64,000 nt of DNA from Actinobaculum sp. 313 (GTDB lineage: Bacteria; Actinomycetota; Actinomycetes; Actinomycetales; Actinomycetaceae). The notes under the pieces were generated by a model. It had not been told where the DNA came from and did not search any database. It saw nothing but the letters and a program-made list of their open reading frames with translations. A program made the position numbers and the translations under genes. The stretch covers positions 2,356,001 through 2,420,000 of the forward strand of contig NZ_CP029033.1 in the NCBI RefSeq assembly GCF_003073475.1, read 5' to 3'. The stretch's first letter is position 1, and each line of letters starts with the position of its first letter. Below, in pieces: positions 1 to 64,000 of this stretch.

Positions 1-488
1 TGCCGGACCAGCAGAACCGGTCGGCTTGCAATCGCGGTCGTGGTCTCGCCGTCGGCTACTGCGCGTCGTAACACTTCTCGGTCATTGGGCATACTGAGGA
101 GGGCGAGAGCCTGTTTCAGTTGAAACCAGCGCGAGGCGCCGATCTCGCGTGCGCGAGCCGGCTTGACCGGTGGGCGGCACCGCAATGCCGGATGGTTGGC
201 CGGAAGCGGAACTGCAACCCAGTACCGGACTTCCTTTCGCCGCCCATCCCGCAACACATAAGAAACACTGCCCGCGGGTTGCCGCAGCCCCACCGGCACG
301 CCCGTTTCCTCGGCGATCTCGCGAATGGCGGCGGCGCGGCAGTCCTCTCCAACTTTGACTTTCCCCTTGGGGAATGCCCAGTCACGATAGGAGGGACGGT
401 AAACGAGCAGCACTTCCAGACCGTATGGGCCCAGCCGCCACACGATACCCCCGGCAGCCAGCACATCGGCTTGCCTTCGAGAGGTCAT
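1..488 (-). CDS. Nudix hydrolase, MutT1-like (3' end outside window)
   Basis: The reverse strand reads from an ATG at 488 off the left edge, giving about 162 residues with no stop. A complete Nudix box is visible around residues 42-64: G-x5-E-x7-REIAEETG, starting at the GKVKVGE segment. Nudix enzymes hydrolyse nucleoside diphosphates linked to another moiety; the box binds the catalytic metal. It lies downstream of ppk1 in the same direction, an arrangement known from mycobacteria (ppk1 next to mutT1), where the protein carries a C-terminal histidine-phosphatase domain. That domain would be beyond this window, so the MutT1 assignment is an inference. The Nudix identification itself is firm. 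Confidence 0.85.
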   Translation of the reverse strand, partial: MTSRRQADVLAAGGIVWRLGPYGLEVLLVYRPSYRDWAFPKGKVKVGEDCRAAAIREIAEETGVPVGLRQPAGSVSYVLRDGRRKEVRYWVAVPLPANHPALRCRPPVKPARAREIGASRWFQLKQALALLSMPNDREVLRRAVADGETTTAIASRPVLLVR

Positions 489-689
489 GCCGTCCTCCAC
501 TCCTCCGCATGCCAAGTACTAACAGAGCACGGCCGAGAGGCACCCATCCTGATATTCTTCATCCCAATCAGGTCAGCCTCGGGCCGAAGTAGAACATCAA
601 CTCGAGTTCGCTTACCGGGTAGGGGCGCCCGCGCGGCGGGCGAGACCGCCCCGTCGTCGCACCTTCATAAGGTCCTGGCAACGGTCCCA

Positions 690-3554
690 TCACTTCCCTG
701 CGGCGACATGCGAGCGCGCCTGCCGCATCAACAAATCCTGAATATCCTGCAGGCGCCTACCCTTCGGACTCTTGGTATGCCGCACCCACCCGTCGGGCTC
801 AAGATGCCACGAGCGCGTGGTATCCGCACAGGCTACGTCAACCAGCTCCACTAGAGTGTCAATCATCGCGGGATCGGTAATCTTGACCAGCGCTTCAATA
901 CGTCGGTCGAGATTGCGATGCATCAGATCCGCCGAGCCGATGAATACGTCCGAGTCGCCGTCGTTACAGAACGCGTAAATGCGCGAGTGCTCGAGGAATC
1001 GGCCGAGAATTGAACGCACCCGAATGTTATCGGAGAGCCCCGGAATGCCCGCGCGCAGCGCACATATGCCGCGCACCTGGATATCAACCGGTACGCCCGC
1101 CTGACTGGCCCGATACAGCGCATCGATCGTTTTCTCATCCACGAGGGAGTTCGTCTTGAGCTTGATCCAGGCATCTTTCCCCTTCTTCTTGTTCGCGATC
1201 TCCCGCTCGATTCGCTTAATTAGGCCGGAGCGAATACCGGTGGGAGCCACCAACAGTCGGTGGTACTTGTTGCGTGGCGCGTAGCCGGACAACTGATTGA
1301 ACAGTCGGGTGAGGTCCTGGCCGACGTCGCGATCACATGTCAGCAGGCCAAGATCCTCATAACCGCGCGCAGTCTTCGGATTGTAGTTGCCGGTGCCGAT
1401 GTGACAGTAGCGCCGCAGACCGTCTTCTTCCAGACGCACTACCAGGCAGAGCTTGCAGTGCGTCTTCAATCCGACAATCCCATATACGACGTGGACACCG
1501 GCATGCTCCAGTTTCCGTGCCCATTCGATATTGGCCTGCTCATCGAAGCGGGCCTTGATCTCCACCAGGGCCAGCACCTGTTTACCCGCCTGCGCCGCCT
1601 GGATCAGCGAATCGATAATCGGTGAATCCCCCGATGTGCGGTAGAGCGTCTGCTTAATTGCCAGTACCTTCGGATCACTGGCTGCCTGCGCAATGAACTG
1701 CTGCACGGAGGTTGAGAACGCATCGTACGGGTGGTGTAGCAGAATGTCATGGCTACGGATTGCCTCAAAGAAGTCCGTCGGCTTTGCCGATTCGACCTCT
1801 GCCAGTCCGAATGGCGTGACGGGCACGTACTTCGGGTACTTGAGGTTGGGTCGGTCCAGGTCATGGATGACATTCAGACCCGTCAGATCCAGCGGTGCAG
1901 GCAAGCGATACACATCCTCCTGCCGAATGCCAAGTTCCCGCACCAACAGCTGCAGCACGTAATCCGAGATACCTTCTTCAACCTCCAAACGCACCGCCGG
2001 GCCAAAGCGTCGTCGCATCAACTCGCGTTCCAGTGCGGTAAGCAGGTTTTCGGCGTCGTCCTCTTCGACTTCCATATCCTCATTGCGAGTAACACGGAAG
2101 GTGTAGTACTCGACGACTTCCATACCGGGGAAGAGCTGCTCGAGGTGGGCGCCGATCACTTCTTCCAGCGGCACATACTTAGTCCGCCCCTCGGCATCGA
2201 TGGGAACATCTTCGGGACGGTAGGCCCGGCCCTCGGAATCCACCGCAATGAATCGTGGTAGAAGTGGCGGTACCTTCACGCGCGCAAACAGGTTCTTCCC
2301 CGTTCTCGGATTACGCACGACGACGGCGAGGTTCAGCGACAGCCCCGAAATGTAGGGGAAGGGGTGCGCCGGGTCCACCGCGAGCGGTGTGAGTACCGGG
2401 AAGATCTGCTTCTTGAAGAACTTGCGCAGCCGGTCGCGCTCCCCTTCCCGCAGGTCGTGCCAGTGCAAGATATCGATGCCCTCACGGGCGAGCTTCGGCT
2501 GCACATCCTCGGCGAACACCTTCGCGTGCCGCGCCATTAGTTCGTGGGTACGCTCGGTGATGCCGTCCAACACCTGCCGCGGAGTCATACCCGACGCCGC
2601 CGTAACCGCCATACCGGTGGCGATGCGGCGCTTCAAACCCGCAACACGGACCATGTAGAACTCGTCCAGGTTCGACGCGAAAATCGCCAGGAACCAGGCG
2701 CGCTCAAGGATCTGAAGACTCTGTTCCTCGGCCTGCTCCAGTACACGCTCGTTGAATGCAAGCCAGGAAAGCTCTCGATCCGCGAAGCGTCCGTCCGGCA
2801 GGGTGGACTGGTCCAGTGAACGCGAAGCCTTTTTGGCTTCGTCGCGTGCCTGCTTTGCCATTTCCACAAGCGATGTGGTGGATACCGGTGAGCCGAGACG
2901 CATGCGTGCCTTGGCGCGGGCCCGTTCCGCTAGGCGTTCTTCTTCGTCGACGACGATGATGTCTTCATCGTCATCCTCTTCCTCGTCTTCGCCGCCGAGA
3001 TCGCCAGTCTCTTGCTCGTCGACGTCGCCGGGGCTCTCAGGGGCGTCGTCAGCCGGAGTGTCATTGCCAACCACATCGTTCTTGCCGACCTCGCCGGCCG
3101 CGCCGACCTCGTTGGCATCGTGAGGCTCACGGGCCGTGTGAATCTCGCGTGGCTCACCTGCGGCGCCGTCGACGCGCTCACCGCCGGCGCTGGAGGAACC
3201 ACCGTCCCCGCCAGTGGTGCCGGGAACGTCACCTTCACCGTTCGTCTCGACGGCATTGGTATCGGCTTGCCCTTCCGTGGTATCGCCTGCGGCGCTCGCA
3301 TCGGCGTCATACCCTCCGGCAAGATCGCCAACAGCATTCACATCGCCCTCAACAGGTTGCGGCAACTCGTGGCGCTCCTGCCCCGATGCCGGATCCACGT
3401 CTGACGCCGAGTCGGTACCTGGCGACTGATCGGCAGGATCACTCGATGCATGATCGACGACGTCCGTAGCGGTCCATTCGGAGGGCGCGTTCCCCGCGGT
3501 TGAATCCGTTGACGTCTCCGGCAGCGTTGGCTCTTCGTTCATAAAGACCATCAT
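690..3554 (-). CDS. ppk1: Polyphosphate kinase 1 with long acidic N-terminal extension
   Basis: 954 residues; the enzyme reversibly polymerises ATP gamma-phosphate into polyphosphate. The family core starts near residue 257 with [19 protein letters not shown]. The catalytic histidine segment [20 protein letters not shown] and later C-terminal phospholipase-D-like motifs are present. Typical PPK1 proteins have about 690-740 residues; the excess here is an N-terminal low-complexity region of roughly 235 residues rich in D, E, G, A and T, including a near-pure acidic run ([18 protein letters not shown]). The start is uncertain: the first methionines are clustered (MMVFMNEE) and the extension contains no later ATG with a clear ribosome site, so I kept the first. 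Upstream partner of the Nudix gene. Confidence 0.93.
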
Positions 3555-3654
3555 CCCATTTACCGCCGGTCCTTTACACCCCCATTTCGCGAGTTGCGCT
3601 TACCGTCGGGGGTCGGAGGCGGCATCCGAGGAAGGTCTGCGCCCACCCCTTTCG

Positions 3655-3723
3655 AAGAAGTGGAGGGTTTGGCGAGAAATGGAGGAAAAATCACGCACTT
3701 TCTTGAAAAACCCTCCACTTCTT
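3655..3723. repeat. Palindromic repeat element A, copy 1
   Basis: A perfect 16-bp inverted repeat (AAGAAGTGGAGGGTTT at 3655-3670, its complement at 3708-3723) encloses 37 bp. A related element lies at 22987-23054, sharing AGAAGTGGAGG on the left and TTCTTGAAAAACCC plus CACTTCT on the right. No coding content. It could be a transcription terminator, a REP-like element or a small mobile element remnant. Confidence 0.8.
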
Positions 3724-3820
3724 GAGCCCTGGGACGACAGGCAGGGCAACCCTCCTCCCGGATCTGCGCCTCGCACGGTTCTGTGTCACGCGGCCGAGGT
3801 CAGAGCTGCGGTTTTTCCCA

Positions 3821-3917
3821 CCAAACCGCACACCTCAGGGCATTTCCGCAGCTGCGGTGTAGCATGCCGCTGCGCCCATACCCGCCAAACTGCACACCTC
3901 AAGGCATTTCCGCAGCT
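3821..3917. repeat. 33-bp direct repeat pair
   Basis: Two copies of a 33-bp unit beginning CCAAAC(C/T)GCACACCTCA occupy 3821-3853 and 3885-3917. They differ at two positions and lie 64 bp apart. A partial look-alike (CGCACACCTCACGGGGAGGGCATTTCT) occurs upstream of purF near 32058. The repeats end about 80 bp before the WXG-type gene. Function unknown; binding site or remnant of local duplication are both possible. Confidence 0.75.
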
Positions 3918-3952
3918 CAAAGCGACAAGATGAACGGAAATTCCATAGCAGC

Positions 3953-3958
3953 TATACT
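3953..3958 (+). promoter_or_regulatory. Candidate -10 box for WXG-type gene
   Basis: TATACT lies 41 bp upstream of the ATG at 3999, in an A/T-rich stretch unlike the flanks. No convincing -35 box at 17 bp spacing was seen. A strong ribosome site (TGGAGG) precedes the ATG. Confidence 0.4.
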
Positions 3959-3998
3959 GCATCCATATGGTCTGACTCACCCGGATATGGAGGTTACG

Positions 3999-5407
3999 AT
4001 GTCCACGATCACCGTTGATTTCGATGCACTCGATCATTTGTCCGCGATCTATCACAACTTAGCGGATACGACGACGCAATCATCACCCAATGCACGTTCG
4101 TATATCAGAGACAACATCGTAGTCCCGAATAGCGGATCACTCGGCTACGTCATGTCTGACATTATCGGCTACGCGCAGCAGGTAACGGACGCGGTTTCGC
4201 AGTGTGAAACGGACGCAGAGAAGGCACTGCGTGGCGGAGCGGATGCAGTAGACGAGTGCCGCCGTCACTACGAGAACAGTGACCAGAACGTAATCACACT
4301 GTTTGATGGCAAGTACACTTCAGCCGATGTAAACACAGCGAAGTCAACACCGAGTACACCAGTTACAGGCTGCTTGCCACCAGCTGTGGCAGAGACCACT
4401 TTCGCCGATGTGTTCAGTTCCATGGGAATGGTCGGAAATGTCATTTCTCCGTCCTTCTGGCTTGGAGAAGGAGCAGATATCATCTTGGACTTCATCCTCG
4501 GTGAAGGCGAGCACAACCCGTTCGACGCGATCCCAGGTGCAATAGCAGGAGACTGGGAGGCTGTGTCGCGAGCCGGAAATGGACTTGGTCACTTGGCGGA
4601 CTACTTTTCCGCGCTTGCCTCGGAATCGACGAATACATGGAGCGACACCGCCTCCGAGTGGGAGGGGGAGCAGCTGATACTGCTGCGACGTCCTTTGGCA
4701 AGATGTCGCAGTCATTCTCCGATATTGCCGAGGAGTTACGCAAACTCTCGGCAACTTACCAGAGCATAGCGATTGGAATCTACAACCTGGCAGCTTCTCT
4801 TGCCAGTGGACTTCAAGCTCTTGCGGACTGGGGAATACTCTTCCTGGCTGCTGCCGCAGCTGTGACGCTACCTGTACCCATCGTCGGGCAACTCCTTGGT
4901 CTCGGCGGTGCAGGATACGCGGGCTACGAACTGATACAGGCAGCCAGAGCTCTCATAAGTACTCTGAACGCGACGTGGTCCCTCGTCATTGGATTCACCG
5001 GCCTATGCGCCACGTCCCTCGGCCGGTTGCAGGTGTCTCCTGATACCAGTACCGTTTACATTCCCACTTTCTCGGAAGGATGCCTCGTGGACAACCGTTC
5101 GAACAGGCCTGTCCGACTGCTCTCAACATTTCCCATTGGCAGTCCTGGGGATCAATTGCTCCGCGAATCCCTGCGGGCGTTACGCGCTGAGGCACCGCCG
5201 GAGACTCGGCGCATGATTGACAGTATCTTTCGCGACGAACGGTCAGTCCGTGATCTGATGAATTCATCGTGGATGAGCAAGAGGCTCCAATTCTCCGCCG
5301 AACAGACCACTGAGTTGAAACAACAGATTGCCGATGTTCGCGCTAGGGCTGAAGGCTCCGACGGCGGAGCCTTGCCGAGTCGCACCGAACCACGGAGCGG
5401 CAGATGA
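3999..5407 (+). CDS. WXG-type (type VII secretion substrate-like) protein, frameshifted
   Basis: Two overlapping frames make one protein if one base is restored. Frame one starts at ATG 3999 (ribosome site TGGAGG) and reads to residue 222; the second frame carries on from there to TGA 5407. The break is the run GGGGG at 4664-4668: a sixth G would give ...TASEWEGGAADTAATSF and a 469-residue protein. The restored middle, roughly residues 190-300, fits the actinobacterial WXG/PPE-like pattern: GDWEAV, then W-E-G-x-AA-x-x-A, then paired helices and a hydrophobic glycine-rich stretch. That points to export by an ESX-type system or a related route, although no ESX machinery lies nearby. The C-terminal 180 residues match no toxin domain I recognise. 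A 4-bp ATGA overlap couples it to the next gene. Phase variation is possible, but a base-call error is likelier given similar shifts elsewhere in the window. Confidence 0.65.
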
Positions 5408-6369
5408 CAACGGACAAGCAAAGCAACCAGCAACGCCAAACCCGTCGAGGTCGCATGGTACTCGCGCTACTGGTTGTGGCCTTCGCATCATTCACCGCTT
5501 TAGGTCTCGTCAGAGGGAATGTCCCCGGAAGCTACAAGGACACGGTCTGGACCGTGTCTTTTGCCATTACCGGAGGATGGCTCTGTGCACCGCTCCTATT
5601 TCGAGATCCGATGAAGTGGAAAGCACGAGCAATCATTGAAGGTGTTGCCCTCGTCCTCTACATCTCCACCGTAGTGTTCATCCTTCTTCACTACTCTGAT
5701 GTCTATTCCGAACTTCTCGCAACCGAAAACTCAACTCTAAAACGGGGAATCAGCAAAGTTTTAGTAGCCCCCACTGTACCCGGTCTTGTATGTGCCTTCT
5801 TCTTTTATCTCAACGTAGCCTTCGGCCGTAAACCCGACAAATACTTCGGCCCAACTCCCGAACCAAAAGCCCGACAGCAAGCAGAAAACAGGGCAGGAGC
5901 ACAGGACTTTCACCATTGGGGCAAGCGGTTCGGCAGCCATGCACTGATCTTCATCGCCTTCCTCTCCGCAGCACTCGCCGTAGCCGTCTTCGCCAGCGGA
6001 CACCTCGCAGACTCGCCCACCTACCGTATCTGGGCCGCTATCTTCACCATCACCCCTATCTGGATCGCCGTCCTGCTACGGTTCGGCCCACAGCGGGATT
6101 GGAAGTCACGCGCGGCGGTCCTCGCGGTTGCCGCCCTCCTGTACGCCGTCGTGTCCGTATATGCAGTCATGAACTACACAGTCATCGCAGACGCAACACC
6201 AGGAACCGGTATCCTCTCACACCTCGAAGGACTGAAGCCAACCCTAGCCACACCATACCTACTCAGCTTCTTGTGCGGAGTCTCCTGCCTACTGCTCTTC
6301 TCGTCCAAACGCCGCACAAGGCACTTCTTCGGAGTCGATGTGCCGGAACAGTGCGAGGACAGTGAGTGA
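5404..6369 (+). CDS. 8-TM membrane protein with internal duplication
   Basis: 321 residues, unknown function. The start ATG overlaps the stop of the WXG-type gene (ATGA), implying translational coupling. About eight hydrophobic segments form two repeats of four. Each half has a helix pair, then a cytosolic-looking W-K-x-RA motif (MKWKARA in half one, DWKSRA in half two), then two more helices, ending in basic residues and an aromatic-glycine motif (KYFG / HFFG). The halves are joined by a charged P/Q-rich linker near residues 155-180. The duplicated architecture and tight coupling suggest a membrane partner for the upstream secreted protein, for example immunity, anchoring or transport. This is inference only. 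Confidence 0.7.
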   Translation: MTTDKQSNQQRQTRRGRMVLALLVVAFASFTALGLVRGNVPGSYKDTVWTVSFAITGGWLCAPLLFRDPMKWKARAIIEGVALVLYISTVVFILLHYSDVYSELLATENSTLKRGISKVLVAPTVPGLVCAFFFYLNVAFGRKPDKYFGPTPEPKARQQAENRAGAQDFHHWGKRFGSHALIFIAFLSAALAVAVFASGHLADSPTYRIWAAIFTITPIWIAVLLRFGPQRDWKSRAAVLAVAALLYAVVSVYAVMNYTVIADATPGTGILSHLEGLKPTLATPYLLSFLCGVSCLLLFSSKRRTRHFFGVDVPEQCEDSE

Positions 6370-6574
6370 TCCCCGCGCCGCGTCGGCCCGACGGCGTATC
6401 GCCCCACGCTTCGACCTACCGCGCAGACATCTAGCAGCAGGTCACCGGCTGGCCGGAGGGACCGCCCGGAGCTATCCCGCGCCACGTAAGGCGAATACGG
6501 CGGTTCAACACCTAACCGGAGGGACGCTGAGCACATCGTATGCGCCACCACCACTCCGGCTGTGGGTCACCATC

Positions 6575-7708
6575 TCATCCGTACAGCACATGGCGCTGCG
6601 CCGTGGCGAAACCCATCCGCTGATAGAGCGATACGGCAGCGGTGTTATCGGCGTCCGCATAAAGACGCACCAGGCGTGCACCACGCCCGGCAATAAGCCG
6701 CAGTCCCGCTGTGGTCAACGCCGCGCCCACACCATGCCCCTGCGCCGACGGCGCCACTCCGAGCACGTACAACTCATACTCGGAAGGAACTTCCTCCGGC
6801 TTGAACCAAATAAAACCTTGCAGTTCGCCACCATCGGCCACGGCCAGCAGGCAAAGGTCTGGATCAAACCATGACTGTTCAAACCGCTGACGCATGTCCG
6901 CCTCAGTCAGTTGCCCCTGTTCGGGATGCGATGCAAAGGCGGCGGCATTCAACGCCGTGAACGCCTCTAGATCCGCACGCGGATCAAGCGTTCGCAGACG
7001 GAATCCACCCGTCGCGAGATCTTCATCAACAGTTTCACGAGTCGGAGCGGCACCCGCGCCGTCGCCAAAGGCACCCGCGCCAGAACTACCGCCCCCGTCG
7101 CCTTCCTCCTCGCCAGCCGCTATCTCGCGCTGCAAAACAAGCAAAGCACGACGCACGGTCAGATCGAACTCACTCGCCAACCTGGCGGCGGCAGGAAGAT
7201 CGCCGTGCGCCCAGGCGCCCGCCACGGCGTTCTCGGCACGGGGATCCACACCACGAGTCTTCGAGTCGCGCTCGAAGAGATCCGCATGTACCTTCCTCGC
7301 CAACACCCGGCCGTACCCCCGACGTCGGGCATCAGGGCGCACCGCCAGCTCGACCGTGCCGGCACGCCCGAGATGCGCCAGCCCCGCCACCTCGAGTGGA
7401 GCCCCGGCCAGGGCCGACACACTCTCCGTCGCCCGCTTCTCGTGCCCTTCCGTATCCGGGGCATTCTCGCGCCGCTGCTCCGCCTTCTGCGTACCATCGC
7501 CCTCATAAGCCCCGCGAAGGTCAGAGACCGCGTCCGCCGCGTCGCCGTCGTCGATCACCCATATGTGCGAATCCAGAGCCCCGGCAGCCACATCAAGCAC
7601 GGTCTGCTCATCGAAGGGAGCGAAGCCATCCACCTGCTCACACTGCCGGTTGATCGCTGCCAGGGCATCCTTCCATCCCGCCGCAGGAAACGGCCCGCGC
7701 ACTCTCAT
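6575..7708 (-). CDS. mshD: Mycothiol synthase
   Basis: 377 residues with two GNAT acetyltransferase folds. The N-terminal half shows VELAVRPDARRRGYGRVLA and the C-terminal half LYVLGVAPSAQGHGVGAAL plus the family ending NTAAVSLYQRMGFATAQRHVLY. MshD acetylates Cys-GlcN-Ins with acetyl-CoA, the last step of mycothiol synthesis. Mycothiol is the actinobacterial low-molecular-weight thiol, so the gene is also taxonomic evidence. A Gly/Glu/Ala-rich linker between the folds (about residues 205-225) is longer than usual. The start ATG overlaps the stop of the upstream gene by 4 bp. Confidence 0.93.
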   Translation of the reverse strand: MRVRGPFPAAGWKDALAAINRQCEQVDGFAPFDEQTVLDVAAGALDSHIWVIDDGDAADAVSDLRGAYEGDGTQKAEQRRENAPDTEGHEKRATESVSALAGAPLEVAGLAHLGRAGTVELAVRPDARRRGYGRVLARKVHADLFERDSKTRGVDPRAENAVAGAWAHGDLPAAARLASEFDLTVRRALLVLQREIAAGEEEGDGGGSSGAGAFGDGAGAAPTRETVDEDLATGGFRLRTLDPRADLEAFTALNAAAFASHPEQGQLTEADMRQRFEQSWFDPDLCLLAVADGGELQGFIWFKPEEVPSEYELYVLGVAPSAQGHGVGAALTTAGLRLIAGRGARLVRLYADADNTAAVSLYQRMGFATAQRHVLYG

Positions 7709-8334
7709 TCGAGCATTCCATCCGCGGCTAGCTTGCCCGCCGCCCGAAACTCGGCCGATGTAAGCAACATCGCGCGGTCGCGCCGCGTCACATCGGTGGC
7801 CAGCGGGTGGTCACCGGTACCGATCCACACCGGATCAACCTCGCCGAGGAAGTCTGTCAGACGCGCAGAGTCTTTCAGTACCTCTGCGAAATCACCTTCA
7901 TACGTACCCGCAAGAACCGAATCCCACTCCTGGCGCACAGTTCCTGGCTTCGGGGTCATGGCGATCTTCTGCTCGCCGTCCGCCCCCTGGCGGCGCAGCA
8001 CCTCCGCCGAAGCCTCGTAGCGACGGTTGACCTCAGCACCCTCACGCCGAATCCACTCGCGCAGCAGGTAACCGCGCCATAGAATCCCCGGCAGGGTGTT
8101 TTCCGGAGAACGAATCCATGACTCGGCGATAACGTCGACGCCTTCCTCGTCAACCAGGGCCAGAATCCGCTTGAAGGTCTCGGGGTCCTCACCGCTGTGA
8201 TGCCGTCCCATGGGTACTAATGCCTGCGCCGAGGTGTGGGCAAGCTCCGAGTTGTAGGCGACGTCGGCCTCGCCTTCAATCGCCTCAATCTGATCCGCAT
8301 CGAGCTGTGCGGGGCGTCTCGGCTTCTTGGTCAT
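7705..8334 (-). CDS. Conserved-looking hypothetical protein coupled to mshD
   Basis: 209 residues from ATG 8334, chosen because GAGGAGG sits just upstream; the open frame extends further but without coding character. Soluble, acidic, no signal peptide or membrane segment, rich in Trp, Arg and Glu in the middle. I do not recognise the family. Its stop overlaps the mshD start (ATGA), so the two are probably co-translated. A role linked to mycothiol is possible but not shown by the sequence. Confidence 0.75.
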   Translation of the reverse strand: MTKKPRRPAQLDADQIEAIEGEADVAYNSELAHTSAQALVPMGRHHSGEDPETFKRILALVDEEGVDVIAESWIRSPENTLPGILWRGYLLREWIRREGAEVNRRYEASAEVLRRQGADGEQKIAMTPKPGTVRQEWDSVLAGTYEGDFAEVLKDSARLTDFLGEVDPVWIGTGDHPLATDVTRRDRAMLLTSAEFRAAGKLAADGMLE

Positions 8335-8777
8335 AGCATCCTCCTCATTATCGCCGCCGGTTGAGTGGACCATTGGCGTCGTGACAGCTCTGGCGGCTGT
8401 GCCCGTCTGGACGAGACTATTCTCCCGCAGATCAGGGGCCATGGCGAGCAAATCAGAACACTGCATCGAAGTCCGCGCGACGGCCTCTCGTATCCCGCAT
8501 ACTCGCATCTCCCGCAGGTCACACCCATCTGACGAATCACCCCCGATTTCTCCCGGCCCGCATACTCGCGCATCCCGCATACTCTCATATCCCGCATATT
8601 CACTTACCCCGCAGGTCACACCCGCCGTCCAGCCGCGCACAGTCGGGACCTCCCAGCGACGTCCGTACGCCGCACGGCACGCATAGCCGTCCTAACCCGC
8701 GCACAGTCGGCGCCTCCCACCGTGCTCCTCACGTCACTCGATGTGCCTAATCGGCGCCGGACGGGTAAACTACTTGC
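8335..8777. other. 443-bp intergenic region with tandem repeats
   Basis: Between the start of the hypothetical gene (minus) and tRNA-Lys (plus). It holds two blocks of a 17-bp tandem repeat and a repeated CGCGCACAGTCGG(G/C)(A/G)CCTCCCA motif (about 8634-8654 and 8698-8718). No convincing ORF. Confidence 0.6.
8493..8623. repeat. 17-bp minisatellite, two blocks
   Basis: Units resembling TCCCGCATACTCNCATA run back to back at 8493-8526 (two units) and 8556-8623 (four units); the last unit of each block is the divergent TCCCGCAGGTCACACCC type. About 30 bp of other sequence separates the blocks. Likely a variable-number tandem repeat. Confidence 0.75.
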
Positions 8778-8853
8778 GGGCCTATAGCTCAATTGGCAGA
8801 GCACCGGACTTTTAATCCGTGGGTTCAGGGTTCGAGTCCCTGTGGGCCTACCA
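8778..8853 (+). tRNA. tRNA-Lys (anticodon TTT)
   Basis: Full cloverleaf: acceptor GGGCCTA pairs with TGGGCCT, D-stem GCTC/GAGC, anticodon stem CCGGA/TCCGT around CTTTTAA, T-arm CAGGG-TTCGAGT-CCCTG. Discriminator A and an encoded CCA follow (8850-8853). Confidence 0.97.
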
Positions 8854-9065
8854 CCAGAAAACAGCATGATCACGCCACGACAACCCGCCACGCCCGCCGT
8901 CTGCCAGCACACAAGGTTAGTTTTGCAGCCACTTCGGAACTCGAAACCAATTTCACGCGATTTCCTGCGTATAAGTATCTTCCCGGACGCCTATGCATCC
9001 TGCGCGCGTTCCCCCTACGTAGGCTGGTTCTACACGCAAAACACATAGGACGAAGGAGTTCCCTC

Positions 9066-11021
9066 ATGTCAACGCCAGTTTTGTCACGCTTTGACCACAT
9101 ACTCTCCCCGATCACAATCGCGGGAATCACCTTCCCCAATCGCATCATCCTCCCGCCTATGGGCACAGAAATGGGCACCGAGGATGGCAAATCCACGGAA
9201 ATAGAAGCCGAGTACTACGGCGCCCGTGCCCGTGGCGGCACCGCACTGACCATGACCGGCATCAATTTCGTACAGTCCGACCTCGAACCAGTTCAGCCCG
9301 GGTTGGCTCGTGCCGATACCGACGAGCACACTGCGGGCCTGAAGGGAATCGCCGACGCCGTTCATGCCGCAGGTGGGCTAGCCGCCCTCCAACTCACACC
9401 CGGATTAGGCCGCAACAATCAGAACTATGACGCCTTCGGCATGGAACCGGTGTCCTCTTCCGACAACACCTACTTCTTCGACCCGACCCGCCGCTGCCGT
9501 CCGCTGACAACCGAAGAGATCAAGTTGATTATTCGTAGAGTTGGCGAGGCTGCACATCGCGGCTACGAGGCCGGATTTGACGTTATCGATATACACGGCC
9601 ACACCGGGTACCTGATTGACCAGTTCATGAGTTCGGTATGGAATCGGCGGACAGATGAGTACGGCGGCAGCGCCGAGAATCGCGCACGTTTCGCCGTCGA
9701 GTGTATCCAGGCCGCCAAGGAAAACGCACCCGGGCGCATCATTTCCTTCCGTATCTCCGTCAACCACCGTTTCGAGGGCGGCCGAACCTGGGAGGAGACC
9801 CAGGATTTGGTACGCGCGCTGGAAGCCGGTGGACTCGACATGATTCTGTGCGACGACGGCTCCTACGAGGCCATGGACTACGTGTTCCCGCCCTACTATT
9901 TGGGGGACGCGCCGATGGTGGAAGCCGCCGCGAGGGTAAAGGACGTCGTGTCCATTCCCGTGGCCGCATGCGGCAATATCACTCCGGAGATCGGCGAAAG
10001 ACTCATTGCCGAAGGTAAGGCGGACCTCATCGCCATCGGTCGCGGCCTTATTGCCGACCCCGACATCGTCCTCAAGCTACGCGAGAACCGACCGGAGGAC
10101 ATTCGCCCCTGCATTCGCTGTAACCAGCTCTGCACGGGCAACGCGTTCTTTGGACAAGCGATCGGCTGTGCGGTCAACCCCGAGGTCGGGCACGAGGCCA
10201 CCCGGGTTATTTCCGAACACATGGCGCGGACCCCCAAGAGAATTGCGGTGGTTGGCGCTGGCCCGGCCGGGCTCGAATTTGCCCGTGTGGCCGGCCTGCG
10301 CGGACACACAGTTGACGTCTACGAGAAGGGCGACGCCGTCGGAGGCGTGCTGCGCCCCGCCGCCACCCCCAACTTCAAACGTGAGCTTTTCAAGATGATC
10401 ACCTGGTGGGAGCACCAACTCGAGCAAATCGACGGCGTAACCCTCCACCTCAGGCACGAGGTCACGGCCGACGATCCCGTGCTCAGCGACGTCGACGAAA
10501 TCGTCGTCGCCGCCGGGTCCCATCCATTCATTCCCGCAGCAGTCGCCATTGCCACTGATGCAACTCCAATTGATGTACTCGATTTCCATCTGGGCGCACC
10601 GGTGGGTGATCGGGTGCTGATTTGTGGCGGCGGACTCTCCGGCGCCGATGCCGCGCTCGAACTCGCCCAGCAGGGGCATGCAGTCACAATCGTCGAGATG
10701 ACCGATGCCATCGCCAGTGACATGCTCATGCTCAACCGCACGAGTCTGCTGCGCGATCTGGCGGTGCACAACGTCGAGGTTCTCACCGGCACCTCGGTGC
10801 AGGAGATCCTGCCAGAGGGTGTTCGAGTAACAGACGCAGCCGGAAGCAGGATCATCCAAGCCGACAGCATCATCACTGCCTTCGGCCTGAAACCCGCCAC
10901 CGAACTCGGAGCGGCGCTGACTGCTAGCGGCGCCACCGTGCACACGGTAGGCGACTGTGTGAACCCCCGCAAGGTCGGAGACGCCATTAATGACGCCTAC
11001 GAACTCGCCTTAGCACTGTAA
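9066..11021 (+). CDS. Old-yellow-enzyme family NADH:flavin oxidoreductase / 2,4-dienoyl-CoA reductase-like
   Basis: 651 residues from ATG 9066 (GAAGGAG upstream). Residues 1-370 form an FMN-binding TIM barrel (NRIILPPMGT, DVIDIHGHTGYLIDQFMS, NRRTDEYGGS). A cysteine cluster CIRCNQLC followed by GCAVNP binds a 4Fe-4S centre. The C-terminal half has two dinucleotide folds (AVVGAGPAGLEFARVAGLRG and ICGGGLSGADAALELA). This is the layout of FadH, trimethylamine dehydrogenase and Bai-type enoate reductases: electrons pass NAD(P)H-FAD-FeS-FMN to an enone. The substrate cannot be read from the sequence. Monocistronic. Confidence 0.9.
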   Translation: MSTPVLSRFDHILSPITIAGITFPNRIILPPMGTEMGTEDGKSTEIEAEYYGARARGGTALTMTGINFVQSDLEPVQPGLARADTDEHTAGLKGIADAVHAAGGLAALQLTPGLGRNNQNYDAFGMEPVSSSDNTYFFDPTRRCRPLTTEEIKLIIRRVGEAAHRGYEAGFDVIDIHGHTGYLIDQFMSSVWNRRTDEYGGSAENRARFAVECIQAAKENAPGRIISFRISVNHRFEGGRTWEETQDLVRALEAGGLDMILCDDGSYEAMDYVFPPYYLGDAPMVEAAARVKDVVSIPVAACGNITPEIGERLIAEGKADLIAIGRGLIADPDIVLKLRENRPEDIRPCIRCNQLCTGNAFFGQAIGCAVNPEVGHEATRVISEHMARTPKRIAVVGAGPAGLEFARVAGLRGHTVDVYEKGDAVGGVLRPAATPNFKRELFKMITWWEHQLEQIDGVTLHLRHEVTADDPVLSDVDEIVVAAGSHPFIPAAVAIATDATPIDVLDFHLGAPVGDRVLICGGGLSGADAALELAQQGHAVTIVEMTDAIASDMLMLNRTSLLRDLAVHNVEVLTGTSVQEILPEGVRVTDAAGSRIIQADSIITAFGLKPATELGAALTASGATVHTVGDCVNPRKVGDAINDAYELALAL

Positions 11022-11238
11022 TCCAGCGGTGAAACCGGCCGAATCGCCGCGATCCTAGGCGCCGGGCCGCGGGTAGTGCGGGCGAACACCCAAAGGCGGT
11101 GGGCACACGTCCAGGCACTACTCGCGGCCGCGGAGCCGCAAAGGGGGCTTTTGCCTGCCCACTCAACCAGCGCCCTCGCGGGCACCTGTGGACACCTGGC
11201 CAGCCAACATCGAAGTCACGGCGGCATAGCGGACATGC

Positions 11239-11244
11239 TAATCT
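11239..11244 (+). promoter_or_regulatory. -10 box, probable leaderless start
   Basis: TAATCT ends 7 nt before the ATG at 11252 and no Shine-Dalgarno sequence lies between, so transcription probably begins at or next to the start codon. Confidence 0.5.
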
Positions 11245-11251
11245 AGCTGCC

Positions 11252-11845
11252 ATGTCGCAAACCCCCGCAGCGCACGACAGCAAATTCATGCAGATGCCTT
11301 TACCCGACGGCACGTTATACCGAATCGTACCCATACCGGTAGGCATTCGAGTCATCCGCTTATGGCTCGAACACGATTGGCCGCTCAGCACCGACCACGC
11401 CCTGCAACTGCGAGATGAACTTGGTTGGGTATCCTCACCGTCGAAAGCGACACTCTTCACCACCAATCACGGCACGGGAGAAAAGGACGCGTCCGCCATC
11501 GCAATCCGCGGCATGGTCGACTCCTTCGCCTTCAACCTATCCTCCCGGATCGCGCTGGAGTTTGAACCGTTGGTCGAAGCGGTGGCGCGATCAGCTTTCG
11601 ACCAGTACGTGGGGGCGCTGAGTGCGTTTTACGGCAAGGGAATCACCGAATGGAACGACGAAGGCGAAGCACGATCCGTCACCTGGCAGCTACCCAGCAC
11701 CGCCACCGTGCAAATCGGTAAGTCTGGCTGGCTTCTTCGCGTCAATATCGACTCCCCCAACGCCGTCGCTGCGGCGGCAGCCGAGGCAGAGTACTTCGAG
11801 ATATTCGACGAGAACGACGACGAGCTTCCCGAGGATGAGTGGTGA
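11252..11845 (+). CDS. Hypothetical acidic protein (possibly DUF6301-like)
   Basis: 197 residues, soluble, no signal peptide. The N-terminal segment HDWPLSTDHALQLRDELGW resembles a family of small actinobacterial proteins I associate with DUF6301, but that link is from memory and weak. The C-terminus is strongly acidic (EYFEIFDENDDELPEDEW). The ATG at 11252 was chosen because a -10 box sits 7 nt upstream; the longer open frame from 11099 lacks support. No operon partner. Confidence 0.65.
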   Translation: MSQTPAAHDSKFMQMPLPDGTLYRIVPIPVGIRVIRLWLEHDWPLSTDHALQLRDELGWVSSPSKATLFTTNHGTGEKDASAIAIRGMVDSFAFNLSSRIALEFEPLVEAVARSAFDQYVGALSAFYGKGITEWNDEGEARSVTWQLPSTATVQIGKSGWLLRVNIDSPNAVAAAAAEAEYFEIFDENDDELPEDEW

Positions 11846-12274
11846 TCCTCGGCTCGTCGGGCACGCCGCATCATCCCAGGTTTGGGGACTGTTGGCCAGG
11901 GATGTTCACGACGAGGTCAGCAGCCTTCAACACCATATTTCACCCCGCCAATCCAGTAAGGTGTCCAGCGCGCGGACACTGCTTAGTGCACGGGCGCTGC
12001 TTAGCGCGCATGGCAAGCTGCCATCCATGCTTATCGGTTTTGGCACCCTTACTAAGCAGCTCCCGAAACCACTCAACCAGTTACGACACCCACGTCCGGG
12101 CAGTTCCCACAGATCATTGATCCTTTGCGGTAGCTAGTTGTTGTGCCGAAATACCCGGGCCCACCGCCCGCCAGAAGGCAGTGGTGGACCCGCGGTTTGA
12201 ATCTCAGTTTGTCGGCAATTCTGCCGCCCACACGGCGGCGTGGTTTCCTACGCCAGAACACCGACGCGAGGCAC
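11846..12274. other. 429-bp intergenic region between convergent genes
   Basis: Lies between the 3' ends of two convergent genes. GTGTCC-AGCGCGC-GGACAC near 11959 and GCCGCC-CACAC-GGCGGC near 12224 can form small hairpins; neither has a clear T-run. No credible ORF. Confidence 0.45.
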
Positions 12275-12730
12275 CTACTTCGTCGCGGATCGAAGCATCC
12301 AGGCCTGCTTCTCCAGACCTGCTGCCACACCGATCAACAGATCGTTAGAGAGATGGTCCACCTCGTCGACATCGTCGAGGGTGGCCTTGATCCGGTCGGA
12401 TACGCCAAGCAGCATTTCCTCGAACTGCTCGTACACATCATCAACGCTGAGCACGCCGGCATCAAACTGCTTCACACCGGACTGTGCGGAGACAATCGCG
12501 GCGCGAGCATCGGGGGTTCCGCCAATGGCGGCAAGACGCTCTGCCACCTCATCGGAATCATCGCGCACCTGCTCCACGATCTCATCCAATGCAAGGTGCA
12601 ACGCGCGGAAACGCGAACCTTGGATGTTCCAATGAGCCTGCTTGCCCAGCAGGGCCAGATCAGTAAGGTCAACCAGGGCCTGCTGAAGGGCCTTCTCTAC
12701 CGTGTTGGACTTGGAAGTGTTCTGCGCCAT
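12275..12730 (-). CDS. dps: Dps-family ferritin-like protein
   Basis: 151 residues from ATG 12730 (AAAGGAG upstream). Ferroxidase-site pattern is visible: KQAHWNIQGSRFRALHLALD followed by VRDDSDEVAERLAAIGGTPD, spanning about residues 30-75. Dps forms dodecamers that oxidise and store iron using peroxide and can bind DNA. The C-terminus is short, without a long lysine tail. A 25-bp inverted repeat upstream is a likely operator. Confidence 0.93.
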   Translation of the reverse strand: MAQNTSKSNTVEKALQQALVDLTDLALLGKQAHWNIQGSRFRALHLALDEIVEQVRDDSDEVAERLAAIGGTPDARAAIVSAQSGVKQFDAGVLSVDDVYEQFEEMLLGVSDRIKATLDDVDEVDHLSNDLLIGVAAGLEKQAWMLRSATK

Positions 12731-12793
12731 CTCTTCTGCTCCTTTCCGGACGGTCTCCCGGGTGTTCCGGTACATGCTAACCGCCAGCCCTTT

Positions 12794-12818
12794 ATGGACT
12801 AATTCCAATATAGTCCAT
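12794..12818. promoter_or_regulatory. Inverted repeat upstream of dps, candidate operator
   Basis: ATGGACTA - 9 bp - TAGTCCAT, perfect in both 8-bp arms, 64-88 bp upstream of the dps start and within the only A/T-rich part of the gap. The 25-bp span suits a dimeric regulator. The sequence does not match the DtxR/IdeR consensus I know, so the regulator is unidentified. Confidence 0.55.
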
Positions 12819-12851
12819 CTCGCGGAGAATTCGAGAGGCCTTCACTATGAG

Positions 12852-14741
12852 CTAAGACCTATCGGCGCGGATGAACCACGCGGGCTGGTACGGTGCGATA
12901 TCGATGGTCGCCGGGCGCAGATCGTAGCTGTTATTGCCGATAAGCTCCTGTGCGTCGTATCCCAACCGGTACGTCAGTACCCCGTGATGCAGGCGAACGG
13001 TCTGGTTCGAGAAGTTGTAGACTTCCACCAGCGTGCCCAACGGATGCAAACGCTCAAAGATCAGCAGGCGCGAATCGGGACTCTCCACAACCTCACTGGG
13101 AATGGAGGCATGCAGCTGCGGCGTCTTTACGCGCACATCAATCAGATGGCGGATGCCTTCATTGATCCTCCGCGCGGGATGTAAGGGCTCATTCGGCAGT
13201 TTATCGACCATATCCCAGTCCATGAAGGGGCGATGCGCCCAGCGGTTATCCTCGGCATGGGCAGGATCACGAGCGTAGTCCATATCGTTGAGAAGCCCGA
13301 TTTCGTCACCCATATACAGCAGCGGCACACCGCCGTACCCGAACATGACTGCATGCATGAGGATAATGCGGGCTATCGCCGCATCAATACCCTTGCCATC
13401 ATTTCGCTCCAAAGCGATTTCGAGACCTGCCAGGCTAGCGCAACTGCCACTGATACGTCGATCCCCTGTTGCCTGATTCGCTTGGAACACCAAGCCGCGC
13501 GCGAAGGAATCGGGAAACTCTCCCGAATAGAAATCCGAAAGAAACGCCCGGTGATCGAAACCAGACACGCCGACCGCCGCGGCGTCGGCGTCGGAGATTG
13601 CCCAGCCGATATCGTCATGGCACCGCACGTAGGTGGCCCATGTAGCCGACGGCGGCTTCGACGGCATCGCCGCGAGCGCCGCCTGCGCCATATCGGCCTC
13701 CCCGGTTGCCACACAGTTCCACAACTGCACCATCAGCTCGTTGTGGTAGGCCATGTCGGAAACCAAACCGTAGTGTTCCCCACGTCCCAGGTAGGCCATC
13801 AGATCCTCCGGAGCCACAATCGCCTCGGCCTTGAAGGCCACCGCAGGCGCGGCAATCCGCAGGCAGGCACGCATCGCCTGGGTCAGATCATGCACCTCCG
13901 GCTGGTTCTGCGAGGTTGTCCCCAGCCGCTTCCAGGTGAAGGCGATGGCATCGAGCCGGAAGACTTCCACGCCCTTATTCGCCAGCCAGCAGATGAGGTC
14001 AACAAACTCGCAAAGGACGTCCGGGTTGGCCCAGTTCAGGTCCCACTGGTAATCATTGAACGTGGTCCACACCCACGCCGCGGCGTCGTCGTTCCACGTA
14101 AAGTTGCCGGGGGCGAAGTCGGGGAAGATTTCCGGCAAAGTCTTCTCGTACTCATCGGGAACCTTCCTGTCCGGGAACATGAGGAAGTAGTCGCGGTACT
14201 TCTGCTCCCCGGCTCGAGCGCATTGCGCCCACTCATGTTCCTTCGCCACATGGTTGAGCACGAGATCCATTTCCAGACTGATCCGATGCTCCCGCAACAC
14301 CGTGGCAAGTTCTTCCAGATCGTCCATCGTGCCTAGGTCAGGGCGAACACTGCGGTAGTCCTGCACCGCATAGCCGCCGTCGTTCGCGCCTTCTCGCGGA
14401 CGGAGGAAGGGCATAACATGCAGATAACGCACGCCGAGATCGGTCAAGTAGTCGACTCGATCGGCGATGCCTGCCAGATTCCCAGCGAAGCGATCAGCGT
14501 AGCACACGTAGCCGATCATCTCCGGAAGTTGTAGCCAATCTGGACGCAGCAGGCGTTCTTCATCGAGGCGCCGCAACTCTGGGCTACGCGCCTTGAACGC
14601 AGCGAGAAGCAGCGCACATAGCCGCTCCTCGACTTCACGTTCGCGTCCCGGATACAGGTGTGTAAGCGCCGCGCGGATCTGCGGCGAATAGCGCTCCCAC
14701 CGCAGTTCGAAACTCTGGCGGCCTGCTGCGTCCAGTGGCAT
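12852..14741 (-). CDS. Amylosucrase (GH13)
   Basis: 629 residues from ATG 14741 (GGAGGA upstream). Diagnostic amylosucrase motifs: nucleophile region [11 protein letters not shown], acid/base [11 protein letters not shown], transition-state region [10 protein letters not shown], and the long N-terminal helical domain before the barrel. The enzyme uses sucrose to build an alpha-1,4-glucan and releases fructose. It is the last gene of a minus-strand unit SRPBCC - MFS sucrose-type transporter - Usp - amylosucrase with very short spacers, which suggests sucrose import and polymerisation. Trehalose synthase and sucrose hydrolase are related alternatives, but the SHDDIGW-type motif favours amylosucrase. 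Confidence 0.88.
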
Positions 14742-14743
14742 TG

Positions 14744-15267
14744 TTATTCCTCCGTGGAGTCGTTTTCGATCATGACGTCCTCCGCCACGTTCGGTTCCGG
14801 AGCACCGGGAGCCGGGCGGACAACAAGCACATCGCAATGTGCGCGCCGGACAACCTCTGAGGCAACGGTACCGAGAAGCCGCCCACAATCGAAGTGTCCC
14901 TAATAGCTCCGATCACGATGGCATCGACCAGGAACTGCTTACCGGTCTCAAGCAGCGCAGCTGCGGGCTCCGCATCCATCAAAATGGCCGCCGAAACGTG
15001 CGCGCCCTGCCGCTCCGCAATGGACATCGCCTCATCCAAGGCCTGACTGGCGGACGCCTTTCCAGGCACCTGGCCCAGCTTCACCGACTGCGCCGGAACG
15101 GAACTCAAAGTGGCTTCCTCGCGTGCCGTCATCGTGGTGTAGGCACATACGATGATCAACTCCGCACTCTCGGTGTCCGCCAGCGTTGCGGCACGCGCTA
15201 CCGTGGGGCCGGCCAGGGAACTGCCATCGGTTCCCACGAGGATCTTGTTATACCGTTTAATCGTCAT
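14744..15267 (-). CDS. Universal stress protein, apparent frameshift near C-terminus
   Basis: From ATG 15267 the frame reads a normal UspA fold: [20 protein letters not shown], then [10 protein letters not shown]. It then leaves frame near 14873-14880. Restoring one base there gives [20 protein letters not shown], then VVRPAPG, the canonical Usp ATP-binding end, and a 174-residue protein stopping at 14744, 2 nt before amylosucrase. Uncorrected, it would run to 14770 with an atypical tail. Spacing to the upstream transporter is 4 bp. Usp proteins bind ATP and act in stress adaptation. The shift is probably a sequence error but could be real. Confidence 0.75.
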
Positions 15268-15271
15268 GATC

Positions 15272-16660
15272 TCACTCGCCTTCCTGCACGGAGGGGCCAG
15301 CAACCTTCGGAGGAGCTGTCACATCGTCCTGATCGCGGACAATCGGCGGCTCCTTGATCCACGTCATGGCAATGGCCGCCAGAGCGAGTAAGATTGCAGC
15401 AAAGGTAATGGCGTTGCTTGGATTACTCCCCAGAATATGCTTGTACACCCAACCGAAGGTCAGGGTTTGGATGAGCTGCGGGATTACGATCATCATGTTA
15501 ATGATGCCCATGTACACGCCATAACGAGACGATGGCACCATGCGCACGGCCATAATGTATGGCACACCCATAATGGACGCCCAGGCGATGCCCAGTCCAA
15601 TGATCGGTATGAAAAGCAGGAACTTGTTCGTGATGTGTGGGAAGACAAGCAGACCGGCAGTGGCGCACAGCAGGCAGAAGATGTGCACCCACTTCGCTCC
15701 CCGCTTCTTGGCCAGTGCGACAAGCGAGAATGCCACCGTGAAGGTCACCACGTTGTAGAAGCCATTGATCAGACCTGTCCAACCAACCGCAGATTCGTAG
15801 GCATCCGACGACGCATCAGTGGTGCCAAACGCCGACTTCGCCACCGACAGGGAAACATACTGCCAGTAGACGTTCATGGCGTACCACTGGAACAGATAGA
15901 CCAAAGCCAACTTGCGTAGCTGCTTCGGCATCTCAACGATTGCGGTCCAAATGCCATGAACGGCGCCAAAATGCTCCTTCGACTTCTTTGCCCGCATGCG
16001 CTGCAGTTCTTCCGGCGTCGGTGGAATCTCCGGAGTCGACAGCACCGACACGAGTACCGTGCCAATCGAACACACCGATCCGAGCATAAAGGAGCCAAAC
16101 ACCCAGTAAGGCAATCCGGCGGCAGTTGCCCCGTCAAGGAGGCGCCGGAAGAAGAACAGCGAAACATTCGCGAGGGTAATGCCAAGGCCCGTGAAGAAGC
16201 TCTGCGCGAGGAAACCCTTCGCTGTCTGGCTGGGCGGAAGCTTATCGGCAATGAAGGCACGGTAGGGCTCCATAGCCGTGTTGTTCGATGCGTCGAGCAA
16301 CCAAAGCAACAACACTGCCATCCACAACGCGGATACAAAAGGGAAGAGGAAGAGGCAGATTGCGCAGCCAGTAGCACCGATCAGGAAGAACGGCTTACGC
16401 CGCCCCCATTTCTCCGACCATGTCCGATCTGACAAGGCTCCGATCAACGGTTGGATGAACAGACCGGTAATAGGACCGGCCATATTCAAGAGGGGTAGGC
16501 TCTCCGGATCGGCGCCCAAGAAGGTATAGATCGGATTAATGGCAGTCTGCTGCATACCGAACGAGTACTGGATTCCGAAGAATCAAAAGTTCATCAGCAG
16601 AATCTGCTTCATCGTCATCATCGGCTTTCGCCTAACGACAGTGGTAGATTGTGCGCTCAC
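15272..16660 (-). pseudogene. Sucrose-type MFS transporter interrupted by in-frame TGA
   Basis: The frame begins at GTG 16660, overlapping the stop of the SRPBCC gene (GTGA). It reads MSAQSTTVV...KQILLMNF and hits TGA at 16585-16583, then continues FFGIQYSFGMQQTAINP through a complete 12-TM carrier to 15272. Relatives have glycine at the stop (MNFGFFGIQ), so a single G-to-T change (GGA to TGA) explains it; an indel does not. The GALSDRTWSEKWGRRKP loop is typical of the sucrose/SLC45-like group. Translation could restart at the Met at 16555, losing the first helix. Genetic context with amylosucrase supports sucrose or an alpha-glucoside as substrate (inference). Confidence 0.8.
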
Positions 16661-17136
16661 TTCTTAGTCTCCTCTTGTGCTTGTGCGTCCAGGTACTCCT
16701 GGAGATGGTCGAGGATGGATTCCCATCCATCGGAATAGTCCACTGCCGCCTCTTCGGTATACGGGCCTTGCACGATCCGCAGTAAGTTCTTCTCCCGGCC
16801 GAGGCGTGTGAATTCCACGCGCAATTCGACCGGCTTGGACGGATCAATACCTTCAATGCCGCTGATACGCTGCCGCGTGACAAGCACATCGGGGTAGAAG
16901 ACTTCCGTGTAAACGCCGTCTACCACCCAGATTCGGGTGGGATCGTCGTCGCGCACCTTCGTATGACGCAGCCGACCACCCAGCTGCGGGTCAAGTTCGA
17001 CCGACTCGGGCACAACATGCCAACCGTCCGGGGCGAACCATTGAGCGAGAGCGGCGGGTTCAGTGAAAGCGCGGAAGAGGACGCCGCGCGGCACACTGAA
17101 CTCTCTCTCGACCTCGAGGATTGTATCGGGTTCCAT
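16657..17136 (-). CDS. SRPBCC / AHSA1-domain protein
   Basis: 159 residues from ATG 17136 (GGAG 7 nt upstream). The pattern EREFSVPRGVLFRAFTEPAALAQWF followed by GGRLR and a C-terminal GWESILDHLQEYL helix is that of Aha1-type START-like domains, which bind hydrophobic ligands. First gene of the amylosucrase unit, overlapping the transporter start by 4 bp (GTGA). Function in sugar metabolism unclear. Confidence 0.85.
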   Translation of the reverse strand: MEPDTILEVEREFSVPRGVLFRAFTEPAALAQWFAPDGWHVVPESVELDPQLGGRLRHTKVRDDDPTRIWVVDGVYTEVFYPDVLVTRQRISGIEGIDPSKPVELRVEFTRLGREKNLLRIVQGPYTEEAAVDYSDGWESILDHLQEYLDAQAQEETKK

Positions 17137-17492
17137 CTCGATTCTCCGTTGCATCGACCTTTGCAGAATCGCAATTGCTTCGCCGAGAAGAACCGGAGGT
17201 CCTTCGCCGACGCCGTGGAATCCACAAGCCCCTCCGCTCGCACTATTGCGAGCGAGAAGGCTCCGTGGGGAATCCAACACCGATAGCATAGACCCGGATG
17301 ACTCCAGAACAAACACGTTTAAAGAATGAAACTGGCCGTCACGCGCGGCACATCCGCCGAAAGCGGCGGCGCGATGCCGTTCGCAACCTCTATGAGAATT
17401 TCCGGCAGGCGTCTTACCATTCGGACTCGGTCACAAATCGGGAACGCCACCACGCACCTGCGGAGGTGACGAGCAGAAGTAAGAACCGCCAG
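17137..17492. other. 356-bp intergenic region
   Basis: Upstream of the amylosucrase unit and downstream of the EamA gene. It should hold the promoter of the four-gene unit, but I see no clear -10/-35 pair, repeat or ORF with coding character. Confidence 0.4.
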
Positions 17493-18446
17493 TTAGGACG
17501 ATTCCGGTACTTGAGGCGACGTCGCCAACGCCACCGCTGCCGAAATCGCTATCAACCCAAGGACCTCCGCAGCGTTTGGCACCTGCCGAAGCACGACGAG
17601 CCCCACAAGCAGGCTGGTGGCAGGCAGAAGAGAACTCAACAGCGCGAAGGTGGAGGCACGCAATGAACGCATGACAATCTGGTCAACGCCATAGGGCAGA
17701 ACCGAGGAGAGAGCGGCAACGGCCAGCATCAGCACCAGTGAACGCAGGTTTGTTGCAATTGGCGCGAAGTCGCCCACACCAAGGGGGGCATAGACGAGCG
17801 CGGCCACGGTCATGGCCCATGCCAAGGAGTCAAGACCCCGCCCTCCAACCGCCACTCGGCGGCCAAGCCAAATGTAGAGAGCCCAGAAGGCACCCGCGGC
17901 GAGCGCCGCCGTCACACCCGCTGCGACGTCGGCATCGCCAAGGTCAACTCCTGCCCAGGAGATCAGGAAAACACCGCCTATGGCGAGCGCGGCGCCGAGT
18001 CGGGTCTTCCATCCTCGCCCGGTGGCAACTGCCAGTACCACCGGACCGAGGTATTCGAGCGACACCGCAGTGCCGAGGGGAATCCGGTCGATCGCCAGGT
18101 AGAAAGTAAGGTTCATCGCCCCAAGCGCCAGACCGAAAATGGCAGCCGCACCCAACACCCGCCAACTGAAGTCTTCGTTGGAGTCACGCGGAAGAGTTCG
18201 CCTCCACAGCAATAGCAAAATCGCCGCACCGGCAATTCTGCCCCACCCCACCGCCAAGGCAGGAGCCGCCGCGAAAAGACCGACCGCCAGCGATGCCCCG
18301 ACATACTGCGAAATACCCGCTCCCAGCAGCAGCGCTGGAGCCCAACGATTGCGCCGCAACGCAGCGGGTTGTTCCCGTTGTTCCCAGCCGCTTACGTGGC
18401 GCTTCTGGCGTTTCCCTCCCCCTGCACCGCGCTCAGCCACGTGCAA
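17493..18446 (-). CDS. EamA/RhtA-family permease
   Basis: 317 residues with about ten hydrophobic segments in two EamA repeats after a basic N-terminus of about 30 residues. Features such as ALGAMNLTFYLAIDRIPLGTAVSLEYLGPV in repeat one are typical of the RhtA (threonine/homoserine exporter) branch of drug/metabolite transporters. The substrate is unknown. The start overlaps the end of the EEP gene by 14 bp, so they are likely co-transcribed; a later start is possible. Confidence 0.85.
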   Translation of the reverse strand: MHVAERGAGGGKRQKRHVSGWEQREQPAALRRNRWAPALLLGAGISQYVGASLAVGLFAAAPALAVGWGRIAGAAILLLLWRRTLPRDSNEDFSWRVLGAAAIFGLALGAMNLTFYLAIDRIPLGTAVSLEYLGPVVLAVATGRGWKTRLGAALAIGGVFLISWAGVDLGDADVAAGVTAALAAGAFWALYIWLGRRVAVGGRGLDSLAWAMTVAALVYAPLGVGDFAPIATNLRSLVLMLAVAALSSVLPYGVDQIVMRSLRASTFALLSSLLPATSLLVGLVVLRQVPNAAEVLGLIAISAAVALATSPQVPESS

Positions 18447-19221
18447 CCTCCGTCAGAAGTGCCCGGTGATCGGAAATCGGAAGATGCACAACAGAAGATT
18501 CGGCACAGGAGACGAGATTCTGGCCGAGAATATGGTCGATTTGGGTGCGCGGTGAGGCTGCCGGGAAGGTCGCTCCCTGTGCCAGCACGGTGAACGACGA
18601 TTCGCGCCGCACCTTCTCCAGGCTCATGTTGAGATCACCGAGAAGTAAGCGCGGCGCGCTCGCTACGCCGGCGTGGCGAGCAATGCCCGCAAGCCGGTTC
18701 TCGAGCCATACGAGTTCCCGCGAGTTTAAACGCGCATCGGCAGCCAGATGGGTGGCACACACAAGGAGCGGCCCACCGTCCATATTGAGGATCACGACGA
18801 CGGCGCGGCGCTGTTCCTCCACGCGCAGATAACGACCCGCAATCCCCCGCCTACCGGTTCTATCTCGGCGTACCGGAGACTTCCATGAAGGCAATCGCAG
18901 CGACTTACAGAACATCGGCGGTTCACGGGTGGCAAGCACGACGCCGTAACCGTGTTCCTGGCGCCGTGCCACCCGATAGATCATGTCGGTTGGGGCGCGT
19001 CGGGCCGCTGCGAACTGCATCCAGGCCATCCCTGCCACATCGGTAATCACCCGCAGAGGTGGCCGCGATTGGCCGCGCGGCATCGAGACCTCCTGAAGAG
19101 CTAGGATGTCCAAACGCTCGGCGGCCAGTCGATCTGCTGTCTGGCGTATCGCCTCATCCACCTTGAGCGGAGTACTCGGCGTGCCACTTTGCAGGTTAAA
19201 GGTTCCAACCCGTAGACCCAT
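18433..19221 (-). CDS. Endonuclease/exonuclease/phosphatase family protein
   Basis: 262 residues. EEP fold motifs in order: GTFNLQSG (metal/Asn site), LQEV, CATHLAAD, GDLNMS, QIDHILG and ISDHRALL with the terminal catalytic His. Members cleave phosphodiesters in DNA, lipids or inositol phosphates. No signal peptide is evident, so it is probably cytosolic. Upstream partner of the EamA permease. Confidence 0.87.
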   Translation of the reverse strand: MGLRVGTFNLQSGTPSTPLKVDEAIRQTADRLAAERLDILALQEVSMPRGQSRPPLRVITDVAGMAWMQFAAARRAPTDMIYRVARRQEHGYGVVLATREPPMFCKSLRLPSWKSPVRRDRTGRRGIAGRYLRVEEQRRAVVVILNMDGGPLLVCATHLAADARLNSRELVWLENRLAGIARHAGVASAPRLLLGDLNMSLEKVRRESSFTVLAQGATFPAASPRTQIDHILGQNLVSCAESSVVHLPISDHRALLTEVARG

Positions 19222-19249
19222 TCGACTCGACCCCGTTCATCCCGTATCT

Positions 19250-19768
19250 CTAGAAAACGGTCGACTTGCCCGCCGAGGTCGGCTCGACACTCGACTCAGA
19301 TGTCTCCTGCCGGTCAGTGCTCTCCTGCCGATCATCAGCCACCTGCTGATCAGCCTCCTGCTGATCTGCCGGTTCGAATGTCAGGCTCACGGAGTTCATG
19401 CAGTACCGCTGCCCGGTCGGGGTTTGCGGAGCGTCCGGGAACACATGCCCCAGATGCGAGTCACAACGCGCACAGCGTACCTCCGTGCGCGGATATCCCA
19501 GCTTGTAATCGGTAGCCGTTGTCACCGCATCCGAATCTGCCGGGTCGTAGAAGCTCGGCCATCCGCATCCGGATTCAAACTTGGTTTGTGAGCGGAAGAG
19601 CTCCTGCCCACATGCGCGGCAGCGATACACGCCTTCCCGGAATTCGTCGAGCAGTTCGCCCGTTCCCGGTCTTTCGGTGCCAGCTTCTCGCAATACATGG
19701 AACTCCTGCGGCGAGAGGACCTGCCGCCATTCTTCATCAGTTTGTGGTAGACGCACTTGATCAGCCAT
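19250..19768 (-). CDS. msrB: Peptide methionine-(R)-S-oxide reductase
   Basis: 172 residues from ATG 19768. MsrB signature: zinc cysteines CRAC and [20 protein letters not shown] and catalytic RYCMNSVSL. It reduces methionine-R-sulfoxide in oxidised proteins. Unusual point: about 40 extra C-terminal residues made of imperfect D/Q/E repeats ([20 protein letters not shown]) ending in SAGKSTVF, absent from ordinary MsrB. Confidence 0.95.
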
Positions 19769-20134
19769 GTTTCCGCTTCCCTTTCTACTTCGAGTATGTG
19801 ACCCAACCATTTCTGGCTTTGCACCTAATGCCGACCTTGTACAAAGCCGCTAGGTGGCGTGTGCGGCGTCCCGAGCAGAGCTTGCGTTCTGCCTGAGCAC
19901 CCCGCGCACACAGTTCCAACGCGCCTCTGCGCGAATCCAGACCTTCCGCCGAATCTCTCAGCTATGAGCGTAGCCTGCCGACGCCTGGAACAGAAGAATC
20001 CAAAGGGACTTCACAGGGCTCCGCGCCGTCCGGACCGACGCGCCCCGTCCGGACCGATTGGAACACGAAGCCGGTTGAAAGATTGTACCTTCCACAGAGC
20101 CCTACCCGGGTAGAACCTCGCCCCCATAATCGTG
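19769..20134. other. 366-bp intergenic region
   Basis: Between msrB (its upstream side) and the 3' end of mscS. Holds the msrB promoter by position. CGTCCGGACCGACGCGCC and CGTCCGGACCGATT repeat near 20032-20060. No ORF or strong terminator noticed. Confidence 0.4.
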
Positions 20135-21958
20135 TCAGTCACCCGTGTCTTGTGCCGGATTCCCGAGTGGTTGCTTCATTGTTGACCGGTTTTCATTCTC
20201 CGTCTCGGAGAGGTCTTCCCGCCCGGAGTCCGCCTCGATCGCAGCGCGCTCTGCGGTGGTACCAGCAGGTGAAGAAGTCCGCTGCCGATCATCGCGGTGC
20301 CGCTCCTCAGTTTCGTCGTCACGACGGTGCCGACGCTCAGCTGCAGCCTCACGTTCCCGCATCGCCTCGTCGCCGGGCCCTGCGAACTCCTGACCGCGTT
20401 TCTCCGCCGCAACAGACCCTGTGAAGATCGACGATTCATGCCCAGGCGCGACCATGGTCTCCGTCGGGCCGATTTCGCGTTGCCCCGCAGGCACGCGCGC
20501 CGGTCCTACAAGACCAATCTCCTCAACGCTCAGCACACGCGTTTCCGTCAAATCGGCCGCAGTCGGAGCGGGGCCCGAGGTACCATCCCCGGCAAAGGCC
20601 GCCTCCGGCGTCGTATCGTCCCCGCGCTGCGGAAGCCTCGCCTGCACGCGTCCGCTGCGCACCTCTTGCTGGCTTGAGTCCTCTGCTTGCCCTTCGGCGC
20701 GAGCCTTCACTTCCGGGAAGGGAACTTCATCCGGCGCAACCATGTCCGGCACATCCGTACCGGCATAGTAGCGCATATGCGGCATGGCAGAAGGCGCGTT
20801 CTCCTGGATCCAGCGCACCATTTGTTCGCGCACGTAATAGCGCAGATCCGTCAAGGTGGAGGAGTTCTTCGCCGAAAGCAAAGCGGAAACCTGCAGCAGC
20901 TCCGAATCAGCGTCGCGAACCTGGAGAATACCGGTATTCCCGTCCCACAGGTCTGTGGACTGCAGAATACGTTCCAATTCCACGCGCATCTGCGGGATCG
21001 GCGCCTGCCAATCAAGTTGGAAGTGCACGTAGCCAAGCATCGCAGGCGTGCGGCGCGTCCAGTTTTCGAAGGTCTCCGTGGTCATGAGGGAGGAGGGCAC
21101 AATCAGGCGACGCCCGTCCCACACCTTAAGAACCACGTACGTCAAAGTAATCTCCTCAACAGTCGAGTACTCCGACTGCCAGATCACGATGTCGCCCACC
21201 CTGATGGAATCGGAGAACGCGAGCTGCAGGCCGGCAAATACGTTACCGAGCGTGGCTTGCGCCGCAATACCGGCGACGACGGAGACCAATCCGGCTGACG
21301 CGAATACCGATGCTCCGGCCGTGCGGGCACTGGGGAATGTCATAAGAATGCCCGCAAGGCCGAACACCCAAATAACAACCACAATCACGCGATGCAGGAT
21401 CTGCGCCTGCGTTTGGACCTTGCGGTAGCGCGACTCCCCGGCGGCTTTCACCTGCTTGACGATGGTCTGCTCGGCCCCGTCAACAATAGAGACGATTAGC
21501 CAAGTCCCCGCAAAAATGAGCAGGATGAGGAAGGAGTGCTGCGCATACTCCCGCCATTGCGGCTGCTCCTGATTGGCGGCCACGGGAACCGCTATAACCA
21601 TGCCCACCCAGGCACCTAGCGTGCCCAGCACCAGTTGCAAAGGCTGGACTGCCTTGCGTGCTGAGCCGCGCAGGAATTCGTGCCGCCGAACAATGAACTT
21701 GATAACGCCCTGCAGCAAAAAACTGATCAGCAAACCAACAACGATTCCAATGCCGATACGCAGCACCACTCCAAGCACATCTACCGTCGCCTCCACCGCG
21801 GTCTCGGCAACGGTGGTGGAATCATCGGCTGGAGTAGCGTCGGGCGAAGGGGACGGTGTGGATGTCACCTGCCGCGCTAATGACGACAAGGCCGACTGAG
21901 AAGAGAGCACTCCAGCCAAAAATGTGCTGGGCGCAGACAACACGCTGAGCAACGCCAT
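20135..21958 (-). CDS. mscS: Mechanosensitive ion channel (MscS family)
   Basis: 607 residues from ATG 21958 (GGAAGG upstream). There is an N-terminal signal-like helix, a TM around residues 60-85 and two more helices. The MscS pore helix and beta domain follow (SAGLVSVVAGIAAQATLGNV, then VGDIVIWQSEYSTVEEITL). The channel opens on membrane tension at osmotic downshift. About 190 extra C-terminal residues are highly charged and low complexity (RREAAAERRHRRDDETEERH-type), probably a disordered cytoplasmic tail. Upstream lies a 16-bp minisatellite. Confidence 0.93.
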   Translation of the reverse strand: MALLSVLSAPSTFLAGVLSSQSALSSLARQVTSTPSPSPDATPADDSTTVAETAVEATVDVLGVVLRIGIGIVVGLLISFLLQGVIKFIVRRHEFLRGSARKAVQPLQLVLGTLGAWVGMVIAVPVAANQEQPQWREYAQHSFLILLIFAGTWLIVSIVDGAEQTIVKQVKAAGESRYRKVQTQAQILHRVIVVVIWVFGLAGILMTFPSARTAGASVFASAGLVSVVAGIAAQATLGNVFAGLQLAFSDSIRVGDIVIWQSEYSTVEEITLTYVVLKVWDGRRLIVPSSLMTTETFENWTRRTPAMLGYVHFQLDWQAPIPQMRVELERILQSTDLWDGNTGILQVRDADSELLQVSALLSAKNSSTLTDLRYYVREQMVRWIQENAPSAMPHMRYYAGTDVPDMVAPDEVPFPEVKARAEGQAEDSSQQEVRSGRVQARLPQRGDDTTPEAAFAGDGTSGPAPTAADLTETRVLSVEEIGLVGPARVPAGQREIGPTETMVAPGHESSIFTGSVAAEKRGQEFAGPGDEAMREREAAAERRHRRDDETEERHRDDRQRTSSPAGTTAERAAIEADSGREDLSETENENRSTMKQPLGNPAQDTGD

Positions 21959-22128
21959 ACCTTCCAGGGTATTGCACCGGCCTGAGAAGTTACCGCAATG
22001 CCCACTGACACTTTCCACACAGTGCACCGACATACACTCAAAAGCCCGGTGTACGTTCCGCCGGTTTGCGCAGTTCAGCCCCGCGCTGGGTGCACTACGG
22101 CGAGTGTTGCCGGGTGCTAGCGGATAGT

Positions 22129-22173
22129 TTCCCGCCAGGTCACGGCTTTGGCACGCAGCTTCCCGCCAGGTCA
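22129..22173. repeat. 14-bp direct repeat
   Basis: TTCCCGCCAGGTCA occurs at 22129-22142 and 22160-22173, 31 bp apart, 170-215 bp upstream of mscS and next to a minisatellite. Spacing near three helical turns would suit a regulator site, but chance duplication is equally possible. Confidence 0.5.
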
Positions 22174-22195
22174 GGTGGTGTGCCGATAGTGCGGA

Positions 22196-22266
22196 ACGAT
22201 AGGACGCAAGGACGATAGGACGCAAGGACGATAGGACGCAAGGACGATAGGACGCAAGGACGATAG
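22196..22266. repeat. 16-bp minisatellite, 4.4 identical units
   Basis: ACGATAGGACGCAAGG is repeated perfectly from 22196, 22212, 22228 and 22244, with a partial fifth unit. Perfect identity implies recent expansion, so copy number probably varies among strains. Confidence 0.95.
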
Positions 22267-22479
22267 CGGTGTATTCGAGGCCCGCTGTAGTAGTCAAATC
22301 GTCGATTTTTCAAGGCCAATTCGCGCGGCTCTTCCCGGAATCTCCGGGAAGAATCCGACGACAGTCACCGCGGTGAGGAAACACACAGGCCTCTCGATTT
22401 TGCACCAAGGCCCCTTCTTCCTCTAAGCTTAACGAGTTCCACCAACACGGTAGCGAACGGATTCGGGCGAAAGCCTTTC

Positions 22480-22551
22480 GCCCCCATCGTCTAGTGGTCT
22501 AGGACATCGCCCTTTCACGGCGACGACACCGGTTCGAACCCGGTTGGGGTA
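22480..22551 (+). tRNA. tRNA-Glu (anticodon TTC), acceptor stem imperfect
   Basis: D-arm GTCTAGTGGTCTAGGAC, anticodon arm TCGCC-CTTTCAC-GGCGA and T-arm ACCGG-TTCGAAC-CCGGT identify tRNA-Glu. The 5' acceptor GCCCCCA faces TGGGG-TA, leaving pairs 1 and 2 unpaired. One more G in the run at 22546-22549 would give TGGGGGT and a full 7-bp stem. CCA is not encoded. The missing base fits the other single-base losses in this window. Confidence 0.9.
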
Positions 22552-22572
22552 CTGAGGTCAATACCTCGTATT

Positions 22573-22646
22573 GGCCCCGTAGCGCAGTTGGTTAGCGCGC
22601 CGCCCTGTCACGGCGGAGGTCGCGGGTTCAAGTCCCGTCGGGGTCG
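22573..22646 (+). tRNA. tRNA-Asp (anticodon GTC)
   Basis: Acceptor GGCCCCG/CGGGGTC, D-stem GCGC/GCGC, anticodon arm CCGCC-CTGTCAC-GGCGG, T-arm GCGGG-TTCAAGT-CCCGT, discriminator G. CCA not encoded (CGG follows). Confidence 0.97.
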
Positions 22647-22683
22647 CGGATAACTGCCCGGGAAACCGGGCATTTGTCTACCA

Positions 22684-22759
22684 GGCTCTGTAGCTCAGTT
22701 GGTAGAGCGTTCGACTGAAAATCGAAAGGTCACCGGATCGACGCCGGTCGGAGCCACCA
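22684..22759 (+). tRNA. tRNA-Phe (anticodon GAA)
   Basis: Acceptor GGCTCTG/CGGAGCC, D-stem GCTC/GAGC, anticodon arm TTCGA-CTGAAAA-TCGAA, T-arm ACCGG-ATCGACG-CCGGT, discriminator A and encoded CCA. Confidence 0.97.
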
Positions 22760-22782
22760 AGGAAAAACCCACGTCCAACCAT

Positions 22783-22869
22783 GAGTCATTTGACAACCGG
22801 TAACAAGTCATTCGACACCAGACGACGAGTCATTCGACCCCACGCATAACTCATTCGACAACCCACCTA
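22783..22869. repeat. 22-bp degenerate tandem repeat after tRNA-Phe
   Basis: Four units start at 22783, 22805, 22827 and 22848, each beginning with a form of (G/A)AGTCATTCGAC; the second half of each unit diverges. It begins 23 bp past the CCA of tRNA-Phe. Not a CRISPR array: there are no unique 30-bp spacers and the repeat core is only 12 bp. Confidence 0.75.
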
Positions 22870-22986
22870 CCCACCAAACCACCCACACCTGTGCCAGAGA
22901 CCAGGGTTGGTGCTTGGCACGCGGCATCGGCCTACGAGCGGCGTCGGGAGCCGCCCCTGGCACGTGGTCACGTCCGCCCCTGGCAC

Positions 22987-23054
22987 AAGAAGTGGAGGAC
23001 TTTTCAAGAAGTGTCGCGAAAAACCCGCATCTTCTTGAAAAACCCGGCACTTCT
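22987..23054. repeat. Palindromic repeat element A, copy 2
   Basis: Related to 3655-3723. The outer arms (AGAAGTGGAGGACTTTT and AAAAACCCGGCACTTCT) pair imperfectly. An inner 9-bp perfect inverted repeat TTCAAGAAG / CTTCTTGAA is specific to this copy. It ends about 40 bp from the 3' end of the M20 gene on the opposite strand, so a terminator role there is possible. Confidence 0.75.
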
Positions 23055-23093
23055 CGCACACATCCACCCCGCCGCCAGCAACGCGGCCGAGTC

Positions 23094-24365
23094 CTACTCC
23101 GCCAAGTCTGCGATCAAGCGCTGGAAGAACTCCTCCCCCGCCGCGATTTGGTCGAGTTCGATGTACTCATCCGGACCATGAGCCTGCGCAATATCACCCG
23201 GTCCGACGACGACAGCGCTCATTCCCGCCGCCTCATAGGTACCCGCCTCGGTGCCGTAGGTGACCTTATCCGCGGTGGCAATAGCCCCCAGGCTCACGGC
23301 GTAACGCGCGGCCGCCGATTCGGGCCCGCTCGCCAGGCCAGTGACTTGACCGACCGTCTCCACGGTTACGCCAACCTGCGATACATCTCCGGCAGCTTCG
23401 GTCGGCGCATCGGCCTTCATCCTCTCGTCGATGTCCCTCGCTTTTTCGTGCACACGCCGGTGAATCTCGAGTGCATCGACCTGCGGCAGTGTACGGAAGT
23501 CGAGCTCCAGGTAGGCTCGGTCCGCCACGGTATTCACCGCCGTGCCACCCTGAACCACGTTGACTCCGCCGGTCGACCACGGCACTCGGAAGCCGTCGTC
23601 GAAGGGCCCCTCACTCTGGAAGCGTTCAATGATCTCGGTGTGATACCAGGTGATGAACTCGGCCGCGTACCGGATTGCATTGAGCCCCCGCACCGGTAGC
23701 GATGAATGCGAAGCCAGGCCACGGAAGGTCAGTGTAATGACGTTCATGGACTTGTGGGCGCCTATCGCGTGCATGGTGGTCGGTTCGCCCACCAACGCGA
23801 TATCCGGATGAATATGGAGCTCATCCAGCTTCTCCACCAGTGCGAATGCTCCACGCATGCTCGTGACCTCTTCGTCCCACGTCGCCGCGATATGCAGTGG
23901 CCGTGCCAGCCGCGTCTGAGAAATCTGCGGGGCGAGCGCCGCGATGATGCCCAGATAGGACTTCATGTCTGCGGTACCACGGCCGTACAACCTTCCATCG
24001 CGCTCCTCAGGCGTGAAGGGATCAGATGTCCACACCTGGCCGTCGACCGGAACGCAGTCCGTATGCCCGGCTACCATGACCCCGCCATCGACCGTGCCAT
24101 CCACGGCCGGAAAGGTCGCCAATAGGCTGGCATGCAGCCCGTCGGCATCGTCGATGCGATGAATGCGAGCGCCCGCCGCCGCAAATGAACACTCCAATAA
24201 GTCGATCACAGCAAGATTGCTCTTAGCGGACGTGGTGTCCATCGCAACGAGTGCTTCAATGAACGCGCGTGGCGTTGTCGGAATATCCACAAAATTATCA
24301 GACTTCGACGCCGTCTTCCGCCCGGTCTCCACCCGATCCGCAGGCGCCTGCTTTCTTTCGCTCAT
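23094..24365 (-). CDS. argE: M20 metallopeptidase, acetylornithine deacetylase-like
   Basis: 423 residues from ATG 24365. Zn-binding M20 motifs: GHTDCVPVDGQVWTSDPF, GRGTADMKSYLG, WDEEVTSMRGA and VGEPTTM, with a dimerisation insert (ASHSSLP). The wording of these motifs matches ArgE (N-acetylornithine to ornithine plus acetate) best, but succinyl-diaminopimelate desuccinylase or another N-deacylase cannot be excluded; no other arginine genes lie nearby. A TATTAT box 6 nt before the ATG and no ribosome site suggest a leaderless transcript. Confidence 0.82.
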   Translation of the reverse strand: MSERKQAPADRVETGRKTASKSDNFVDIPTTPRAFIEALVAMDTTSAKSNLAVIDLLECSFAAAGARIHRIDDADGLHASLLATFPAVDGTVDGGVMVAGHTDCVPVDGQVWTSDPFTPEERDGRLYGRGTADMKSYLGIIAALAPQISQTRLARPLHIAATWDEEVTSMRGAFALVEKLDELHIHPDIALVGEPTTMHAIGAHKSMNVITLTFRGLASHSSLPVRGLNAIRYAAEFITWYHTEIIERFQSEGPFDDGFRVPWSTGGVNVVQGGTAVNTVADRAYLELDFRTLPQVDALEIHRRVHEKARDIDERMKADAPTEAAGDVSQVGVTVETVGQVTGLASGPESAAARYAVSLGAIATADKVTYGTEAGTYEAAGMSAVVVGPGDIAQAHGPDEYIELDQIAAGEEFFQRLIADLAE

Positions 24366-24371
24366 ATTTGT

Positions 24372-24377
24372 ATAATA
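24372..24377 (-). promoter_or_regulatory. -10 box of argE-like gene, probable leaderless start
   Basis: On the minus strand TATTAT is followed by ACAAAT and then ATG; no Shine-Dalgarno is present. Confidence 0.5.
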
Positions 24378-24461
24378 GCGAGGCGCGAAGCGGCGTCTCT
24401 TCCAGTCCACCCTCAGATTGCGCCCAGCTTACGGCGGGATTGTAGATGCACACTGCCTGTC

Positions 24462-25565
24462 ATGGAGCATTGTGAAGCAAGCCGTCAAGCGGATGGGAGG
24501 AACGGCCCGGCTATTGCACCCAATACCTCTCCGACACGCTCGGAAGCCGAATCCCGGGCGGCTCAACACACCCCCGCGCCACACCCGCGCAGCCTGAAGC
24601 GACGCCGAGTCGTTGTAGGTGCCGGCATCCTTACTCTGGCCCTCGTCGGAGGCAGCACCGCCTGGGCGCTCGACCGATACGTCATCGACCACGTCGAAAT
24701 AGCCGATGTCAGCGCCCTAGAGGCGGGGGCTTCCGCCAGTTGGTCATCGACATCCTCATCCGGCAGCACCGACTCTGAGCAAAGCACTGACACTGCCGAC
24801 CACACAGCCACGGTAACCTATTCCTCTTACACAGCCTCCAACGCTTCCATCAGCGTTGAAACAGTCACCACGGGCGGTGGCGACAATACCGTGACGTACT
24901 ACGTGGCCACCGTCAGCGCCTCGGACGGCACGGCTATACGATCAGCCTTCGCCAAGAACTCATACGGCACCAATATCACCGACAAGACCTCAACCATAGC
25001 GGAAGAGAATAACGCCATCCTCGCCATCAACGGTGACTACTACGGCTTCCGGGACAGCGGGATCCTCATCCGCAACGGCGTGATATATCGCGACGACGGC
25101 GCCCGCACCGGACTTGCCATCTATCGCAATGGAACAATGGCGATTTACGACGAGACCACCACCAGTGCGCAGCAGCTAGTCGACGCCGGCGTGTGGAACA
25201 CACTCTCTTTCGGTCCTGCCCTGATCGAAAACGGGGAGGCTGTCAGCGGCATTGACTCCGTAGAGATCGACACAAACTTCGGCAATCACTCGATCCAAGG
25301 CGAGCAGCCCCGTACGCTGATCGGGCAGAAGCAGGACGGCACATTCGTCTTCGTCGTGATTGACGGACGAGACGAAGGCCACTCGCGCGGTGCCACAATG
25401 ACGGAGGCTGCACAGATTATGCAGTCGCTTGGATGCGTGATCGCCTACAACCTCGACGGCGGAGGTTCATCAACCATGTACTTCAACGGCGAGGTGATCA
25501 ACCAACCTTCTAACGGTGGAGAACGGGGAACATCCGACATTCTGTACATCGAGGATCTGTCATGA
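24462..25565 (+). CDS. Membrane-anchored phosphodiester glycosidase (NAGPA domain)
   Basis: 367 residues: about 45 polar N-terminal residues, one TM helix (VVVGAGILTLALVGGSTAWAL, about 49-69), a Ser/Thr-rich linker, then the NAGPA/DUF2233 domain (AILAINGDYYGFRDSGILIRNG; NLDGGGSSTMYFNGEVIN). The family removes GlcNAc or similar sugars from phosphodiester linkages, and bacterial members are annotated in exopolysaccharide metabolism. Predicted topology is cytoplasmic N-terminus with an external catalytic domain. The stop overlaps the start of the GT2-GtrA gene (ATGA), which suggests joint action on a surface glycan (inference). Confidence 0.88.
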   Translation: MEHCEASRQADGRNGPAIAPNTSPTRSEAESRAAQHTPAPHPRSLKRRRVVVGAGILTLALVGGSTAWALDRYVIDHVEIADVSALEAGASASWSSTSSSGSTDSEQSTDTADHTATVTYSSYTASNASISVETVTTGGGDNTVTYYVATVSASDGTAIRSAFAKNSYGTNITDKTSTIAEENNAILAINGDYYGFRDSGILIRNGVIYRDDGARTGLAIYRNGTMAIYDETTTSAQQLVDAGVWNTLSFGPALIENGEAVSGIDSVEIDTNFGNHSIQGEQPRTLIGQKQDGTFVFVVIDGRDEGHSRGATMTEAAQIMQSLGCVIAYNLDGGGSSTMYFNGEVINQPSNGGERGTSDILYIEDLS

Positions 25566-26671
25566 TCGTTCTAATTCCCTCGCTTGAACCCGACCACCGT
25601 CTGCCCGCACTCGTCGATGCACTGGCACATCACATACCCGAAGCACACGTCGTGATTGTCGACGACGGCTCGGGAGCGCGCTACGCAGATACCTTCCAGA
25701 AGGCCCGCAACGCCGGGGCCACCGTCATCGGGTACGAGGTCAACCGTGGGAAGGGCTTCGCGCTGCGCACAGGTTTCGCCTGGTGCCTCGAACACGCGCC
25801 CGATGAGCCGGTGATATGCGCCGACTCCGATGGCCAGCACACTCCGGACGATATCCGCAAGGTGGCATTCGACTTACGGGAACATCCGAACGCCGTCGTT
25901 CTCGGCGTGCGCGCCTTCTCCGGTAGGGTCCCCATCCGGTCGCGCATCGGTAACTGGATGAGCGCCCGCTTCTTCCGCCTCGCCAGCGGGCAACGCATCA
26001 GCGATACACAGACCGGCCTGCGCGGCTACGGGCCACAGCATCTGGCGCGCCTTCTTGGCATTCCGGGTGATCGCTTCGAGTGGGAACTCCAGGCGCTTCT
26101 CGCGGCCGCGCGGGTCGGCCAGGAGATTCGGCAGGTTCCTATCGCCACCGTCTATCACGACGGCAATTCCGGCTCCCACTTCCGCCCCCTGGTTGACTCG
26201 TGGCTGGTCTTACGGCCTCTATTGGCGTTCTTCGCCGTTGGCGCCGGGTGCTGGGCGGGTGAAATGCTGCTGTTTCTAGTTCTGCAGTCCCGCTGGGGGA
26301 TTTTCCCCGCCGTCGTCGCCTCCCGTGTCGTTTCCGGAACTGTCAACTTCGCACTGAACAAGTCGCAAGTATTCCGCGAGCATTCGAGGGAACGTACCGC
26401 ATTGGAGGCTTTCGAGTACGCCCTCCTGGCAGCAACGCTTGTGACGATAACCGCCCTGGGGGTCCGCGCCCTGGCGTCCATTGGAATCGCGCTGTGGCTG
26501 GCCAAACTTCTCATGGACTTCCTCTGCTTGCTGTTGAGTTTCGCGGTGCAGCAGCGGTGGATTTTCGCTCCCCCAACGCTGTCGGCTGCGGACACAGCCG
26601 GTGATACCGCCTCCGATGCGCGCGGCACGGCAGCGCCGATCCAGCGTCCGGGCAAATTATCGGCGGGCTAA
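25562..26671 (+). CDS. Fused GT2 glycosyltransferase and GtrA-like membrane protein
   Basis: 369 residues. Residues 1-215 are a GT-A fold: IPSLEPDHRL, VVIVDDGSG, ADSDGQHTP (DxD-type metal site), then QTGLRGY and EWELQ. Residues about 220-345 hold four TM helices of the GtrA type (NFALNKSQVFREHSR between helices two and three). GtrA-like domains are thought to flip polyprenyl-phosphate sugars, so the fusion may both make and translocate a polyprenyl-linked sugar. Translationally coupled to the upstream phosphodiester glycosidase. Confidence 0.9.
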   Translation: MIVLIPSLEPDHRLPALVDALAHHIPEAHVVIVDDGSGARYADTFQKARNAGATVIGYEVNRGKGFALRTGFAWCLEHAPDEPVICADSDGQHTPDDIRKVAFDLREHPNAVVLGVRAFSGRVPIRSRIGNWMSARFFRLASGQRISDTQTGLRGYGPQHLARLLGIPGDRFEWELQALLAAARVGQEIRQVPIATVYHDGNSGSHFRPLVDSWLVLRPLLAFFAVGAGCWAGEMLLFLVLQSRWGIFPAVVASRVVSGTVNFALNKSQVFREHSRERTALEAFEYALLAATLVTITALGVRALASIGIALWLAKLLMDFLCLLLSFAVQQRWIFAPPTLSAADTAGDTASDARGTAAPIQRPGKLSAG

Positions 26672-26947
26672 TCGCCTGCCCGCCACACCCCAAGGGCTTT
26701 AGTGCACGTGAGTGCCATCACCGTTTTCACCGCGCCAGAGGAAGCGGTCGTCGCGCCACTGGAGGAGGTGGCCGTACACTAGAGGCGGCGGGCGGCAGTG
26801 GAAGGAGGCCGCCCGGAAACCGAACGGCGCGCGGAGGCCTACCTTCCGGCCAAGACCACAGCCAACAGGAAAGTGAAAGGCGTGTGAGTACCCGGCAGCA
26901 TGTCTATTTCATGGCCTACGGGCCCGCCAGTTAGGCACAATGGATAT

Positions 26948-27571
26948 ATGACCCGTCACATTCTGTGGGACCTTGGCGGTACCCTTATCGACAGCTACCC
27001 GCAAATTGATCGCATGCTGCAGGCGTACGTCACGCAATGCGGTGGCACGATTTCGGTTGACGACGTCGCCCACCTGACACGGCATTCCATCGCTTTTGCG
27101 ATCACAGCTCTGGCAGAACGATTCTCCATCCCACCCGACGACCTGCAGGAGGCCTATACGCTGCTTAAGCGTGCCTGGGAAGTCTCCCCTCCTCCCGTCA
27201 TGGACGGCGCTCACGACATTCTGGAGCAGGTACGTAGCAAAGGCGGGTTGAATCTCGTTATCACCAACCGCGACCGAGAAAGTGCCCGCGTGTTGCTCAA
27301 TGCGAGCGGTCTAAAGGTCGACGATCTGATCTGTGCTCCGGATGGCTATGCGCGCAAGCCCGACCCCGACATGTACATCACGATGATGCAGCGGCACGAT
27401 CTCAACCCGTCAGATTGCCTCGCAGTAGGTGATCGCCCGATCGACGCCGTCGCCGCGCAAGAAGCGGGTATCGAATGCGTCCTCCTCGAAACACCGGGCA
27501 TACCCCTGGTGGCGGACGCACTTTCCGCCACGCGCATCACGAGCTTGGCGCAATTGAAGTCACAGCTATGA
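26948..27571 (+). CDS. HAD-superfamily hydrolase (phosphoglycolate phosphatase-like)
   Basis: 207 residues from ATG 26948. Motif I ILWDLGGTLIDSYP (first Asp replaced in spacing DLGGT, with the nucleophile at WDLGG), motif II VITNRD, motif III KPDPDM and motif IV VGDRPIDAVAAQEAG. A Gly replaces the second Asp of the usual DxDGT: the loop reads DLGGT, as in several HAD subgroups that are still active. Substrate unknown. No ribosome site; a weak -10-like CACAAT lies 6 nt before the ATG. The gap 26672-26947 shows no ORF. Confidence 0.85.
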   Translation: MTRHILWDLGGTLIDSYPQIDRMLQAYVTQCGGTISVDDVAHLTRHSIAFAITALAERFSIPPDDLQEAYTLLKRAWEVSPPPVMDGAHDILEQVRSKGGLNLVITNRDRESARVLLNASGLKVDDLICAPDGYARKPDPDMYITMMQRHDLNPSDCLAVGDRPIDAVAAQEAGIECVLLETPGIPLVADALSATRITSLAQLKSQL

Positions 27572-27828
27572 ACTCTACTCGTACCGCGCTGAGGTACGCG
27601 TCGGCTTACTGAAGCACGAGGTGCCTTGCAGCTATACCGCGTGTGCCCCAGCGCTCATGAACTCGGCCCTCGCCGGAACAATAGGCGCCACATCTTCGCA
27701 CAGAATAGCTATCGGCGTACTCCGATATTCGCCGTTATGGTCGCCTTCACGGACCAGATCGGGGAGAATAGTCTTGTCTTCAGCCACGGCCCACCGCCCA
27801 ACGCGGTGGACGCACCGAAAAGGAGCTT

Positions 27829-28305
27829 ATGATCGTGGACACGCAGAAACCCGGCGGGACGGAGCACGAACACCCTGAAGCCGCCCCGGATAAGCCGACG
27901 CGCGCGGCTTCCCAGTCATCTAACACGCAACGGTCCATCGGCGAGTTGATCGCGAGTATCTCGGAACAGGCCTCCGCACTGGTTCGCGGAGAAATCGACT
28001 ACGCCTCCGCGAATCTCAAGGCGAAAATACAGAAACTCGGCATGGGCGGCGTGCTTCTCGCTGTCGCCGCCTTCCTTGCGGTGTTCATCTTCCTGCTTCT
28101 GCTGCTAGCAGCTGTGAGTGGATTTGCGAACATCATGCCTGTGTGGGCCGCCTTCCTCACGGTCGCGGGCATTCTCATTGTCCTCGCCGCGATACTCGCC
28201 GCCATAGGAGCAGCGCGTCTGAAGGCATCCAAGCGCCACGTGGTCAATCCTAAAGACGGCTTGAGCCAAGACATCGAAGCATTCAAGAGGGGGATCAAAA
28301 GGTGA
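27829..28305 (+). CDS. Actinobacterial holin-X/DUF1469-type membrane protein
   Basis: 158 residues: an acidic disordered N-terminus of about 35 residues, an amphipathic segment SIGELIASISEQASALVRGEI, two TM helices (about 75-100 and 105-130) and a basic tail. The pattern matches the phage-holin-family proteins that are common, non-phage envelope proteins in actinobacteria. GTGA overlap with the DUF3618 gene downstream, the usual partner. Ribosome site AAGGAG. Confidence 0.85.
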   Translation: MIVDTQKPGGTEHEHPEAAPDKPTRAASQSSNTQRSIGELIASISEQASALVRGEIDYASANLKAKIQKLGMGGVLLAVAAFLAVFIFLLLLLAAVSGFANIMPVWAAFLTVAGILIVLAAILAAIGAARLKASKRHVVNPKDGLSQDIEAFKRGIKR

Positions 28306-28604
28306 GCGACGCGAAGAACTCGCCGGACAGTAACCAGCGCTCTATCGCGCAGATCGAGGCTGAACTGAGGCGAACCCGTGAAGAGATGACGCAAACCGTC
28401 AACGAACTGGCCGGGCGGCTTGATCCGAAAGTCGTCGCAAAAGCCGCTACTGACCAGGCTAAGAAGAAGGCCGCTACGGCCACAACTCGGGTCAAGGCAC
28501 TTGTCCACGACGCGAAGTCCGGAGATCTGCGCGCCATCGGAATCCTGGCGGGAAGTGTGGTGGTTGTTGTCGGGCTGGGCGTACTGGTCATTTGCCGCCA
28601 CTGA
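28302..28604 (+). CDS. DUF3618 protein
   Basis: 100 residues from GTG 28302 inside the stop of the preceding gene. The N-terminal helix IAQIEAELRRTREEMTQTVNEL, followed by GRLDPK and a C-terminal TM helix, is the DUF3618 signature. Predicted tail-anchored membrane protein. Function unknown; it commonly sits beside the holin-X-like protein. Confidence 0.88.
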   Translation: MSDAKNSPDSNQRSIAQIEAELRRTREEMTQTVNELAGRLDPKVVAKAATDQAKKKAATATTRVKALVHDAKSGDLRAIGILAGSVVVVVGLGVLVICRH

Positions 28605-28806
28605 CCAACTGTGCCTGTCCTAACATCTCCCGGGCAAAGCACGTGGTACCGCGCAATACGCGCAGGCAGCAGCCGACCTGTCGTTCTCACCATGGGGTTA
28701 TGCGTGGCGGGAATTGCCACGTTCGCGGTAAAGTAGATGGGCGAACGGATACGTACATGGGCCACAGCAGTGTGTGCCCCGCGATGAGGTAAAGGGGTCG
28801 AGCCAT

Positions 28807-29045
28807 ATGGGGCGCGGCCGTCAGAAGGCTAAGCAGCGCAAGGTCGCTCGCAATCTCAAGTACTTCACTCCGGATACCGACTATCAGGCCCTTGAGCGCG
28901 AGCTGAGGGGTCTCAGCATCCCGAACCTGAGATGGACGCTTACGCTGAATATGCTGCCAAGTACAACGAAGACTGGGACGACGACGAGTGGGACGCCGAC
29001 GACGAGTACGGCCGCGACGCCGAGTCCGAGAAGGATGAGCGCTAA
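28807..29045 (+). CDS. DUF3073 protein, apparent frameshift
   Basis: From ATG 28807 it reads MGRGRQKAKQRKVARNLKYFTPDTDYQALERELRG, the conserved DUF3073 start. It then leaves frame at the GGGG run 28907-28910. With a fifth G the frame continues SQHPEPEMDAYAEYAAKYNE and then an acidic tail to TAA 29045, a normal 79-residue DUF3073 protein. Uncorrected, the frame runs on to 29082 with a Thr-rich nonsense tail. Almost certainly an intact gene with a missing base in the sequence. Confidence 0.88.
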
Positions 29046-29089
29046 ACGGCGGTTCTTCCACTTCGCATCCAGTGTGTTCTAGATACGGT

Positions 29090-29118
29090 GGCGCCGTGCC
29101 CTGTGAGGGCGCGGCGCC
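29090..29118 (+). terminator. Terminator hairpin after DUF3073
   Basis: GGCGCCGTGCCC - TGTGA - GGGCGCGGCGCC forms a 12-bp stem (one G-T pair) followed by GTCTTGTT. It lies 44 bp past the restored stop. Confidence 0.7.
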
Positions 29119-29256
29119 GTCTTGTTGCGCCGAACGACTCCGAGGAGTGCCATGAGCGCGCACTAGTCCGTGAAGCCCACTGCGGGTGATACGCTCATCG
29201 GGCCTGTGTAGCTCGACACCATCCCCCATGGCTCACTAGACGCCATCTACCACGGC

Positions 29257-30375
29257 TCAGCGGTATGCTCCGTGCAGCAGCACACTTCCTCCGGCCACCC
29301 CTTTGGTGCCAGAGATCAGCCGCGCCCCGGTGCCCGTCGAGCCATCCACCGCGCCCTCCGCCGAGGCCGAGGTGATACTGCCAACGGGCCACGCCTCGCA
29401 GTCGTACTCCCGGCACACTGTTGTCACCGTTTCCACATCATGCGCAGGAAGGACTGCGACCATACCGATTCCCAGGTTCCAGGTGTCCTCAGCGTCACGC
29501 CAGTCCACGGAACCGAGCTCGCAGAGCACGCGATACACCGCGGGAACCTCTACCTCTCCACGATCAATATGCGCCTGTAGGCTTACCGGGATGACGCGGG
29601 CCAGGTTGGCAGCCAAGCCGCCGCCGGTGACGTGTGAGAATGCGTGAACGTCGCCGCGCGCGGCAAGGTCCAAACACAGCGGAGAATAAAGCCTCGTTGG
29701 TTCCAAGAGCTCTTCGCCCAGTGTGCGCCCGAATTCCGGGACCTCCTTGTCCAGCTTCCACCCGGCGTCGGCCACGATGCGGCGAACCAGGGAGTACCCG
29801 TTGGAATGCAAACCGGATGCCGCCATTGCGACGATGACATCTCCTTCCTGCACCCGCTGCGCTCCGAGTACCGCATCGGCTTCCACGACGCCGGTTGCCG
29901 CCCCCGCAATGTCATAGTCGTCGGGTTCCATAACGCCGGGATGCTCGGCCGTCTCCCCTCCCAACAGCGGTACCTTCACGTATTCACATGCCAGTGCCAC
30001 TCCTCGCACAATGTCGGCGATACGCTCCGGGATAACGCGACCGCAGGCGATATAGTCGGTCATCAAAAGCGGGCGTGCACCGACAACAGCGATATCATCA
30101 ACAACCATGCCGACAAGATCTTGACCAATGGTGTGATGCACGCCCATGGCCTGTGCAATGGCTATTTTGGTACCCACACCGTCAGTGGAGGTGGCCAGCA
30201 ACGGCCGTCGATAATTCCGTAGTGCGGAGGCGTCTATCATGCCGGCAAAACCACCGACCGCGTCGACGACGTCGGCTGTCATCGTACTGGCGATAGCGGA
30301 ACGCATCAGCTCGACGGCGTTGTCTCCTGCTTCCGTATCAACGCCAGCGGCCGCATAGGCATTCTGCCCGTTCAC
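29257..30375 (-). CDS. purM: Phosphoribosylformylglycinamidine cyclo-ligase
   Basis: 372 residues. AIR synthetase motifs: LLATSTDGVGTKIAIA, VGMVVDDIAVVGARPLLMTDY, LLGGETAEHPGVM and ASGLHSNGYSLVR. It converts FGAM to AIR with ATP, the fifth purine step. GTG start 30375 overlaps the stop of purF (TGTGA), so purF-purM are translationally coupled. About 20 residues longer than many PurM proteins, mainly at the C-terminus. Confidence 0.96.
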   Translation of the reverse strand: MNGQNAYAAAGVDTEAGDNAVELMRSAIASTMTADVVDAVGGFAGMIDASALRNYRRPLLATSTDGVGTKIAIAQAMGVHHTIGQDLVGMVVDDIAVVGARPLLMTDYIACGRVIPERIADIVRGVALACEYVKVPLLGGETAEHPGVMEPDDYDIAGAATGVVEADAVLGAQRVQEGDVIVAMAASGLHSNGYSLVRRIVADAGWKLDKEVPEFGRTLGEELLEPTRLYSPLCLDLAARGDVHAFSHVTGGGLAANLARVIPVSLQAHIDRGEVEVPAVYRVLCELGSVDWRDAEDTWNLGIGMVAVLPAHDVETVTTVCREYDCEAWPVGSITSASAEGAVDGSTGTGARLISGTKGVAGGSVLLHGAYR

Positions 30376-31990
30376 AATTCCTCCGTCTCCTCGCCGCCGC
30401 GATTCTCCTGTTCTAGGGGCGGCCTCTTAACACTGCCCCGTGCGTGGTTGATCTGCCCGCGCAGCGACGTTTCTCTTGCGATATCGGCAGTCGCGGCGGT
30501 CAAAACTGGATCAGCACCGGTGGCCTGGGCAACACGGGTGACATCGATGGGATACTTGCCAGTGAAACAGGCACTGCACAGCTCGGCAAAGGGTTGGCGG
30601 GTAGCCTCCACCATCCCCCGAGGCTGATATAACCCAGAGAGTCCGCCCCCAAAGACTCGCATACCTCGTTGACATCCCTGCCGTTGGCGATCAGTTCGGC
30701 GCGCGTGGCGAAGTCGATTCCGAAAAAGCATGGCCACTTCACGGAAGGTGAGGAAATTCGCACGTGGACTTCGCTTGCACCGGCCTCACGGAGCATGCGG
30801 ACCAGTGCCCGTTGCGTATTACCCCGCACGATAGAGTCATCGACGACGACGAGCCGTTTCCCTTCGATCACTTCCCGCATCGGGTTCAGCTTGAGAAGAA
30901 TTCCGCGTTGCCTACTCAATTGTGTCGGCTGTATGAATGTCCGCCCAACGTAAGCGTTCTTTACGAGTCCCTGGCCGTATGGGATCCCCGATTCCTGTGC
31001 GTAGCCGATGGCGGCAGGTGTACCCGAATCCGGAGTTGCCATTACCAGGTCCGCCGCCACGGGGTGCTCCCGGGCCAGTATTCGCCCCATTTCCAGCCGC
31101 GCGGAATTGACGGATCTGCCTGCAATAGCGGTGTCGGGCCGGGCCAAATACACATATTCGAAGATGCAGCCCGCCCGTTCAGGCGACGCCCACGTACGAG
31201 AATGCAGTCCGGCGTCGTCGACAACAATCAACTCACCGGGTTCAACTTCACGTACAAAGACGGCGCCCACGATATCCAGCGCGGCTGTCTCCGACGCCAC
31301 CACCCAGCCACTGCCAAGACGCCCCAGGACCAGCGGGCGGAAGCCATGCCTGTCCCGAGCCGCGTACAGACGCGTCTCGTCCATGAAGGTCACTGAAAAG
31401 GCACCCTCCAGGCGGGGTAGGAGACGGAGCAAGCCGTCCTCCAGGCTCTGCATCTCAGCGCTTCCATCGAAGACGGAATCGTGAAGATTGTCTTGTCCCA
31501 TCAGCGTCAACAGCATCGTCATGACGGCCGTATCCGTGGAACTCCCGCGCCCCAACTCGGCGCTGAGATCGTCGCCGGATAGTTCGTGAATTCGTGCAAC
31601 CAGATCGCTGGTGTTGGTCAAGTTACCGTTGTGGGCAACGGCGACTGTGCCGAATGCCGTCGGTCCGAGCATGGGTTGCGCGTTCTCCCACTCGGAGCGT
31701 CCCGTGGTGGAGTAGCGTACATGCCCCAGGCAGATATGGCCGCGCAGCGTTTTGAGATTCTGATCGTCAAATACCTGTGACACCAAGCCCATGTCTTTGT
31801 ACACGAGGATTGTGTTCCCGTCGGAGGCGGCAATGCCAGCCGATTCCTGCCCACGATGTTGCAACGCGTAGAGGCCGTAGTAGGCCAGCTGAGCTACCTC
31901 CAACCCCGGTGCGAATACACCGAAGACGCCGCATTCATCCTGCGGCTTCACACTCGAAAGCCCGGCGCTCAGGCGCCCATCGCCTTTCAC
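30372..31990 (-). CDS. purF: Amidophosphoribosyltransferase, apparent frameshift
   Basis: Start ATG 31990; a propeptide of about 19 residues precedes the catalytic Cys (PQDE-CGVFGVFAPG). The glutaminase domain (LYALQHRGQESAGIA) is followed by the PRPP loop VVVDDSIVRGNTQRAL. After ESLGADSLGYISL the frame breaks at the CCCCC run 30615-30619 (G run on the coding strand). One more base restores GGMVEATRQPFAELCSACF and TGKYP through to the stop at 30372, 539 residues in all, overlapping the purM start. The enzyme makes phosphoribosylamine from PRPP and glutamine. Uncorrected it would end at 30500. Since purF starts the pathway and everything else is intact, a base-call error is likely. Confidence 0.94.
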
Positions 31991-32153
31991 CGTCCCATCG
32001 TCTCACACCATCGCAAGCTCGGCACATGCCGTTCACGGAACGGCATTGTGTTTCTCGCACACCTCACGGGGAGGGCATTTCTCCCCCACCGAGCAGACTG
32101 TAGTGTTACTGCATAGCACGCCACCTGAGCCCTCTACCGACTTCGTGCATCCC

Positions 32154-32540
32154 TCAGCCCTTCACAGTCCAACGACGTAAGACGGCACTGCTAAACAATG
32201 GCATGAACTCGGTGAGGTCCGCCCGCGTTCCCGACGCGCTGACCCGGCCGGTGGCAACGGCTTGCTCCCACGCCGCATTTCCGACGCACAGGTCTAGCCA
32301 TGTTTGGCCGTCAAGTTCGACCACATTTGGCGGCGTGCCACGCCGGTGCCGGACACCCTCCAGTACTTGCACCGCACCGATGTAGGGTACCCGGATCTCC
32401 ACGCTTCGGCCGGGATAACGCTCAGCGATTTCTTCCAGGCAGAATCGCGCTGCGGTTCGTAGCTGCCCCGAAGAAAGCGCCTCGCCCGCTGCGAAACGGC
32501 CCACTGTTCGCATTCCCTCGTCGACATCAATTTTGCGCAT
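32154..32540 (-). CDS. SCP-like (sterol carrier family) protein
   Basis: 128 residues: an N-terminal helix (GRFAAGEALSSGQLRTAARFCLEEI) and a C-terminal half EIRVPYIGAVQVLEG ... VVELDGQTWLDLCVG ... VSASGTRADLTEFMPL typical of bacterial SCP orthologues, a family often found next to purF in actinobacteria. Presumed lipid-binding fold; role unknown. It precedes purF on the same strand with a gap of about 160 bp. Confidence 0.8.
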   Translation of the reverse strand: MRKIDVDEGMRTVGRFAAGEALSSGQLRTAARFCLEEIAERYPGRSVEIRVPYIGAVQVLEGVRHRRGTPPNVVELDGQTWLDLCVGNAAWEQAVATGRVSASGTRADLTEFMPLFSSAVLRRWTVKG

Positions 32541-32671
32541 ATCACAAGGCTAGTCGATGCAGTGGCACACAATGGGGCCAGGCGGCATAACCACCTGGCC
32601 CCATTTCTGTATCTAGGCGTCGTGGCGGAGACGTTGCCAGCGGCTAGCCAGCAAAGTCACCCGCGAAGCGG

Positions 32672-35233
32672 CTAGCGCACCGCGAAAGTATCCACCTTAT
32701 TTCCGTTGAAATCACCGGAGAGGACAACCGAAGAACTAGATACATCCGCCAGTTTGACCGGTGTCGCTCCTCCGCCACGCTCCGCGTTACTCACATAGAC
32801 GGTATTGCCGCGCAACACGGAAACAGTGTCCTTACCGTCACCGTCCCAGTCACCAACCAGAGGCTTATCACTAGTGTGCCCGAAGGCGAAGGAGTAGTCG
32901 GCGTTTCCACCGGCGAGTTCATTCTTGATGTAGTAGCCGTTGGCGCGTTTAACCGCCACTGTATCCTTGCCGTCGCCATCGAAGTCACCTGCGAGCGCTT
33001 CATCGGTGGCACGTCCAAAATGGAAGACCTCCGAGGCGTTGCCGCCGCTCAGGGTGTTGTTGATGTACACCGTGTTACCACGGCGAACCGCGATGGTGTC
33101 CTTACCGTCACCGTCCCAGTCACCAACCAGCGGCGTATCGGACTCCCGTCCGTAGGCGAATACCGTTGTTGCCGCTCCGCCGTCGAACGAATCAGAAATA
33201 AAGTAGAGTTCCCCACGCTTAACAGCCGGAGTATCAATACCGTCGCCATTCCAGTCACCAACCAGCGGCGTATCGGAGGCGCGACCATAGTTGACATACT
33301 GGTCGGCCACGCCATCACCATCGGTATCGATCTGGAAGGTGTTTGGATGGATGACGGGCTTCTCCGGTGCTGCCGCAGCGGCAACCTCGACCTGCATAGT
33401 GAAGTCTGTGGGCTCGGCGACGATACGCAGTTCATGCGTACCGGCAGTCACCGACTCCGGGATGGTCACGGAGACGGTCGCTTGACCTGTCTCATCGCGG
33501 TTCGGGGTCACGGTATTGTCCACCGTGGCGGTCCCCAACTCCTGACCATCCAAATACAGCGTCACCTTCTCGGGCTTCGGTTCAACAGAGGTCATGGACA
33601 GCGAGGAAAGAGCGATATCAGCACTCTTCCCGGCCGTCAGGTTCGAAACACCGGACACGCCGATGGAGTGCTGTTCGTAGGTCACCTTATAATTCGGATT
33701 TGCCTCAAGGAAGAGGTTGAACACATCATTGTCGATCAGGCCTGTGTCGTTGTAGTTCAGACCTTCCTTCAAAACGTTGAATCCATCACCGCCTGCGATG
33801 AGGAATTGGTTGGACACCACGGTGTAGAGCTTGGAGGTGTCGGATCGATCCAAGAGTTCACCGTTCAGGTAAACGCCAGTCACCTTGGATCCCACTGGTG
33901 CAGTGGGATCGTAGGTGTAAGTGATCGACTTGGACATTCCCAGGCGCAGAATGGGCCGCGCCGCCTCCGGATTGGCATTCCACTGCTCCTCGAAGAGGGT
34001 GTATACCTGCGCAGAATTCAGTTGGATCGTCGTGTATGTGTTACCGAAAGGCTGCATGGTGTACGACTCTTCCAAAGTGATCTCGCCGTCACCATTCGGA
34101 TCTAGATCGGCGCGCACACCGCCCGGATTCATGATGCCAAAGTCCGCCTTTTGCGCCATTCCTTGCGAGTACTGGTAGAAAGCCTCAGCAATCAGATTAT
34201 TTGCAGAGAACTCGGCGCCGCGGTTAGCACCCAGGTCGGTACCATTGTTCGTCCCGCGGTTGGCGACACCATCAATAGAACCGACAACCCTAGCACCTAG
34301 GATCTTCGCCTTTTCAGCTGCCTTTTCGTACAGGGCCTGAATGGTGGCATCCACACCATCGTTATCGCTAACACCAAGGTTCTCCGCCTTTGTAGAGACG
34401 AGTTTACCGGCGTTCTTGTCGTACACGAACGAGATCTTCGCTAACAGAGAGCCAAAGCACTCCGGTTCAATAACCGGAGCGCCGGAAGCAGTTTCCCTGT
34501 ACTTATCCTGATGGGTGTGGCCTGCAACTACCGCATCAACATTCGGTCCCACTTTGGCACCAAAGTCGACATCTGCGTGCATTAGTGCCACAACGATATC
34601 CGCTTCTCCATTGGTTTCGTCACCATCCTTGAGAATTGCGGCATACTTGTCCGTGGCGGCTACAGGATCTGTAACGGTCAAACCTTCAATACCCGACGGC
34701 GAAACGAGAGTGGGAAGGTCGTCTGTAACCGTGCCAACGAAGCCGACCCGCACCCCAGATGGCGTTCGTAACACTGCGAATGGGGGAACAACGGAGGGAT
34801 CCACGCCATCCACATTCGCGGACAGCCAAGGATAGTTACTTGACGGGGCAATGCGATCAATGAGATCGCTGTATCCCTTATCAAACTCGTGATTGCCCAC
34901 CGATGTAACATCGAGCTTCATCGCGTTCATGATCTCTAAGGTTGGGGTGTCGTTATCAATCGACGACACGTAGGCCGACCCACCAACCAAGTCGCCATTG
35001 GCGGCAAAGATCGTGTCGGGATTAGCAGCACGCATTTCGTTGACTTTGGCTGAGAGCGCACCTGCCGTTTCAATATGCCCATGCAGATCGGAAATCGCTG
35101 CAATATCAACAGTGACGGTGCCATCCCCATTGTCAGTGGCACCCGCCGGCAAGGCCGTGAGGCCCAAGCCGCCCAGCGTGAAAGCGACTAAGGCACCCAC
35201 TGCGCGACCGCCGCGCGTGAATACGTCGGACAT
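32672..35233 (-). CDS. Secreted 5'-nucleotidase/UshA-type phosphatase with FG-GAP-like repeats
   Basis: 853 residues from ATG 35233 (AAAGGA upstream). A signal peptide is visible (GALVAFTLGGLGLTALPAGA). Metallophosphatase motifs: AISDLHGHIE, ANGDLVGGSAY, VGNHEFDKGY and VAGHTHQD, followed by the 5'-nucleotidase C-terminal substrate domain. From about residue 635 come five 44-residue repeats with the core PLVGDWDGDGKDTVAVRRG, resembling FG-GAP/VCBS calcium-binding blades. No LPXTG anchor is seen, so the repeats may bind the wall or be released. It probably salvages extracellular nucleotides. In the chromosome it sits between gdhA and the SCP/pur genes. Confidence 0.92.
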   Translation of the reverse strand: MSDVFTRGGRAVGALVAFTLGGLGLTALPAGATDNGDGTVTVDIAAISDLHGHIETAGALSAKVNEMRAANPDTIFAANGDLVGGSAYVSSIDNDTPTLEIMNAMKLDVTSVGNHEFDKGYSDLIDRIAPSSNYPWLSANVDGVDPSVVPPFAVLRTPSGVRVGFVGTVTDDLPTLVSPSGIEGLTVTDPVAATDKYAAILKDGDETNGEADIVVALMHADVDFGAKVGPNVDAVVAGHTHQDKYRETASGAPVIEPECFGSLLAKISFVYDKNAGKLVSTKAENLGVSDNDGVDATIQALYEKAAEKAKILGARVVGSIDGVANRGTNNGTDLGANRGAEFSANNLIAEAFYQYSQGMAQKADFGIMNPGGVRADLDPNGDGEITLEESYTMQPFGNTYTTIQLNSAQVYTLFEEQWNANPEAARPILRLGMSKSITYTYDPTAPVGSKVTGVYLNGELLDRSDTSKLYTVVSNQFLIAGGDGFNVLKEGLNYNDTGLIDNDVFNLFLEANPNYKVTYEQHSIGVSGVSNLTAGKSADIALSSLSMTSVEPKPEKVTLYLDGQELGTATVDNTVTPNRDETGQATVSVTIPESVTAGTHELRIVAEPTDFTMQVEVAAAAAPEKPVIHPNTFQIDTDGDGVADQYVNYGRASDTPLVGDWNGDGIDTPAVKRGELYFISDSFDGGAATTVFAYGRESDTPLVGDWDGDGKDTIAVRRGNTVYINNTLSGGNASEVFHFGRATDEALAGDFDGDGKDTVAVKRANGYYIKNELAGGNADYSFAFGHTSDKPLVGDWDGDGKDTVSVLRGNTVYVSNAERGGGATPVKLADVSSSSVVLSGDFNGNKVDTFAVR

Positions 35234-35325
35234 GTGTGTGTTCCTTTCTTGGAAAGCCTGACCACACAAGCCTAACCGGTAAAGGTGTCCCTAGTCACCT
35301 CATTAATGAAGAAGGCTGCAAAAAC

Positions 35326-35353
35326 GCCGCCCGCCGATTTACCGGCGGGCGGC
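35326..35353 (-). terminator. Rho-independent terminator of gdhA
   Basis: A perfect 11-bp stem GCCGCCCGCCG with loop ATTTAC. Read on the minus strand it is followed by GTTTTTGC. It lies 55 bp past the gdhA stop. Confidence 0.92.
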
Positions 35354-35407
35354 ACTACCCAGAAGGTCATCATTCGGTGCGACAAGCCCGAGCCTGCCGC
35401 CTGCTGA

Positions 35408-37019
<1,612 letters not shown>

Positions 37020-37450
37020 TCAAAGGGCGTTGTACACCTCATCCGAGACGGGCTCGCACCATTCGGTACTCGTGCCCTCGCCCGGCAGCTCGATGGCTAT
37101 GTGGGAGAACCAGGCGCCTTTTTGGCGCCGTGCCAGTGCTTTACGTTAGCCGGAAAAACGGCTACGGAGCCGGGCTCGAGGCTGACCGGTTCCTCCCCTT
37201 CGATCTGGCACCAGCCGGACCCAGCGGTGCAAACAATGATCTGCCCGCCTCCCCGCGTGGCGTGGTGGATATGCCAACTATTGCGACAACCCGGCTCGAA
37301 GGTGACATTTACCATAAAGAGCGGGTCCTCATCCGGTGGCGTCAACGGATTTAGGTACGACTGCCCGATGAAGTATTGTGCATAGGCATCATTGGGGGCA
37401 CCGAGTCCAAATACGTTTTGCGCGGCGAACTCATCACGATTCGATGCCAC
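37020..37450 (-). CDS. Cupin-domain protein, apparent frameshift
   Basis: GTG 37450 is preferred (GAGGAGA 7 nt upstream); an in-frame ATG lies at 37489. Cupin motifs: FEPGCRNSWHIHHATRGGGQ, then GSVAVFPANVKHWHGA. The frame breaks at the TTTTT run 37119-37123 (A run on the coding strand). One more A gives KKGAWFSHIAIELPG, then EGTSTEWCEPVSDEVYNAL and a stop at 37020, about 143 residues. Small cupins of this type often accompany carboxymuconolactone-decarboxylase-like proteins; the substrate is unknown. Uncorrected, the frame ends at 37097. Confidence 0.85.
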
Positions 37451-37754
37451 AGGATCTCTCCTCACTCCATTGCTAAGGAACTGCTCCATCCTACGCCCCG
37501 GGAAAAGTATCAAACAGGCACCACGAGTACCTGCCACCGCGGTGGAAGCAGCGCCGCGCACAGTGGGGACAGTACCCGGCCTCTTCGTCTTCTCAAATAT
37601 CCGGTCCCGCAAGCTCCTTCGTGCAAAACGGGTGAACACAGTACACGAACCGATGATCGCGGCAGACGTCAGTCTGAGCGCGACGTCGAGCCGGACGTTC
37701 CGGGCAGCACACCGAGCCGAACGACCAGCGCGACCCGAACCACCCCGAGTCCGG
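37451..37754. other. 304-bp intergenic region
   Basis: Downstream of purL and upstream of the cupin gene. No hairpin with T-run or ORF of coding character found. Confidence 0.35.
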
Positions 37755-40250
37755 CTATGTGAACAACGCGGGAAGAACCGCTTCGCTACTCGCACGAAGT
37801 GCAGCGACATCGAAAACGAGGGCTTCTGTTGCCGTACCTTGCCCCTCCGCCGGGGTAATCGCGAGGATTTCGCCACCGGTTGTGCCAATACGCACCATGG
37901 GGACTCCCTCCGCTTGCGCTGCAGCCCGCACGGCGGGAAGAAATCCTTCCGGTACGGCCACCAGTGCACGCCCCTGCGACTCCGAGAACAGTGCTGTGAA
38001 TGAGTCAATACCCACTTGCGAACACACCGATGCCAAATCAATCGACGCGCCGATACCGCATCGCGTGGTCATGTCGGCAAGCGCCTGAATGAGCCCGCCC
38101 GTGGAGAGATCATGCGCCGCGTGGGTGATTCTGCCCATTCCCTGCGTATCGGCGTCATGCAGTGCGAGCAGCACCCGCCCGAGCGCCTGCTCGGCCGCCA
38201 AGTCCACGCGGGGTGGGCGGCCACCTACATGACAGTGGACAATACGCGCCCAGGCGGATCCGTCAAGCTCCGCCGCCGTGGCACCAAGCAGTATGATCGC
38301 AAGCCCTTCCTCCTGGAACCCGGAGGGCACCGCAGTGGTGGTATCGGCCATAACGCCAAGCACACCCACAACCGGCGTCGGATTGATTGATGTGGTCGGG
38401 CGGGCGGCTGCGCCGATTTCGCCTTCCGGCCCGGTGCTGGAAGGCGCGTGGGTCTCCCCCGCCGGGTCGGAAGGCCCGGATGTATCGGCATCCTCTGCCG
38501 TGCCGACTCCTCCCGATGAGTTGTAAAGCGAGACGTTCCCCCCAGTCACCGGTATACCGAGAGCCTGGCACGCGTCTGCCATCCCCTCCATCGCTGTAAC
38601 CAACTGCCACATTGCCGCCGGGTCCTCCGGGTTGCCGAAATTCAGGCAGTCCGTCACGGCGAGCGGCTTCGCACCTACCGTGCACACATTGCGATATGCC
38701 TCGGCCACCGCCTGCTGCGCACCGGCGTACGGGTCCAGTAGGGTGTACCAGCCATTGGCGTCGGTGGAGATTGCTATGCCGAGTCCGGTCTGTTCGTCAA
38801 CGCGGACCACGCCGGCGTCGTCAGGCTGTGCCAGGGCCGTATTGCCACGCACGAATCTGTCATATTGGTCCGTCACCCATGCCTTCGAGGCCTGATTAGG
38901 ATCTGTGAGGACCTGCAGAATCTGTTCGCGCAACTCCGCGGTGTTAGTCGGCGTCGGTAAATTCCTAGCCGAATTGGCCTGCAATGTATCCTGCCACGTC
39001 GGCCGCGCATATGCCCGATCATATACCGGCCCGTCAACCGCCACGGTGGAAGGGTCGACGTCGACAATGCGGTGGCCATTGTGGTCGATACGCAGGCGGG
39101 CGTCGCTCGTCACCTCTCCGATAATGGCAGTCTCCACCTCCCACTTGCGTGTGACGGCCAAGAAGTCGGCGATCTTCTCCGGGCTGACGATCGCCATCAT
39201 CCGTTCCTGCGACTCACTCATCAAGATCTCACCGGCGCTCAAGGACGGATCGCGCAGCAACACCTTCTCCAGATCGATATGCATACCGGAATGACCATTG
39301 GCCGCCAGCTCACTTGTGGCACAGGAAATCCCGGCCGCTCCCAGATCTTGGATAGCCTCCACTACTCCGGCCGAGAAGAGTTCAAGGCAGCACTCGATGA
39401 GCACCTTCTCCATGAAGGGATCACCGACCTGCACCGAGGGCCGCTTGCTTGGCATGCCGCCGTCGAAGGTCTCCGAGGCAAGAATCGAGGCTCCACCAAT
39501 GCCATCACCCCCGGTCCGAGCTCCAAATAGCACGACCTTGTTTCCCACCCCTTCCGCGTTGGCGAGGTGAATATCGCCGTGCCGCATCACGCCAACGCAC
39601 AGGGCATTAACCAAAGGATTCCCCTGATACGACGGGTCAAACTCGGTTTCACCACCGATGTTGGGCAGGCCCAGGCAGTTGCCGTAACCGCCGACTCCGG
39701 CGACGACGCCGTGCACCACGCGGGCGGTATCGGGGTGATCGACGGCGCCGAAGCGCAGCTGGTCCATAACCGCCACGGGGCGCGCACCCATGGCAATAAT
39801 GTCGCGCACGATACCGCCAACTCCGGTCGCCGCACCCTGATACGGCTCTACAAAACTCGGATGATTATGCGATTCCACCTTGAAGGTCACCGCCCACCCG
39901 CCGCCAATGTCGACGACGCCCGCGTTTTGCCCCATGCCTACCAGAAGGTGCTCACGCATGGCGGCTGTCGTTTTCCGCCCGAATTGTTCACCCAAATGTT
40001 TCTTCGAAGACTTGTAGGAGCAGTGCTCTGACCACATGACAGAGTACATGGACAACTCGGCGATAGTTGGGCGCCTGCCAAGGATGCTGCGAATCCGCTG
40101 GTACTCATCCTCTTTCAGTCCCAGCTCCCTCCACGGCATCTGCTGATCGGGAGTTGCTGCGGCATTGTCCACGGTGTCGTAGTTCTGGGTGACTGTGGGT
40201 TGCCCGGATGATTCCGGCGACCGGGCGGATTCAATCTGTGAGAAAGCCAT
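37755..40250 (-). CDS. purL: Phosphoribosylformylglycinamidine synthase, large subunit
   Basis: 831 residues from ATG 40250 (GGAGAGG upstream); the longer frame to 40592 lacks support. Small-type Pur[41 protein letters not shown] and [19 protein letters not shown]. With PurQ (ammonia) and PurS it converts FGAR to FGAM. An insertion of about 35 residues rich in S, T, G and P (near residues 590-625) lies in the second half. Follows purS-purQ on the same strand. Confidence 0.97.
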
Positions 40251-40395
40251 TAACCTCTCCAATCGAAAGTGCGATTGCCCTAGTGCGCAACATGCAAAAA
40301 GCGGATGACATGCTCCACCGCGCGCTGGCTCCGAACGTGGCGCGTGCTCGCCACGCATATCGCAGCGTGATCGGCCGTGCCGCGCACTCGTACCG

Positions 40396-41088
40396 TCATG
40401 AGACCAGTTCCGTGAGAACAGAGGTGAAGAAGCGCAAGCCGTCGGTGCCGGTTCGCAGCCCTTCACGGCCCGCCGGTCCGAAGCCTCGTTCAACGGCGTG
40501 TTCCGGGTGCGGCATAAGACCGACAACGTTACCCGCTGCGGAGCAGATTCCGGCAATATCGTGCACCGAACCATTGGGATTCGTTCCCGCATATCGGAAA
40601 ACTACCCGCCCCTCGTCTTCCAGTTGCCTGATTACCGCTGCCGGTGCCTGAAAGGAGCCCTCGCCGTTCTTCAGCGGGATGACGATGTGCTCGTTGGTTT
40701 CGAACTGGCGCGTCCAAGGAGTGGCAGTGTTCTCCACAACGAGCTCCTGCTCACGGCAAATGAAACGCTGGTGGTCATTGCGAATAAGCGCTCCCGGCAA
40801 CAGGTGCGATTCGCAGAGAATCTGGAAGCCGTTGCAGATCCCTAGAACAGGGAGCCCGCGTCCGGCGGCTTCAACCACTGCGGTCATCACCGGCGCAAGT
40901 GCTGCGATTGCGCCGCAGCGCAGATAGTCACCATAGGAGAATCCGCCCGGAAGGACAACGGCGTCCACACCATGCAAGTTATCCGAGGCGTGCCAGAGGG
41001 AAATCGCCTCGCCGTCGGCAATGCGGACAGCACGCGCTGCGTCGTCGTCGTCCAAGGTTCCCGGGAAGGTGACAATCCCGATCCTCAC
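40396..41088 (-). CDS. purQ: FGAM synthase glutaminase subunit
   Basis: 230 residues. Class-I glutamine amidotransferase: nucleophile [11 protein letters not shown], and the His/Glu pair [12 protein letters not shown] near the C-terminus. Supplies ammonia to PurL. ATG overlaps the purS stop by 4 bp. A gap of 145 bp separates it from purL. Confidence 0.97.
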
Positions 41089-41348
41089 TGCCCCGGCTCC
41101 TCATCCGCCTCGTATACGGCCACGACATCTTCAATAATCGGATTGGACAGTACCGTCTGCGCGGCCTGCCTCGCCGCATCGAGCGTTGCTTCAGTCACCA
41201 CGCCCTGAACCGTCAATTCAAAACGCTTGCCCTGCCGTACATCGGTAAACGGGCTACTGCCTTGGCGGTTCAATGCTCCGCCCACGGCCTTCCCCTGCGG
41301 GTCAAGAATCTCCGGTTTTGGCATGACTTCCACGATAATGCGTCCCAT
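41085..41348 (-). CDS. purS: FGAM synthase subunit PurS
   Basis: 87 residues from ATG 41348 ([20 protein letters not shown]), with the conserved RQGKRFEL and [12 protein letters not shown] segments. Bridges PurL and PurQ. Couples to purQ by a 4-bp overlap. Confidence 0.96.
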
Positions 41349-41426
41349 GCGGCCTCTTTCCCTTACTGCGCCGGTAGCCGTTAACTTCCGCACGCTTGTA
41401 CCTTCAGCAGCCTTCCTGCCACGAAC

Positions 41427-42344
41427 CTATTGCCAGGCGCGACCGGTCAGCGTTTCGTATGCCCTCACGTAGCGTTCGCGCGTTTTCGCGATGACCTCTT
41501 CCGGTAGCTCCGGCGGCTGTTCACCAGACGTGCGATCCCAGCCCGACTCCGGCGATGTCAGCCAATCACGGACGAATTGCTTATCGAGCGACGGTTGGTG
41601 CTTCCCCGCCTCGTATCCTTGCATGGACCAGAAACGCGACGAGTCCGGGGTGAGGACTTCATCGGCCAGAATAATCGTGTTCTCACCGGCATCTGGTGAG
41701 ACTCCAAACTCAAACTTGGTGTCGGCGATGATAATGCCACGCTGTGCCGCCAGTTCCCGAGCACGCTCGTAAATTGCGAGTGAAGCGGACCGAAGAGCAT
41801 GCGCAGGGCCCACGCCGACGCGGCGGATCATCGCCCCGAAGGTGATGTTCTCGTCATGACCACCTCCCCCTGCGGGAGCCTTTGCGGCGGGGGTGAAAAT
41901 GGGTTCTTCCAAGCGATCCGCTTCAAGCAGACCGGCGGGCAGTTTAACACCGCAGACCTCGCCGCTCTCCTGGTATTCCGCCATCCCGGAGCCGGTCAGG
42001 TATCCACGCACAACGCATTCGATTGGAAACATATTCAAGCGCCGTGTGATCATGGCCCGCCCCGCAACCGCCTGCGGAACATCTGTGGAGATGAAGTGGT
42101 TGGGAATGATATCTCCCAGCTGTTCGAACCACCACAGGGAAAGCTGATTGAGTATCTTTCCCTTCTCCGGAATCGCTGAGGGAAGCACATGGTCGAATGC
42201 GCTGATACGGTCCGATGCCACGATCAAATACGTATCGACCCCGGAATGAGCCCTGGCGTCGGCCGGAACGTAGACATCCCGTACCTTCCCCGAATAAATG
42301 TGGGTCCAACCGGGAAGGCTCGGCCGATTCTCGCTCCCGCTCAT
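41427..42344 (-). CDS. purC: SAICAR synthase
   Basis: 305 residues. Motifs: IYSGKVRDVY, VASDRISAFDHVLPSAIPEKG, ECVVRGYLTGSG, GIIIADTKFEFG and LTPDSSRFW. It condenses CAIR with aspartate. The type is the longer PurC seen in actinobacteria and yeast. Lies between purD and purS on the same strand. Confidence 0.97.
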   Translation of the reverse strand: MSGSENRPSLPGWTHIYSGKVRDVYVPADARAHSGVDTYLIVASDRISAFDHVLPSAIPEKGKILNQLSLWWFEQLGDIIPNHFISTDVPQAVAGRAMITRRLNMFPIECVVRGYLTGSGMAEYQESGEVCGVKLPAGLLEADRLEEPIFTPAAKAPAGGGGHDENITFGAMIRRVGVGPAHALRSASLAIYERARELAAQRGIIIADTKFEFGVSPDAGENTIILADEVLTPDSSRFWSMQGYEAGKHQPSLDKQFVRDWLTSPESGWDRTSGEQPPELPEEVIAKTRERYVRAYETLTGRAWQ

Positions 42345-42412
42345 GCGAACTCCCTCCGTGTGACTGTCATCCTTGCGCAGTGTGCCGGCATCCTCAACAA
42401 GCTATATCGCAT

Positions 42413-43687
42413 TCACATCCCAGCCGCAATATCGCTGCGGAAGTGCGATCCGCTCAGACCGATTCTAGCCATAACCTGGTATGCATTGTCGCGCGCGTCC
42501 ACGAGATTTGGCCCGAGCCCCACCGCCGCAAGGACGCGACCGCCGGCACTAACGAGTTGGCCTTCGCGGAGCGCGGTGCCTGCCTGGATCACGTGCGCGT
42601 GTGGCAGCGATGTGGCCTCGTCTATGCCGCTGATCCGATCACCCGTACGGACCCTACCCGGATACCCCTGCGCGGCCAGCACCACGGTCACCGCAGCTTC
42701 ATCGCTCCAATCGAGGACGGTGTCCGCTGGGAGATGTCCGGTCGCCGCTGCATACAAAAGAACACCAAGCGGCGTCTTGAGGCGCGGCAGCACCGATTGC
42801 GTCTCAGGATCGCCGAATCGGACGTTGAATTCGACGACGCGCAGTCCTCGCGAGGTCAACGCGAGTCCGCAGTACAGCAGGCCGATGAACGGGGTGCCAC
42901 GTCGCGCCATTTCATCGACGACGGGTTGCGCGACGCGGTCGACGACATCGCCGACCAGGGTGTCCGGCGCCCACGGCAGGGGCGAGTATGCACCCATTCC
43001 CCCGGTATTCGGCCCTTCGTTTCCGTCATATGCCCGCTTGAAGTCCTGCGCCGGTTCGAGTGGGATCACATGGGCGCCGTCGCATATGCAGAAGAGCGAT
43101 ACTTCCGGGCCGTCGAGGAATTCCTCCACGACGGCGGCGGGCTGCCCGGCCGTAGTGGCGTCGCCACTGTCCTTCGCCAGGCAGATGTCGGCATGTGCCA
43201 GCGCTTCGTCACGCGAGGTGGTAACAACGACGCCTTTCCCTGCCGCGAGACCGTCATCCTTCACCACGTAGGGCGGACCGAAGGCATCTAGCGCTTCCTC
43301 CACCTGCTCCCGGGTGGTACACACACGTGCAAGCGCTGTCGGAACTTCGGCGACCGCCATGACATCTTTGGCGAAGGCCTTGGAGCCCTCCAGTCGGGCC
43401 GCCTCGCGGGATGGTCCGAATACAGCTATCCCTGCTTCTCGCACGTCATCAGCAACACCCGCGACAAGAGGAGCCTCCGGCCCAATAACAACCAGATCAA
43501 CGCCCAGGCGCACGGCCTGCACCGCAACAGCCTCACCATCGAGAACATCGAGCGGAATATTCCGGCCCAACTCGGCGGTGGCGGGATTACCGGGGGCGAC
43601 AAAAAGTTCGGTGACGGAGGGATCCCTGTGCAATGCGAGGGCGAGCGCATGCTCCCGTCCGCCCGATCCCAGAAGGAGAATTTTCAC
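42413..43687 (-). CDS. purD: Phosphoribosylamine-glycine ligase
   Basis: 424 residues from GTG 43687. ATP-grasp enzyme: MKILLLGSGGREHALALAL, PYVVKDDGLAAGKGVVV, GGMGAYSP and EFNVRFGDPETQ. Converts phosphoribosylamine to GAR. First gene of purD-C-S-Q-L. No ribosome site; TAGGCT lies 6 nt upstream of GTG, so the operon probably starts with a leaderless message. Confidence 0.97.
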   Translation of the reverse strand: MKILLLGSGGREHALALALHRDPSVTELFVAPGNPATAELGRNIPLDVLDGEAVAVQAVRLGVDLVVIGPEAPLVAGVADDVREAGIAVFGPSREAARLEGSKAFAKDVMAVAEVPTALARVCTTREQVEEALDAFGPPYVVKDDGLAAGKGVVVTTSRDEALAHADICLAKDSGDATTAGQPAAVVEEFLDGPEVSLFCICDGAHVIPLEPAQDFKRAYDGNEGPNTGGMGAYSPLPWAPDTLVGDVVDRVAQPVVDEMARRGTPFIGLLYCGLALTSRGLRVVEFNVRFGDPETQSVLPRLKTPLGVLLYAAATGHLPADTVLDWSDEAAVTVVLAAQGYPGRVRTGDRISGIDEATSLPHAHVIQAGTALREGQLVSAGGRVLAAVGLGPNLVDARDNAYQVMARIGLSGSHFRSDIAAGM

Positions 43688-43693
43688 AATACC

Positions 43694-43699
43694 AGCCTA
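43694..43699 (-). promoter_or_regulatory. -10 box of purD operon, probable leaderless start
   Basis: On the minus strand TAGGCT-GGTATT-GTG: a good actinobacterial -10 hexamer with the start codon where transcription would begin. Confidence 0.6.
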
Positions 43700-43998
43700 C
43701 GTGAGTGGTGCCACTTTAGCGCGGGGGAACCAAAACGTGGAGACGAACCGAGTTTGGTTGCGGAAAGCGTTGGCGCCGGGCTGAGGCACCGGCGTGATCG
43801 CCGAATTTCCCCTAACCGACCCACGCCCAATACCAAAAGGGGAGGCACCGGCACTATTGCGGAGTGTCCGTTGCCTGCCTTCGCTGCGAGCTGGGGCGAA
43901 CAAGGCGCCCGCACAATCACGGCCGTTCCGCCCAGGCTAGGCGCAGGCATGTTAGGCATTCCTCCGCGCTCTTACGACCACAGCCTCTCCAAAAGCCG

Positions 43999-44030
43999 GT
44001 GGCCCCGGCGTTGTACAACGCCGGGGCCAC
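43999..44030 (-). terminator. Terminator of pckG
   Basis: A perfect 32-bp palindrome: GTGGCCCCGGCGTTGT and its complement, 19 bp past the pckG stop, followed on the minus strand by CGGCTTTTGG. Confidence 0.85.
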
Positions 44031-44049
44031 GCGTTCATAACGAAGCGAG

Positions 44050-45921
44050 TCAGTTCTGCTTCGCAGCTGCGATCCGCTCGCGGAACTTTGCAAGCTGCGC
44101 GACAACTGCAGCCGGAACCTTATCTCCGAACTGCTCGAAGTACTCCTCTGTTCCATCCATCTCGGCCGCCCAGGCGTCCGGATCGATGGCGAACAGTTGA
44201 TCCCACCCATCCTTGTCAATGCCGAGACCATCGAGGTTGAAGTCTTCGAAGTTCGGGTAACGGCCGGTCACGCCGTCGATAGCATCGACGTCGCCGGCAG
44301 CGCGGCGAACGATCCAATCGAGCACGCGCGAGTTCTCGCCGAAGCCCGGCCACAGGAACTTGCCGTCGGCGTCCTTACGGAACCAGTTGACCTGGTACAC
44401 CTTCGGGAACTTGTCGCCCAGCTTCTCCTGCATCTCCAGCCAGTGGCCCCAGTAATCGGCCATGTGGTAGCCGCAGAAGGGCAGCATGGCGAAGGGGTCA
44501 TGGCGAAGCGAGCCAGCCTTCACGTCAGTTGCCGCAGCAGTGACTTCAGAGGCCACTGAGGCGCCGATGAACACGCCGTGAGCTGCCTCGTACTGCTCGG
44601 CTACCAACGGCACGTTGGTAGCGCGGCGACCACCGAAGAGGATGGCATCAATCGGAACACCCTCCGGAGCCTCCCAATCCGGGCAGATGATCGGGCACTG
44701 CGACGCCGGCGTGGTGAAACGGCTATTCGGGTGAGCCGCCTTCTTGCCAGCGGCGGTATCCGCCGGAGTGAAGTCGTTGCCCTGCCAGTCAATGAGGTGC
44801 TCCGGCTGTTCGCCGTCGATACCCTCCCACCACACGTCACCGTCGTCCGTTAGCGCGACATTCGTGAAAATGGTGTTGGACTTCATGGTGTCCATGGCCA
44901 TCGGGTTGGTGGTGTAGGCGGTGCCGGGGGCAACTCCGAAGAAGCCTGCCTCCGGGTTGATGGCGCGCAGGGTGCCATCCGGGCCGGGACGCATCCAGGC
45001 GATGTCATCTCCGATGGTCTCCACCTTGTAGCCCGGAATGGTCGGCTGCAGCATGGCGAGGTTCGTCTTGCCGCAAGCAGACGGGAAGGCGGCGGTCACA
45101 TGGAACTGGCGACCGGTGCTTTCCTCCGTAAGGCGAAGGATGAGCATGTGCTCCGCCATCCAGCCGTCGCGGCGCGCCATGGTCGAAGCGATACGCAGTG
45201 CGAAACACTTCTTGCCCAGCAGTGCGTTGCCACCGTAACCGGACCCGTAGGACCAGATCTCGTTGGTCTCCGGGAAGTGCGTGATGTACTTCTCGTCGTT
45301 GCACGGCCACGCCACGTCCTCGCGGGTGGTCCCGTCGGCGTCGCGCAGCGGGTAGCCGACGGAGTGAACGGAGGGAACCCAGGTCTGACCCTCGCCGATG
45401 AGCTTGAGGGCGGCGGAGCCCATACGGGTCATGATGCGCATATTGCATACCACGTACGGGGAGTCGGTCAGCTCGATGCCCAGCTGGGAGATCGGGCCTC
45501 CCACCGGACCCATGGAGAAGGGGATCACGTACATCGTGCGGCCGCGCATAGCGCCGTCGAACTTCTCATGCAGCGTGGCCTTCATCTCGCTCGGCTCGGC
45601 CCAGTGATTCGTCGGGCCGGCATCTTCTTCCTTCTCCGAGCAGATGAACGTGCGTGACTCGACGCGCGCCACGTCCGATGGCAGTGAACGAGCCAAGAAC
45701 GAGTTGGGGCGCTTCTCCGGGTTCAAACGGATAAACATGCCCGAATCAACCATTTCACTGGTCAGTCGGTCCCATTCTTCTTGGGAACCATCGACCCAGT
45801 AGATCGAATCAGGCTTCGAAAGATTAGCCTGCTCCACCACCCAGGCAACGAGGTCATCGGGAGCCTCCGAAGGAGCTCCGGCCCGGACCTCCTCGACGGA
45901 ATAAGTCTTGTCAGACGTCAT
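44050..45921 (-). CDS. pckG: Phosphoenolpyruvate carboxykinase (GTP)
   Basis: 623 residues from ATG 45921 (AAGGAAGG upstream). GTP-type PEPCK motifs: [16 protein letters not shown] (P-loop and reactive Cys), [11 protein letters not shown], and [20 protein letters not shown]. It interconverts oxaloacetate and PEP with GTP, feeding gluconeogenesis or anaplerosis. Monocistronic with its own terminator. Confidence 0.97.
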
Positions 45922-46430
45922 CGCGTTTCCTTCCTTAAAAGAGCGATGTGTACGCCGCAAGCTCGGCGCCGCGGCGCGAACATCTCCTATTGTCTCCGAA
46001 ATAACTGGCTGTTATCCATGAATTACGTCCCGGACGTGGCCCAAACAATGTGTCCAGCCCGTCACAAAAGGCGAGAAGTTGCCACTCTCCTCACCTTCTG
46101 CCCAATGGAATGCGATAGGGGCCACATTTGCTCCAGTTTGCTCCAGCGGCGCATGATCGCCTGCACACACCTATTCGACCGATTGCCGGTAGATACCCCT
46201 CCAACGCCCGACCTACTGCGATGCGCTGCGAGTTCCCTCTCTGACCAGGTACTTTCGCCGATAAGGATCCGCGACTGATTCGCGGCTATCTCCGGTGTGG
46301 CCGGGGAAGTCCACACCTGGTTTCACGCGAGCCGAAACGGGTCCACAGGTGCCATTACGGTCCCCAGAGGTGAAGCACGACGCACAATTGAGGATTCCCA
46401 GCGCTTTCCCATGCGTGTATTCTCCTCTTT
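45922..46430. other. 509-bp divergent intergenic region
   Basis: Separates pckG (minus) from the first LppM-like gene (plus) and must carry both promoters. No repeat, ORF with coding character or unambiguous boxes seen. CACACACCTATTCGACC near 46166 is a short unassigned motif. Confidence 0.35.
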
Positions 46431-47351
46431 ATGACGCATAACCATCGGCGCATGCGCCGGATCACTATGTTTACAGCACTTACTGCTGGGCTTGCCTTGG
46501 CTGGTTGTCAAGGCGATCTCGGCTTCACTATCTCCGAAGACGGTGACCTTACCACGGCCTTCGAGTTCGTTGACGACGAAGGCTTGATACAAGACGGTTT
46601 AACCTGCGATGACCTGAAAGGATACGTGGAATCCGAGCCCCAAATGCAACTGTTCGGCACCATGTCCGTCGAGGATGCGGGCTCCGCCGGAGCCTTTGGC
46701 TGCCGCATGACGTTCGAGGACTCTGCACTTTTGTCAAGCACCTATGTGACCGACAATGGCGATACCTTCACTTTTGAGGTGTCTAAAGCTGAGGGATCGA
46801 TGTTTGAAAGCGCATTCGACCTTGATGAAGTAGGCATTGGATCTCTAGATTTCACCGCGACGGTCACCTTCCCTGGCGATGTGATAGAAGCCTCAGATGG
46901 TGCAACAATTGAGGGAAACACTGTCACATGGCACTCCTATGACGACTTCCTCGAAGGGATCTCTGCTACCGGATACAAAACCGCCGGGCAGAAGGCGTCT
47001 TCCGGCTTCCCGGTGTGGGGATGGATTGTCATCGCGGTCGGCGTCTTGCTGATCGTTGGAATCGTACTCTTCGCGATTCGCCGCGGAAAGAACAAGACGG
47101 GAAACGGCCCGCAGCCAGGCACTCCCGCCTATCCGGGTAACGCGGGAGTGGCAGGACAGCCATACGGGCAGCCTTACCCGGGGCAACCAACGAATACTGC
47201 TGAACAGGCCGCCCCGTATCCGAGCTATCCAGTCCAGCCCGGTTCCTCGGCGCAACAGCCACAGTATCCGACACCCGATCAGGGGATGCCCGGCCAAGGA
47301 TACGGTGGACCGGCGGCGGGCACTACTCCGTACAACCCACCCCGAAACTAG
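46431..47351 (+). CDS. LppM-like lipoprotein with TM helix and Pro/Gly/Gln tail (1)
   Basis: 306 residues. Lipobox LALAGC (Cys about residue 25), then an extracellular domain of about 160 residues with the pattern ISEDGDLTTAFEFVDDEGL and a C-terminal ATVTFPGDVIEASDGATIEGNTVTW stretch, as in LppM-type domains. A TM helix follows (FPVWGWIVIAVGVLLIVGIV, about 187-207), then a basic stop and about 90 cytosolic residues rich in P, G, Q and Y. Lipid anchor plus TM helix gives two membrane attachments. Tandem paralogue of the next gene. Role unknown; mycobacterial LppM has been linked to lipid trafficking. Confidence 0.85.
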   Translation: MTHNHRRMRRITMFTALTAGLALAGCQGDLGFTISEDGDLTTAFEFVDDEGLIQDGLTCDDLKGYVESEPQMQLFGTMSVEDAGSAGAFGCRMTFEDSALLSSTYVTDNGDTFTFEVSKAEGSMFESAFDLDEVGIGSLDFTATVTFPGDVIEASDGATIEGNTVTWHSYDDFLEGISATGYKTAGQKASSGFPVWGWIVIAVGVLLIVGIVLFAIRRGKNKTGNGPQPGTPAYPGNAGVAGQPYGQPYPGQPTNTAEQAAPYPSYPVQPGSSAQQPQYPTPDQGMPGQGYGGPAAGTTPYNPPRN

Positions 47352-47405
47352 TGGTCCAATTCAGCGGGGCCAGTGCCCTAATTCAGATACGAGCAGAGAG
47401 GAACC

Positions 47406-48485
47406 ATGAAACAAGACACGTATCCGAAGGCGCGCTTCGCTGCTCTCGCCATGCTTCTACCTGCCGTTTTGCTTGGCGCCTGCCGATCAGAGAATACCCT
47501 CGAGATTACCGACGACGGCATGCTCAAGATGACGATGGATGTTGTCGACGACGAGGGCTTGATCCTCGGTACAGCGGTGGAGGATTGTGCCAGCTTCATC
47601 GCCATAGCCGGAGACGCAGCTAAAGGTTTACAGGATGCAACAGTTGAGGACATCACGGTTGACGGGCACCCAGGCTGCCGCCTGACAACGGAAGAACCGG
47701 TCGAGTTCGACGGCATCTTCCTCGTTGACAACGGTGACAGCATGACCTTCAACGTCACCCCGGGCCTGATGCCCGATGTCGGAGACGACGCCGACCTACT
47801 GGGGAATACCACATTCTCATTGCGGGTTGTGTTACCGGGAGACATCACCGAGGCTGACAATGGTGGGCAAATTGAAGGCAACACTGCCGTCTATACGGAT
47901 ATCTCCGTGTTGGAAACGGGTTTCTCCGTGACTGGCGGAAAAGGCTCCTTGAGTTCGTCGGCAAGCGCAGACCCCAGCAACACACCCTCAAATTCCACCA
48001 CACCATCTATCACCACGGCGGACCCGACTGTACCGAGTCCGATTGAGCCGCCCGCAACGGAAGACGAAAGTGATTCGGGCTTCCCGGTGTGGGCCTGGGT
48101 GCTGATCGCCGTGGGTGCTATGGCTCTTGCTGGCGGCGGTATCTTCCTCGCTACACGAAAGAAGGGCGGCCCCGGCAACCAGGGCGATTATCCAAGCGGC
48201 CCGGGAACTCCGGGTGGCTCGCCCTATGGCTACGGCCAGCCGGGTCCAGGAGCAGTCCAAGCGGCGCACGGTGCCAATCCCCCTTACGGGCAGGCCAGTG
48301 GTGCCACCGGCTACGGGCAACCAACCCAGGCTTACGGCCAGCCCACGCAGGGCTACGGCCAACAGGCGCAGGCTTCTGGCCAGGCAACCCAGGCACAGGG
48401 CTACAACCAACCGCCGACTTACGGGCAGAACATCTACCCGCCACAAAATGGCGGCCGGGCGGGCGGACAAATGCCCAGGCAATGA
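47406..48485 (+). CDS. LppM-like lipoprotein with TM helix and Gly/Gln/Tyr tail (2)
   Basis: 359 residues. Lipobox LLGAC, then the same domain as its neighbour (ITDDGMLKMTMDVVDDEGL; VVLPGDITEADNGGQIEGNT). A Ser/Thr/Pro-rich extracellular spacer, a TM helix (VWAWVLIAVGAMALAGGGIF) and a tail of GYGQPTQAYGQPTQGYGQQ-type repeats follow. Starts 54 bp after the first paralogue with GAGAGG upstream, so both are likely one transcript ending at the strong hairpin at 48727. The pair arose by tandem duplication and diverged, with the tails diverging most. Confidence 0.85.
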   Translation: MKQDTYPKARFAALAMLLPAVLLGACRSENTLEITDDGMLKMTMDVVDDEGLILGTAVEDCASFIAIAGDAAKGLQDATVEDITVDGHPGCRLTTEEPVEFDGIFLVDNGDSMTFNVTPGLMPDVGDDADLLGNTTFSLRVVLPGDITEADNGGQIEGNTAVYTDISVLETGFSVTGGKGSLSSSASADPSNTPSNSTTPSITTADPTVPSPIEPPATEDESDSGFPVWAWVLIAVGAMALAGGGIFLATRKKGGPGNQGDYPSGPGTPGGSPYGYGQPGPGAVQAAHGANPPYGQASGATGYGQPTQAYGQPTQGYGQQAQASGQATQAQGYNQPPTYGQNIYPPQNGGRAGGQMPRQ

Positions 48486-48726
48486 CGTCAGCCCCCGGGG
48501 CCCTGCTCGGACACTACGCGCCTCGGCCCACGGGCACGGGAAGCAACCTGCATCGGATGCATGGGAGTTGTTTCTACGTCCCGTCGGCCCGCAGGCACGG
48601 CGTTGGAACCTGTCCGTCGATAAGACGCGGGTGTGCTTGTCTGCGGTGGCCCACAGGGGCGGTGAGCAATGGTACCTGGGCCATTGTCAAGCGCCTTCCA
48701 TCCCACGGCATAGAGCGTTCGTCTTG

Positions 48727-48766
48727 TACAGGTGTGCCCCGAGTTCGTTCTCGGGGCACACCTGTA
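48727..48766. terminator. Strong bidirectional terminator hairpin
   Basis: TACAGGTGTGCCCCGAG - TTCGTT - its perfect 17-bp complement, followed by TCTTGT. Similar stem core GTGTGCCCC to the terminator after glgP at 54464. Confidence 0.88.
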
Positions 48767-48877
48767 TCTTGTAGGACACTTCGCGCCATTTCAGTTATAG
48801 ATCATTTGGTGTTGTTTCGGGTGGCGTCTAGGAGCCGCATAACCAGTCTTCAGTTAGTTGGGCGCCTCTACGCGGCG

Positions 48878-48997
48878 TGTCCAAATCCCGTCCAAACAAG
48901 ATCTATCCAATCTAGTCGCGAGACAAAATCAGCGAGATTCCGCCGGTTCTTAAATGGAGCCAATCAAGTTTTCAGTCGTTTGGACGGGATTTGGACA
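48878..48997. repeat. 120-bp TIR element, copy 1
   Basis: Perfect 20-bp terminal inverted repeats TGTCCAAATCCCGTCCAAAC (48878-48897) and its complement (48978-48997) flank exactly 80 bp. A second element of identical geometry lies at 60138-60257 in reverse orientation. Both share a core (CAAAATC(A/C)GC, then GATTCCGCC, here 48924-48944) and a following TTCTTAAA-like stretch. No ORF and no clear target-site duplication. Looks like a miniature inverted-repeat element or a paired recognition site. Confidence 0.9.
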
Positions 48998-49219
48998 TGT
49001 TCCTGTCATTGCCCATCATCGAGACTCCCGCAGAGCGAACTGGCGGCCATCGCGGGCAGGAGAACGTCACCACGCAGCGCTGCGAAGACCCCGGGAAGGT
49101 GCGGAGAAGGGTAGAGACCGCCGGAAAACAAGTTCCGAACGGCTGCGGGCAGCACTGACGCGGCGAATGAGTTCCTCGATTATCGTAACGACCCTCGGCC
49201 GCGGGCAGCGCGCTCCACG

Positions 49220-49972
49220 TCAGCGTGTGAAACGGGCAATGTCCATCTGGACCCGCTCCGGTTCCTCAGCCAAGGGCACATTGTGTGTATCGAGGGTACC
49301 GTCCAACGCGCCGTCGGGGTCCGCCGTCGTCGTCGCGAACAGCGCCTCGAAGTCCGTCACCGGAGCACCGGACTTGCTGAATATTTCGACCGTGCGCCGT
49401 GCACCGGACGGATTCACCGCCCCTTCCAATAGAACCTGCGCGATGTGATGGCGATCAACTCCCGGCTGTCCGGTAACGAGATCCCCCTGGCGCAGATCAA
49501 TCTGGTGATCGGCTGGACCCTGATAGTCAAACCATCCGGGGCGAACAATCGTGTATGGATGGCCAGAGGCGCGAACCAGCCGCTCGGCACGGCGCTTCCA
49601 CTCGATGAAGTCATAACTCGACGCTGCGGCCCCGGCTGAACGGCTGGCATTCATAAGCGTCATGAGGCTGATATGAGTGTCGCTGCCGTCTAACGCTTCC
49701 AGTAACGCTGGAATCACTGCGTAAAAGTTGTTCTCACCATCACTGTCGCCGCCATGTGTAAGAACAACCGCATCTACCCCGGCGACGAGCGGTCGGAGCT
49801 CATCTGCCGACGTCGGCAACGCCTCCACCACTTCCGCGTTGGCGGGCAATGATCGTTGGGCGCGCTTGGCATTGCGAGTTTGAGCGCGCACGGTGAAGCC
49901 ACGCTGTAAGGCTTCGTTGACGACCGCTCGCCCGACCTTCCCCGTGGCACCAATAACGAGAACCGTGGTCAT
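49220..49972 (-). CDS. NAD(P)-binding SDR-type reductase (NmrA/atypical SDR)
   Basis: 250 residues. N-terminal VLVIGATGKVGRAVVNEAL is the Gly-rich loop of atypical SDRs; SSYDFIEWKRRAERLVRASG carries the Lys of the active-site region, followed by YTIVRPGWFD. Such proteins reduce or sense NADP-linked metabolites. Substrate unknown. Monocistronic. Confidence 0.87.
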   Translation of the reverse strand: MTTVLVIGATGKVGRAVVNEALQRGFTVRAQTRNAKRAQRSLPANAEVVEALPTSADELRPLVAGVDAVVLTHGGDSDGENNFYAVIPALLEALDGSDTHISLMTLMNASRSAGAAASSYDFIEWKRRAERLVRASGHPYTIVRPGWFDYQGPADHQIDLRQGDLVTGQPGVDRHHIAQVLLEGAVNPSGARRTVEIFSKSGAPVTDFEALFATTTADPDGALDGTLDTHNVPLAEEPERVQMDIARFTR

Positions 49973-50317
49973 TGCAGCTCCTCAACTGGTTGTAACGAAC
50001 GTGGGAGTAGGGCACCGACTCGGCCCCGCCGTGTCGGCGAGGCGCTGGCACCAGGTGCCGAGTTCCCAAGCACGTACCACCCGCCTGCCAAGGCTAACGC
50101 CGCGAGACTCACTTGAGCCATGCACTGCTGTTGCATGGTTTGGCCGAAATCGTGGCACAGCGCGGATCGCCTGCCGGTCTCCAACTGAATGCCCACCGGT
50201 ATGGTGCCGAGCGCCCATCAGCCTCACACATTGCTTATCGGTCCCGTGCGTGCCGCCGATGCTCAACGGCGTTCTGCTCGAACCATTTCCTGTGGCCCTC
50301 TTGCAGCAGGTCCTGGA
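49973..50317. other. 345-bp intergenic region
   Basis: Downstream of purA and upstream of the SDR gene, same strand. No clear terminator for purA, no repeat, no ORF of coding character. Confidence 0.35.
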
Positions 50318-51603
50318 CTATTGTAGTAGGTCGCGACGCACGATGGTCTGCTCACGGTCTGCGCCCACGCCGATCACACTGATGCGACAACCGGAGATCT
50401 CCTCCAGATACAACACATAGTTCCTTGCCGCCTCCGGCAGCTCGTCGAACGTTCTGCAACCGGAAATATCGTCGTGCCAGCCGGGCAAATGCTCGTAGAC
50501 GGGCTGGGCGTGGTGGAAATCCGACTGCGATACCGGAACCTCGTCAACGCGCTTCCCCTCGATCATGTATGCCACGCAAACCGGGATCGTCTCCAGGCCC
50601 CAAGCACATCAAGCTTCGTCAACACAAGGTCCGTGAGTCCATTGATGCGGCTGGAGTAGCGTGCCACCGGCGCGTCATACCATCCACAACGCCGCGGCCT
50701 CCCGGTTGTTACACCGTACTCGCCACCGTGCTCGCGCAACCACCGCCCCGCATCGTCCAGAAGCTCGGTGGGGAACGGCCCTTCTCCCACCCGCGTCACG
50801 TACGCCTTCACAATGCCCACGACGCGGCTGATACGCGTCGGGCCGACGCCGCTTCCGGTGCAGGCACCACCCGCAGTCGCATTGGACGATGTGACATAGG
50901 GGTATGTGCCATGATCGATGTCAAGCATGGTGGACTGTCCACCCTCGAACACCACCGTCTTTCCCGCATCAAGCGCCTGGTTGATCTCCAACGAGGTATC
51001 CGCGACCATCGGCCTGATCCGCTCGGTGTATTCGAGCAACTGGTCTGCCACGGCCTGCGCGTCAACGGCCTCCTCCCCATAGACTTTTGTCAGCATGCCG
51101 TTCTTCGATGTCAGGGCGCTGCTGATCTTCTGCCGCAAAATGGACTCGTCGAAGAGGTCCTGGATCCGAATTCCCACACGAGAAGCCTTATCCGCATAGC
51201 TGGGGCCGATGCCACGCCCGGTCGTCCCTATCTTGCGGGAGCCAAGCGAACGCTCGGAAAGGCGATCAAGTGCACGCCCGTAGGGCGTGATGATATGCGC
51301 GTTGGCAGAAATACGCAGGCGTGAGGTGTCAATTCCGCGCGCCTCCAGTTCGTCGACCTCTTGGAACAGCACGTCCAGATCGACGACGACCCCGTTGCCG
51401 ATCACCGGCACACACCCCGGCGAGAGAATGCCAGAGGGAAGCAAATGCAGCGCAAAGGTGTTCTCGCCAATCACTACAGTATGCCCGGCATTGTTACCGC
51501 CGTTGTACTTCACAACGTAGTCTGCACGTGCTCCCAGCTGATCGGTCGCCTTTCCCTTGCCCTCGTCGCCCCATTGCGCACCGAGGATGATTATCGCGGG
51601 CAT
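50318..51603 (-). CDS. purA: Adenylosuccinate synthetase, apparent frameshift
   Basis: From ATG 51603 (GGAG upstream): [21 protein letters not shown]-loop, [25 protein letters not shown] and GVGPTRI, all canonical. After [10 protein letters not shown] the frame breaks at 50593-50594. One more G on the coding strand gives [20 protein letters not shown], then [20 protein letters not shown] through to the stop at 50318, 428 residues, the normal PurA length. The enzyme converts IMP to adenylosuccinate with GTP. Uncorrected, it would end at 50563. Probably an intact gene with a missing base. Confidence 0.94.
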
Positions 51604-52004
51604 TCGCCTCTCCTTCACGGAACTTGTTCAGCGCCACGGACGGGGCCGCCTACGCGGTCGGCATCGGCCCTCCCCGTAGAGCTGGTACTACCGTCTCAGC
51701 ATAGCCATGAGTCTTACAAAACACAGGTGACGTTATATGCTGGACGGGTTCTTTCCGTTCGGTCCGAGCTGGGAACCGGCGGTTTCGCATTCAAAATCGC
51801 ATGATTTCAGGCATTCGACCTTTGGTCGGCGCCTGCCTGGCAGCGAGGTGCATGCCCGCTATCGAGCGAGGTGCCGGTGTCTATGCGCTACGAGTTGGGA
51901 GCGGTACCACAGCGTGTCCGCGTGAGATTTGTGCCTGAAACAAGCAATTTCCGCCGTCGTCCGCTACGCTAGCGCTGAAACTTTTTTCGCAAGGAGAATC
52001 AGCA
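51604..52004. other. 401-bp divergent intergenic region
   Basis: Between purA (minus) and glgP (plus), so it carries both promoters. AAGGAGA precedes glgP. No repeat or ORF of coding character noticed. Confidence 0.4.
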
Positions 52005-54371
52005 ATGTCAACAGACCTGACGCGATCTTTGGGCGCCTTCGTCCGCTCCGTCTCCGGCACCACCACGCGCAACTCGATCCCGCGCGAGTTCTGGACCGGC
52101 CTATCGGAGCTCGTCGTCGAAAAGCTTGCCGATAACTGGCACGCGACACAGGCAGCCTATGCTCCCGCGCGGCAGGCCGCGTATTTCTCGGCCGAATTCC
52201 TGATGGGCCGCGCCCTCCTGAACAATCTGACCAACCTCGGCCTGGTCGAGGACGCCGAGCAGGCTCTCGCCGCCTACGGGCAGAATCTCTCCGACGTGCT
52301 GGAGGCCGAACCGGATGCCGCTCTGGGTAATGGCGGCCTCGGCCGACTCGCCGCCTGCTTCCTCGATTCCTGCGCCACATTGAACCTCCCAGTAACCGGC
52401 TACGGCATCCTCTACCGCTATGGCCTGTTCAAGCAAACCATTGACAACGGCTTCCAGACCGAGCATCCGGACCCGTGGATGGAACAGGGCAACCCTTTCG
52501 TCATCCGCCGCGCCGAACAAGCCAAGTACGTGCACTTCTCAGACATGCATGTGAGGGCAGTCCCTTATGACATGCCGATCACCGGATTCGGAACTCGTAA
52601 CGTCAACACCTTGCGCCTGTGGAAGTCCGAGCCGATCGAGGAGTTCGATTACGACGCCTTCAATTCGCAACGATTCACCGATGCCATTGTGGAGCGCGAG
52701 CGCGTAGCCGATCTGTGCCGTGTCCTCTATCCGAACGACACCACGTATGAAGGCAAGGTGCTACGCGTGCGGCAACAGTACTTCTTCGTGTCGGCATCCT
52801 TGCAGACAATGATCGACAACTACCAGCGCACGCACGGCGAGGATCTCAAGGACTTCGGTAAGTTCAACGCGGTGCAGTTGAACGACACGCACCCGGTACT
52901 CGCCATCCCCGAGTTGATGCGCCTGCTGCTGGACGATCATGGCATGACCTGGGATGATGCCTGGAAGATTGTCCAGGAGACCTTCGCGTACACGAACCAC
53001 ACGGTTCTGGCGGAAGCCCTCGAATCCTGGGAGGTTTCTATCTTCCAGCAGCTCTTCCCGCGTGTCTTGGAGATTGTCGCCGAAATCGACCGCCGCTTCC
53101 GCGCGGAACTGGCCGGGCTGGGTTACGACGACGGCAAGATCAACTACATGGCACCACTTTCGGACGGACGTGTTCACATGGCATGGATTGCCTGCTACGC
53201 CTCTTTCTCCATCAATGGTGTGGCGGCGTTGCACACGGAAATCCTCAAGCGCGACACGCTCCATGACTGGTATGAGATCTGGCCCGAGAAGTTCAACAAC
53301 AAGACCAACGGCGTGACCCAACGCCGCTGGTTGAACAACTGCAACCCGCGCCTCGCTGGCCTTTTGACACGCGTGGTCGGCTCCGACAGCTGGGTGACCG
53401 ACCTGGATGAGTTGGCAATGCTGGTCGAGAAGGCCGACGACGCCATCCTCGGCGAACTCATGGCCATCAAGCAGGCCAACAAGGCGGATTTCGCCGCGTG
53501 GATCAAGAACCGGCAGGGCGTCGATATCCCGGTGGATGCGATTTACGATGTGCAAATCAAGCGTCTGCACGAGTACAAGCGTCAGGTACTCAACGCCATT
53601 TACATCCTCGATCTCTACTTCCGCCTCAAGGATGACCCGCAACTAGATACCCCGGCACGCGTGTTCATTTTCGGCGCCAAGGCGGCACCCGGTTACCGGC
53701 GCGCCAAGGCGATTATCAAGCTCATCAACGAGGTCGCCCGGCTCGTGAACTCTGACCCGGATATGGCTGGAAAGCTCAACGTCGTTTTCGTGGAGAACTA
53801 CAACGTATCCCCCGCCGAACACATCATTCCTGCGGCCGATATCTCTGAGCAGATTTCGATGGCTGGCAAAGAGGCATCCGGTACATCGAATATGAAGTTC
53901 ATGATGAACGGTGCCTTGACCCTTGGCACGCTGGACGGCGCGAATGTGGAGATTCTCGACGCTGTCGGACCGGAGAATGCCTACATCTTCGGTGCTACGG
54001 AGGACGAGCTGCCCACGCTGCGCCAGCACTACCAGCCGCGTGAGGCGTACGAGACGGTTCCCGGCCTCAAGCGCGCCTTGGATACCTTCGTCGATGGCAC
54101 CTTGAACGACGACGGAACCGGCGAGTTCCACGATCTCCTCGGTACACTCCTTGACGGCAGCTCCTGGGAGGCCGCGGATATCTATTACGTGCTGGGAGAC
54201 TTCGCCGCGTATCGCGAGGCGAAGGACCGCATGGCCGAGGGCTACCGCGACCAGACGAGCTGGGCGCGCAAGTGCTGGGTCAATATCTGCATGTCTGGCC
54301 GTTTCTCCTCCGACCGGACGATCAACGACTACGCCACCGAAGTGTGGAAGCTGGACCGGCAGGCCATCTGA
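52005..54371 (+). CDS. glgP: Glycogen/maltodextrin phosphorylase
   Basis: 788 residues, typical length. Motifs: AYFSAEFLMGRALLNNL, ALGNGGLGRLAACFLDS, KTNGVTQRRWL and the PLP-lysine segment EASGTSNMKFMMNGALTLGT. It releases glucose-1-phosphate from alpha-1,4-glucan. Ribosome site AAGGAGA. Followed by a strong terminator. It could degrade the glucan made by amylosucrase in this window (inference). Confidence 0.97.
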   Translation: MSTDLTRSLGAFVRSVSGTTTRNSIPREFWTGLSELVVEKLADNWHATQAAYAPARQAAYFSAEFLMGRALLNNLTNLGLVEDAEQALAAYGQNLSDVLEAEPDAALGNGGLGRLAACFLDSCATLNLPVTGYGILYRYGLFKQTIDNGFQTEHPDPWMEQGNPFVIRRAEQAKYVHFSDMHVRAVPYDMPITGFGTRNVNTLRLWKSEPIEEFDYDAFNSQRFTDAIVERERVADLCRVLYPNDTTYEGKVLRVRQQYFFVSASLQTMIDNYQRTHGEDLKDFGKFNAVQLNDTHPVLAIPELMRLLLDDHGMTWDDAWKIVQETFAYTNHTVLAEALESWEVSIFQQLFPRVLEIVAEIDRRFRAELAGLGYDDGKINYMAPLSDGRVHMAWIACYASFSINGVAALHTEILKRDTLHDWYEIWPEKFNNKTNGVTQRRWLNNCNPRLAGLLTRVVGSDSWVTDLDELAMLVEKADDAILGELMAIKQANKADFAAWIKNRQGVDIPVDAIYDVQIKRLHEYKRQVLNAIYILDLYFRLKDDPQLDTPARVFIFGAKAAPGYRRAKAIIKLINEVARLVNSDPDMAGKLNVVFVENYNVSPAEHIIPAADISEQISMAGKEASGTSNMKFMMNGALTLGTLDGANVEILDAVGPENAYIFGATEDELPTLRQHYQPREAYETVPGLKRALDTFVDGTLNDDGTGEFHDLLGTLLDGSSWEAADIYYVLGDFAAYREAKDRMAEGYRDQTSWARKCWVNICMSGRFSSDRTINDYATEVWKLDRQAI

Positions 54372-54463
54372 GTGGACGAAGATCGGTAAGGTGCTGGGCC
54401 CGGCTGCGCCGTGCACCCGGTTTCAAAAGTCACGCTGGGCTCCGATACGGATATGTTGTCACT

Positions 54464-54493
54464 AAGTGTGCCCCCGCTGAAGGGGGCACACTT
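54464..54493. terminator. Terminator after glgP
   Basis: AAGTGTGCCCCC - GCTGAA - its perfect 12-bp complement, 93 bp after the glgP stop. T-run is weak (GCATTTGC). Confidence 0.75.
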
Positions 54494-54576
54494 GCATTTG
54501 CGGGAAGGCGCATGTGTTCAGACATCTGCCGCAGGGCACCTGTCTGAACCCAGCTCACAGGCGCGACCATCAGCTT

Positions 54577-54659
54577 GCTTGTATGGGTCACTTGGCTTGC
54601 ATGGGTCACTTTGCTTGTACGGGTCACTTTGCTTGTACGGGTCACTTTGCTTGTACGGG
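54577..54659. repeat. 18-bp minisatellite, 4.6 units
   Basis: GCTTGTACGGGTCACTTT repeats from 54577, 54595, 54613 and 54631 with a partial fifth at 54649; the first two units carry one or two substitutions. A variable tract 330 bp before the sugar transporter. Confidence 0.92.
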
Positions 54660-54843
54660 GATCGTGTACGAGTTGTGCGATCAGGTCCTGCTGACGCAAG
54701 CAACGGCGTCGTCCGGAAGCTCAAAGCCCGGTAGAGGCACCCTTTCCTCCCACACACGTCACATGCGCTTTCACAATCTCCGCAACGCGACTGATGCGCA
54801 CCAGGCCTACTCCACTTCCGCATTCACAACAGTACCGCACATA

Positions 54844-54882
54844 ACAGTTCTGCAACGTTTTTCACAAACACTGCAAGACTGT
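54844..54882. promoter_or_regulatory. Imperfect inverted repeat upstream of sugar ABC operon
   Basis: ACAGTTCTGCA and TGCAAGACTGT are complementary at 9 of 11 positions and lie 17 bp apart, 106-144 bp before the binding-protein start. A LacI-like half-site (TGCAACG) overlaps the left arm. A 7-bp stem GCCCGAG/CTCGGGC follows at 54904-54924 in the presumed leader. Candidate operator for local sugar control; no regulator gene is adjacent. Confidence 0.4.
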
Positions 54883-54987
54883 GGTAGGAATGTATGTGCA
54901 CACGCCCGAGCCACGGCCTCGGGCATAAACATAACCCGGTGACGGCCACAACATCGTCGTGACCGTGTCCAAAGGAGGGCATTACGT

Positions 54988-56325
54988 ATGCGTCGCTTTA
55001 GAACATACGCAGCACTCGGCAGCATTGCCGCACTGGCACTTGCCGGAGCGGCGGGTTGCAGCAGCAGTGATGATTCAAGTGATGACGGAGAGGCATCCGT
55101 CTACTACCTTAACTTCAAGCCAGAATCTGAAGACGCTTGGAAAGAGGTTGCAGCCGCCTACGAAAAAGAGACTGGTGTCAAAGTCAAGATTGTCACCGCA
55201 GCCTCTGGCGACTACCAGCCGACCCTGAAGACCGAACTGGCGAAGTCAGATGCACCGACGTTGTTCAATATCAATGGACCCGTCGGCTATGAGACGTGGA
55301 AGGACTACACGCTCGATCTGACTGACACGGATTTTGCGAAGCATCTTTCCGACCCTTCAATGGCGGTGACCGGTGAAGACGGCAAGATCTACGGTGTACC
55401 GTTCGCAACCGAAGGTTATGGCATCATCTACAACGATGCCATCATGCAGCAGTACTTCCAGACTGACGGTGCGGTCGCCACGTCCATGGATGACATCAAC
55501 AACTTCGACACCCTCAAGGCTGTCGCGGATGACATGCAATCCAAGAAGGATGAACTCGGAATCGACGGCGTGTTCGCGTCGACGTCGCTGTCACCGGGCG
55601 AGGAGTGGCGCTGGCAGACCCATCTCGCCAACTATCCTGTCTACTACGAATTGCGCGATAAAGATCTTGCCGATACCGACACGGTCGAGATGACCTACGG
55701 CGACAACTACAAGGATATCTTCGATCTCTATCTAACGGACTCGACGATCTCCGCATCCCAGGCGCCCGCCAAACTCGTCACTGATTCAATGTCCGAGTTT
55801 GCGCTCGGGAAGGCCGCCATGGTACAAAACGGCAACTGGGCTTGGAGCCAGATCTCCGAGGTGGAAGGCAACACCGTCAAGGAAGAAGACATCCACTTCC
55901 TACCGATTTACATGGGAGTCGACGGTGAAGAAGAAGCCGGTCTCGCTATTGGCACCGAAAACTTCCTCGCCGTGAATTCGCAGGCATCGGAGGCAGACCA
56001 GCAAGCTGCCATTGACTTCGCAAACTGGCTCTTCACCTCTGAGGATGGCACGAAACTTGTCTCCGAGAAGCTCGGCTTCATCGCACCCTTCGACACTTTT
56101 GAAGATCTAGCCCCCGAGGACCCGCTCGGCAAGGAAGTCGTCGAGTACATGAACAACGACGACCTGTACAACGTTACCTGGGTCTTTACTGTTTTCCCGA
56201 GCCAGGACTTCAAGAACCAGCTCGGTCAGCACCTCTCGCAGTACGCAACCGGCCAGGAGGAATGGTCGGATGTGATGGAGTACTTCACCAGCGCGTGGAC
56301 CTCCGAGAAGCAGAAAAATAGCTAG
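54988..56325 (+). CDS. Sugar ABC transporter substrate-binding lipoprotein (CUT1)
   Basis: 445 residues from ATG 54988 with AAAGGAGG upstream. Signal peptide and lipobox-like AGAAGC (Cys 24), then a Ser/Asp linker. Family-1 extracellular solute-binding pattern: WKEVAAAYEKETGVKVKIVT, DAPTLFNINGP, DGKIYGVPFATEGYGIIYND, FALGKAAMVQNGNWAW. Delivers an oligosaccharide, probably a maltodextrin or related alpha-glucoside given the context (inference). No ATPase gene is present; such systems usually share a multi-operon MsiK-type ATPase. Confidence 0.93.
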   Translation: MRRFRTYAALGSIAALALAGAAGCSSSDDSSDDGEASVYYLNFKPESEDAWKEVAAAYEKETGVKVKIVTAASGDYQPTLKTELAKSDAPTLFNINGPVGYETWKDYTLDLTDTDFAKHLSDPSMAVTGEDGKIYGVPFATEGYGIIYNDAIMQQYFQTDGAVATSMDDINNFDTLKAVADDMQSKKDELGIDGVFASTSLSPGEEWRWQTHLANYPVYYELRDKDLADTDTVEMTYGDNYKDIFDLYLTDSTISASQAPAKLVTDSMSEFALGKAAMVQNGNWAWSQISEVEGNTVKEEDIHFLPIYMGVDGEEEAGLAIGTENFLAVNSQASEADQQAAIDFANWLFTSEDGTKLVSEKLGFIAPFDTFEDLAPEDPLGKEVVEYMNNDDLYNVTWVFTVFPSQDFKNQLGQHLSQYATGQEEWSDVMEYFTSAWTSEKQKNS

Positions 56326-56333
56326 TCATAGCC

Positions 56334-56366
56334 GTCCGGGCACCGGTCGTGCATCGGTGCCCGGAC
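56334..56366. promoter_or_regulatory. Intercistronic hairpin between binding protein and permease
   Basis: GTCCGGGCACCG - 9 bp - CGGTGCCCGGAC, a perfect 12-bp stem without a T-run, 9 bp past the binding-protein stop. Such hairpins often stabilise the binding-protein message or reduce downstream expression. Confidence 0.7.
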
Positions 56367-56379
56367 GAGAGGTTAAGCC

Positions 56380-57225
56380 ATGACGAGAACTCTCCGAATT
56401 TACTCAGCACATTTCACGGCGCCTACATTGATCGCGTTCTTGATCGCGTTCCTTGCCCCGTTTTTCATCGGCCTCTATCTCTCCTTCACGAAGTTCACCA
56501 CCCTCACGAACGCCCAGTGGGTAGGAATTGAGAACTACCAAAAGGCCTTCTCCGACGGGCAGAACTTCGCCTACGCGCTGCTGTTCACCGCGCTCATCTC
56601 GATTGTTTCCATCATCACGGTCAATATCGGGGCCTTCGTACTTGCTTACATGCTCACGAAGAAGCTCCGCGGTACGAATTTCTTCCGTACCATCTTCTTC
56701 ATGCCGAACCTGATCGGCGGCATCGTACTCGGCTACACCTGGCAGGCAATGCTCAACGCCATCCTGAGTCGTTGGGAAATGACTCTGTTCAATGACTGGA
56801 AGCTCGGCTTCGCGGGCCTCGTCATGCTAATCAACTGGCAGCTAATGGGCTACATGATGATCATCTACATTGCGGGGCTGCAGAATGTGCCGCCGGAGCT
56901 ACTCGAAGCGGCCGAGATCGATGGAGCTTCCGGGTGGCAGAAACTGCGCTCTGTCACGATCCCCATGGTTATGCCCTCCGTGACTATCTGCCTGTTTCTC
57001 ACGCTGGCCAACACCTTCAAGATGTATGACCAGAACTTGGCGCTGACCAGCGGTGCTCCTTTACAGAAAACCCAAATGGCCGCTTTGAACATCGTCTCCA
57101 CCATGTATGACAAAGTCTCCCAGGAAGGGATTGCGCAGGCCAAGGCCGTGATCTTCTTCCTGATCGTCTCGGTCATTGCGCTGTTGCAACTGCGCGCCAC
57201 ACGTTCCAGGGAGGTGGATCAGTGA
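56380..57225 (+). CDS. Sugar ABC transporter permease (MalF-like)
   Basis: 281 residues with six TM helices. The cytoplasmic EAA loop is visible as ELLEAAEIDGASGWQKLRSVTIPM, which contacts the ATPase. CUT1 family. Overlaps the next permease start by 4 bp (GTGA). Confidence 0.94.
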   Translation: MTRTLRIYSAHFTAPTLIAFLIAFLAPFFIGLYLSFTKFTTLTNAQWVGIENYQKAFSDGQNFAYALLFTALISIVSIITVNIGAFVLAYMLTKKLRGTNFFRTIFFMPNLIGGIVLGYTWQAMLNAILSRWEMTLFNDWKLGFAGLVMLINWQLMGYMMIIYIAGLQNVPPELLEAAEIDGASGWQKLRSVTIPMVMPSVTICLFLTLANTFKMYDQNLALTSGAPLQKTQMAALNIVSTMYDKVSQEGIAQAKAVIFFLIVSVIALLQLRATRSREVDQ

Positions 57226-58136
57226 GTACCGCTGTAGTAGCGACGTCGACAGACTTCCCCGCCGCGTCGGATGGCAAACTAAACATGCCGAATACTCGTC
57301 CGAAGACGACACCCGGACGCGTGGTTGCCGTCATCGTACTGAGCTTCCTCGCACTCGTCTATCTTGTTCCGCTGGCCTTCATCCTCATCAACTCGTTCAA
57401 AAACAAGTTGTTCATCTCAGCTGATCCGTTCAGCATCCCCACTGGTGACAGCTTCGCCGGAGTGACGAACTACGAAACCGGCCTCCAACTCAATGGCTTC
57501 CTGCGCGCTATTGGCTGGTCACTGTTCATTACAGTGTGCTCGGTGATTGTGATCGTCTTCTTCTGCGCGATGACCGCCTACTACATCACCCGAGTGAAAA
57601 CCTGGTGGACGTCTCTGCTCTACTACATGTTCGCCTTCTCCATGATCGCACCCTTCCAGATGGTCATGTTTCCAACCGTGAAGATCGCGGACGCCCTCGG
57701 CCTCGCAACCCCTTGGGGGATGATCGTCCTCTACCTCGGCTTCGGGGCTGGACTGTCGGTATTCCTCTTCTCAGGTTTCGTTCGGTCAATCCCACTAGAG
57801 ATCGAAGAGGCAGCCTTCATAGATGGCTGCTCGCCACTACAGAATTACTTCCGCGTGGTATTGCCACTTCTCAAACCCACCGCGATTACGGTTGCCATTC
57901 TTAACGCAATGTGGGTGTGGAACGACTACTTGCTCCCGAATCTGGTAATCGGGCAAGACGAGAACTACCGGACTATCCCCATCGTCATTCAGTCTCTTAT
58001 AGGTTCGAACGGCAACCGCGACATGGGTGCGCAGATGGCGATGTTGGTTCTCGCTATCGTGCCCATCGTTATCTTTTACCTCTCCGCCCAGAAGTACATC
58101 ATCGAGGGCGTCGCCGCGGGTGCGGTCAAGGGGTAG
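57222..58136 (+). CDS. Sugar ABC transporter permease (MalG-like)
   Basis: 304 residues from GTG 57222. A 40-residue N-terminal cytosolic segment, six TM helices, and EAA loop EIEEAAFIDGCSPLQNYFRVVLPLL. CUT1 family. The last codons (GAVKG-stop) are the first unit of a 33-bp tandem duplication that continues into the intergenic DNA. Confidence 0.94.
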   Translation: MSTAVVATSTDFPAASDGKLNMPNTRPKTTPGRVVAVIVLSFLALVYLVPLAFILINSFKNKLFISADPFSIPTGDSFAGVTNYETGLQLNGFLRAIGWSLFITVCSVIVIVFFCAMTAYYITRVKTWWTSLLYYMFAFSMIAPFQMVMFPTVKIADALGLATPWGMIVLYLGFGAGLSVFLFSGFVRSIPLEIEEAAFIDGCSPLQNYFRVVLPLLKPTAITVAILNAMWVWNDYLLPNLVIGQDENYRTIPIVIQSLIGSNGNRDMGAQMAMLVLAIVPIVIFYLSAQKYIIEGVAAGAVKG

Positions 58137-58195
58137 ACAAAGCCGCGACCGGATGCTGTCAAGGGGTCGGCAAAGCCGCGGCCGGGTGCTGCCAT
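58119..58195. repeat. 33-bp tandem repeat covering the 3' end of the permease gene
   Basis: Three units with the core G(G/C)TGC(G/T)G(T/C)CA(A/T)GGGGT start near 58119, 58152 and 58185. Unit one contains the final codons and stop of the MalG-like gene; units two and three are non-coding copies. Confidence 0.75.
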
Positions 58196-58429
58196 GGGGT
58201 AACGAAGTCACGCAGGTCCTTCCCCAGGCCGCGCCCGGTCGCTATTCCCGTCGTAGCACCATGGCTTACGCCCATGTGGAACGAGTCCACAGCGGCACAG
58301 CCCAGGAGAATGCGGGACAGATTGGGTACAATCCGGTCGGCATGCACAGCTGGTGAGATGAGGGACAAATCGGGCATCACCCACCCGGCGACCCGACCGG
58401 CATTCACAGCTCGTGAGAAGGAGAAGTAA

Positions 58430-59068
58430 ATGGCACAGTGGCTAGGGCCTGACTCATCGTTCTACCGAGCCCTGACCGCGGCGACGGACCTCGTTGTTAT
58501 CAATCTTCTGACACTGCTGGGCTGTCTACCGGTCATCACCGCCGGGGCGTCTTTAACCGCCTGCGCGCGGGTCACAATGGATATGGCGCGCGACGAGGAT
58601 GGGTTGATTGCCAGGAGCTGGTGGCGATCATTCCGTAGAAATCTCATACAGTCCCTCGGATGGTGGCTGCCGATCACGATCTTGCTTTTCCTCCTCTGGC
58701 TAGAGAATAGATTGCTTGGCGGCATGGCGAGCCCCGGCGCATCTGGAGCGCTGACGGGCCTGCTCATCGCCGGAGTCGTATTTCTGGTGGCACTGCTTAC
58801 CTGGCTGATCCCGCTAGTGGCCTTCTTCGAGAACACGGTTGTTGGCCATGTGGGCAACGCGGCGTTGCTGGCGGTTGGGCATCTGGGGCGTACGATCCTG
58901 ACGCTCGGCCTGCTTGCCGCACCAGTAGTACTGGGGTTCTACGTGTCGGCTGCGCGGGCTCCACTCGCGTGGTTCATGATTCTGTTGGGAGTTGCATTCA
59001 TTGCGTACCTGATCGCACTCATCGAGCTTCCCGTGATCAATCGTCTGCGCGCTGCCGCACGCGAGTAG
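58430..59068 (+). CDS. YesL/DUF624 membrane protein
   Basis: 212 residues, about five TM helices. N-terminal VVINLLTLLGCLPVITAGAS is the DUF624 (YesL) hallmark; AFFENTVVGHVGNAALLAV follows. YesL-like proteins commonly accompany CUT1 oligosaccharide importers, as here, 293 bp downstream. Molecular role unknown. Confidence 0.88.
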   Translation: MAQWLGPDSSFYRALTAATDLVVINLLTLLGCLPVITAGASLTACARVTMDMARDEDGLIARSWWRSFRRNLIQSLGWWLPITILLFLLWLENRLLGGMASPGASGALTGLLIAGVVFLVALLTWLIPLVAFFENTVVGHVGNAALLAVGHLGRTILTLGLLAAPVVLGFYVSAARAPLAWFMILLGVAFIAYLIALIELPVINRLRAAARE

Positions 59069-59161
59069 CTTTTGCACGATTCCCCTCCCAAAAACCTGAC
59101 TGGCCGTTTTCCGCCTGTCGTTTCGCGCCTGCCGTGCCTGCCTCTCCACACCTCGCCACGC

Positions 59162-59330
59162 TCGACCCACTCCCGTTTTCCGGGTTTTCCACTAGCAGCT
59201 GTGAAACCCGTGATCCTCGTCCATCCCACTCCCGTTCTCCGGGTGTTCCACCAGCAACCATGGAACCTGTGATCCCCGTCCACGCCGCCCCCTTCTCCGG
59301 GATTTCCACCAATTTCCGCGAATAACCCGG
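59162..59330. repeat. 59-bp degenerate tandem repeat
   Basis: Two and a half units of about 58-59 bp start near 59162, 59220 and 59279. Core pattern CCCACTCCCGTT(T/C)TCCGGG(T)(T/G)TTCCAC. Shortly downstream of the YesL gene. No coding content. Confidence 0.75.
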
Positions 59331-59486
59331 AAAACAAGCAAAAGCCCGGAGAACCCGGCCCAGTAACTTCAGCCCGAGTTGCCCGGATCATGCCCTCGAT
59401 TTCCGGAGACTGGCCGTTTGGCCCCAGAATGCGAGACTAGAATCTAGTAGCCGTCGGCATCCAATGCGAATCTAGAAGGTCATGCT

Positions 59487-59624
59487 ATGTGCGACTCAGG
59501 CGACGCTCGTTTCAATCTCTGGACGGGGCCACTACTGGACGCCCGGGCACGAATGACGGTCGCGGATCTAGATACCGTCGCTGGTTTACGCGTTGCTGAG
59601 CTGGCGCTACGCGACGCGAAGTGA
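59487..59624 (+). CDS. Small hypothetical ORF A
   Basis: 45 residues from ATG 59487 (MCDSGDARFNLWTGPLLDAR). Its TGA overlaps a GTG start (GTGA). Unrecognised. A missing base near 59620 would fuse it to the next frame (ALRDAK-VNQQVESAL), the same direction of shift as in other genes of this window, so A and B may be one gene. Confidence 0.4.
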   Translation: MCDSGDARFNLWTGPLLDARARMTVADLDTVAGLRVAELALRDAK

Positions 59625-60067
59625 ACCAGCAGGTCGAGTCGGCACTACAGCGTCATGCATCACCCTGGCACGCACTCGCCCTGCGGCGTGGCGGCAGCCG
59701 TTTGAGCTTCTGGCTCGGCGACGGCGAGTTCCTTCCCTGGGAGTTGATCCCAGGCGTTCGCGAGAAGGTTCAAATACACCACATCCTCTTGGCAACACGG
59801 GATGCGGCCAGTGCGCCAGGCCACGCCGACGCCAGTGCGCCGGACCTCGACAATTCAGGCAGCAGCCACATTCCTTCCTGCGAAATGTTTTCAGGCCAAT
59901 GTAGAACATGGCAGTGTCAACGTACAGCGTTTCTCCCGGCAAGCGATGTCACTTATCGTGCACGCTCGCGAATCTCATGGCGCAACGGTCAGCAGCCTGG
60001 TCGCAATTCAAAAAGAGGACATTCCGTTGGATATCCCGCTAGACACAAAGACTTTTGCACTTCTTGA
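59621..60067 (+). CDS. Small hypothetical ORF B
   Basis: 148 residues from GTG 59621. The first 70 residues look protein-like (SPWHALALRRGGSRLSFWLG, then DGEFLPWELIPGVREKV); the latter half has biased composition (Ser, Cys, Arg) and overlaps ORF C in another frame, so it may not be translated as read. Unrecognised. Confidence 0.35.
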   Translation: MNQQVESALQRHASPWHALALRRGGSRLSFWLGDGEFLPWELIPGVREKVQIHHILLATRDAASAPGHADASAPDLDNSGSSHIPSCEMFSGQCRTWQCQRTAFLPASDVTYRARSRISWRNGQQPGRNSKRGHSVGYPARHKDFCTS

Positions 60068-60119
60068 ACGCGAGGAGCGCCGGATCGCCCGTGCCGAGCA
60101 AAAGACCCGGAGGCGTTGA
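59802..60119 (+). CDS. Small hypothetical ORF C
   Basis: 105 residues. The C-terminal part from about residue 45 has coding character (MSLIVHARESHGATVSSLVA, then IQKEDIPLDIPLDTKTFALL and a basic helical end ERRIARAEQKTRRR). The start is uncertain; the first 40 residues overlap ORF B. It ends 18 bp before the second 120-bp TIR element. Unrecognised; antitoxin-like or DNA-binding roles cannot be judged. Confidence 0.4.
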   Translation: MRPVRQATPTPVRRTSTIQAAATFLPAKCFQANVEHGSVNVQRFSRQAMSLIVHARESHGATVSSLVAIQKEDIPLDIPLDTKTFALLEREERRIARAEQKTRRR

Positions 60120-60137
60120 AGGCCCTACCTCTGCGAC

Positions 60138-60257
60138 TGTCCAAATCCCGTCCAAACGGCGCTAATCTGGATTAATTCATTTTAAAGAATGGCGGAATCA
60201 TGCGGATTTTGGCTGGTGTGCCGTTCGGCTCTTTTCCGTTTGGACGGGATTTGGACA
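60138..60257. repeat. 120-bp TIR element, copy 2
   Basis: Same 20-bp perfect termini as copy 1 (60138-60157 and 60238-60257), exactly 80 bp apart. Its interior aligns with copy 1 only when reversed; the shared core lies at 60191-60211 on the minus strand. The element sits between ORF C and the fba terminator. Confidence 0.9.
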
Positions 60258-60299
60258 CGCATCCTATGCCGGTCACCTCAACAGCCCTGCATACGAAAA

Positions 60300-60326
60300 G
60301 CCGGGCACCCATTGCGGATGCCCGGC
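60300..60326 (-). terminator. Rho-independent terminator of fba
   Basis: Minus-strand GCCGGGCA ... TGCCCGGC stem followed by TTTTCG, 24 bp past the fba stop. Confidence 0.85.
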
Positions 60327-60350
60327 CAGCGCTTCTTCGGTTCAGCCCTA

Positions 60351-61379
60351 TCAGGCCATCTTGGTGCCGACGGAGCCAAGGCGCTCGCACGCCTCGACAA
60401 CACGCGCGGCCATGCCGGCTTCGGCAGCCTTACCCCACGAACGCGGATCGTACAGCTTCTTGGTACCGACCTCGCCGTCGATCTTGAGGACGCCGTCGTA
60501 GTTGCGGAACATGTGGTCCACAACCGGGCGGGTGAAGGCGTACTGCGTGTCCGTGTCAACGTTCATCTTGATGACGCCGTTCGCCACTGCGGTGGCGATT
60601 TCCTCAGCGGTGGAGCCGGAGCCGCCATGCATGACGAGGTCGAAGGGGCGGTTATCCTTCCAGCCGATCTCTGCGGCGACTTCTTCCTGGATGGTGCCAA
60701 GGATGTCCGGACGAAGCTTGACATGGCCCGGCTTATACACGCCGTGAACGTTACCGAAGGTCAGAGCCGTCAGGTAGCGACCATTCTCACCAACGCCGAG
60801 GGCCTTGACCGTCTTCAGTGCATCCTCCGTGGTGGTGTACAGCTTCTCGTTGATCTCACCAACGATGCCGTCCTCTTCGCCGCCGACAACGCCGATTTCG
60901 ATCTCAAGAATCGTGTTGGCCGCCTGCGACAATGCGAGCAGCTCCTTCGCGATCTCAAGGTTCTCATCCAGCGGCACTGCAGAGCCATCCCACATGTGGG
61001 ACTGGAAGAAGGGCAGGCGACCGGCTTTGACCTCTTCGGCCTCCAGCTCCATGATCGGGCGGATCCACGAATCGATGTTCTGCTTGGCGCAGTGATCGGT
61101 ATGCAGGGCAACCGTCACCGGGTAGTTCTTGGCAACCTCACGCGCATATGCGGCAAGCGAAAGTGAACCGGCAACGCGGTCTTTAATAGTGGAGCCGGAG
61201 GCGTACTCGGCGCCGCCAACCGAAACCTGGATGATGCCATCCGACTCAGCTTCGGCGAAACCGCGCAGTGCAGCGGTGAGCGTCTGCGACGACGTCACGT
61301 TAATCGCCGGGTATGCGAACTTGCCCGCCTTGGCGCGGTCAAGCATCTCGTTGTAAATCTCAGGAGTTGCGATAGGCAC
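60351..61379 (-). CDS. fba: Class II fructose-bisphosphate aldolase
   Basis: 342 residues. Class II zinc motifs: VALHTDHCAKQNIDSW, GEEDGIVGE-type acidic loop, YKPGHVKLRPDIL and MHGGSGSTAEEI. Cleaves fructose-1,6-bisphosphate in glycolysis or forms it in gluconeogenesis. The length and wording match the longer actinobacterial class IIA type. Own terminator. Confidence 0.97.
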   Translation of the reverse strand: MPIATPEIYNEMLDRAKAGKFAYPAINVTSSQTLTAALRGFAEAESDGIIQVSVGGAEYASGSTIKDRVAGSLSLAAYAREVAKNYPVTVALHTDHCAKQNIDSWIRPIMELEAEEVKAGRLPFFQSHMWDGSAVPLDENLEIAKELLALSQAANTILEIEIGVVGGEEDGIVGEINEKLYTTTEDALKTVKALGVGENGRYLTALTFGNVHGVYKPGHVKLRPDILGTIQEEVAAEIGWKDNRPFDLVMHGGSGSTAEEIATAVANGVIKMNVDTDTQYAFTRPVVDHMFRNYDGVLKIDGEVGTKKLYDPRSWGKAAEAGMAARVVEACERLGSVGTKMA

Positions 61380-61792
61380 GAGAACTCTCCTTTAGTAATT
61401 TCCTGGACTCTCCTATTCTCTCACTTCGTTCCGACAGAAAGTACCCCAAAAGGCCCCGGTATTTGTGCCCACATTGAGAGCCACAACACAACCAGCTCCA
61501 TACGCGTCCGAGGAGAAGGATCTTCCATCCTGCGGCTTCCCCTTGAACGGCGCGACTCCATACACGTCCGGCAGACGGCCGACTTCTGTCTGCGTGGTAG
61601 TGGGCCTCTCACACTTCCGCCAGCCACCGAGGGGTCGGCCAACCACTATCTTCCCGCTGTCCCCACTTACATCTTCTACCGACCCCACCGACACCTTCAG
61701 CCCCACTTCCTCGACACAAGGCGTACTTCCACCCTCCGTTCCGAAATGTTTTCTCCACCACCTGCCAGGCTGCACCGCGCTACGCTGGCACT
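61380..61792. other. 413-bp divergent intergenic region
   Basis: Between fba (minus) and the GNAT gene (plus). Contains GCTCCATACGCGTCCG and ACTCCATACACGTCCG 69 bp apart (about 61496 and 61565) and a -10 box directly before the GNAT start. No ORF of coding character. Confidence 0.45.
61781..61786 (+). promoter_or_regulatory. -10 box of GNAT gene, probable leaderless start
   Basis: TACGCT-GGCACT-ATG: hexamer 6 nt before the start codon, no ribosome site. Confidence 0.5.
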
Positions 61793-62068
61793 ATGGAAAT
61801 ACGAGATTCCGAGCGCGGCTTCGAGGCGATTATCGACGGCCAGGTAGCCGGGTTCATCGACGTCGACGACGACGGCGCCACCCTCACCCTTCCCCATACG
61901 ATCACCGACCCAGCTTTCGGGGGCCGAGGCGTCGGTTCAGCCCTGGTGCGCCGTGCCATTGAACAGGCGCGTACCACGGGCCGAGCCGTGCGGCCAACCT
62001 GCTCCTTCGCCGCGGCCTGGATTGCCAAGCATCCCGACGACGTCGCCGGAATCGAGGTTCTGGAATGA
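61793..62068 (+). CDS. Small GNAT-type N-acetyltransferase (YjdJ-like)
   Basis: 91 residues. Compact acetyl-CoA-binding core: AGFIDVDDDGATLTLPHTIT, then DPAFGGRGVGSALVRRAIEQ and a C-terminal RPTCSFAAAWIAKHPD typical of the YjdJ/GTLF3-like single-domain group. Stop overlaps the sirtuin start (ATGA), pairing an acetyltransferase with a deacetylase. Confidence 0.9.
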   Translation: MEIRDSERGFEAIIDGQVAGFIDVDDDGATLTLPHTITDPAFGGRGVGSALVRRAIEQARTTGRAVRPTCSFAAAWIAKHPDDVAGIEVLE

Positions 62069-62910
62069 TCAGCGATATCACGCAGGCGGCTCAGGCTCTC
62101 GCTGCGATGATCGCTGGGAAGAAGACTGTGGCAATCACCGGAGCCGGACTCTCCACAGACTCGGGCCTACCCGATTACCGCGGCAAAGGATCAACCGAGC
62201 AACCGTCAGTGTACTTTGATGACTTCGCCTCCGATCCGGTATGGCGCCGCTGGGTGTGGCAGCGCAATCAGGAGACGTGGCGCGCCGTCGACGCCCTTTC
62301 CCCCACCGCCGGGCATCGCGCTCTGGCACGGCTGGAACAAGCGGGACTCGTCGTCGGCGTCGCCACGCAAAATGTGGACAACCTGCACCAGAAAGCCGGG
62401 GCACGTAGAGTTGCGGAACTACATGGCTCGTTCACTCGAGTCACCTGTATTAGCTGTGGGGCCGAGTTTCCACGCGAGCGCGTCGACGTCGAGTTGCGGC
62501 GCCTTAATCCCGGCCTCACGGAGGATCCCGACCCCCGCCATGCGGCAATCCTCGCCGGTGCCGACCGCGAGGCCGCGCAGGCCTCAACGTTCGTCGTTCC
62601 CCCCTGCCCGCGCTGCGGCGGCATACTGAAACCAGCGGTGGTGTTCTTCGGGGAGAGTCTGCCCGGCCAGGCGATGCAAGACTCACTGGACATGGCCCGC
62701 GAGGCGGATGTGGCACTCGTCGTCGGAACTTCACTTGTGGTGATGACCGGCATGTTCGTGGTACGGGAGGCACTCGCCACTGGATCAACGCTTGCGATCA
62801 TTAGTCGCGGCGGCACCCAGGCCGACCCACTGGCCGACCTGCGGATCGAAGCGGGGGCTTCCGAAGTACTGCAACGCACGGCAGAGCTGTTACTCGGGAT
62901 CGAGAGCTGA
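62065..62910 (+). CDS. Sir2-type NAD-dependent protein deacylase
   Basis: 281 residues. Motifs: ITGAGLSTDSGLPDYRG, TQNVDNLHQKAG, ELHGS (catalytic His), zinc pairs CISC and CPRC, FFGESLPG and VGTSLVV. Removes acyl groups from lysines using NAD. Coupled by 4-bp overlap to the GNAT gene. The class resembles sirtuins of bacterial M/U or class II type; not assigned further. Confidence 0.93.
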   Translation: MISDITQAAQALAAMIAGKKTVAITGAGLSTDSGLPDYRGKGSTEQPSVYFDDFASDPVWRRWVWQRNQETWRAVDALSPTAGHRALARLEQAGLVVGVATQNVDNLHQKAGARRVAELHGSFTRVTCISCGAEFPRERVDVELRRLNPGLTEDPDPRHAAILAGADREAAQASTFVVPPCPRCGGILKPAVVFFGESLPGQAMQDSLDMAREADVALVVGTSLVVMTGMFVVREALATGSTLAIISRGGTQADPLADLRIEAGASEVLQRTAELLLGIES

Positions 62911-63238
62911 GCATTCTCGCGACCAGGTCGTGGATTCTCGCCAGTGGTGAGCTACCGGCAGCGCCCGGGCGGGCGCGCTTCCATCACCCCTCCGATTCAT
63001 GGTGCGCATTGAACCGGGTAATCTCCACCTGCGTTATTCGTTGGCAGCTTCACGGTCTAACTGTATTGCGGCATCGCCCAACTCCCTGCCAACACCGCAT
63101 GGCGACCGACAGTGATCGGGACACTCCGCGCCCTTGCTGTAACGAAACACTCCGCGTCCTTGCTGTAACGAATCTGCGGGCCCTTGCTGTAACGAAACAC
63201 TCCGCGTCCTTGCTGTAACGAATCTGCGGGCCTGCGCA
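62911..63238. other. 328-bp intergenic region with tandem repeat
   Basis: Between convergent sirtuin and methyltransferase genes. The only structure is the 50-bp perfect tandem duplication; no hairpin with a T-run found. Confidence 0.55.
63131..63230. repeat. 50-bp perfect tandem duplication
   Basis: 63131-63180 and 63181-63230 are identical. Each unit itself contains two copies of CCTTGCTGTAACGAA, so the core occurs four times. Ends 9 bp from the methyltransferase stop. Confidence 0.95.
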
Positions 63239-63994
63239 CTAGCTTCGATGCTGTACCACCCACCAGTGCATGGCGATTGCGGCGGCGGCTGCCACGTTAA
63301 GCGAACGGGTGGAACCGTACTGCTTGATGCGCACGGCCTGCTCGCACACGGCCAAGAGTTCATCCGAGATCCCGGTGGATTCCTGCCCGAAGACCAACAC
63401 GCAGCGCTCCGGCAGGTGGGTTTCCTCAAGCGCGGTGGAGTTTGGCGGATTGTCGACGGCGACCAGGTGGTAGTCATTCTCCCGTGCCCACTGCGCCAGA
63501 TCGACGGGAGCGGCGTGGTGCAGGATATCGAGGTACCGATCGGTGACAAGCGCTCCGCGACGGTTCCACCGGTGGCGCCCCACGATGTGTACACCGCCCA
63601 CATTGAATGCATTACCAGAACGGACAATCGACCCGATATTGAGATCGTGTTCAAGGTTCTCGATGGCGATGTGGAGGGCGCTGCGGTCGCGGTCCAGCTC
63701 CTCGCGAATGGCCTGCACGCTCCAGTAGCGGAACCGGTCCTCGACATTGCGGCGGTCGCCATTCGCCATCAGTTCCGGGTCGAAGCGCGGATCGTCCGGC
63801 CATGGTTGCGGCAGCGGCCCGACGCCGACGTCGCGCGGCGATTCCGTCATCCGGGTGGCGGTGTTGGTACTGTCCATGGCTGCTACCGCACCATCGATAC
63901 CCGCTGCGTCTTCTACCGCCGGCAATGCTTCTTCTATCTCTGGCAATGCTTCGCTTCCACCATGTTGTTCGGGCGAACTGCTGCGGTTCTTCAT
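63239..63994 (-). CDS. TrmH/SpoU-family RNA 2'-O-methyltransferase
   Basis: 251 residues as read; the true start may be Met 49 (MTESPRDVGVG), since the first 48 residues are Ala/Glu-rich and the ORF start is 6 bp from the window edge. SPOUT motifs: LNIGSIVRSGNAFNVGGVHI, LVFGQESTGISDELL and YGSTRSLNVAAAAAIAMHWW, the knot that binds SAM. The rRNA or tRNA target cannot be told from the sequence. Confidence 0.9.
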   Translation of the reverse strand: MKNRSSSPEQHGGSEALPEIEEALPAVEDAAGIDGAVAAMDSTNTATRMTESPRDVGVGPLPQPWPDDPRFDPELMANGDRRNVEDRFRYWSVQAIREELDRDRSALHIAIENLEHDLNIGSIVRSGNAFNVGGVHIVGRHRWNRRGALVTDRYLDILHHAAPVDLAQWARENDYHLVAVDNPPNSTALEETHLPERCVLVFGQESTGISDELLAVCEQAVRIKQYGSTRSLNVAAAAAIAMHWWVVQHRS

Positions 63995-64000
63995 AAGGCC

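Follow-up and report, generated by a model that had tools for sequence, protein, structure and literature searches.

Two adjacent genes of Actinobaculum sp. 313 encode proteins that start as lipoproteins and end in a long chain of proline, glycine, glutamine and tyrosine, which raises the question of the family to which they belong, how they are placed in the envelope and what such an ending may do there. They are located in the window analysed here, a stretch of 64,000 nucleotides corresponding to positions 2356001-2420000 of one 2.77-Mb contig (NZ_CP029033.1); coordinates below are those of the window unless a contig is given. An earlier note had described tandem genes at 46431-48485, each combining a lipobox, an LppM-type domain, a transmembrane (TM) helix and a tail rich in P, G, Q and Y, and the open reading frames (ORFs), the Pfam and fold matches and the relatives all agree with that description; LppM homology, lipobox, TM helix and predicted cytosolic tail are supported by Pfam, the fold match and the comparison with relatives. 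The features of the pair are listed below.

46431..47351, + strand: lppM-like gene 1 (P0001, 306 aa); Pfam LppM at E 4.6e-10, 40.4 bits, cut-off 27
46431..46508, + strand: gene 1 signal peptide with lipobox LAGC-Q, from sequence; same position in most relatives
46506-46508, + strand: gene 1 predicted lipidated Cys26, from sequence
46527..46973, + strand: gene 1 LppM domain, residues 33-181; family HMM, and AF2 model with 2nc8 as best match
47013..47090, + strand: gene 1 transmembrane helix, residues 195-220, ending in basic residues; hydrophobicity and model
47079..47348, + strand: gene 1 predicted cytosolic low-complexity tail, 90 aa, rich in P/G/Q/Y/A; composition and low pLDDT
47406..48485, + strand: lppM-like gene 2 (P0002, 359 aa), paralogue of P0001
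47406..47483, + strand: gene 2 signal peptide with lipobox LGAC-R, from sequence
47481-47483, + strand: gene 2 predicted lipidated Cys26, from sequence
47499..47936, + strand: gene 2 LppM domain, residues 32-177; family HMM, and AF2 model with 2nc8 as best match
47937..48086, + strand: gene 2 Ser/Thr/Pro-rich extracytoplasmic linker of about 50 residues, from sequence; no counterpart in gene 1
48087..48158, + strand: gene 2 transmembrane helix, residues 228-251, followed by RKK; hydrophobicity and a low-pLDDT model helix
48156..48482, + strand: gene 2 predicted cytosolic low-complexity tail, 109 aa, with six YGQ motifs; composition and comparison
48311..48363, + strand: degenerate 21-bp tandem repeat in the gene 2 tail, 2.5 copies, 75% matches

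Both ORFs are on the + strand, with a spacing of 54 bases. The start codon of gene 1 is uncertain, with an alternative ATG at 46452, and a Shine-Dalgarno-like AGAGAGG lies 5' of gene 2. A TATTCT is found 7 bases 5' of the gene 1 ATG (46418-46431) without a Shine-Dalgarno sequence, an arrangement that looks leaderless when the sequence is read by itself. The first charged residue past the hydrophobic core was taken as the start of each tail, and the tail of gene 1 thus overlaps the end of the modelled helix. Upstream of the pair, on the opposite strand, are what we take to be the PEPCK and purD genes, recognised by eye, while downstream there are a gene for an NAD(P)-binding protein and, again on the opposite strand and recognised by eye, presumably purA. 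A PEPCK-like and/or a PurA-like gene was present in 17 of the 20 neighbourhoods around homologues (19 genomes), and therefore the locus is old and fairly stable. An Rfam scan around the lppM genes gave no element at the gathering score, and a promoter and terminator scan gave no more than expected by chance.

P0001 exceeds the cut-off of the Pfam LppM model (PF21946) and its locus is the only one in the genome matched by this model; P0002 stays under that cut-off, with 13.0 of the 27 bits. The two proteins match each other within the genome (E 1.1e-18, 32% identity) and are the sole matches in it to a family profile built in this analysis. An LppM match at E <= 0.01 was obtained for 22 of 25 aligned family members, and an NCBIfam scan of the 25 at E 0.01 returned no family name. 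Searches of PDB sequences were weak, with nothing notable for P0001 alone and 2nc8 first but at E 0.21 for a 25-row profile, and fold searches were therefore run. The AF2 models, made from five sequences each, were of middling confidence (mean pLDDT of 62 for P0001 and 54 for P0002), better in the domain and low in the tails and in the P0002 TM helix. Foldseek placed 2NC8 first in both cases, at E 1.5e-6 for P0001, where it was the sole match under 0.001, and at E 6.7e-6 for P0002, where six more chains (OST subunits and M1 peptidases) appeared at E 2.8e-4 to 9.7e-4. VIA-align of P0001 with 2NC8 gave a Z of 9.9 and an rmsd of 4.6 with 143 aligned, FMO proteins being near at 9.2, and identity to 2NC8 over the fold is 15-18%. 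Because the FMO proteins come that close, LppM membership rests on the fold match, Pfam and the lipobox-domain-TM plan together, while the kinship of P0002 follows from its paralogy to P0001, the family profile and the 2nc8 fold match, and not from its Pfam score. On these grounds, the kinship of both proteins to LppM is nearly certain.

Because there is a lipobox, one TM helix and a basic stop, the C-terminus is predicted to be cytoplasmic, and the resulting order of lipobox, outer domain, TM helix and tail in the cytosol is a highly probable prediction; the ends of the P0002 helix are rough, given its pLDDT of about 42-45. A sortase-anchored surface protein was also considered and rejected: sortase-type models scored far under their cut-offs with P0001 (8.3 of 65 and 7.1 of 27 bits) and none of them was listed for P0002, both proteins lack an LPXTG before the TM helix, and the tails have 90-109 aa instead of being short and basic.

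The presence of a lipid anchor and a TM helix in one chain had been regarded as uncommon, a view that fails within the LppM family. Among 52 proteins from 50 loci found by searching the class, a lipobox was present in 50 and a TM-like segment in 51, and the two proteins without lipobox are one cut by a contig end and one that starts after an in-frame stop. LppM-like proteins occur in 69 of 101 Actinomycetaceae genomes and 27 of 36 genera according to the family profile search, and of 296 genomes sampled from the class, the Pfam LppM model matched 69, with 67 above its cut-off. For the 88 family proteins collected from Actinomycetaceae, a lipobox was detected by regular expression in 75, the 13 misses comprising one truncated protein, three boundary or regex misses in which a lipobox is visible on inspection, and nine that truly lack it. 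A hydrophobic segment follows the domain in 87 of the 88, one of them weak, and the tail starts with positive charge in 80 of 87, a count biased by the definition of the tail as beginning at a charged residue. Lipid anchor plus TM helix is the usual LppM plan, found in nearly all the LppM proteins read.

Lipidation of Cys26 in this particular strain is uncertain, unless the state of its lgt gene reflects an assembly error. The genome has lspA in one piece, and its sole lgt match is split into two adjacent pieces in different frames (G000:C1:1363794-1364530, within L207); lgt is whole in the four relatives searched. The purA-like gene of the window (50318-51618, - strand) is also split in two frames, and its two pieces share one frame in the 14 relatives' neighbourhoods (of 14) that hold both. 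With two housekeeping genes broken in this way, assembly indels are the probable cause of both splits, the alternative for lgt being a real loss of lipidation.

As for the tails, P, G, Q and Y account for 61% of the residues in P0001 and 66% in P0002, charged residues for 8% and 6%, and mean pLDDT in ten-residue blocks is 42-50 and 32-45, respectively, as for disorder. Their composition, predicted disorder and aromatic spacing would fit a prion-like or phase-separating low-complexity domain, and "prion-like" is for them a statement about composition. The earlier note proposed that tails diverge between the paralogues while keeping their composition and that domains are conserved. Composition is indeed kept, with a distance of 0.16 between the two tails, but the contrast between domains and tails was too strong: the domains are 36% identical over 143 columns, with P0002 below the Pfam cut-off, and the tails share 42% of their residues in 80 aligned columns, largely through composition. 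The alignment score of the tails was 108, against 73 +/- 11 for shuffled sequences, with one of 500 shuffles as high.

A rich tail was defined as one of at least 40 aa with at least half P/G/Q/Y. Within the 88 non-redundant Actinomycetaceae proteins, an uneven sample of best-match loci plus chosen regions, 46 have a rich tail, 10 have 35-50% P/G/Q/Y, 8 have long but different tails and 24 have tails shorter than 40 aa. Genome G346 alone supplies 18 proteins, among them 12 of the 24 with short tails, and the set includes L066 (cut by a contig end) and L198_2568 (without TM helix), both counted as short, as well as the N-terminally cut L062. Conservation of tail composition in orthologues is partial: it extends to the same-genus orthologue of P0002 and to many relatives, but 42 of the 88 have a short tail or one of different composition, so that its function is not general. 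On a domain tree of 86 rows (L071, L198_2568, L066 and L177 excluded; L014, from another family and outside the 88, included), the rich tail requires 13 changes versus 28.7 in shuffles. Within the LppM family the tail is an accessory part that comes and goes, and its repeated loss or replacement in relatives shows that the core function of the family does not depend on it. YGQ was found in the tails of 2 of the 52 class proteins, both from one genome, and P/G/Q-rich tails without YGQ exist outside the family in L014 (67% P/G/Q/Y) and L149 (50%).

Elsewhere in this genome such tails do not look common. A survey of 464 kb (5 kb of it twice) covered 19 evenly spaced 20-kb stretches, the window and one stretch, L101, chosen for a match. 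Outside the chosen stretch there were 404 picked ORFs, 113 of them with a hydrophobic segment, and five passed as low-complexity, namely the LppM pair and three weak cases, one with two hydrophobic segments and two with none. The survey undercounts, since the ORF picker chose a wrong frame in L101 and so missed a real tailed protein there. At least four tandem DUF4352-like membrane proteins of L101 (G000:C1:128554-134926; L101:3554-9926) carry Gly/Gln/Tyr/Pro-rich N-terminal tails (one of the three scanned passed the Pfam DUF4352 cut-off).

What may these proteins do? According to the accessible part of PMC6151718, M. tuberculosis LppM binds phosphatidyl-inositol mannosides (PIM), and excerpts of two other papers report on lppM mutants, one of which forms clumps and ends up in acidified phagosomes (PMC2936551), while one belongs to the strains that antibiotics deplete most (PMC12802301). 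We tentatively favour, while giving it rather less than an even chance, a reading in which a doubly anchored envelope lipid-binding domain is combined with a disordered tail through which the protein would cluster or draw in partners on the cytosolic side. Both proteins would be exported, lipidated on Cys26 and held again by the C-terminal TM helix, with the LppM domain against the outer leaflet and the C-terminus in the cytoplasm, as the lipobox, the single TM helix and the basic stop suggest. The domain may bind or present an envelope (glyco)lipid, by analogy with M. tuberculosis LppM and phosphatidyl-inositol mannosides. The tail, predicted to be disordered and low in charge, with tyrosines at regular intervals among Gly, Pro and Gln, would most likely make weak multivalent contacts through which the protein clusters or partners are recruited at the inner face. 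The half of this reading that concerns the doubly anchored envelope domain is supported, with lipid binding itself drawn from analogy, and the proposal that the tail clusters the protein or recruits partners comes close to an even chance.

This last proposal draws on the distribution of aromatic residues. They are more evenly spaced than in shuffles in 37 of 43 rich tails, below 0.05 in 27 of the 43 and at 0.024 and 0.026 in the two window tails, bearing in mind that even spacing can arise from simple repeats and that related rows do not count as independent. Six tails are exceptions, and in three of these the spacing is strongly uneven (z 2.9 to 4.1). Proline and, more weakly, glycine are also evenly spaced, with aromatics as the most even class, and Q, A, S and T showed no evenness bias in the rich tails. 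Martin et al., in 2020, are said to have described a uniform pattern of aromatics as one feature of prion-like domains. The available portion of PMC10406433 describes a protein without such uniform patterning. The even patterning makes self-association of the tail plausible, as a prediction from its sequence.

The tail could otherwise be a passive leftover, generated by slippage of GC-rich repeats past the TM helix, with selection keeping only a soluble, uncharged state, which we consider rather unlikely. Its low complexity and the short tandem repeat at 48311-48363 are in line with this, as are its absence or replacement in many relatives, with at least four changes forced by well-supported branches of the domain tree, and the higher dN in the tail than in the domain (0.124 vs 0.045) when P0002 is compared with its same-genus orthologue. 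In that pair, however, dN/dS (here a simple Nei-Gojobori estimate on few pairs) is about 0.27 for the tail (78% identity, 91 columns, 18 gaps) and 0.20 for the domain (90% identical), and values for the tail are below 1 in all the pairs tested (0.12-0.53). Domain and tail gave 0.08 and 0.13 in the G032/G365 pair; across ten pairs from genus g9 the domains ranged over 0.14-1.01 and the tails over 0.21-0.53. The G012/G392 pair, whose tail is basic and not rich, gave 0.03 and 0.12, and since this tail is equally constrained, such constraint is not confined to tails of sticky composition. Tails tend to change faster in amino acids yet are under purifying selection in the pairs tested. A passive origin also sits poorly with the aromatics being the most evenly spaced class and with the survey result of five passes in 404 picked ORFs, allowing for the real tailed protein that it missed.

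Purifying selection would equally be expected if the tail docked a single specific partner in the cytosol, for instance a division, envelope-synthesis or tyrosine-kinase protein, and did not self-associate. PYG and GYG, the commonest tyrosine contexts in rich tails, are repeated motifs, and within genus g9 the sequence itself, beyond composition, is kept at 70-92% identity. Yet no functional operon partner or linked partner gene was found for the pair in the window, where the nearest neighbours are on the opposite strand and metabolic-looking, and we regard docking as unlikely. Improbable by comparison is that the LppM domain is cleaved off to work as a secreted protein, with TM helix and tail as processing remnants, an idea suggested by the title of the paper on the M. 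tuberculosis LppM structure (Barthe et al., 2016), which speaks of "dual localization", and by the potentially cleavable 50-residue Ser/Thr/Pro linker of gene 2, but one in which gene 1 has just 13-16 residues between domain and TM helix (54 in P0002) and selection on the tail would have no evident reason.

Purifying selection together with even aromatic spacing fits the view of the earlier note that the tails may be scaffold or phase-separating sequences. A much bolder version, which we see as a long shot, is that Actinomycetaceae LppM proteins are transmembrane condensate nucleators, in which lipid binding outside would set the local density of cytosolic tyrosine-sticker tails, and these would form condensates beneath the membrane that organise envelope synthesis or cell division, some lineages splitting the job between tail-less lipoproteins and tailed non-lipidated paralogues. 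Strict literature searches gave nothing on disordered tails, YGQ tails or condensates in Actinobacteria, which says little given their strictness. In the library searched, no paper named the LppM family or domain, DUF3153 or PF21946. The same outer domain joined to a constrained cytosolic tail in relatives suggests that signalling or clustering across the membrane is possible, in a family whose mycobacterial mutants, in the excerpts cited above, show changes in antibiotic sensitivity and in their route to the phagosome.

Copies with and without a tail occur side by side in some natural gene clusters, where the role of the tail could be compared. Five genomes of genus g4 (G004, G345, G368, G389 and G406) have LppM clusters with one tail-less, lipobox-bearing copy each, and these five copies group together on the tree (SH-aLRT 97). 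Three of them, G406 (cluster L195), G368 (L196) and G389 (L205), hold nine further copies without lipobox, of which seven carry a rich tail, one an intermediate and one a short tail; as lipobox-less copies keep TM helix and tail, the lipid anchor is dispensable there. In G346 (L187-L194), eighteen LppM-like copies were found in several tandem clusters, two with rich, four with intermediate and twelve with short tails.

Compared with known systems, the window pair shares domain family and predicted fold with M. tuberculosis LppM (Rv2171, PDB 2NC8, Pfam PF21946). Homologues of family f22, which we infer to be mycobacterial and the best of which score top with the Pfam LppM model, have the lipobox, the TM helix and a short cytosolic end. 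In the 22 proteins read, out of 24 f22 genomes with a match, the chain ends 12-27 aa after the TM helix, except for L156 (56 aa), and a Gly/Gln/Tyr tail like that of the pair is absent from all of them. A DUF4349-domain Tat substrate, as described in the accessible part of PMC10924467, also joins a lipobox and a C-terminal TM helix in one chain, but differs in its Tat export and in its domain. The DUF4352-like proteins of L101 likewise have one TM helix and a Gly/Gln/Tyr/Pro-rich tail predicted to be cytosolic, in a mirror topology with the tail at the N-terminus, without lipobox and with another extracytoplasmic domain; their TM helix starts with FPVWGW or FPAWGW in three proteins and MWGW in one. 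The LppM-like protein of Arcanobacterium haemolyticum ET43 (L105), encoded between PEPCK-like and PurA-like genes, has the lipobox, domain and TM helix of the window pair, followed by a PGQY tail of 101 aa in which 12 aromatics are evenly spaced, its linker having 22 residues versus 54 in P0002, and it is the single LppM-like match in its genome, versus two here.
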